Shown here one piece after another: positions 1-32,656 of a stretch of DNA of 32,656 nt. Numbering within the stretch: the stretch's first letter is position 1; every line of letters starts with the position of its first letter. Made by a program: the position numbers and the translations under genes. The DNA is taken from the NCBI GenBank assembly GCA_024280855.1, contig JAJRPG010000059.1, positions 1 through 32,656 on the forward strand. Reading direction: 5' to 3'. The DNA is from Planctomycetota bacterium. Lineage in GTDB: Bacteria; Planctomycetota; Phycisphaerae; UBA1845. Under the pieces are notes generated by a model that had not been told where the DNA came from, did not search any database, and worked only from the letters and a program-made list of their open reading frames with translations.

Positions 1-231
1 GATATACCACGCTTTGTTAAGCGCAACCGAATTACCCCACAAGGTAATGCTGGATTCGAGGGCCGTGCCAACTCCGTAGCAGAATATACCCGCCGCCCAC
101 CAGAGAAGGTGTGTGCCCGTACCCTTAATACGATAGCGGTTTAGCAATACGCCGCAAAAAATAGCTGAGAGGACCGTCGTAACGATCGGGATATAGTGAA
201 TGAGGCTAGGCTCTGTGACTGCATTTTCCAT
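1..231 (-). CDS. Multi-pass membrane protein, N-terminal part only
   Basis: An open frame starts at an ATG at 231 and runs off the left edge after 77 codons without a stop. GGAG lies 8 bases upstream of the ATG. The product begins MENAVTEPSLIHYIPIVTTV and contains at least two hydrophobic stretches, roughly residues 13-30 and 43-58, separated by a short basic loop (NRYRIKG), so it is very probably an integral membrane protein. I do not recognise a named family. It lies 79 bases behind the pseudopilin-like gene on the same strand and may be the last visible member of that set. Function unknown. Confidence 0.7.
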   Translation of the reverse strand, partial: MENAVTEPSLIHYIPIVTTVLSAIFCGVLLNRYRIKGTGTHLLWWAAGIFCYGVGTALESSITLWGNSVALNKAWYI

Positions 232-310
232 ATTAGTTTCTCCGAATCGAAAGTTTCGATCTCAAATGTCGCAGCGAAATAGTCGCGCGTATCGTTATCA
301 GGTTGACACA

Positions 311-1123
311 TTAAAATCCGTCCTGATGACGGTATGGGCTTCTCGTTAGCATGATCTTGATATTTTTATCTCCGTTGGCATGAAGTTCCATCCGCGCGGG
401 CAGTTTGCCTGTTCCGGAATTAGATTCAAAAATCGAGCGGGCAGCTTTGAGGTCTGTCCGTCGTTCTACATTGCCGAAGTGAGGATATCGTGGCCTGCCG
501 GAAGCTTCATCGCCTAAAATTGAATCAGCTATAATAGGAAATGAAAACGTCCATGGGCCAATGTTGTCACGGTTCGGCGCTCGTCGATTGCTCGGCGTGT
601 GGCGTCGGCCACTGAGGGTCGATAAGGGGCGACCATCGAAATTGATATAATTACTCACTAACGCCGACATCGGATTGGTAAAGCTGCTGGGCTTTTTGTT
701 AAACGCAACCCCCTCGCCGACCGGGCCTGCCGTTCGGAACCAATAAGTCATTGTCCACTCACCATCTGGAACATCCACAGGAAACCCCGTGATCGCTGAA
801 GGGCATATCCAGCTCCCCTGCGGAACGAATTCGCTCAACGCTGTGCCTACCGTCGTCTTGACGTCAGGATCGAACGGGTCAGCGTTTGGATCGTTGATGT
901 TGATGTCTTCTAAAAATGGTGCTCGGTCACGATTATTTAGCGAATAATGAATCACGCCGGTCCAGATTATACGCAAGTTATTGCGGCATACTAGCTGCTT
1001 AGCCTGTTCACGTGCTTGCCCTAGCACAGGAAGCAGAATGGACACCAGCAGAGAAATGATAGCAATGACTACCAACAATTCGATAAGCGTAAAACCGCTA
1101 TGGTGATAACGTTTCTTGTTCAT
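311..1123 (-). CDS. Pseudopilin-like protein with prepilin N-terminal domain
   Basis: The 270-residue product has a short basic leader and the prepilin peptidase site [20 protein letters not shown] at about residues 10-29, with the conserved Glu five residues after the cleaved Gly. The single N-terminal helix is followed by a soluble domain. Planctomycetes carry many such proteins (the H-X9-DG or DUF1559 type), and most have no known role beyond likeness to type II secretion pseudopilins. The ATG at 1123 is preceded by GGGAGGT about 8 bases upstream, a strong ribosome binding site. The gene lies 48 bases after the dockerin protein gene and probably shares its transcript. The N-terminal domain is certain; the role of the C-terminal domain is unknown. 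Confidence 0.85.
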
Positions 1124-1171
1124 CTGAGTTGACCTCCCAGCCTGCGACCATGTTGTCGCATGTCAGCCGAA

Positions 1172-2365
1172 TTATCCGTCACCTTGGAAACGATTTACAA
1201 AAACGGCGGCGTCATTCATATCGACGTCGTCGTCACGATTAAAATCAAATACGTCTAAACATTTCGTCGCATTGATTGGCGGACCAACCATTGGCCCGGC
1301 TAAACAAGCAGCCAACGAGGCATAATCTTCCGAGTTGATAACGTTATTGCCATCGTAGTCGCCAGTCGCCGGCGTTTGGAAAACGATAGTTAGTTTCGGG
1401 GCAACCGCGCCAGGAATTGGCGGAAAACCTCCGAAGGGTTCCGTCGCTTCTTTTAGCCAAAACGTCGGGCTTCCAAGTTCTTGTACGCCAATTAAGAATA
1501 AGGATGAAACCGATATGATCACCCGACCACCAGCGAGTTGCTCCTGGAAATACTGCCTGACAAGCCCGCCAGATAGGTTGAGATTGACATCGAAAACAAC
1601 CTCAAACGGGTCCGTCTGAGTGCCATCGGGGTTATAATTGATAGGATGACCAATGGCCCAGGGCGTCGGCGTAAATGGGCAACTGGCGTCCGGGTCGCCG
1701 CAAACATCATTCGCAAACGACGGATTCCACGCACCATGAATGTTATCTTCGACGTGCATAACCTCGCCCGTCCCCAAGCGATACATCATGGGGTAGGGAT
1801 CACGCGGTACAAAATTACATACGTCCACGCCTGTTTGACAGGTAGATGTCACGAAATTGTCATCTTCGTTCCAACTATCAAACATGAAGTTCTCGAAGCC
1901 CACGCCATACAATTCAAAAGGTCGGCCAGGGTCTAAATCTGGCTGCTCACCATTATCGATTAATCCGTTGTTGTTGACGTCGAATGTAAACCATTCGTCA
2001 ATGGTCAGATCGATAGGCCAAGTAGCAGGCGTCACGAATAATCCGCAGTCGCCCGGCGGGCAATCCTGATGCGTAAGCGTCACAGTGATGGCAGCAATGT
2101 TATAGCTGCTCGGCGCTTGGCCCATTGGGATTAGGGTATCAGTGTCCCACGCCGCGATAATGACACCGTCCCGATCATTGAAACCGTTAAACGTGACGTT
2201 GCCAGGAGAGCCGAATACTTTTCCGGTGTCCGCGTTTCCCTTATTAAAATTAAATGGATACTGCCAGATGTCGTCGCTGGGTTTGTCGAAAACAAACTCC
2301 ACAGCGCCAGCTATGCTCGGCAGCAGCATGATGAATATCAGCAGCTTTACGCTTGGTGATTTCAT
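1172..2365 (-). CDS. Secreted protein with C-terminal dockerin-like domain
   Basis: The 397-residue product starts with a signal peptide (a basic residue, then LLIFIMLLPSIAGA, cleaved near residue 21). The central region is acidic and aromatic, with no family that I recognise. The C-terminus from about residue 335 has two calcium-loop repeats, DYDGNNVINSEDY and DFNRDDDVDMNDAAVF, separated by a segment ending in KCLDVFD. This is the dockerin type I layout common at the ends of secreted planctomycete proteins. A further calcium-like stretch, DVNNNGLIDNGE, sits near residue 130. The start ATG is one base after the stop of the upstream PEP-CTERM gene, with AAGGCGG in front of it, so the two are probably translationally coupled. 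No cohesin partner is visible in this window. Confidence 0.82.
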   Translation of the reverse strand: MKSPSVKLLIFIMLLPSIAGAVEFVFDKPSDDIWQYPFNFNKGNADTGKVFGSPGNVTFNGFNDRDGVIIAAWDTDTLIPMGQAPSSYNIAAITVTLTHQDCPPGDCGLFVTPATWPIDLTIDEWFTFDVNNNGLIDNGEQPDLDPGRPFELYGVGFENFMFDSWNEDDNFVTSTCQTGVDVCNFVPRDPYPMMYRLGTGEVMHVEDNIHGAWNPSFANDVCGDPDASCPFTPTPWAIGHPINYNPDGTQTDPFEVVFDVNLNLSGGLVRQYFQEQLAGGRVIISVSSLFLIGVQELGSPTFWLKEATEPFGGFPPIPGAVAPKLTIVFQTPATGDYDGNNVINSEDYASLAACLAGPMVGPPINATKCLDVFDFNRDDDVDMNDAAVFVNRFQGDG

Positions 2366-2366
2366 A

Positions 2367-3080
2367 TTACGCCGCCTTTCTTATGCGCCGTCGGACCAAC
2401 ATCATCGCGCCACCCGTCAGCAATAAAAGCGTGGCTGGTTCGGGTACAATAGAAATGTTGTCCAGATCAAACGTGATAACCTGGTCAATGCCGGCCAAGC
2501 CTGCTGGTGCGCTGACCCCGACTTGCACATTACCGATACCGTCAAAAACGCTGGAAAAATTACCGGCTTCATAGACGATTGCTGTATTGCTCGCGTCCAC
2601 AGCCAGAGTGATAGGAACCCATGTATCAGAAGGGACCGGGATAAAGCTAAGTCCGATAGCGCCAACAGGAGGAGACGCCGGTGTGAAACGCGAGAAAAAT
2701 CCTAGCGGTACGCCCGCGTTGTGGCGAATCAAAAAGCTTACTTCGGTCACGCCATCGCTAATCCAATCTCCCACAAAAGCGCCGCCGCTGGCACTATCAA
2801 CCGGATTAGCGGCCTGCTGTCCGCGAAACAAAATCGCAGGGTCGTTTGCCGCTGAACCGGAAAAGTTGAAGCTGCTACTTACGAAGGCGCTACCATCAAA
2901 GCTCCCTGCCGCGTTCCAATTTGCCGGGGCAGAAGCATTGTCGGTCCAATTTGCTGAGTCAGCGGAAAATCCTTCCGTAAAAGGGACAACGGTCGCTGAC
3001 GATACGCCTGCGGAAAATCCGACGACTAGAAAAGTGACGACACAAGAAATATTCAATACATTCAAATTTCGGCGAAACAT
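2367..3080 (-). CDS. PEP-CTERM sorting-domain exported protein
   Basis: The product has a signal peptide (LNVLNISCVVTFLVVGFSAG up to about residue 28) and ends with VPEPATLLLLTGGAMMLVRR plus a basic tail. That is the three-part PEP-CTERM signal: the Val-Pro-Glu-Pro motif, a transmembrane stretch and an Arg cluster, recognised by exosortase for export and processing. The middle, about 170 residues rich in Ser, Ala, Asn and Phe, looks like a beta-sandwich surface protein. The frame stays open seven codons upstream to a TTG, but the ATG at 3080 has GGAG 7 bases in front and starts directly at the signal peptide, so I chose it (237 residues). It is the first gene of the minus-strand set. No exosortase is visible here. 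Confidence 0.85.
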   Translation of the reverse strand: MFRRNLNVLNISCVVTFLVVGFSAGVSSATVVPFTEGFSADSANWTDNASAPANWNAAGSFDGSAFVSSSFNFSGSAANDPAILFRGQQAANPVDSASGGAFVGDWISDGVTEVSFLIRHNAGVPLGFFSRFTPASPPVGAIGLSFIPVPSDTWVPITLAVDASNTAIVYEAGNFSSVFDGIGNVQVGVSAPAGLAGIDQVITFDLDNISIVPEPATLLLLTGGAMMLVRRRIRKAA

Positions 3081-3349
3081 ATATAATCTCCAATCAAACA
3101 ACCCGCGCCCACGACGGGGCTAGGCTGGTAGTCTCAAAAGTTAATGGGGCATTTCCTACAGCAAAGCCAAGCGACACCTGTCGCGTTCACAGACGATAGC
3201 CATGGGAGCCATCGTGCAGCGGGCCTTACGTTGTTGGGAACGCTAATGATCGGTCTCGTGCTAACTTAATGCTAGCCCGTCATAAGCCGCTCCAATACGG
3301 AACGTGCCACGACGGAGAGACACAACTAATAGATAAATATACAGGTCGA
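3081..3349 (-). other. Intergenic leader of the surface-protein operon, no gene seen
   Basis: About 270 bases lie between two minus-strand genes. The segment must contain the promoter of the PEP-CTERM gene unless that gene is read through from upstream, but I could not identify a convincing -35/-10 pair, a terminator or a structured RNA. No open frame with coding character was seen. Confidence 0.4.
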
Positions 3350-3931
3350 TCAGACAGACATGGCGCAAGGGGGCGCTCGGGCAGGCATGCTGGCACGAAA
3401 CCAGCTTAGACATTGTCGGAAGCAATCATTGATCCAGCCCCGCCATGTGCGAAGCGTAAGCAGGCTGAACTTCTCGCCACAATGCTGGGTAATCCGTAGC
3501 CAAGACGCGCGAACTGACCGTCGGAAAGTACGCGGTGCATCGGCCAATATGGTTGCTACGATAGTTACGCCGATTGGCGCGATAGGTGAAAATTTGTCCG
3601 CAGTGGATGAATGTTCAATCACGCCGACGTGTATGAGCGCGACGACCAGGGTCGAAGCTAACGCAGATCGCATCCCCGGATTCCGGCGAAGCCAGGACAC
3701 ATCTGCGACTTTCAATACGAAAAGGATAGCAGATAAACCAAGCCCCAATAGGCTCCATAAAGACTCTGCGAAAAATGAGCCTTGGGAAGCATTCATGGCT
3801 TGTAGCGTGACGGCATGGATCGGAGCCGCGTGCATTATCAGCATCGACGCCCAAAATAGACGCTTGAGGCAGTACAGGCACGAACCCGTGGTTTTCGATG
3901 GCAGCCTTTGAAATGTTTTGAATGGCGACAT
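3350..3931 (-). CDS. Hypothetical membrane protein
   Basis: The product has a basic N-terminus, a hydrophobic stretch resembling a signal (FWASMLIMHAAPIHA), a transmembrane segment SLLGLGLSAILFVLKVADV, a second (ALASTLVVALIHVGVI), a third (IAPIGVTIVATILA) and a basic Cys-containing tail ending APPCAMSV. The hydrophobic pattern is what makes this strand the likely coding one; the opposite strand has an overlapping frame of similar length with an Arg-rich, antisense-like composition. The start is uncertain: ATG at 3931 or GTG at 3940, neither with a good ribosome binding site. I do not recognise the family and infer no function. Confidence 0.55.
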   Translation of the reverse strand: MSPFKTFQRLPSKTTGSCLYCLKRLFWASMLIMHAAPIHAVTLQAMNASQGSFFAESLWSLLGLGLSAILFVLKVADVSWLRRNPGMRSALASTLVVALIHVGVIEHSSTADKFSPIAPIGVTIVATILADAPRTFRRSVRASWLRITQHCGEKFSLLTLRTWRGWINDCFRQCLSWFRASMPARAPPCAMSV

Positions 3932-3942
3932 AGTCGTCACAA

Positions 3943-3957
3943 TGCCCCAAAATTAGT
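3943..3957 (+). repeat. Direct repeat copy 1 (TGCCCCAAAATTAGT)
   Basis: This 15-base sequence recurs 451 bases to the right as TGCCCAAAATTAGT (4394-4407), differing by one C. The left copy sits just upstream of the minus-strand membrane protein start and the right copy just upstream of the plus-strand peptidase start. It could be a shared operator, an insertion footprint or coincidence. Confidence 0.5.
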
Positions 3958-4393
3958 TGCCAGTCTCGACAAGCTGGCCCTCTTCACACTCATCGGACCT
4001 TAATGAGCCTCTTCTTAACAGTCAAGCGTGAAAAACCCGCGTTTTTTGCATTTTTACGCGAGCCATTGAGCTACACGGCCCCGTATTTAGGCAATGCAAT
4101 TCATATGCCAGCATTAACTCGCAGGAGGCCAGGCTGTGACTTGTTTAGGCGTTAGACCAGCTTCCCTCAGGCGGATGTCTGACGAACGGCTGATTATGGC
4201 TGTCACTCATCGCAGCTTCCATGTCGAAATAAATATAAGCGCCCCATCCGGCTTGGCCAAAATGTGAAAGCATGACGATAGGCTTATAGAGGTTGAGTAC
4301 GGTACGAACTACATCTACACTGAACCGTGTATAGGCTATAGTGTGTAAAGTCGCTGGCGTCGCAGGAGTTGACCTTCTTGCCACCCCGGTTAG

Positions 4394-4407
4394 TGCCCAA
4401 AATTAGT
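4394..4407 (+). repeat. Direct repeat copy 2 (TGCCCAAAATTAGT)
   Basis: This is the second copy of the 14/15-base direct repeat, ending 18 bases before the GTG start of the M42 peptidase. It lies directly before the GGAG ribosome binding site region. Confidence 0.5.
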
Positions 4408-4425
4408 AAACGTGGAGATCAATAA

Positions 4426-5487
4426 GTGCGCAAAGAATCCTATCAGTTTCTAAAATTGCTACAGGAAACGCCATCTCCGTCAGGCTTTGAACAGGCCATT
4501 CAGCGTGTTGTGCGCAAGAGGATGAAACCCCTCGCAGACAAGATCGACACCGATGTGCATGGCAATGTCATCGTGACGCTAAATCCGAAAGGCTCACCAC
4601 GCGTTATGTTAGCAGGCCATTGCGACCAGATCGGTCTTATGGTCAATCACATTGATGATAACGGATTTATCTTTTTCGTGGCTATCGGCGGTATCGACCC
4701 GTCGGTGGTTCCTGGTTCCCGCGTAGTCATTCACACGCAGCATGGCCCGGTCGAGGGCATCATTGGTAGAAAGCCTATCCATCTGCTCAAGCCTGAAGAG
4801 CGCGGCGCAAAAATAGAATTACGCGAAATGTGGATCGACATTGGAACCAAATCCCGCAAGGAAACCAATGCCGTGGTGCGTATTGGAGACGCCGTCACGT
4901 TTCGATTAGAGATGATTCCTCTGGCCAACGATTTGGTTACTTCGCCAGCGTTTGATAATAAAAGCGGCACCTTTGTCGTCATGGAAGCCCTTCGACTTTG
5001 CGCTGCCAGTAAAATAAAATGTTGTTTGAGTGCGGTTAGCACGGTTCAGGAAGAAGTGGGGTTACGCGGGGCAAAAACAGCGTGCTATGGCGTTGACCCT
5101 CTGGTAGGCATCGCGGTAGATGTGACACACGCGACGGATTACCCTGACATCGACAAGCGCGTCAATGGCAATGTGAAAATCGGCGGAGGTCCGACCATTT
5201 CTCGGGGGGCTAATATCAATCCACCGTTGGAAGAGCTTTTTATCAAGACAGCTGAGAAGAAAAAAATTCCGTATCAACTAGAAGCTGCGCCCAGAGGGAC
5301 GGGGACGGATGCCAATGTCATCCAGTTGACACGTTCCGGGGTCGCTACGGCGCTGATTAGTATTCCTAACCGATATATGCACACGCAGGTTGAAGTGGTG
5401 AGCCTGACCGATTTGGAAAACTGCGCGAAGCTCATCGCTGAAACCGTAGCCAAGATTGATAAGAAGACCAACTTCATTCCTAAATGA
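4426..5487 (+). CDS. M42-family metallo-aminopeptidase
   Basis: The 353-residue product has the full M42 (tetrahedral aminopeptidase/FrvX/YsdC) motif set: GHCDQIG with metal ligand His65 and Asp67, AFDNKSG with bridging Asp177, VQEEVGLRGA with the catalytic base Glu209 and ligand Glu210, DVTHATDYP with Asp232, and a late His319 in RYMHTQVE. These cytosolic dinuclear metal enzymes trim N-terminal residues from peptides and usually form dodecameric shells. The length is typical of the family. The start is GTG at 4426, with GGAG 9 bases upstream. The next gene starts 11 bases after the stop, so the two are probably co-transcribed. An endoglucanase label, often attached to this family, is unlikely. 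Confidence 0.93.
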   Translation: MRKESYQFLKLLQETPSPSGFEQAIQRVVRKRMKPLADKIDTDVHGNVIVTLNPKGSPRVMLAGHCDQIGLMVNHIDDNGFIFFVAIGGIDPSVVPGSRVVIHTQHGPVEGIIGRKPIHLLKPEERGAKIELREMWIDIGTKSRKETNAVVRIGDAVTFRLEMIPLANDLVTSPAFDNKSGTFVVMEALRLCAASKIKCCLSAVSTVQEEVGLRGAKTACYGVDPLVGIAVDVTHATDYPDIDKRVNGNVKIGGGPTISRGANINPPLEELFIKTAEKKKIPYQLEAAPRGTGTDANVIQLTRSGVATALISIPNRYMHTQVEVVSLTDLENCAKLIAETVAKIDKKTNFIPK

Positions 5488-5498
5488 AAGATTGATGC

Positions 5499-7292
5499 GT
5501 GGAACGTGAAGGGCTATCTCAATCCGACAGCGCAACGACTGCGGGCTTAGCGCCGCTCAGTCAATACGTTGACGTGAATACGTTGCAGCGGTTACAAGAC
5601 AGCTTCGCCGCGTTAGGTCAGGTGACAGTCTGCATTTGCACCGTTGAAGCGGAGCCGATTACGAAACCCAAGTGGGGCAGTCCTTATTCCCAGTTGATAG
5701 GCACTTCTGATCAGGGGCAGGAAGAATTTCTTCTCGCCTTAAAACGTCGCGCTTTGCAGACCTGTTCCGAAGATGTGGTTTCGTGTCATCACGGCATGAG
5801 CCTTCATGCCTCAACGATTTGTTACGAATCGCAGACGCTAGGCCTCATCATGGTTGGCACGCGATCGCCGTCTCGTCCGTCGGATCATGATGTTCGAGAG
5901 ATTGCAAGCATCTACAACCTGGACGCAAATGCGCTGCTTCAATCGACGTTGACCATCGCGCCATATAGTGGTGGGACGCCAGAGGCGAGTCGGAAGTTTG
6001 CGGATGTCCTAGCCAGCGCTATTGCAACGCTCTATAGCCAAGCTGGGCGAATCGAGCATCAATTAGCCGACCTGCGAGTTGTGCATGACCTGACTAACCT
6101 GCTATCCGGCACGCTGGACCTGCAAGAGGTATTAGATCGAACCGTTCGCCGCGTGGTCGAGGTGATGCCCGTCAAAGCATGTGGCATTCGTCTGCTCAAT
6201 GAGGAAACAGGTGAGCTGGTGATTAAGGCAGTCTGCCATCTTTCTGCCGAGTATTTAGCCAAAGGGCCTGTTCGACTCGGAGAAAACGAGATTGATGTGG
6301 CTGCTTTTGCCGGGGAAACTGTTTACATCGAAGATGCCCCCAACGACCCCCGTAGTCGCTATCCACAAAATACGTTAAGAGAGGGCATTGTTAGTGGGCT
6401 GTGTGTTCCCGTAGCCTATCGTGGAAAAAGCTATGGCGTGCTACGAGTTTATACGGGCGTCAAACACGTTTTTTCCGAGACGCAAAAAAGCTTGCTACGT
6501 TCCATCGGTTCACAAGCAGGGGCCGCGATTGCGAACAGCCAGCTACTTGATGAACATTTACAAGCCAGACGTGTAGAACGGCAAATAGCAAACGCGGCTG
6601 AAATACAGCGACGTATGCTACCGCGCATTCCTCACAATCACCCGCATCTACAATTTGGCTGCGTGTATGAACCGTCGCTTCATCTCGGTGGCGACTTCTA
6701 TGACTTCATCGATTTGCCCGAAGGACGCATTGGCATTTGCGTCGCCGACGTTGTGGGTAAGGGCATCCCAGCCGCGTTGATCATGGCTTCAATTCGATCC
6801 GCCCTGCGCGTACAGGCCCAGAGTGGAACGGATTTGGAGACGACGCTTTCCATCGTGAATCGTCATCTGTGCAGCGAGACACTCTCACGCGAGTTTGCCA
6901 CGCTGGTCTGTGGCTATTTTGAACCTGACGGAAGATGTTTTACCTATAGCTGCGCCGGTCATCCACCCGCGTTGCTGCTTCGCGGCGATAACTTTATTGA
7001 GTTAGACGAAGGGGGCACAGTCATAGGCATCGACGAGTCAGCCTCATTCAATTCTGCTACGCAGTCTATAAAGAAAGATGATTTGTTAGTGTTATATTCC
7101 GACGGCGTATTCGAAGCTATGAATTTCGCCAGTGAAGAATATGGCCCGGAGCGATTGAAAGCCTCCATATGGAATCATCGATCACTAGAGGCAGTAGCTA
7201 TGGCTAAAGAAATTCTTTGGGATGTCCGCCGTTTTGCAGGCCTGGCGGAGCAGTCAGACGACATTACGGTTGTGGTCGTCCGGGCGACTTAG
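5499..7292 (+). CDS. PocR-like/GAF sensor PP2C (SpoIIE/RsbU-type) phosphatase
   Basis: The 597-residue product appears to have three parts. Residues 20-125 look like a divergent PocR-type ligand domain (VDVNTLQRLQDSFAALGQVT onward), but the usual Cys cluster is not intact. Residues 195-350 form a GAF domain (from DLTNLLSGTLDLQEVLDRTV to SIGSQAGAAIANSQLL). Residues 365-597 form a SpoIIE-type PP2C phosphatase with GGDFYDF (397-403), VADVVGKGIPAAL, SDGVFEA and a final SDDITVVVV, which supply the Asp residues for metal binding. Such proteins usually dephosphorylate an anti-sigma-factor antagonist, but no partner kinase or STAS protein lies next to it here. The start is GTG 11 bases after the peptidase stop with only a weak ribosome binding site, suggesting coupling. 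The final 29 bases overlap the opposing SGNH gene. Confidence 0.9.
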   Translation: MEREGLSQSDSATTAGLAPLSQYVDVNTLQRLQDSFAALGQVTVCICTVEAEPITKPKWGSPYSQLIGTSDQGQEEFLLALKRRALQTCSEDVVSCHHGMSLHASTICYESQTLGLIMVGTRSPSRPSDHDVREIASIYNLDANALLQSTLTIAPYSGGTPEASRKFADVLASAIATLYSQAGRIEHQLADLRVVHDLTNLLSGTLDLQEVLDRTVRRVVEVMPVKACGIRLLNEETGELVIKAVCHLSAEYLAKGPVRLGENEIDVAAFAGETVYIEDAPNDPRSRYPQNTLREGIVSGLCVPVAYRGKSYGVLRVYTGVKHVFSETQKSLLRSIGSQAGAAIANSQLLDEHLQARRVERQIANAAEIQRRMLPRIPHNHPHLQFGCVYEPSLHLGGDFYDFIDLPEGRIGICVADVVGKGIPAALIMASIRSALRVQAQSGTDLETTLSIVNRHLCSETLSREFATLVCGYFEPDGRCFTYSCAGHPPALLLRGDNFIELDEGGTVIGIDESASFNSATQSIKKDDLLVLYSDGVFEAMNFASEEYGPERLKASIWNHRSLEAVAMAKEILWDVRRFAGLAEQSDDITVVVVRAT

Positions 7293-8727
7293 CTAGTTGT
7301 GCCACTGAAGCGTCATTTTTCTTGCGATAGATGTCGTCGCGTATTACGGGCAGCATTCGGTCAGCTATTTCGCGAGCAATCAGCTCGTTGCCGATATTGT
7401 TGACATGCACAAAATCCCAATATAGTTCTTTTTTAACGTCATTGAGTACTTGGCTGATGTCAGAGAAATATACGCCTTCTTCTTCCCGACCACCCAACGA
7501 TTCACTAGCCGCCACACCTAGACGGGGATAGGTATATCGTATGTGGTTTAATAGTGGGGTACCAGGTAGGATTTTCTTTTCTACGTTAACCTCATGTTTT
7601 TTATAGACGAAAAGAGGCTGTAAAAAAACAGCCAGCTTTGCGCCGCTGCCCCTACAGACCGTAGCCATGCGCGAAAGATTGTCCCCATAGTTCTGAGCAA
7701 TTTTATCTCGCCAAGGGTCTGTATCGTAACCACATTGCTGACGTAATTGTGCTAACAATTTGCCTCGTGGTGAAAGTATCTCTCCCAGCAAAATACGCAT
7801 GGCACTGCTATGACGTAATAGAGCAATCATGAATTGTTTTGGTTCAATTTGGTGCATTGAAAATCGTTGCTCTATGGCCGATACATAATAGTTATAAGGG
7901 AATCCCGGACGCGGGTCGTAGTCCATGGGCGTGTTTGAATCGTTTGCCCCATTGTAGACAATAATTAAATCTGGATCGAAATCGATAGCTCGATGGGCAA
8001 TAGTCGACAATTCCTGGCCGGATACCCCGGAAACCAAGCCCCAATTATACACCCGCACGGACCGTAATCCCGCCTCGTTAAAGATCGATTCTAATTGGCC
8101 CGGCAATGATTTTTCCAATGGTGAACCCAAAAAAACCGTGGAGCCTCCCAGCATGATAATGCGGTATTCATCTTTATTTTTCTCTATAGTGGGGAGCGGG
8201 CCACGATACCCCAATTCGTTTAACGTAATCGAGTCCGGTGCATCATCACCGCCCATGTGAAATGCCAAACGCACATGATGTGATTGCAGCTTGACTTTGC
8301 CCGAAAAACCTAAGTACGGGTGCGGGGTATTAAATGGCGAATAGAACGGATTGTTGTGTTGGACATGTTGAGCGCCAAGCTCCGACATGATTAGACTGAC
8401 CACGAAGGCTAAGCTTAGCATTCGATTATTCGACCGACCGCCCTTGTATATGATATATATAATAACGCCTATTAACGCGACGAATAAAATACAGACTAGC
8501 TTGTATCTTTTACCATACAGATGAAGCGTGCTAGCCCAATACACACGATGTTGGAGTACTAGTGTAAAAACTAGAAGTACTGTAAATAGCGTAATCAGAT
8601 TGATCAACGCACTGTAGCCTTGCGTTTTCAGCCAGCCTTGGTCTACGCTATCAATAGTCTCGTCGAGTTGTCGAATTGCGAATTCAACCATCCTACGGGT
8701 TATCGGACACGGTGACTCGCTACTCAA
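7264..8727 (-). CDS. Membrane-anchored SGNH/GDSL-family hydrolase
   Basis: Two or three hydrophobic segments (about residues 42-60, 77-94 and 105-118) precede a large extracytoplasmic domain with SGNH blocks: IIMLGGSTVFLG with the likely nucleophile Ser196, the Gly of the NWGLVSGVSGQE loop, YNGAND (Asn262) and a C-terminal WDFVHVNNIG supplying Asp and His. The fold is shared by esterases and O-acetyl transferases or esterases acting on polysaccharides; the substrate cannot be told from sequence. The longest frame begins at TTG 8727 with a weak GAGAT upstream; ATG at 8691 (residue 13) is an alternative, also without a good ribosome binding site. The 3' end overlaps the phosphatase gene by 29 bases on the opposite strand. 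Confidence 0.82.
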   Translation of the reverse strand: MSSESPCPITRRMVEFAIRQLDETIDSVDQGWLKTQGYSALINLITLFTVLLVFTLVLQHRVYWASTLHLYGKRYKLVCILFVALIGVIIYIIYKGGRSNNRMLSLAFVVSLIMSELGAQHVQHNNPFYSPFNTPHPYLGFSGKVKLQSHHVRLAFHMGGDDAPDSITLNELGYRGPLPTIEKNKDEYRIIMLGGSTVFLGSPLEKSLPGQLESIFNEAGLRSVRVYNWGLVSGVSGQELSTIAHRAIDFDPDLIIVYNGANDSNTPMDYDPRPGFPYNYYVSAIEQRFSMHQIEPKQFMIALLRHSSAMRILLGEILSPRGKLLAQLRQQCGYDTDPWRDKIAQNYGDNLSRMATVCRGSGAKLAVFLQPLFVYKKHEVNVEKKILPGTPLLNHIRYTYPRLGVAASESLGGREEEGVYFSDISQVLNDVKKELYWDFVHVNNIGNELIAREIADRMLPVIRDDIYRKKNDASVAQLAKSPGRPQP

Positions 8728-8832
8728 GTAAGCTATTATCTCTAGTCAAAAAAAGGATCGGATACTGAAATAGCGACGGCACAAGCGGATATCAGGTAGG
8801 CTAGCCAAGGGGAAAGGAGAGAGCCTAACTCG

Positions 8833-9360
8833 CTAAATTGTTTCGGGGATGCTGCTGATACGGCTAGAAAGGTAGTAGGATAGAATGTCTCGCACAGACA
8901 CTATACCACATAGCTTTTTCGCCCGCATGATAGGAATGTGTCTATAGCCTCCGATCATCATCTGGTTGAGCGCGAGGGCGATAGGATCGTCGTGGTCAAG
9001 TGTCAGTGGGTTAGCTGTCATATGCTGGCTAATGTCGTCCTGGCGGCACTTCTCCCATTGCCCAGCCAGCTTTCGCAAGACGTCACGCTCAGTGAAGATG
9101 CCCACTAGCTTGCCATGATCGACGACCACCGCGCAATGATGGCCGCCCTCATTCCACTGGCGAACAGTATCACCGACGGACCATTCTAGCGGAGCCTCAA
9201 TGTAATCTTTAGTGGCTATAGTCTCAAGCGGGCGGTTGAGAAGTGCCCGCTCAATGTCAGATTCCTCAACGGAACCCGTAAAATCTGATAAATCGACTTT
9301 GCAGCGAACGCAAGCGTCAACGCCATCCATATTTTCGCAAGCGCAAAACGGACATTGCAT
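8833..9360 (-). CDS. Zinc-ribbon plus tandem CBS-domain protein
   Basis: The 175-residue product begins with a zinc ribbon (Cys3, Cys6, Cys17 and Cys20 in MQCPFCACENMDGVDACVRC). Two CBS motifs follow: GKLVGIFTERDVLRKL at about residues 82-97 and MTANPLTLDHDDPIALALNQ through GIVSVRDIL to the end. CBS pairs bind AMP, ATP or related ligands and regulate partner enzymes. The ATG at 9360 has AAAGG about 9 bases upstream. The gene is 122 bases downstream of korB on the same strand, and another CBS-pair protein heads the same set, which suggests a link to KorAB; that is inference. The ribbon may mediate protein contacts. Confidence 0.85.
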   Translation of the reverse strand: MQCPFCACENMDGVDACVRCKVDLSDFTGSVEESDIERALLNRPLETIATKDYIEAPLEWSVGDTVRQWNEGGHHCAVVVDHGKLVGIFTERDVLRKLAGQWEKCRQDDISQHMTANPLTLDHDDPIALALNQMMIGGYRHIPIMRAKKLCGIVSVRDILSYYLSSRISSIPETI

Positions 9361-9482
9361 AGCATGATACCTTTGACATGCGCGCCTTACGCTGGTGATA
9401 AATTATCAATCAGCCGTAAAACGCTAGTCTATCCCGACCGGCTGCAAAGCAAAAAACGCAATAAGTATACGGCGGATTTTGT

Positions 9483-9968
9483 TTACTTAACTTCCCATGT
9501 ATCGCCGCCAGCGAACAGGTTTTCCAACGAAGCGTCAGGATTACTCTTTTTCGCTTCATTGATTTGATCTGTCACCATACCTTCGTAGCTGGGTCTTTCA
9601 ATACACCGAAATACGCCCATCGGCTCTGGGAATTCAGGATGGTGCATACGCGACAACAAATACGCCAAGCTAGGCTCGGCTAACTGCTCGTCGTGGAACA
9701 ACAAATCATCTTCCGTGACACCGTCACCCAACTCGACAATTTCAGGGTTCATGCCGTTGAGGCGAATACCTTTTTTCTTCTCTCCACCGAATACGAGTGG
9801 CTTATTGTCTTCGAGATAAAGCGTGGTATCGTTTTTGGTTTCTTTACCCGTGGCATATTGGAAAGCCCCATCGTTAAAGATGTTGCAGTTCTGATAAATC
9901 TCCACAAACGAAACACCCTTATGCTTCGCGGCTCGCTCTAGCACATAAGCCAAGTGCTTCACGTTCAC
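9483..9968 (-). CDS. korB: korB, C-terminal half downstream of the in-frame TAA
   Basis: This 161-codon open part continues in the same frame as the first half and ends in LENLFAGGDTWEVK. The first possible start inside it is GTG at 9968, 27 bases past the stop, with no ribosome binding site, so independent translation looks poor. The sequence contains QNCNIFNDGAFQ (the last cluster ligand) and the PEFPEPMGVFR segment typical of the family. Confidence 0.7.
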   Translation of the reverse strand: MNVKHLAYVLERAAKHKGVSFVEIYQNCNIFNDGAFQYATGKETKNDTTLYLEDNKPLVFGGEKKKGIRLNGMNPEIVELGDGVTEDDLLFHDEQLAEPSLAYLLSRMHHPEFPEPMGVFRCIERPSYEGMVTDQINEAKKSNPDASLENLFAGGDTWEVK

Positions 9969-9995
9969 GTCGATAGTCCGTGCCGCAAACGTAGC

Positions 9996-10505
9996 TTATG
10001 CCCCAATAGCTACCGACAATGGATACAGCGGATAATCCACCGAACCAACCGGCGAGGATTTCGTCCTTTTACCGAACGGCGACGTCGGAGAATACTGTCC
10101 CTTAGTCAAGCCATAGATGCGGTTATTGAATAGCAGGATATTAATATCGAGGTTACGACGAATGGCATGAAGGAAATGGTTCCCGCCAATGCTCAGCGCG
10201 TCGCCATCACCAGTCACCACCCAAACATCCAGCTCTGGGTTCGCTACCTTCACGCCCGTCGCCACAGCCGGCGCTCGACCGTGGATGGAGTGAAAACCGT
10301 AGGTGTTCATGTAATAAGGGAATCGGCTTGAGCAACCAATACCGGAAACGAACACGGTGTTTTCACGAGAGACGCCCAGTGTCGAAAGAACTTTTTTGAC
10401 CTGCGACAAAATCGCATAGTCACCACACCCCGGACACCAGCGAACGTCCTGGTCGCTTCCAAAATCTTTGGCCGTCAATTGAACGGTGGCAGAATCAGCG
10501 CACAT
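9996..10505 (-). CDS. korB: korB, N-terminal half up to the in-frame TAA
   Basis: As written, translation from ATG 10505 gives 169 residues, holding three of the four expected iron-sulfur Cys ligands and the whole TPP-binding motif. AGGAAAG lies about 12 bases upstream of the ATG. If the stop is real, this fragment would lack the fourth ligand and the C-terminal domain that closes over the cofactor, and should be inactive by itself. Confidence 0.75.
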
Positions 10506-10529
10506 AAAACTAAACTTTCCTAACGAGGA

Positions 10530-12428
10530 TTACTTCCCCAACATCTCTTTAATCTTGCTCATAATCTCATTTATCATAAACGGTTTGCCTTGCACCTTAT
10601 TAAAGCCAACAGCGTCAACAAGATATCGGCCACGAATAATGGGAAGCAATTGCCCCATGTTCAATTCTGGAATAAGCACTTTCTTAAACCGACTTAGCAC
10701 CTCACCGGTATTTTTCGGCATGGGGTCCAAATGTCTTAGGTGGGCACTAGAAACCGACAGCCCCTCAGACTGGGCCTTCTCTACCGCCGCAGTAATAGAG
10801 CCAAACGTGCCGCCCCAACCCAATAGCAGTAGGTCGCCAGAGTCTTCACCAAACACTTCTAGCGGCGCGATGAAATCGGCGATGTTGTCAATCTTCTTAC
10901 GACGAGTCTTAATCATGTGCTCATGATTGTTCGGGTCGTAACATACGTCGCCGGTGATGTCTTCTTTCTCAAGCCCGCCAATTCGATGCTGCAAACCAGC
11001 CGTCCCAGGTATCGCCCAAGGACGAGTGAGTTTCTCATCTCTACGATAAGGCTGAAAATCACTATTAGCCGCCGGATGCGTAACGGTAATCGTTGGCAGC
11101 GACGCCACATCAGGAATTTTCCAAGGCTCAGCCCCATTGGCTAGATAACCGTCGCTTAGCACCATGACAGGTGTCATGAATTCCACTGCAATACGAAAAG
11201 CTTCAATCGCTATATTAAAGCAGTCACCCGGACTTTGTGGGGCGAGTACGCACATCGGCGATTCACCATTACGTCCCCAAAGCGCCTGGGCTAAGTCTGC
11301 TTGCTCGGTCTTGGTAGGCAGACCAGTACTCGGTCCACCGCGCTGCACATTGACAATTACCATCGGAAGCTCAGCCATAATGCCCAAACCAATAGCCTCA
11401 GCTTTTAGGGCAATGCCCGGACCGCTGGTTCCCGTAGCCGCGAATACTCCCGCAAAGGCCGCACCTACAACCGAAGCCATCGCCGCGATTTCGTCTTCCG
11501 CCTGAAACGTGCTGACATCATAATTTTTATGACGGGCTAGTTCGTGCAGAATGTCGCTGGCAGGCGTTATAGGATAAGTGCCATAAAATAGTGGTTTCTT
11601 TGCAATCTTCGCTGCAGCGATTAAACCCAGAGCCATCGCTTCGTTGCCAGTTAGCTTGCGATAGCGTCCCGCCTCAATTTTCGCTGGCGCGATGGTGTAT
11701 TTAACCGTGAAAATTTCGGTCGTCTCGCCGTAGTAGTAACCCGCTTTAAGCGTTTTGGTGTTAGCCTCCGCCACTGCGGGCTTGGAACCGAATTTGGAAT
11801 TAATCCAATCCAGTGTTGGCTCCATCGGACGACCATATAGCCAATATACCACGCCTAGAGCGAAAAAGTTTTTGCAACGACCAACGGCTCGTCCGGTTAA
11901 CTCCGTATCTTTGCACGCTTCTGTATTGAGCTTGTCAACCGGAATGCGAAACACGCGGTACTTATCGAGTTCACCTGTTTCCAGCGGGTTATTCTCATAG
12001 CCAGCTTTGGACAGGTTGCCTTTGGTGAACGCATCTTCGTTGACGATGAGTGCGCCGTCACCGTCGAGGTCTGCGATATTAGCCTTCAACGCAGCCGGGT
12101 TCATCGCGATAAGTACGTCAACTTGGTCGCCGGGCGTGCGCAGCTTTTTACTGCCGAACGCCAATTGAAAACCACTGACACCCGCCAGCGTGCCAATGGG
12201 CGCTCGAATCTCAGCCGGAAAGTCTGGCAGCGTACTCACGTCGTTGCCAAAAATCGCTGAGGTATTCGTTAACTGAGTACCCGCCAGTTGCATGCCGTCG
12301 CCAGAGTCACCGCAAAAGCGAACGACTGTGGACTCAAGTCCGACAACTTCAACCTGTCTCTGACCGGAATTTTCTGTTTGGGTCTTAACGACCATATCTT
12401 TACGACACTCCCCGCTCGCGCGACTCAT
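10530..12428 (-). CDS. korA: 2-oxoglutarate:ferredoxin oxidoreductase alpha subunit (gamma-alpha fusion)
   Basis: The 632-residue product is a fused gamma-alpha subunit. The N-terminal gamma domain (about residues 30-210) has VVRFCGDSGDGMQLAGTQL and the DFPAEIRAP segment. The alpha domain follows from GNEAMALGLIAAAK with YGTYPITPASDI, FQAEDEIAAMASVVGAAFAG and GTSGPGIALKAEAIGLG, and ends with the C-terminal pyruvate-ferredoxin-type domain. It binds 2-oxoacid and CoA and works with KorB. Length and order match KorA proteins of aerobic and anaerobic bacteria. ATG 12428 lacks a good ribosome binding site; ATG 12395 (residue 12) has GGGGAG at about 12 bases and may be the true start. The frame is intact, unlike korB. 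Confidence 0.93.
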   Translation of the reverse strand: MSRASGECRKDMVVKTQTENSGQRQVEVVGLESTVVRFCGDSGDGMQLAGTQLTNTSAIFGNDVSTLPDFPAEIRAPIGTLAGVSGFQLAFGSKKLRTPGDQVDVLIAMNPAALKANIADLDGDGALIVNEDAFTKGNLSKAGYENNPLETGELDKYRVFRIPVDKLNTEACKDTELTGRAVGRCKNFFALGVVYWLYGRPMEPTLDWINSKFGSKPAVAEANTKTLKAGYYYGETTEIFTVKYTIAPAKIEAGRYRKLTGNEAMALGLIAAAKIAKKPLFYGTYPITPASDILHELARHKNYDVSTFQAEDEIAAMASVVGAAFAGVFAATGTSGPGIALKAEAIGLGIMAELPMVIVNVQRGGPSTGLPTKTEQADLAQALWGRNGESPMCVLAPQSPGDCFNIAIEAFRIAVEFMTPVMVLSDGYLANGAEPWKIPDVASLPTITVTHPAANSDFQPYRRDEKLTRPWAIPGTAGLQHRIGGLEKEDITGDVCYDPNNHEHMIKTRRKKIDNIADFIAPLEVFGEDSGDLLLLGWGGTFGSITAAVEKAQSEGLSVSSAHLRHLDPMPKNTGEVLSRFKKVLIPELNMGQLLPIIRGRYLVDAVGFNKVQGKPFMINEIMSKIKEMLGK

Positions 12429-12452
12429 AGGCCGCTAATTGAGCAATAACAA

Positions 12453-12920
12453 CTATGCCCCTTCACGAGACGCCGAAAGGCGGCCCGGTTCCGGCGGCAG
12501 GTTGAACACCGCAGCCGGAAAATGTTCCACAACATATTCAACAATTCTTTTGACCGAAACGACTGTTTTCAAAATGCCGGATTCATCAACCACCGGTATA
12601 TGTCGAAAACCGCCATTCACCATCGTTTGGATAACGCCGCCAATTTTCTCGTCGTGGGACGCCACCGTCGCAGGCGATGTCATCACATCTGCAACCGGCG
12701 TGCCAAGCGATACATCGTTGGACAACACTCGACGCAACACGTCTCGTTCCGTGAAAATACCAACCGGGCGATGGTCCTCTGTAACCACCACACAGCCAAT
12801 ACTATGATCTTGTAGGAGGGAGATAGCCTCGCCAACGGTAGCGCGAGGATCAATATCAATAGGGGCACGTTGCCCTAAGGAAGCAATTGTTTCAGAAGCT
12901 AGGTTTTCTCGTAGGCTCAT
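12453..12920 (-). CDS. Tandem CBS-domain protein
   Basis: The 155-residue product is almost wholly one CBS pair: IDIDPRATVGEAISLLQDHS with VGIFTERDVLRRVL, then DVMTSPATVASHDEKIGGVI with FRHIPVVDESG. No DNA-binding or enzyme domain is attached. Such stand-alone pairs sense adenine nucleotides. A GTG at 12932 extends the frame by four codons, but ATG 12920 has GGGTGAG 7 bases upstream and is preferred. It is the first gene of the CBS-korA-korB-CBS set, 24 bases ahead of korA. Its VGIFTERDVLR motif is nearly identical to that of the zinc-ribbon CBS protein at the other end of the set. Confidence 0.85.
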   Translation of the reverse strand: MSLRENLASETIASLGQRAPIDIDPRATVGEAISLLQDHSIGCVVVTEDHRPVGIFTERDVLRRVLSNDVSLGTPVADVMTSPATVASHDEKIGGVIQTMVNGGFRHIPVVDESGILKTVVSVKRIVEYVVEHFPAAVFNLPPEPGRLSASREGA

Positions 12921-13546
12921 TTGCCAACTCACCCAATACGCAAAACGTTAAGTAGTCTATAAAACTCCACGCTTGAAAACAACCCCAATCGCCCTGAAAA
13001 AAATAAGGTTTTTTTGCGGTGTTTTCAACCCACGACCCTCAATAGATGGCTTGTACCATATGCCAAAGATTTTGCCATAGATTCGCGCCAAATTTTCGAA
13101 CATCGCCAAGCCACTAACGCAGGCCCAATTCCAAAATAATGAGGGAGGACTCAGGCTTGCATTACTCTCAACAACCCGTTCATCGGCGTCGCGCAGAGCA
13201 ATAGCAAGATATGACTGAAACTGATTCCGCCGATATTACACCCGGCTATCCCACGTTGAAACTGTCAGACCAAAACCTCAAGTAAGAAATGAACCATAGT
13301 TAGCTTAGCCACTAAATTAGGGGTTCATAAGTCAAAATAGCTACCATTACCGGACGACTGACATATTCGACATTTTTGAGCAGACGCGGATGCCCCATTC
13401 TTTGGGTACTCTCGCAGGGTGGCACGGACATTCAATCACGAATCGCTTCAGCACTTCCAGAAGAGGCTAGCCTTATTAAGGGCTTGCCGCCCGGTGATTC
13501 TACCTTTACGCTTCCGACCGAATATCATTAAGGAAAGGGAGATACT
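12921..13546. other. 626-bp intergenic region between divergent genes
   Basis: The region separates the minus-strand CBS-kor set from the plus-strand PLP enzyme and so should hold both promoters. I see a nested inverted repeat at 12975-13026 and a short palindrome-rich stretch at 13466-13497 (GGCTAGCC, and GGGC/GCCC around TTGCC) before the PLP gene. That leader does not match any SAM- or cobalamin-riboswitch consensus I can recall. Only short open frames occur, for example 24 codons from ATG 13211, with no ribosome binding site. Confidence 0.4.
12975..13026. repeat. Nested A/T-rich inverted repeat upstream of the kor set
   Basis: The outer arms are GAAAACAACC (12975-12984) and GGTGTTTTC (13018-13026), which pair with one bulge. 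The inner arms are AAAAAAA (12997-13003) and TTTTTTT (13009-13015) around TAAGG. It lies 55 bases upstream of the first CBS gene start on the minus strand. A bent-DNA element, an operator or a weak two-way terminator are all possible. Confidence 0.45.
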
Positions 13547-14719
13547 ATGTCCAACAACAACGAATGGGGTTTTGCAACCAAAGCGATACATATAGGCCAA
13601 GAACCAGACGCTGAGTCCGGAGCCACGGTTCCACCCATCCATCTATCCAGCACATTCACCCAGCAGTCGCCGGGCAAGCATAAAGGCTACGAATACTCCC
13701 GTTCCGGCAATCCCACCAGAAATGGACTCGAAAGATGCCTCGCTGCCCTGGAAGGTGGCACCTGGTGTGGCTGCTTCGCCTCCGGTTCCGCAGCCACCGC
13801 CGCCGTTTTCGCCTCTCTTTCCCCCGGTGACAAAGTCCTAGCCTACGCCGACGTGTACGGCGGAACCTTTCGGATGCTCAAGCAGGTCTTCGAGGGATTC
13901 GGCATTGTGCCAATTTTCACAGACGACGTCTCCGCATCATCCTTCGCCAACCTCATCGACGACAAGACCAAAATCGTTTGGCTGGAATCCCCCACGAATC
14001 CACTACTCCGCTGTCTGGACATAGCTGCTATCGCCGAAATTGCTCATAGCGTCGGCGCGAAATTAGCCGTAGACAACACCTTCGCCACGCCCGTGTTGCA
14101 AAGGCCATTGACCATAGGGGCTGATTACGTCGTCCACAGCACCACCAAATATATCGGAGGCCATTCAGATGTGGTCGGCGGAGCCGTCATCGTCAAAGAC
14201 GACGCCCTCGCCGAAAAGACCATGTTCCTGCAAAATGCTCTCGGCGGCATTCCCGCCCCGTTCGATTGCTTCATGCAGCATCGTGGCATTAAAACATTGC
14301 AAATCCGAGTCGAGCGTCACAGCGAAAACGCCTTAGCTGTGTGCAAGCATTTAGCCGGCCACAGCAAACTGGAAAGCATTGTCTATCCGCATCTGGAAAG
14401 TCACCCCGATTATGCCCTCGCCAAAAAGCAGATGTCAGCAGGTGGAGGCATGGTGTCCATTCTCTTCAAAGGTGACGACGCGGCCTCCCGCGCCGCAGCC
14501 GTGAAATTCTGCGAAAGCATAAAAGTATTCTCACTAGCTGAGTCCCTAGGCGGCGTAGAGTCATTAGTCTGTCACCCAGCCATCATGACCCACGCATCAA
14601 TCCCCAAGGAAATAAGAGAAGCCCGAGGCGTAACTGATGGCTTGGTAAGATTATCAGTAGGCGTAGAAAACATCGAAGACCTTCTAGCCGACCTGGACCA
14701 AGCCCTAGCTAAAGCATAA
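13547..14719 (+). CDS. Cystathionine gamma-synthase/lyase family PLP enzyme
   Basis: The 390-residue product belongs to the Cys/Met-metabolism PLP family. It has YEYSRSGNPTRNGLE near residue 48, CFASGSAATAA (76-86), ESPTNPLL (147-154), VDNTFATPVLQ (175-185) with the PLP-ring Asp176, the Schiff-base lysine Lys201 in HSTTKYIGGHSD, and a C-terminal SLGGVESLVCHPAIMTHASI. The family makes or splits cystathionine or acts on homocysteine or methionine, and motifs alone do not choose among MetB, MetC, cystathionine gamma-lyase and methionine gamma-lyase. A cytosolic tetramer is expected. The ATG follows AAAGGGAG with good spacing. Codons ending in C are noticeably more common here than in the neighbours. 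No partner genes adjoin it. Confidence 0.9.
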   Translation: MSNNNEWGFATKAIHIGQEPDAESGATVPPIHLSSTFTQQSPGKHKGYEYSRSGNPTRNGLERCLAALEGGTWCGCFASGSAATAAVFASLSPGDKVLAYADVYGGTFRMLKQVFEGFGIVPIFTDDVSASSFANLIDDKTKIVWLESPTNPLLRCLDIAAIAEIAHSVGAKLAVDNTFATPVLQRPLTIGADYVVHSTTKYIGGHSDVVGGAVIVKDDALAEKTMFLQNALGGIPAPFDCFMQHRGIKTLQIRVERHSENALAVCKHLAGHSKLESIVYPHLESHPDYALAKKQMSAGGGMVSILFKGDDAASRAAAVKFCESIKVFSLAESLGGVESLVCHPAIMTHASIPKEIREARGVTDGLVRLSVGVENIEDLLADLDQALAKA

Positions 14720-14737
14720 GTGCCGTAATCATGGCAC
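14720..14737 (+). terminator. Short hairpin directly after the PLP enzyme gene
   Basis: GTGCC and GGCAC form a 5-bp stem around an 8-base loop starting at the base after the stop codon. No T run follows, so it is only a weak terminator candidate. Confidence 0.25.
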
Positions 14738-14763
14738 AACCTGTACAGTCTTGTTGCCGCATC

Positions 14764-14961
14764 AGGTAGGGCATCCCGACGCACATCGGGATTGCCTGCT
14801 TGGGGTAGTCAATAGACGTAAAATAGAACGTGGTAGGGCATGGTCGTTCTTTTGCATACAGGCGAAAGGTTGACTTGTCTGTGCCATCCGCCGCAGGAGT
14901 GATACGGTGACATGAGCGAGGCACGGTAATACTGCTTATGGCAGGCAACAGCCTGCCCTAC
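14764..14961. repeat. Palindromic repeat region (GGTAGGGCAT / GGCAGGC-AACA-GCCTGCC)
   Basis: Three related palindromic pieces lie in 200 bases with no convincing gene. The first is a long hairpin at 14764-14796, AGGTAGGGCATCCCGA pairing with TCGGGATTGCCT with bulges. The second is another GGTAGGGCAT at 14832-14841. The third is a perfect 7-bp hairpin GGCAGGC-AACA-GCCTGCC at 14940-14957 followed by CTAC, the reverse complement of GTAG. This resembles dispersed REP-type repeats seen between genes in many bacteria. The final hairpin also supplies the first codons of the longest frame of the next gene, which argues for a later start there. Confidence 0.5.
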
Positions 14962-15012
14962 TATGCTGATAGTCGCTACGGTTTGGCGAAAAAGATCGGA
15001 TCAAAAATCAAT

Positions 15013-15435
15013 ATGTGTGTTCTTAGAGCCTACGGCGAAGAGTTTGACGTCGATCAGTATATAAATAACTCATCGCTTCGGGCTTATTCAATCTGTCGCC
15101 GTGGTGAGCGAAGATTTCCAACGAGCACGGGCAATACTGATTGCCATGAATATTCTGGTCTTAAAATAACCGTCAGCGAAAAAGAGTGGGATGATTTACT
15201 TGGGCAGATAGGCGATGCAGAGTTGTTTCTGAATGCAAATTCTACCGCATTGGATCAACTCGTCGCATATCCAAAAGTGGAACAGGTTTTACTTGATTTT
15301 CCACTCGACTTGCGAATAGATGGAAAGACAATCGCCGGTCAGTCTGATTTTCTGCCCCCGTTACTTCTCAAGTTAGCTGGGAATCTGGGGGTTGGAATTG
15401 AATTGTCGTTGTATTCTACGGATAAGTCTGTTTGA
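15013..15435 (+). CDS. Conserved hypothetical protein
   Basis: The 140-residue product starts MCVLRAYGEEFDVDQYINNS and ends with a segment including LRIDGKTIAGQSDFLPPLLL and VGIELSLYSTDKSV. It looks like a small soluble alpha/beta protein. I recall similar short proteins in scattered bacteria but no function. The frame is open upstream to ATG 14938, but that part is encoded by a palindromic repeat, and the recognisable sequence begins at ATG 15013, so I chose the later start. Its ribosome binding site is weak (GGATC about 13 bases away). Neighbours are a repeat region on the left and a VOC protein on the right; no link is evident. Confidence 0.65.
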   Translation: MCVLRAYGEEFDVDQYINNSSLRAYSICRRGERRFPTSTGNTDCHEYSGLKITVSEKEWDDLLGQIGDAELFLNANSTALDQLVAYPKVEQVLLDFPLDLRIDGKTIAGQSDFLPPLLLKLAGNLGVGIELSLYSTDKSV

Positions 15436-15510
15436 TTCTAACTAGCGAATAACGCGAACTTGCAGGGGGATCTCGATTGAGATTTCGATCTTATTAAAAA
15501 GGATATGTCC

Positions 15511-15864
15511 ATGACCAACCACGAAAAAATAAACTACATCGAGTTCCCCGCGAAGAACATGCAGGCCGCTAAGGACTTTTTCACGGCGGTGTTTAACTGG
15601 TCGTTCGTAGACTATGGCCCGGACTATGCAAGCTTTTCCGATGCGGGTATCGCAGGCGGATTCGTTAAATCCGACTTGTCTTCTTCCGGCGAAAACGGCA
15701 GCGCTCTCATCGTTTTTTACAGTAACAAGCTAGAGCAAACCCAAGAAAAAATCGAGGGTGCAGGCGGATCAATCATCAAACCCATCTTCGACTTCCCCGG
15801 CGGCAGACGCTTCCACTTCACCGACCCCAACGGCAACGAATACGCCGTCTGGTCAGATGCGTAG
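15511..15864 (+). CDS. VOC-family (glyoxalase/bleomycin-resistance fold) protein
   Basis: The 117-residue product is a single VOC module pair: INYIEFPAKNMQAAKDFFTA at the start, a beta-alpha-beta-beta-beta repeat, and the end GGRRFHFTDPNGNEYAVWSD, typical of the YybH/glyoxalase-like group. The candidate metal ligands, Glu near the N-terminus and His and Glu near the end, appear kept. The substrate is unknown. Two ATGs are in frame; the one at 15511 has AAGGA 7 bases upstream, while the one at 15505 has it too close, so I used 15511. The gene is convergent with the YwgA-like gene. Confidence 0.87.
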   Translation: MTNHEKINYIEFPAKNMQAAKDFFTAVFNWSFVDYGPDYASFSDAGIAGGFVKSDLSSSGENGSALIVFYSNKLEQTQEKIEGAGGSIIKPIFDFPGGRRFHFTDPNGNEYAVWSDA

Positions 15865-15924
15865 TAAGTATTGAGTTTGGCTCCACCTAATCTTCCTCAC
15901 CAAGTTGAGTCAGAGGCTCACCAG

Positions 15925-16449
15925 TCACGGAATTCTGCTTGTGCTTTTGAGACCAGATAGAGCCTCTTCAATTTCGTCGCTATCATATTTGGGCTTAAGT
16001 TTTTGAACGCGCTTTATTGTGTCTTTATCTTCAAGGGAGGGGGCATCTTTGAGGACATAGATGATCGTTGCGCGTAATTCAAGCTCACGAGCATTGAAGG
16101 TGCCAAAATCGTCAAACAAAGCTTCAATCTTTTGCTCGTCTTCCTTGGGTAGGCTGCCGCAAGATTCGGGAGTGAAATCGGTTCCCGGAATGATTCGATA
16201 ACCAGACTCGGCGTTGTAATGAACATCGAGGAAGTCAATAGCCTCCGCGTAGTCAATATCTCCCATGACGTCGGAATCGTATGGCCCATAAGTGTATAAA
16301 TTGAAGCGATAGCCAAGGTCTAAGCCATAGACTTCTTGTGCGATGTAAACAAGCTTCATAAGAGCCGTCTTACCAAGAGAAGTCTTGCAAGTTTTGCGGC
16401 GCTTTGCAATTGTGGCAAGTACGCATGCTCTTCGTATTAAAGCGTCCAT
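15925..16449 (-). CDS. YwgA-like protein paired with HD hydrolase
   Basis: The 174-residue product has a winged-helix-like N-terminus (SLGKTALMKLVYIAQEVYGL) followed by FNLYTYGPYDSDVMGDIDYA and a charged helical tail. This arrangement resembles Bacillus subtilis YwgA and, more distantly, the DUF4065/SocA-type proteins that occur as antitoxins or proteolysis adaptors. The assignment is from memory of the motif. The gene starts 6 bases after the HD gene stop. Its ribosome binding site AAAGGAGAG is formed by the last codons of the HD gene, so translation of the two is almost certainly coupled. In B. subtilis, ywgA likewise neighbours the HD gene ywfO. Biochemical role unknown. Confidence 0.7.
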   Translation of the reverse strand: MDALIRRACVLATIAKRRKTCKTSLGKTALMKLVYIAQEVYGLDLGYRFNLYTYGPYDSDVMGDIDYAEAIDFLDVHYNAESGYRIIPGTDFTPESCGSLPKEDEQKIEALFDDFGTFNARELELRATIIYVLKDAPSLEDKDTIKRVQKLKPKYDSDEIEEALSGLKSTSRIP

Positions 16450-16455
16450 GCTTTC

Positions 16456-17763
16456 TTACTCTCCTTTCTGAAGAATATCATTAGCGTTTTTGACTTGGTC
16501 AATTGGAACCAAGATGAGTAGTTGCTTGCTTCCCTCAATTTTCTGTACCACATTCGAAACCTCGGATAATGGTTTTGATTGGGAAGGAGCAGAAAGAGTG
16601 CTGTCATTATTCGCAATACGAATTTCACTTTTGTTCACTTTATACCATTCCTTATCAGCATCTATCGAGGTTGCCTCTATATCACTTTCGAGAAGCCGTT
16701 TAAGATTTTTTTCGTGTTGGGCGATTTCGATGGCGTTTGCAACTTCTCGTGTTTTAACAACACATCTATCATGCCTGTGCCTGAGGATTGCGTCGCTATG
16801 ACGCCCAGCTTTTTCACTGTTTATGAAGTCCATCACTTTCCAATCATCGAGTTTGAGGTATTTTTTTCTTGATTGTTTCGACGATGGGTTGGGTAATAGA
16901 CCGTTGCCTTTGCCAGCGTTCAAAAATAGTTGCAGTGCTTTGTACGCATGGTTATCGTAGGCTTTGCGAACAGGGTGAAAATACACTTGGCGAAACATAA
17001 AATACCTTGCCAAAATAAGGCCTTCGGCGGCATGGCGACCGCCATCTTCAATGCCAATTCGCAAGCCTTCGGGGAAATCGTCTCTTCTGTCTTCGACTAC
17101 TGTAATCGTATCGATGATTCTGTCCAAGTCGTAATGGCCATAGGTTACGCCGCAATGATAAGCGTCTCGAAGTAAATAATCCATGCGATCGGCATCCAGC
17201 TGTCCAACCACTAATTCCCGCCAAAAAAGACGGCCCCCGTCGAGTGTGGATTTGCCTAACACGAAATCGGCTACGTCTTTTCCTGTGAGATTATAACTGT
17301 TCTTGTTTTCCGAATGATCGTCAATAACATCTTTCATCTCATGCTGGATAAGCTGTGCAGTATAATCTTCGTGTACAAATTTCTTAGATTCAGGGCCATC
17401 TTTATGGGGCATTAACGATTCACCAGTATGAGAAAAAGGCGCATGCCCAACATCGTGTAACAATGCCGCAAGACGCACAAGCCTCCGTGCGTTGCTTTCA
17501 CGCTGGTTGTAGTTCAGCCTGTCTTCAAGAATGTGGGCGCATTTATTTTCAATGGTGTCAAAAAGTCTTGTTGCAATATGCATCACCCCAAGAGAATGTT
17601 CAAAACGACTGTGAGTAGACCCTGGGTAAAGATGGTCTGAGAAGGCGAGTTGTCTTATTCTCCGCAGACGCTGAAAGACGGGGTGATTGATAATGTCCCG
17701 TTCCCAATCATCAAACTCAACGAACCCGTGTACTGGAATCCGAATTGAATGAGTGTCTCCCAT
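16456..17763 (-). CDS. SAMHD1/YwfO-like HD-domain phosphohydrolase
   Basis: The product has IRIPVHGFVEFDDWERDIIN at the start and the HD metal site: His in SRFEHSLGV, His-Asp in ALLHDVGHAPFSH and Asp in GQLDADRMDYLLRD. This matches the SAMHD1, EF1143 and YwfO group of dNTP triphosphohydrolases. The substrate here is unproven. The C-terminal third is charged, with Lys/Glu-rich helices. TTG 17784 extends the frame by seven codons, but ATG 17763 starts close to the conserved domain; neither has a strong ribosome binding site (AGGG lies 13 bases from the ATG). The gene follows asnS by 56 bases on the same strand and is coupled to the YwgA-like gene downstream. Related dNTPases reduce nucleotide pools, sometimes against phage. 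Confidence 0.82.
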   Translation of the reverse strand: MGDTHSIRIPVHGFVEFDDWERDIINHPVFQRLRRIRQLAFSDHLYPGSTHSRFEHSLGVMHIATRLFDTIENKCAHILEDRLNYNQRESNARRLVRLAALLHDVGHAPFSHTGESLMPHKDGPESKKFVHEDYTAQLIQHEMKDVIDDHSENKNSYNLTGKDVADFVLGKSTLDGGRLFWRELVVGQLDADRMDYLLRDAYHCGVTYGHYDLDRIIDTITVVEDRRDDFPEGLRIGIEDGGRHAAEGLILARYFMFRQVYFHPVRKAYDNHAYKALQLFLNAGKGNGLLPNPSSKQSRKKYLKLDDWKVMDFINSEKAGRHSDAILRHRHDRCVVKTREVANAIEIAQHEKNLKRLLESDIEATSIDADKEWYKVNKSEIRIANNDSTLSAPSQSKPLSEVSNVVQKIEGSKQLLILVPIDQVKNANDILQKGE

Positions 17764-17819
17764 AGCCAAACAATACCCTAACAAATGCCTTTTGTCAAGT
17801 AAATAACAATAAATTTTCC

Positions 17820-19331
17820 CTACGGATAAAACTTCCCCATCATTCTCGGATACGGAATCGCTTCTCTAATGTGTTTAATCCCGCATATCCAGGCTAGGGT
17901 TCTCTCAACACCCAGGCCAAAGCCGCCGTGGGGGACGGAGCCGTAGCGACGCAGGTCCAGATACCATTCGTAATCTTCCTGCGGCAGATGCTCTTGTTTC
18001 ATGCGCTCGACGAGGCGGTCGTAGTCTTCTTCTCTCGCAGAGCCACCGATGATTTCTCCGAAACCTTGCGGGGCTAACATGTCGAAACACTCGACGACTT
18101 TTTCGTTCTCGCGGTCTTGTCGCATGTAAAATGCTTTCACGCCGCGCGGGTAATGCGTCACCAAAACTGGGCGGTCATGTAGTCGAGAGATTATGGTCTC
18201 GTCGGAGCCGCCCAAGTCACTTCCCCACTCAAAGTTCGCGGCTAATTCCATATGATGAGGAATGTTTTTAACCTGCTCCTCCAAGTCACTACGCTCTTCA
18301 CGGGCAGCGATGGCATCCGCAGCGGCTTTGTCTTTTTTCCACTGCTTACCGCCGCCCTTAGTTATCTCTTCAAACTCCACAATGTTCTTGCCTAATTCCT
18401 CGATTCGTGCGGTTTTTTCTTTCAGGTCGTTTTCGAGAAGTGTCTTAGCCTTGTCACTATGAAGCATGTCCACAGCTTGGTCGTAAGTCAGGCGGACAAA
18501 CGGGCGTTTAATGGCTTCAAGGTCTGAAATATCTCGGCCAAGTTCGATTAGCTCCTCACGGTGATCTTTCAACACACGCTCCGCGATCGAGCAAATGAAA
18601 TTCTCAGCCAGGTCCATCACATCGTTCAAGTTGGCGAAAGCGATCTCCGGCTCGACCATCCAAAATTCGGTCAGGTGCCTGCGGGTCTTACTTTTTTCCG
18701 CACGGAAGGTTGGCCCAAAGCAGAAGACTTTTCCGTGAGCCATGCACGCCGCTTCGAGGTAGAGTTGGCCAGTCTGCGCGAGATAAACTTCGTCACCAAA
18801 ATAATCAACTTTGAATAGTGTTTGCGATCCTTCACCCGCAGCCGGGGCGAAGATGGGTGTATCGACGAGGACGAAATTATCGTCAGTGAAAAAGCGTCGT
18901 ATCTGATCGATGACCGTGGAGCGAATCCGCATGATGTGCCACTGCCGTTTGGAGCGGAACCATAGGTGCCGATGTTTCATCAGAAATTCGATGCCATGAG
19001 GCTTGGGCGTGATAGGGTAATCACTTGATCCATGCACCACGTTAATTCCGGTAGCCTTCATCTCATAGCCACCGACCGAGCGCTCTTCTTTGCTGATAAT
19101 GCCGGTGATCTCGACGGACGATTCCTGGGAGAGCTTTTTGACCTCTTCAAATACGGCTAATAATTCGTCGCTTTTCTCGAACACGCATTGGCACATGCCG
19201 GTTCCGTCTCGGAGGATGACGAAGGCGATTTTGCCTGATACCCGCGTGTTGTAGACCCAGCCGCTAAGGGTGACGGATTGGCCATCGTGGTCGGCTAACT
19301 GATTGATTTTTGTTTTCGTAGTTGTTTCCAT
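17820..19331 (-). CDS. asnS: Asparaginyl-tRNA synthetase
   Basis: The 503-residue class II synthetase attaches Asn to tRNA-Asn in the cytoplasm. An OB-fold anticodon domain (VTLSGWVYNTRVSGKIAFVI, about residues 19-38) precedes the catalytic domain, with motif 2 FRAEKSKTRRHLTEFWMVEP and motif 3 GFGLGVERTLAWICGIKHI. The motif 2 sequence is characteristic of AsnRS rather than AspRS. Compared with the usual length of about 465, there is an insertion of Lys/Glu-rich, coiled-coil character (roughly residues 295-355, KAKTLLENDLKEKTARIEEL onward). The ATG at 19331 has no clear ribosome binding site. It is transcribed away from groEL. Confidence 0.95.
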   Translation of the reverse strand: METTTKTKINQLADHDGQSVTLSGWVYNTRVSGKIAFVILRDGTGMCQCVFEKSDELLAVFEEVKKLSQESSVEITGIISKEERSVGGYEMKATGINVVHGSSDYPITPKPHGIEFLMKHRHLWFRSKRQWHIMRIRSTVIDQIRRFFTDDNFVLVDTPIFAPAAGEGSQTLFKVDYFGDEVYLAQTGQLYLEAACMAHGKVFCFGPTFRAEKSKTRRHLTEFWMVEPEIAFANLNDVMDLAENFICSIAERVLKDHREELIELGRDISDLEAIKRPFVRLTYDQAVDMLHSDKAKTLLENDLKEKTARIEELGKNIVEFEEITKGGGKQWKKDKAAADAIAAREERSDLEEQVKNIPHHMELAANFEWGSDLGGSDETIISRLHDRPVLVTHYPRGVKAFYMRQDRENEKVVECFDMLAPQGFGEIIGGSAREEDYDRLVERMKQEHLPQEDYEWYLDLRRYGSVPHGGFGLGVERTLAWICGIKHIREAIPYPRMMGKFYP

Positions 19332-19410
19332 GAAGCGAGTTTACGGAAGGGATGACGCTCTAGCAACGCCTACAAGAGTTCGTGGCACATCTGAGAGGAG
19401 GCAAGGTCAG

Positions 19411-19486
19411 TCATTCCCGCGCAGGGGGGAATCTATCCTGGCCCGGATGAGACATCGTTCTGGATTCCCGCCTGCGCGGGGAATGA
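19411..19486. repeat. Near-perfect 26-base inverted repeat
   Basis: The left arm TCATTCCCGCGCAGGGGGG continues to 19435; the right arm, 19461-19486, is its reverse complement with three differences, including one inserted base. The spacer is 25 bases. Such TCATTCCCGCGCAGG/CCTGCGCGGGGAATGA arms are typical of dispersed intergenic repeats or small non-autonomous elements. A possible stub of the same motif, GCGGGAATGAC, occurs at 27399-27409. Confidence 0.75.
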
Positions 19487-19729
19487 CGTCGTCGTTTCGC
19501 TGTCATCGTCTCGCTGTCATATTGGCATGTTAAACCTCGCCACCACCGACCGGCTGCCAACGTGGCAGGAAAAGTTGTTCACAGGCCCACTGGCGGATGA
19601 GACGTAAGTCTTTTCCCCGCAATAAGTTATGGCCACTTTCTTGCTTGGCGTGTTTTGGTCCGAAATGTGCATAATTCTCTCTTAGATCGGTCTGCGCGCT
19701 GGCGGGATCGGTGCTAGGGTTCGAACGTA

Positions 19730-19755
19730 AATCGTTGTGGAACGATTTTTTTATA
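19730..19755 (+). promoter_or_regulatory. Hairpin plus T run in the groEL1 leader
   Basis: AAATCGTT (19730-19737) pairs perfectly with AACGATTT (19742-19749) around GTGG and is followed by more T residues to 19752. It lies 31 bases before the groEL1 ribosome binding site region. The shape resembles an intrinsic terminator or attenuator, or a weak A/U-rich stem that could melt with heat. Confidence 0.4.
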
Positions 19756-19786
19756 GTAGTCCAGTAGGTTTGAGGAGAATGGCAAC

Positions 19787-21433
19787 ATGGCTGTAAAGCA
19801 GTTGGCCTACGATCAGGAGGCGCGTGAGGCGCTGCGGGAAGGCGTTGAAAAACTCGCCGCCGCAGTCAAATCAACACTAGGTCCAAGAGGCCGTAATGCG
19901 GTTATCGATAAGGGCTGGGGAAGCCCGAACGTCACTAAGGATGGCGTCACGGTAGCTGAGGAAGTCGATCTGAGCGACAAGTATGAGAACTTGGGCGCTC
20001 AATTAGTCAAAGAAGCTGCGAGCAGAACGTCTGAGGTCGCCGGTGACGGTACGACCACAGCTACGGTTCTTGCAGAAGCGATTTTCAAGTTAGGCTTGAA
20101 AAACATCGCGGCTGGGGCTGATGGTTTTGCGATTGGCCGCGGGATTGAAGCCGCCGTTCGCAAGGTTGTCGAAAAGCTGGCTGACATGTCGCGTCCTGTT
20201 CGTGCGAACAAGAAGGACGACATTATCAACGTAGCCAAGATTTCAGCTAACAATGACGAGGTCATCGGCAAGCTTTTAGCCGAGTGCTTCGACAGGGTTG
20301 GCAAGGATGGCGTGATTACGGTTGAAGAGGGTAAGACTTCCGAGACGACCGTTGATGTTGTCGAAGGGATGCAGTTTGATCGCGGCTTTTTGTCGCCTCA
20401 TTTTGTAACCGATCAGGACGCCATTGAATGTCGTCTCGACAAGGCGTTTATTCTCATCCACGAAAAGAAAATCAGCAGCGTGCCAAAGCTTGTGCCGTTG
20501 TTGGAAAAAATCGCCAAGACCAAGCGTCCACTGCTTATTATTTCAGAGGATGTGGAAGGCGAAGCGTTAGCTACGTTGGTGGTCAATAAACTCAAGGGCG
20601 TGCTGCAAGTTTGTGCGGTCAAAGCCCCTGGTTATGGCGACCGTCGCAAGGCGATGCTAGCTGACATTGCTGCCCTCACAGGTGGCACCGCAATCATGGA
20701 AGACCTCGGTCTTGACCTTGAGAAAATTTCGATTACCGATCTTGGCCAAGCTAAGAAGGTTCGCATTGATGCCAACAACACGATCGTAATCGAGGGTGCT
20801 GGCTCAACAGCAGATATTAAATCTCGCATTTCGCAGATTGATTCAGAAATTTCGCTTTCTACATCTGACTATGACACCGAGAAGCTGCAAGAGCGTAAAG
20901 CTAAGCTAGCTGGTGGCGTCGCTCAGATTAACGTGGGCGCTGCGACCGAGTCAGAACTCAAAGAAAAGAAAGCCCGCGTTGAGGATGCGCTTCATGCCAC
21001 ACGCGCTGCTATTGAAGAGGGCATCGTCGTTGGCGGTGGTGTCGCTTTGGTTCGAGCGGCTGAGGTGCTGGATGGCCTCAAGCTTAAAGGCGATCAAAAA
21101 ACCGGGGCAGCGATTGTTCGAGAAGCGATCACGGCTCCTTTGCGTCAGATTGCGACCAATGCTGGCATAAATCCTGGCGTGGTTTTGCATAAGGTGACAT
21201 CGCAAACGGGTGCTTTTGGCTTCAACGCTGACACACTTGAGTACACCGACTTGATGAAAGCCGGTGTGATTGACCCAACTAAGGTCGTGCGTTGTGCGCT
21301 AGAAAACGGCAGTAGCGTCGCTCGAATTTTGTTGAGTACCGATGTATGTATCACTGAAAAGCCTAGCGAAGGTGGCGGTGATGCCGGCATGCCTGGTATG
21401 GACGAAATGGGCGGCATGGGTGGAATGATGTAG
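19787..21433 (+). CDS. groEL: Chaperonin GroEL (paralogue 1, GGM-tailed)
   Basis: The 548-residue 60-kDa chaperonin subunit forms the ATP-driven double-ring folding chamber in the cytoplasm. Catalytic Asp52 ([10 protein letters not shown]) and Asp87 ([13 protein letters not shown]) and the later Asp in [11 protein letters not shown] are present. The C-terminus [15 protein letters not shown] is the flexible Gly-Met tail found in most housekeeping GroELs. ATG 19787 has GAGGAG about 9 bases upstream. It is followed after 105 bases by groES and then a second groEL. The presence of the tail suggests it is the general-purpose copy, which is inference. Confidence 0.97.
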
Positions 21434-21538
21434 TCGCCGTATAGCGAGGTTGGTGCGAGTTGCATCGCCCGCGTGTTTTGACGGCTTAATAATATAGAGC
21501 AACGAGTTAATACTTTCCGAGACGGAGACTATTTAGAT

Positions 21539-21859
21539 ATGGCAACAGCAACAGCAAAGAAAACGAAGATTAAATTTCAGCCTATGGACGATCGGGTATT
21601 GGTCGAGCCTTGCAAGGCGGACGAGGTGACATCTGGCGGCATCATTTTACCTGATGCAGCCCGTGAGAAACCACAGCGTGGTAAAGTTGTCGCGACTGGT
21701 CCAGGCCGGCTTCTCGATAGCGGCAATCGCGGCGAGATGTCTGTTTCGCTTGGCGATGAAGTGTTTTATGGCAAGTATGCGGGCACCGAAGTTGATTTGG
21801 ATGGTGCCGATCAGTACGTCGTGATTCGTGAAAACGACATCCTGGCGATCGTGGACTGA
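21539..21859 (+). CDS. groES: Co-chaperonin GroES
   Basis: The 106-residue 10-kDa cap subunit has the mobile loop VTSGGIILPDAAREKPQRGK, which contacts GroEL, the domain start FQPMDDRVLVEP and the end YVVIRENDILAIVD. A Lys/Thr-rich extension of about ten residues precedes the conserved domain. GGAG lies 11 bases before the ATG. It sits between the two groEL genes, 105 bases after the first and 57 before the second. A single GroES may serve both rings. Confidence 0.96.
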   Translation: MATATAKKTKIKFQPMDDRVLVEPCKADEVTSGGIILPDAAREKPQRGKVVATGPGRLLDSGNRGEMSVSLGDEVFYGKYAGTEVDLDGADQYVVIRENDILAIVD

Positions 21860-21916
21860 ATTGAATAATGTCGCGTAACGCTTTTTGGCGGCGCGATTAA
21901 GATAGGAGATTGGTCG

Positions 21917-23527
21917 ATGGCCAAGCAAATGATGTTTTCCCAGGACGCCAAGCGCGAAATCCTGGAAGGGTTGGGCAAACTCGCCCGAGCGGTCAAGGTC
22001 ACGATGGGACCGACAGGCCGAAATGTTATGTTACAAAAGTCGTTTGGCGCTCCTAGAGCGACCAAAGACGGCGTGAGCGTGAGTAAGGAAGTTGAACTTC
22101 CCTCACCATTTGAAAATATGGGCGCCAAGCTCATCAATCAGGTAGCGACCAAAACTTCTGATATGGTGGGTGATGGCACGACGGCTGCGACTGTTCTTGC
22201 GGAAGCTATTTTCCGTGAAGGCTATAAGACCGTAGCCGCCGGTGCGAATCCCATGGCTGTTAAGCGCGGTATCGAGAAGGCTGTCATCGCAGCTGTTGAG
22301 TCGATCAAAGAGTTATCCGTAAAGGTTCGCTCGAATGATGACCTGGCTAAGGTGGCTACGATCTCAGCCAATGGCGACGAAGCCATTGGTAAGCTCCTGG
22401 CTAGTGCGATGGACGCTGTCGGTAAAGACGGCGTGGTTGAAGTCGAAGAGGGCGATGCCCTTGTGACTGAAAAAGAAGTCGTTGAAGGCATGCAGTTTGA
22501 TAAGGGGTATTTGTCTCCTTACTTCATGTCTGATCCAGGGTCATTGGAATGTGTTTTAAGCAATCCGTTGATTTTGATCTACGAAAAGAAAATTTCTAAC
22601 CTGCGTGATTTTGTGCCGGTACTCGAAGCGGTATCCACAGCTGGTAAGTCTTTGTTGGTTATCGCAGAAGATGTCGAAGGCGATGCACTCGCTGGTCTGG
22701 TTGTGAACAAGATGCGTGGCGTGCTTAAATGCTGCGCGATCAAGGCCCCGGGCTTTGGTGATCGACGCACAGCTATGCTTCAAGACCTCGCAGCTGTTAC
22801 GGGTGGTAAGGTTATCAGTGAAGACCTTGGTATCAAGCTCGAAAGCGTGACAGTTTCGGACATGGGCACAGCTAAGAAGATTGTCATCACCAAGGACACC
22901 ACCACGGTGATTCAGGGCGCTGGCAAGAAGTCTGAAATTACCGCTCGCTGCGAACAAATTCGTAGCCAAATTGAGAAAAGCACCAGCGATTACGATAGTG
23001 AAAAGTTGCAAGAACGATTGGCGAAGCTCACGGGCGGTGTAGCTGTCATTCGTGTGGGTGGTGCTACTGAAATCGAAGTTAAAGAACGCAAAGATTTGGT
23101 TGATGATGCATTTCACGCAACCAAAGCAGCTGCGGAAGAAGGCATTGTGCCTGGCGGTGGCGTCGCATTTTTGCGGGCTATCGACTCGGTAAATAAAGTG
23201 CGTGACAAGGCTCGCGGCGACGAGAAAATCGGCGTTGAGATTATCGCTAAAGCGCTTCGCGCTCCGACCACACAGATCGTGGCTAACAGCGGCCTAGAAG
23301 GTGAAGTGATTGTCGAGCAAATCCTCGAAAAGAAGGGAGCCTATGGCTTCGATGCTCGTAAGGGCGAATTCGTGGATATGATTAAGGCTGGCATTATCGA
23401 TCCTGCGAAGGTGTCACGTGTCGCGTTGGAAAGTGCAGCTAGCGTCGCTGGTTTGATGCTGACGACGGAAGTCCTTCTTACTGATGTGAAGGATGACGAT
23501 CAGGATATCGAACACGCTGTCCGATAG
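21917..23527 (+). CDS. groEL: Chaperonin GroEL (paralogue 2, no GGM tail)
   Basis: The 536-residue second chaperonin subunit keeps ATPase residues Asp51 ([10 protein letters not shown]), Asp86 ([12 protein letters not shown]) and the later Asp in [11 protein letters not shown]. The C-terminus is [14 protein letters not shown], acidic and without the Gly-Met repeats, unlike the first copy. In bacteria with several GroELs, copies that lost this tail often have specialised clients. AGGAG lies 8 bases before ATG 21917. groES is 57 bases upstream, and a strong terminator follows 28 bases after the stop, so groES-groEL2 form the classical pair. Confidence 0.97.
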
Positions 23528-23555
23528 AGATAATATCGACTGGATATGAGGCAAG

Positions 23556-23580
23556 AGGCGGACCGGTGTGTCCGCCTTTT
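23556..23580 (+). terminator. Rho-independent terminator after groEL2
   Basis: GGCGGAC (23557-23563) pairs perfectly with GTCCGCC (23570-23576) around CGGTGT, with an extra A-T pair at the base and a TTTT run. It closes the groEL/groES transcription unit. Confidence 0.85.
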
Positions 23581-23669
23581 GCTTTCCAGTTTAGTGTGAG
23601 TGATGGTGAAGTCGTGCGTGTCACGACGGATTCATAAATATAATTCTTGCTCTTGAACAAGGCGAGGCC

Positions 23670-24800
23670 ATGCCTGCAACAGGCGGTAAACGCGATTTTT
23701 ACGAAGTGCTAGGCATCTCCCGCGATGCGTCTGCCGAGGCTGTCAAGAAAGCCTATCGGCGTAGTGCGCATAAACATCATCCCGACCGCAACGACGGTAA
23801 CCCCGAATCCGAAGCAAAATTCAAAGAAGCTGCGGAAGCGTATGAGGTTTTATCCGACCCCGCAAAGCGTCAGCAATATGACCAGTTTGGCCATGCTGGT
23901 TTGGGCGGGGCGGGTCTTCACGATTTTAACCATATGCAAACGGATGACATCTTCTCGATGTTCTCCGATATTTTCGGTGGCTTTGGCGGCGGCAGAAGAC
24001 GAAGCCGAGGCACTGACCTGCAAACCCAGGTCGAATTGACGCTGGCAGAAGTGGCTGAGGGCGTTGAGCGGTCTATTGAATTTAATAGAAACGATCTTTG
24101 CGAAGGCTGTAGCGGAACAGGCGCGGCTCGTGGTTCTGACCGGACCACTTGCACGACCTGTGGCGGATATGGGAAAGTTGAGCAAACCGGCGGGATGGGG
24201 TCATTGTTTGGTCGTGTGATTACGGCCTGTCCTGCGTGCCACGGTCAAGGCACTTTGATTACGACGCCTTGTAGTGATTGTCGCGGTTCAGGCCGAGCGA
24301 CGAAACGCCGGCTAGTGAATGTCCAGATACCTGCGGGTATTCATGACGGACAAGCCGTGCGGGTGCGCGGCGAGGGGGAACCTTCTTCAGATGGCGCGGC
24401 ACGCGGCGATTTACATTGCTACGTTAGCGTGAAAGCGCATCCGTTTTTGCAGCGGCATCAAAACGATTTGGTTTGTGCCATGCCTTTAAGCTTCACCCAG
24501 GCCACTTTAGGCGTCAACGTGGAAGTGCCTACGTTGACGGGGAAAGCTGATCTAAAAATCCCAGCAGGGACGCAGCATGGCCAAATGTTTCGGTTGAGAG
24601 GCATAGGTTTGCCAGATTTGCGCAGCGGCCGAAAGGGTGACGAGCTGGTGCAGGTGTTTATTGAGATTCCCAAAAAGTTAAACAAAAAGCAGCAGCAATT
24701 GCTACGCGACTTCGCCGAAACGGAAGATGTATCCGTATTGCCGGAGTCGAAAGGCTTTTTTGATAAAGTGATGGAATACATTAGCGGCGATGAAAAATAA
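23670..24800 (+). CDS. dnaJ: Chaperone DnaJ
   Basis: The 376-residue type I J-protein stimulates DnaK ATPase and delivers clients. The J domain at residues 8-72 contains HPD (37-39). A Gly/Phe-rich linker (FGGFGGGRRR) follows. The zinc domain has four repeats: CEGCSGTG (144), CTTCGGYG (161), CPACHGQG (187) and CSDCRGSG (201). The C-terminal substrate domain ends at about 355. Length and order are standard. AAGG and GAGG precede the ATG. It begins a second chaperone unit after the terminator, and grpE follows by 33 bases. No dnaK is in the window. Confidence 0.97.
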   Translation: MPATGGKRDFYEVLGISRDASAEAVKKAYRRSAHKHHPDRNDGNPESEAKFKEAAEAYEVLSDPAKRQQYDQFGHAGLGGAGLHDFNHMQTDDIFSMFSDIFGGFGGGRRRSRGTDLQTQVELTLAEVAEGVERSIEFNRNDLCEGCSGTGAARGSDRTTCTTCGGYGKVEQTGGMGSLFGRVITACPACHGQGTLITTPCSDCRGSGRATKRRLVNVQIPAGIHDGQAVRVRGEGEPSSDGAARGDLHCYVSVKAHPFLQRHQNDLVCAMPLSFTQATLGVNVEVPTLTGKADLKIPAGTQHGQMFRLRGIGLPDLRSGRKGDELVQVFIEIPKKLNKKQQQLLRDFAETEDVSVLPESKGFFDKVMEYISGDEK

Positions 24801-24833
24801 TCGCATCAAGGCTGATAAAGTATAATCGAAGAT

Positions 24834-25484
24834 ATGATGAAAAAAAACCGTCACCCATCCAATGATTCGAGCAACGACGCTAATGCGCCGGAAGATATCA
24901 TCATCGACGATGATACGGCCAAAGCTAGTGCAACTGGGGATGCAGAAATTATTGATTCAGCCGAGACTCTCACTGATGACGGCGGCGTTAGCGAAGAATC
25001 TGATCTATCGCCGGAAGCACGCATCGAGGCATTACAGAATAAAATTGCCTCATTAGAAGACGCTTTGTTGCGAGGTAAAGCTGAAGCGCAGAACGTACAG
25101 CGTCGCGGCGTGCAACAACGTCAGGATGCTATTCGATTTGCCAATGCCGATTTGATGAAGTCGATGCTAGGCGTAGTGGATGATTTTCAACGGGCTATCG
25201 AAGCTGCGTCCAAGAGTGACAACGTCGCGTCAGTAGTTGATGGTATCAAGTTGGTACACGAAAATTTTATGAAGGCGATGACCGAAGCTGGGCTATCGCC
25301 GATTGAGGCTGTGAATCAGCCATTTGATCCGCATGTCCATGAGGCGATGCTGCAACAGCCTTCGGATAAGCACGAGCCGGGCATGGTGATAGAAGAGATT
25401 ACGAAAGGCTTCAAGTTGCACGATCGCACCTTACGGCCCGCACGCGTGATTGTCTCCAAAGCTGTGGACGAGCCATCATCGTAA
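24834..25484 (+). CDS. grpE: Nucleotide exchange factor GrpE
   Basis: The 216-residue product has a disordered, acidic N-terminus (about 60 residues rich in Asp, Glu, Ser and Ala), a long coiled coil from EARIEALQNKIASLEDALLR with ENFMKAMTEAGLSPI, and the beta domain with FDPHVHEAMLQQPSDKHEPG and LHDRTLRPARVIVSK. GrpE releases ADP from DnaK. Two adjacent ATGs are possible (24834, 24837); neither has a strong ribosome binding site. A perfect -10 hexamer TATAAT lies 8 bases upstream, but no matching -35 is seen. It is 33 bases after dnaJ on the same strand. Confidence 0.95.
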   Translation: MMKKNRHPSNDSSNDANAPEDIIIDDDTAKASATGDAEIIDSAETLTDDGGVSEESDLSPEARIEALQNKIASLEDALLRGKAEAQNVQRRGVQQRQDAIRFANADLMKSMLGVVDDFQRAIEAASKSDNVASVVDGIKLVHENFMKAMTEAGLSPIEAVNQPFDPHVHEAMLQQPSDKHEPGMVIEEITKGFKLHDRTLRPARVIVSKAVDEPSS

Positions 25485-25533
25485 AGCTTCGGTGATTAAC
25501 GATTCACTAAGATTGTGACGAGGATTGATTTCT

Positions 25534-25896
25534 ATGCCAACCTACGAATATGAATGTACAAAATGTGGCACGATTACAGAAGTTTTTCAGTCCATCACTC
25601 AATCCGCGCTCCGCAAATTGCGTAAACGCGACGATGCCCAATGCGATTGCGGCGTAGCGGTCGTGCGTCGAATTAGCACGGGTGGCGGTATCATTTTTAA
25701 GGGTTCAGGCTTCTACGAAACGGATTATCGCAGCGAGAGTTATAAAAAATCTGAGAAAGCTGATAAGGAAGCTAGTAGCGATAGCAAGAAAAGTGATTCG
25801 ACTACAAAGGATTCCGGCAAAAAGGACACCAAGGCCAAGACTTCAACGAGTGATACCAAGGCTAGCGCCTCACCGAAAAAGTCTAAGAAAGATTAG
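25534..25896 (+). CDS. FmdB-type zinc-ribbon protein
   Basis: The 120-residue product begins MPTYEYECTKCGTITEVFQS, the standard start of FmdB-family regulatory zinc ribbons, with Cys8 and Cys11; the second pair is condensed to CDCG. The motif GGGIIFKGSGFYETDY follows, and the last third is a Lys/Ser/Thr tail of low complexity. FmdB-like proteins are small and widespread; their role is unclear. TTG 25525 would add three residues, but ATG 25534 starts at the conserved Met with GAGG 10 bases upstream. It follows grpE by 49 bases. Confidence 0.85.
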   Translation: MPTYEYECTKCGTITEVFQSITQSALRKLRKRDDAQCDCGVAVVRRISTGGGIIFKGSGFYETDYRSESYKKSEKADKEASSDSKKSDSTTKDSGKKDTKAKTSTSDTKASASPKKSKKD

Positions 25897-25934
25897 CAAG
25901 GTAGTGACTGCGTAAATTTTCGTGGAATGTTTTT

Positions 25935-26114
25935 ATGCCAACTTTTGATTGCCCAACCTGCGAAAAAATACTCACCGTAGCCAAGCGGGAAGACGCCCCA
26001 TTTAGACCTTTTTGCTGCGAAAGATGTAAGCAGGTGGACCTCGGTAAATGGCTAGATGGCACTTATTGCATTAGCGAGCCAATTGCCCCCGACGAACTTC
26101 CTGAAGACGTATAG
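25935..26114 (+). CDS. yacG: YacG-like DNA gyrase inhibitor family zinc-ribbon protein
   Basis: A 59-residue frame, easily missed, encodes [20 protein letters not shown] followed by [20 protein letters not shown]. The four Cys (Cys6, Cys9 and, in CCERC, Cys28 and Cys31), the RPFC segment and the VDLGKWL stretch match the YacG family, which in Escherichia coli binds GyrB and inhibits gyrase. GTGGA lies 8 bases upstream of the ATG. It starts 38 bases after the FmdB-type gene and is probably in the same unit. The gyrase role here is inferred from family alone. Confidence 0.82.
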
Positions 26115-26243
26115 CCTGCCAGTTGCCTCGTGTCATCATTTTAGACTCAATTCCCGAAAACTGTTTGGAATAATTTTCTCTCGGTGTTAGTGTACGCTTA
26201 TGGGGAAGGTTTCTATCGACAGCCAAGAAGAGGGGCGTCAGCC

Positions 26244-27386
26244 ATGAAAGTGAGACCGGCTACGAAAGCATTCACGCTGATCGAATTGCTCGTCGTCATA
26301 GCTATCATCGCGCTGCTTATCTCCATTTTATTGCCCTCATTAGAAAACGCTCGGCGGCAGGCTAAGCAGTTAGTGTGCCTGACCAATCTCAAGGCGATTG
26401 CGTCAAGCGGGCGGGTGTATGAAGCTGACGACCCTAGCGGATGGGGCATACCCGTTCACCCGATGCAGTACTCGCAAGACCAGGCTAACCCGACTTATGT
26501 TGGGGCGTATGAGTGGGGCGGTAAAAGCGGTAGCGGTCGAACGGGTTTTGTGCCCGGGCCAATTAGTGGCGACAACGCCGCGCTGACTAGCAAGTACGGA
26601 ACGCGAGCGGGCTTTGGTCCTGCTACCAGACCTATGAACGATATTCTGTACCCCGCTGGTTTTGCCGAAAGTGGCGTTCGCGCAAATCGTTATCAAGAGC
26701 TTGAAGATTCCAAGCTTGATCTGCCACTTTTTCGATGCCCGGCTGATGACGGTCCACCGCGCGGTGCGCACTGTCCAGATTGGATTTCTCATCCAGGTAA
26801 AAGTTCTTACGATAATTTCGGCACGAGTTATGCGTCCAATGTGTTCATGGTTCGGGCGAGTGATGGCAGCGGATGTTTGCAAAGTAATTCGCCATATCTA
26901 AGGCCCGTGAGCCGAATTCCCTCTCCAGGGCGAACGGTTTTCTATGAGGAAAATATTGGTCGTTGGGCGTGGGGCGTTCGCCGGGAGCCGTGCCAGGCTG
27001 ATGGCATTAAGCCAGGTCTTGATCCGGGGCCAACGAAGGTCATTCGCGGATGGCATGGCCGAGATTGGACGTTTACGCGTGCGTTTGTAGATGGTCATGC
27101 GGAGACGCAGCGCGTGATTATTGAAGGCACTGAAGACGATCAAGGTTATTCATTGCACCATAAGACTGAGCTTTTAGAATCATATCCGCCGTGGGGGCCG
27201 GGTTGTGGGGGCCAGGTTTATCCGGTTCCGAAAGATCAGGGGCAGCAGGTTTATGGCTGCGTGTTAATTCGCGGGCCAGGCTGGCAGAAAGATACACTTC
27301 CCGCACCGCTCATTCACACGGGGCTAGCCAATCCTGGATGGGGGCGAGGTTCCTACGAGGATTGCGTTGAGCCGATGGGTAATTGA
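26244..27386 (+). CDS. Pseudopilin-like protein with prepilin N-terminal domain
   Basis: The product starts [20 protein letters not shown], with the prepilin cleavage site after the residue before Phe (Ala in place of the usual Gly) and the conserved Glu, then one helix and a soluble domain of about 330 residues rich in Gly, Pro and Tyr. The frame is open 20 codons upstream, but ATG 26244 is preceded by GAGGGG at about 10 bases and begins the leader directly (380 residues). Its first 60 residues resemble those of the pseudopilin-like protein at the left end of the window (both ending ILLP...A..QAKQLVC), but the bodies differ. It is likely an extracytoplasmic protein; function unknown. Confidence 0.83.
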
Positions 27387-27420
27387 TACGGTTTGTGTGC
27401 GGGAATGACAGGGTATCAAT
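27382..27420. repeat. Inverted repeat between convergent genes
   Basis: ATTGATAC (27382-27389) pairs with GTATCAAT (27413-27420) over a 23-base loop, spanning the stop of the pseudopilin-like gene. It may end transcription from both sides, but no T run follows on the plus strand. Confidence 0.3.
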
Positions 27421-27429
27421 AACTATGCC

Positions 27430-28911
27430 TTAGCGACTATTGGCTAACAGTTTACAGATACGATCCTGAATAGCTTTGTATGGCGTACTCGAACTTTTAT
27501 AGCCATTAAATATCATACCAAATGAAAGACGTCTGCCGGACTTGGTATCGACATAGCCTGATAACGCACTGATGCCGCGCATTGTTCCCGTCTTGCCGCG
27601 TAATACTGTCTTCAACTTTTTCATTCGTTTTCGCAACGAGCCAGTTTCACCTGGTACGGCTAAGCTTTGCCAAACCAATTCGCCCACAGATTGCTGATGT
27701 AATCGCATGAGCGTATCGGCTAACTGTCGCGCGGAGCAGCGATTTTTTCGACTAAGGCCTGAACCGTCGGAAACGATTAGTCCGGCTGTGTTGACGCCAG
27801 TCCGTTTGAGAATTTCCTGCACCGCTTGAGAGCCAGACTTCCACGAACCGCTAGCATAGCCCAGTCCGTTGCGCATCGACCTTTCGACGCCAAGGCGTTT
27901 TAGCAAACATTCCGCAAACAAATTTTGGCTGTTTTTACCAATGCGGCTAAGAATATCAGCCATGCTGGTTTGGTGAATGTCTAGTACGAACACTTCGGGC
28001 GAGAGTTGGCCATCGTCTTGCCTCATGTGTTGATGAACCAATTGCCCCGCGAATTCGATTCCCTTTTTTTGAAGCACCGCGCGAAAAGCATCAGCCGTCA
28101 AAGCCGCAGGGTCAGGGAATGCGACAGGTCCAAAGGGCCAGCGTTTTTTGCATCGACCGGAAATGCGATAGTCCCATGTGCCCGGCGGGTGATGTAATAT
28201 GGCTTTGCCTTTGCCGCCGCTGCGACATTTATTGATGATTTGGGCGAGGGCGTTATCGGGAATGATGTTCACTAACGCCGGTGAGCCGGACGCCGCCGGC
28301 CTGATGGTAATGTCCAGGCAGTTGTCGTTAATGTTAAGTCCGCTGACCGGAGCCGCGTACCATTTGCCAAGGTCGGATTTTTCCCAGGCGGGGTGGATGG
28401 TTTGCTGATCGAAAATCGAGGCGTCGATCACAATGTCGCCTTGAATAGTCGTCATGCCCCGTTGGATTAGAACATCCGCCCACCGCTCGAAAACGCTGGT
28501 GACAGATTGGTTCAGCGCCTTAGCTAGGACCGGGTCACCAAAGCCGGGATCGCCGCTGCCGATGATGTAAACGTTAGAGCCATCGGTCCCCAGCATCGTG
28601 TCGAAGGTGAAGCTTGGGCCTAACTCTAGAATACCAGCCGCCAACGTAAACACCTTCATCGTACTCGCGGGGATCATCGCTTTGTCAGCCTGGTGTGCGA
28701 ACACCGTTTCGCCAGTAGCGACATCCAACACGCAAACCCCGGCGATAGCCTTAGCATGTGGCATGTTAGCAATGGCTGATCGTATCGATCGATCAAGAGG
28801 AATCTGAGCGTAGGCAATGGATGAGAAAGCAGCGAAGCAGCATAACACCAAAAACGAGCCGCGGGCTTCAGTCCGCGCGGACTTGCGGTGGTTTAATTCG
28901 CTCAGAGGCAT
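27430..28911 (-). CDS. dacB: D-alanyl-D-alanine carboxypeptidase/endopeptidase (PBP4, S13)
   Basis: The product has all three penicillin-binding motifs in S13 order: the catalytic Ser and Lys in IPASTMKVFTLAA, the SxN motif in IGKNSQNLFAECLLK and KTG in LRGKTGTMRGISALSGY. The large insert between the first two motifs is typical of DacB. It trims or opens peptidoglycan cross-links in the periplasm. ATG 28911 places a signal peptide (RGSFLVLCCFAAFSSIAYA) near the N-terminus and leaves room for a promoter facing the OleC-like gene, so I used it (493 residues). ATGs further upstream extend the frame to 29007 without a ribosome binding site. Confidence 0.9.
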   Translation of the reverse strand: MPLSELNHRKSARTEARGSFLVLCCFAAFSSIAYAQIPLDRSIRSAIANMPHAKAIAGVCVLDVATGETVFAHQADKAMIPASTMKVFTLAAGILELGPSFTFDTMLGTDGSNVYIIGSGDPGFGDPVLAKALNQSVTSVFERWADVLIQRGMTTIQGDIVIDASIFDQQTIHPAWEKSDLGKWYAAPVSGLNINDNCLDITIRPAASGSPALVNIIPDNALAQIINKCRSGGKGKAILHHPPGTWDYRISGRCKKRWPFGPVAFPDPAALTADAFRAVLQKKGIEFAGQLVHQHMRQDDGQLSPEVFVLDIHQTSMADILSRIGKNSQNLFAECLLKRLGVERSMRNGLGYASGSWKSGSQAVQEILKRTGVNTAGLIVSDGSGLSRKNRCSARQLADTLMRLHQQSVGELVWQSLAVPGETGSLRKRMKKLKTVLRGKTGTMRGISALSGYVDTKSGRRLSFGMIFNGYKSSSTPYKAIQDRICKLLANSR

Positions 28912-29057
28912 TCGAGCGTGAACACTTTTTGATTGTTTTTGTAATGATTTATTCAAGGCAGTTTGCATCAACATCGACACCAGTAAGTTACACCTGTATA
29001 GTCTCATCGGCCAACGACCGTTTTGTGTTACAGCCCAATATCAAAGGCTTGAAAATC
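28912..29057. promoter_or_regulatory. Divergent intergenic region between dacB and oleC
   Basis: About 146 bases separate the chosen starts. It should contain promoters for both directions, but no convincing pair was identified. Both genes have longer open frames into this region, so the exact borders are uncertain. Confidence 0.3.
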
Positions 29058-30758
29058 GTGGTAGCAACAACAGACACGCTCTCCTCTCACCGTGACGCTA
29101 ACATACAGAAAACGTGCAACGTCGCCAACCATCTTCCCAGGATGGCCCAAGAAATGCCCGATCACCCGGCTGTGGTGGTCACGCAATCTCGTGACGCGCA
29201 CGGCAAGGCTATCTACAAAACCTTGTCATTTGCGGAATTAGAAGCTCTCTCCAATCGATACGCCAATGGCTTACGGACTGCGGGTTTTGCGCGTGGACAT
29301 CGCGTACTCATGATGGTTAGGCCTGGCGTGGAATTCGTGGGCTTAGCCTTCGCGATGTTTAAGCTTGGCGTGGTCCCGGTCATGATTGATCCGGGCATGG
29401 GCGTTAAGCGATTGTTGGACTGTGTCAGGCAAGTTGATTTGCAGGGCTTTATTGGGATTCCTCTTGCCCATGTGGTTCGGCTGATAAAGCGACGTTCGTT
29501 TGCTGGTGTGAAGCATAACGTAACGGTCGGGCGACGATGGATGTGGGGCGGTTATAGCCTTGGTCGATTAGCGGAAAGCGCTTCGCCTACTTTTTCTCCC
29601 GTACCTACGCTCGATTCAGAAGTAGCTGCGATTCTTTTTACTTCCGGAAGTACAGGCCCGGCTAAGGGCGTGGTGTACGAGCATGGCATGTTTGATGCAC
29701 AGGTCCGTATGATTCAAAAGCAATATGGGATTGAGCCAGGCGAAGTTGATTTGCCGGCGTTTCCACTTTTCGCTTTGTTTAGCACAGCCATGGGCATGAC
29801 TTGTGTGATTCCTGATATGGCCCCGTCCAAGCCATCGCAGGTGAACCCGGCTAATATCGTAGAAGCGATTGAAGATCACCATGTGACCAATGCGTTTGGC
29901 TCGCCAGCGATTTGGCGTCGGGTCGCGGATCATTGTGCGCAACAACAAATTACGCTGCCATCGCTTCGACGCATTCTCATTGCTGGTGCGCCGGTATCTT
30001 CGCAGGTGATTCGCACGATGCGCGGTGCGCTAACTGATGGTGCGGATATTCATACGCCATACGGAGCCACGGAATCTCTCCCGGTAGCTTCTATTTCAGG
30101 GTTAGAGGTCGTTGACGAGACTGGCTCACAAACTATTCGCGGCGCTGGGACGTGTGTGGGTAAGCCATTGCCCGAGTCAGAGGTTCGTATTATTGGTGTG
30201 ACAGACGAGGCGATTGAGACTTGGTCGGATGGTTTGTTGGTGCCACAAGGTACGCGCGGCGAGCTTGTGGTGCGCGGGCCTATGGTGACGAAATGTTATT
30301 TCGCTCAGCCCAAAGCTACGGCGCGTGCGAAGATAGTTGACAGCGAGACATTTTGGCATCGCATGGGAGATGTCGGTTATTTTGACGAATCAGGCAGGCT
30401 ATGGTTTTGTGGAAGGAAGTCGCAACGGGTGGTCACACAAGTCGGGACGTTGTACGCCGATCAATGCGAGGCTGTTTTTAATGAGCATCCAGACGTGGTG
30501 AAGAGCGCACTTGTCGGCGTAGGAAATTTTGGGCAACAGGAGCCTGTGTTGGTTGTTGAGACACCGCCCGATCGGTTTCCCGCGGGTTCGCGCGTGGATT
30601 CTTTTTGCAAAGAGCTTCGAGCGTTGGGCGAGGCTTGTGATCTAACACGCGACATTAAGCGGTTCATGTTTCATAAATCATTACCCGTTGATACGCGACA
30701 CAACGTCAAGATTGGCCGGGAATCGCTAACCGCTTGGGCGGAGGCGCGTTTATCATGA
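29058..30758 (+). CDS. oleC: OleC-like acyl-adenylating enzyme (ANL superfamily)
   Basis: The 566-residue product has ANL motifs: the P-loop ILFTSGSTGPAKGVVYEHGM, PYGATESLP, MGDVGYFDESGRLWFCGR and a C-terminal catalytic Lys (DTRHNVKIGRESL). The segment CNVANHLPRMAQEMPDHPAV at the start and DPGMGVKRLLDCVRQVDLQG are characteristic of OleC-type enzymes, which use ATP to close a 2-alkyl-3-hydroxy acid into a beta-lactone during long-chain olefin synthesis. The frame is open another 79 codons upstream, but GTG 29058 has AAAGG 10 bases before it and begins just ahead of the conserved region. The stop overlaps the next start by ATGA. Confidence 0.82.
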   Translation: MVATTDTLSSHRDANIQKTCNVANHLPRMAQEMPDHPAVVVTQSRDAHGKAIYKTLSFAELEALSNRYANGLRTAGFARGHRVLMMVRPGVEFVGLAFAMFKLGVVPVMIDPGMGVKRLLDCVRQVDLQGFIGIPLAHVVRLIKRRSFAGVKHNVTVGRRWMWGGYSLGRLAESASPTFSPVPTLDSEVAAILFTSGSTGPAKGVVYEHGMFDAQVRMIQKQYGIEPGEVDLPAFPLFALFSTAMGMTCVIPDMAPSKPSQVNPANIVEAIEDHHVTNAFGSPAIWRRVADHCAQQQITLPSLRRILIAGAPVSSQVIRTMRGALTDGADIHTPYGATESLPVASISGLEVVDETGSQTIRGAGTCVGKPLPESEVRIIGVTDEAIETWSDGLLVPQGTRGELVVRGPMVTKCYFAQPKATARAKIVDSETFWHRMGDVGYFDESGRLWFCGRKSQRVVTQVGTLYADQCEAVFNEHPDVVKSALVGVGNFGQQEPVLVVETPPDRFPAGSRVDSFCKELRALGEACDLTRDIKRFMFHKSLPVDTRHNVKIGRESLTAWAEARLS

Positions 30759-31747
30759 AAACGCTCGTCACGGGTGGTGGTGGTTTTCTGGGTAGCCACA
30801 TCGTTAAATTGCTTTGTGATCGAGGTGACGAGGTCGTGGCACTAGGGAGAAACAAATACCCGGCTATTGAACAAATGGGCGCGCGGGTGGTGCAAGCTGA
30901 CATTCGTGATAACGCTGCGATGCGTGATGCGTGCATAGGGATGGATGCCGTATTTCATGTGGCTGCGCTGGCTGGTATATGGGGGAAGCGGCGAGACTTT
31001 TGGGAAATAAATGTAGAAGGCACAGCTAATGTTATAAATGCGTGTCGCGCGGCGCAGGTTCCCAAACTCATTTATACAAGTTCGCCGAGTGTGGTTTTTG
31101 GACGCGAGTCGCTTTGTGGTGTGAACGAGTCGCAACCTTACCCGAAGCGATACGTCGCTCATTATCCGCATACCAAAGCCGTGGCTGAGCGCGCGGTATT
31201 AGCTGCGAATTCCGCAAATTTAGCCACCGTTGCGATTCGACCGCACATGATTTGGGGGCCTGGCGACCCGCATTTAATCCCGCGCGTCATCGCCCGAGCC
31301 AACGCCGGCCGGCTTAGGCAGGTGGGTGACGGAAAAAATTTGGTAGATATTACATATATCGACAACGCCGCTCGCGCTCATATTCAGGCCGCGGATGCGC
31401 TGTCTGAAAAAAATGCCTGCGCAGGCCGAGCCTATTTTATTAGTCAGGGTAAGCCGGTGAGTTTGTGGGATTGGCTGGGCGATTTGCTTGAAAAACTCAA
31501 CATCGATAGGCCAGGAAAGCGTGTTCCGTGGCGATTGGCCTATTATTTGGGAGCGGTATTAGAAGCTATATATGCCACCTTGAGGCTGTCCGGTGAGCCG
31601 CCAATGACTCGATTTGTCTCGCTTCAATTGTCTCAGTCGCACTATTTTGATATTTCAGCCGCGAAAAAAGATTTTGGGTATGAGCCAGTCGTCTCGACAA
31701 ACGAGGGGACCGAGCGACTTCTTGCATGGTTACAAAGTGGGAAATAA
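30755..31747 (+). CDS. oleD: OleD-like NAD(P)-dependent 3-beta-HSD-family reductase
   Basis: The 330-residue product is a short-chain extended reductase: Rossmann start MKTLVTGGGGFLGSHIVKLL, YTSSPSVVFG, catalytic Tyr and Lys in HYPHTKAVAERAV, and IRPHMIWGPGDPHLIPRVI. It matches OleD, which reduces 2-alkyl-3-ketoalkanoic acids to the 3-hydroxy acids used by OleC. ATG 30755 overlaps the upstream stop (ATGA), with GGAGG about 10 bases before, so the two are translationally coupled. Other 3-beta-HSD activities are possible from the family alone; the adjacent OleC-like gene favours the olefin-type role. Confidence 0.85.
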   Translation: MKTLVTGGGGFLGSHIVKLLCDRGDEVVALGRNKYPAIEQMGARVVQADIRDNAAMRDACIGMDAVFHVAALAGIWGKRRDFWEINVEGTANVINACRAAQVPKLIYTSSPSVVFGRESLCGVNESQPYPKRYVAHYPHTKAVAERAVLAANSANLATVAIRPHMIWGPGDPHLIPRVIARANAGRLRQVGDGKNLVDITYIDNAARAHIQAADALSEKNACAGRAYFISQGKPVSLWDWLGDLLEKLNIDRPGKRVPWRLAYYLGAVLEAIYATLRLSGEPPMTRFVSLQLSQSHYFDISAAKKDFGYEPVVSTNEGTERLLAWLQSGK

Positions 31748-31865
31748 TAGTTCGAGTCGAGAAAGTTTCATTTTCGTCAGAATTTGATAGTATTCACATG
31801 TTGAGATGCCGCCGTCTGGGCGGTCGGATTAGTGTGGCAAAATAGCCCAGGATGCGGAGCGGAAC

Positions 31866-32656
31866 TTGGTTAATGAGCGAATAGTCATCACGGGGGTCGG
31901 TTTGACGGCTCCTAACGGCGATTGCCTGGAGACGTACCGAGCTAATTTGCTGGCTGGGGTATCCGGGGTGACGACTATCGAGACCCGCCATATGGGGAAG
32001 GTGTTAGCCGGGGTTTGCAATTTCGACGAGCAGAAATACCAGAAGCGCAAGGAGCGGCGTCGAGGAACCAGGGCTGGGTCGATTTCGATTTATTGTGCCC
32101 ACGAAGCGTTTAATGCGGCTGATTTAGACCATACATCGCTCGATACGCGGCGAATTGGCACATATATAGGTATTACTGAACACGGAACGGTCGAGACGGA
32201 AAACGAGATTGATGCGATTCGTCAATATGACTATGACACCAAATACTGGACGCATCATCATAATCCGCGAACGGTAGCCAATAACCCGGCTGGGGAAGTG
32301 ACGATCAACATGGGGCTTTTTGGGCCTCATTACACGATTGGGGCAGCCTGTGCGGCTGGGAATGCGGGATTGATTCAGGGCTTGCAGATGCTTCGCTTGG
32401 GCGAGGTGGATGTGGCTGTTTGCGGCGGTGTGTCGGAAGCGGTACATTCATTCGGTATTTTTGCAAGTTTCGCTGCACAAAACGCCCTGGCCTGGGATGA
32501 TGATCCTACGAAGGGATGTCGGCCATTTGATGTTAAGCGGAACGGAATTGTGGTCTCGGAGGGCGGTTGCCTCTATATTCTAGAGAGGCTGAGTGACGCT
32601 AAGAAGCGTGGCGCGCCGATCGTAGCTGAGGTGGTGGGGTATGCGATGAATTCGGA
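31866..32656 (+). CDS. FabF-type beta-ketoacyl synthase, cut by window end
   Basis: The first 263 codons are visible. The product starts MVNERIVITGVGLTAPNGDC and contains the active-site Cys162 in YTIGAACAAGNAGLIQG, then CGGVSEAVHSFGIFASFAAQ and CRPFDVKRNGIVVSEGGCLY; the two catalytic His expected further on lie beyond the window. It joins the KAS I/II condensing enzymes rather than the OleA/KAS III type. The start is TTG 31866, with GGAG 6 bases upstream; a stop codon (31830) closes the frame above. It follows oleD by 118 bases and probably belongs to the same cluster. Confidence 0.85.
   Translation, partial: MVNERIVITGVGLTAPNGDCLETYRANLLAGVSGVTTIETRHMGKVLAGVCNFDEQKYQKRKERRRGTRAGSISIYCAHEAFNAADLDHTSLDTRRIGTYIGITEHGTVETENEIDAIRQYDYDTKYWTHHHNPRTVANNPAGEVTINMGLFGPHYTIGAACAAGNAGLIQGLQMLRLGEVDVAVCGGVSEAVHSFGIFASFAAQNALAWDDDPTKGCRPFDVKRNGIVVSEGGCLYILERLSDAKKRGAPIVAEVVGYAMNS

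Follow-up and report, generated by a model that had tools for sequence, protein, structure and literature searches.

The korB gene of the planctomycete genome analysed here carries a single in-frame TAA at codon 170, and among the genomes compared this stop is private to it. The gene lies in a window of 32,656 nt, the whole stretch of DNA that was analysed, which is contig 83 of a 112-contig draft genome of 4.56 Mb. The reading that we favour, at somewhat better than even confidence, is that the TAA is a consensus or assembly error or an unfixed strain variant.

The korB reading frame and its genomic context

korB is encoded on the minus strand and its whole frame spans positions 9483-10505. 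It starts with an ATG at 10505, runs for 169 codons (9999-10505), is interrupted by the TAA at 9996-9998 and continues in the same frame for 170 sense codons (9486-9995) up to its regular terminal TAA (9483-9485). The TIGR02177 profile matches the first piece (169 aa) with E=3.5e-62 and the second (170 aa) with E=8.2e-7, and the TPP-binding domain PF02775 is found in the first piece (E=1.5e-26). With an X placed at the stop, the protein has 340 residues, aligns over its full length to both same-genus orthologues (92%) and matches the solved 2-oxoacid:ferredoxin oxidoreductase beta subunits 5b46, 6n2n and 8ys5. Its match to TIGR02177 then reaches E=4.8e-76 and 256.0 bits, slightly below the cut-off of 261.9. 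Neither frame reading nor alignment to relatives reveals a further stop, frameshift or gap in the second half. A chance open frame is unlikely, because the alignment to KorB continues through 170 codons past the stop. The one uninterrupted frame of the KorB family is broken here by the TAA at codon 170. The first-pass annotation had described exactly this arrangement, with both halves in one frame and korA intact, and frame reading and profile matches confirm it.

The same annotation had listed four retained cluster cysteines. Cys24, Cys27 and Cys58 are located in the first piece and the fourth, Cys207, in the piece after the stop; we take them to be the cluster cysteines, in line with solved OFORs. 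All four are Cys in 110 of 110 KorB loci, the present one included.

As is usual for the KorB family, the alpha-subunit gene korA adjoins korB directly upstream. It is intact (10530-12428, minus strand, 632 aa) and its product exceeds the TIGR03710 cut-off, with 656.6 bits compared to 482.75. Domain scans place CBS-domain genes on both sides of korAB, one adjoining korB (8833-9360, minus strand) and one adjoining korA (12453-12932, minus strand), and both are found at the same places in the two same-genus genomes (G001 and G002; the present genome is G000). A regulatory link of these genes to KorAB is possible. Further along, positions 7264-8727 hold an ORF of 487 aa that matches no Pfam or NCBIfam model and shows similarity to the syntenic stretch of G001 over only 45 residues (62%; L034:16305-16439). 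What is presumably a chaperone cluster is located at 19787-25484, where two different GroEL-like genes flank a GroES-like gene, followed by DnaJ-like and GrpE-like genes. At 28821-31747, a gene of the fatty acid CoA ligase family (NF006754, over cut-off) adjoins a 3-beta-HSD/epimerase gene. Olefin beta-lactone synthetase models match the ligase gene below cut-off, and the pair may possibly belong to an olefin-type pathway.

Distribution of the stop and selection on korB

The stop was sought in three overlapping sets of KorB sequences, each of which includes the present genome. It occurs in one of 50 near-full-length matches among 60 genomes, in one of 82 matches at E <= 1e-100 (found in 81 of 248 genomes of the class) and in one of 110 loci that were read codon by codon, each time in the present genome. 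The 110 loci comprise 30 from the 60-genome search and the best 80 of 576 named loci, with at least one record probably present in both subsets. The same stop in independent relatives, which the first-pass annotation had regarded as a mark of recoding, is thus not seen in the KorB alignment.

Of the 110 loci, 77 have Glu at site 170, 17 have Gly, 15 have some other residue and one has the stop, so that the site appears to be tolerant in KorB at large. Among the 27 family and order relatives it is always Glu. Both same-genus genomes, in which korB is intact, have a Glu codon that differs from TAA at one position, and this agrees with the earlier suggestion that the stop replaces a single residue through one base change.

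A second unusual residue is found close by. Codon 174 (9984-9986, minus strand) encodes Ala, where all 27 family and order relatives have Val; Ala is found in three of the 110 loci, the present one included. When residues are restricted to those that are rare (in at most two of the other 109 loci) and absent from both same-genus genomes, only the stop and Ala174 are left, and V174A lies within 13 bases of the stop. The pair could reflect a locally poor consensus or a gene that is beginning to decay.

Substitution rates were compared on either side of the stop site. In the comparison of the present genome with G001, the part before the stop has a dN of 0.0105 and a dS of 1.17, and the part after it a dN of 0.074 and a dS of 2.2. 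The two intact genes, G001 and G002, give dN values of 0.0079 and 0.064, so that the post-stop dN of the present gene is near that of the intact pair. Both halves of korB therefore appear to be held by selection. Derived residues, polarised against the 27 relatives, number 11 in the present KorB (the stop and 10 after it), four in G001 and six in G002; those located after the stop number 10, four and five. KorA served as a yardstick and has 16, 13 and 18 derived residues in the same three genomes (492 columns). The counts suggest a slight excess of derived residues in the present korB that is not decisive. Even on the assumption that all 10 post-stop changes are neutral, which corresponds to about 0.025 per nonsynonymous site, we estimate the age of the stop at only a few per cent of that of the lineage. 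Since the part of korB after the stop lacks pseudogene-like decay, the stop is either very recent or not real.

Origin of the stop codon

The TAA is most likely unfixed, being either a consensus or assembly error or an allele of a minority strain that found its way into the consensus. Cells of the living population would in that case produce normal KorB of full length, which would pair with KorA in the ferredoxin-dependent oxidation of 2-oxoglutarate within the TCA cycle; for the reads, we infer a sense codon at this site. The stop is private and young, KorAB is the sole enzyme of its kind found, and the assembly is a draft of 112 contigs. The position of the stop and V174A within so few bases of each other is what a poor consensus patch would give. 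On the other hand, the 10 post-stop derived residues, compared to four and five in the same-genus genomes, would also result from mild relaxation, and the assembly is not obviously error-ridden.

The latter point is based on a sample of 349,023 bases from the present genome, the window included, in which a codon model flagged 15 possible in-frame stops. Among these, korB alone is clearly a split gene; the others were judged by eye to be gene junctions, antisense frames or unresolved cases. Applied to 341,074 bases of G001, the codon model again flagged 15 candidates, with one possibly split hexapeptide-repeat gene. The samples each amount to about 7.6% of the respective genome, and the korB region was included because its stop had been noted beforehand, which makes the resulting rate a loose one. 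A few such split events per genome would fit either an error or a mutation. In a tblastn comparison of the present sample against that of G001, five of 15 ortholog-like pairs have a stop within the match; one of these is korB, and in the other four the start was judged to be over-extended. With query and target exchanged, 16 pairs were obtained, none of them with a stop. In each direction, one pair matched in several pieces. The overlap between the two samples is too small for this comparison to be used. Two loci were seen along the way. In G001, a short hexapeptide-like frame (L159:12380-12745) continues past an in-frame TAG at 12608. In the present genome, two TPR-like ORFs of 431 and 566 aa (L130:6870-9863) share one frame with a single TAA at 8163 between them, and these are either adjacent genes or a split gene.

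A templated mutation at a nearby repeat was considered as the source of the stop. Within 120 bases, the stop base is part of one inverted and one direct match, each 7 bases long; a G at this position gives matches of 4 and 5. When 1530 single-base changes were tried throughout korB, a length of 7 was reached by 8.0% for inverted and 8.5% for direct matches; among the native positions, the figures are 2.9% and 12.1%. V174A displays no nearby-repeat pattern in the same test. The repeats are suggestive at most and a templated origin is not claimed.

A real, very recent and fixed null mutation is the main alternative, a credible one to which we nevertheless give distinctly less weight. KorB would then end after 169 residues, with Cys207 lost, and this route of 2-oxoglutarate oxidation would cease, leaving an open TCA cycle or other 2-oxoacid oxidoreductases to cover the step. 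The TAA is plainly present in the assembly. The larger number of derived residues after the stop and the change of the otherwise constant Val174 are in line with such a loss. In addition, the genome retains a PorAB-like pair (L002), for which the best models are those for branched-chain 2-oxoacids and pyruvate, both below their cut-offs, and an enzyme that we take to be NifJ-like (L003).

The remaining gene content argues against such a loss. The only TIGR03710 match over cut-off in the genome is korA itself, and neither a second korB copy nor a strain variant on another contig was found. TIGR00239 (SucA/kgd) has no match in the present genome, G001 or G002, and matches seven of 14 control genomes; SucB-like matches occur in all three genomes, all below cut-off. 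The backup enzymes that the first-pass annotation had pointed to, a second korB or another 2-oxoglutarate dehydrogenase, were thus searched for in this genome and neither turned up. No enzyme predicted to oxidise 2-oxoglutarate was found besides KorAB, whose own substrate is predicted from sequence. Citrate synthase (two copies), one gene of the isocitrate dehydrogenase family and SucC are all intact, as is korA. Loss of KorB would be expected to open the TCA cycle, because no other 2-oxoglutarate-oxidising enzyme was found and the other TCA genes sought are intact. Moreover, the second half of korB has no additional damage, and even with 10 neutral changes the stop would have arisen only in the final few per cent of the lineage's history. 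Among relatives, three alpha-subunit (TIGR03710) matches below cut-off (G004:C50:29831-30970, G010:C1:482833-483936 and G012:C201:5188-6318) are listed with one stop each, although these matches may run past a gene end.

Readthrough or recoding, in which the ribosome inserts a residue at the TAA and full-length KorB is made, is highly improbable. The conserved sequence beyond the stop would suit it, and the RNA around the stop, which can form a stem across it, is predicted to fold more stably than most shuffled versions (z = -2.71). However, the same stretch pairs differently in G001 (z = -2.44) and G002 (z = -1.52), so that no conserved stimulatory structure was found at the stop across the three genomes. 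According to a passage in PMC5289835, tRNA-Gln misreads UAA in E. coli, but UAA is also given there as the least read through of the three stops. The 26 hand-listed genes of the window end in TAA (12), TAG (8) or TGA (6), with TAA closing both korA and korB. Reassignment of TAA, already dismissed in the first-pass annotation, is rejected on the basis of these 12 terminating codons. Similarly, no suppressor tRNA was found: none of the 44 typed tRNAs has a UUA, CUA or UCA anticodon, in a survey that scored all but 20 of 170 first-look candidates and typed all but one of 45 RF00005 matches, the exception being truncated by the end of its contig, in a genome about 96% complete. The stop also occurs in no relative compared. 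Recoding at the korB TAA has no support and, within the tests made, the genetic code is standard. Of the three options raised initially, sequencing error and fresh null mutation are retained; readthrough is not, given the unshared stop and the lack of a stop-reading tRNA among those typed.

Just as improbable is a split enzyme, in which translation would restart at an in-frame GTG (9968) nine codons past the stop and yield a 161-aa piece that joins the 169-aa piece, since no ribosome-binding-like sequence is seen by eye before this GTG and the other 109 of the 110 loci read straight through the break region.

Implications and comparison with known systems

Returning to the favoured error or unfixed variant, its main bearing is on annotation. 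Automated gene calling would report KorB as two fragments, or korB as a pseudogene, and would conclude that the TCA cycle is open, a conclusion that may hang on a single base of the consensus. Should the stop prove real and fixed, korB would show cleanly how loss of the TCA cycle begins in a lineage for which no backup enzyme was found. That the only 2-oxoglutarate-oxidising enzyme has just been lost through a real and fixed stop and the opening of the cycle is starting, or, much less likely, that UAA is read as an amino acid, is together considered unlikely.

Known kinds of stop-codon recoding are selenocysteine, pyrrolysine and programmed readthrough. The present korB resembles them in its in-frame stop with a conserved frame beyond, but differs in that the stop is TAA rather than TGA or TAG, is unshared and is accompanied by no stop-reading tRNA among the 44 typed.

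KorB of 2-oxoglutarate (2-oxoacid):ferredoxin oxidoreductase (TIGR02177/PRK11866; 5b46, 6n2n, 8ys5) aligns with the present protein over the length of the family and shares the TPP domain, the four cysteines and korA upstream. The present gene differs from it by the TAA at codon 170 and, in score, by 256.0 bits compared to the cut-off of 261.9.

Single nonsense codons and consensus errors occur in draft genomes. The present case is like them in having one stop in one genome, intact relatives and a gene that is otherwise undamaged, and differs in the second rare change, V174A, 13 bases away. The lone korB stop appears to be an assembly error or a freshly broken copy, with no new reading of the code.
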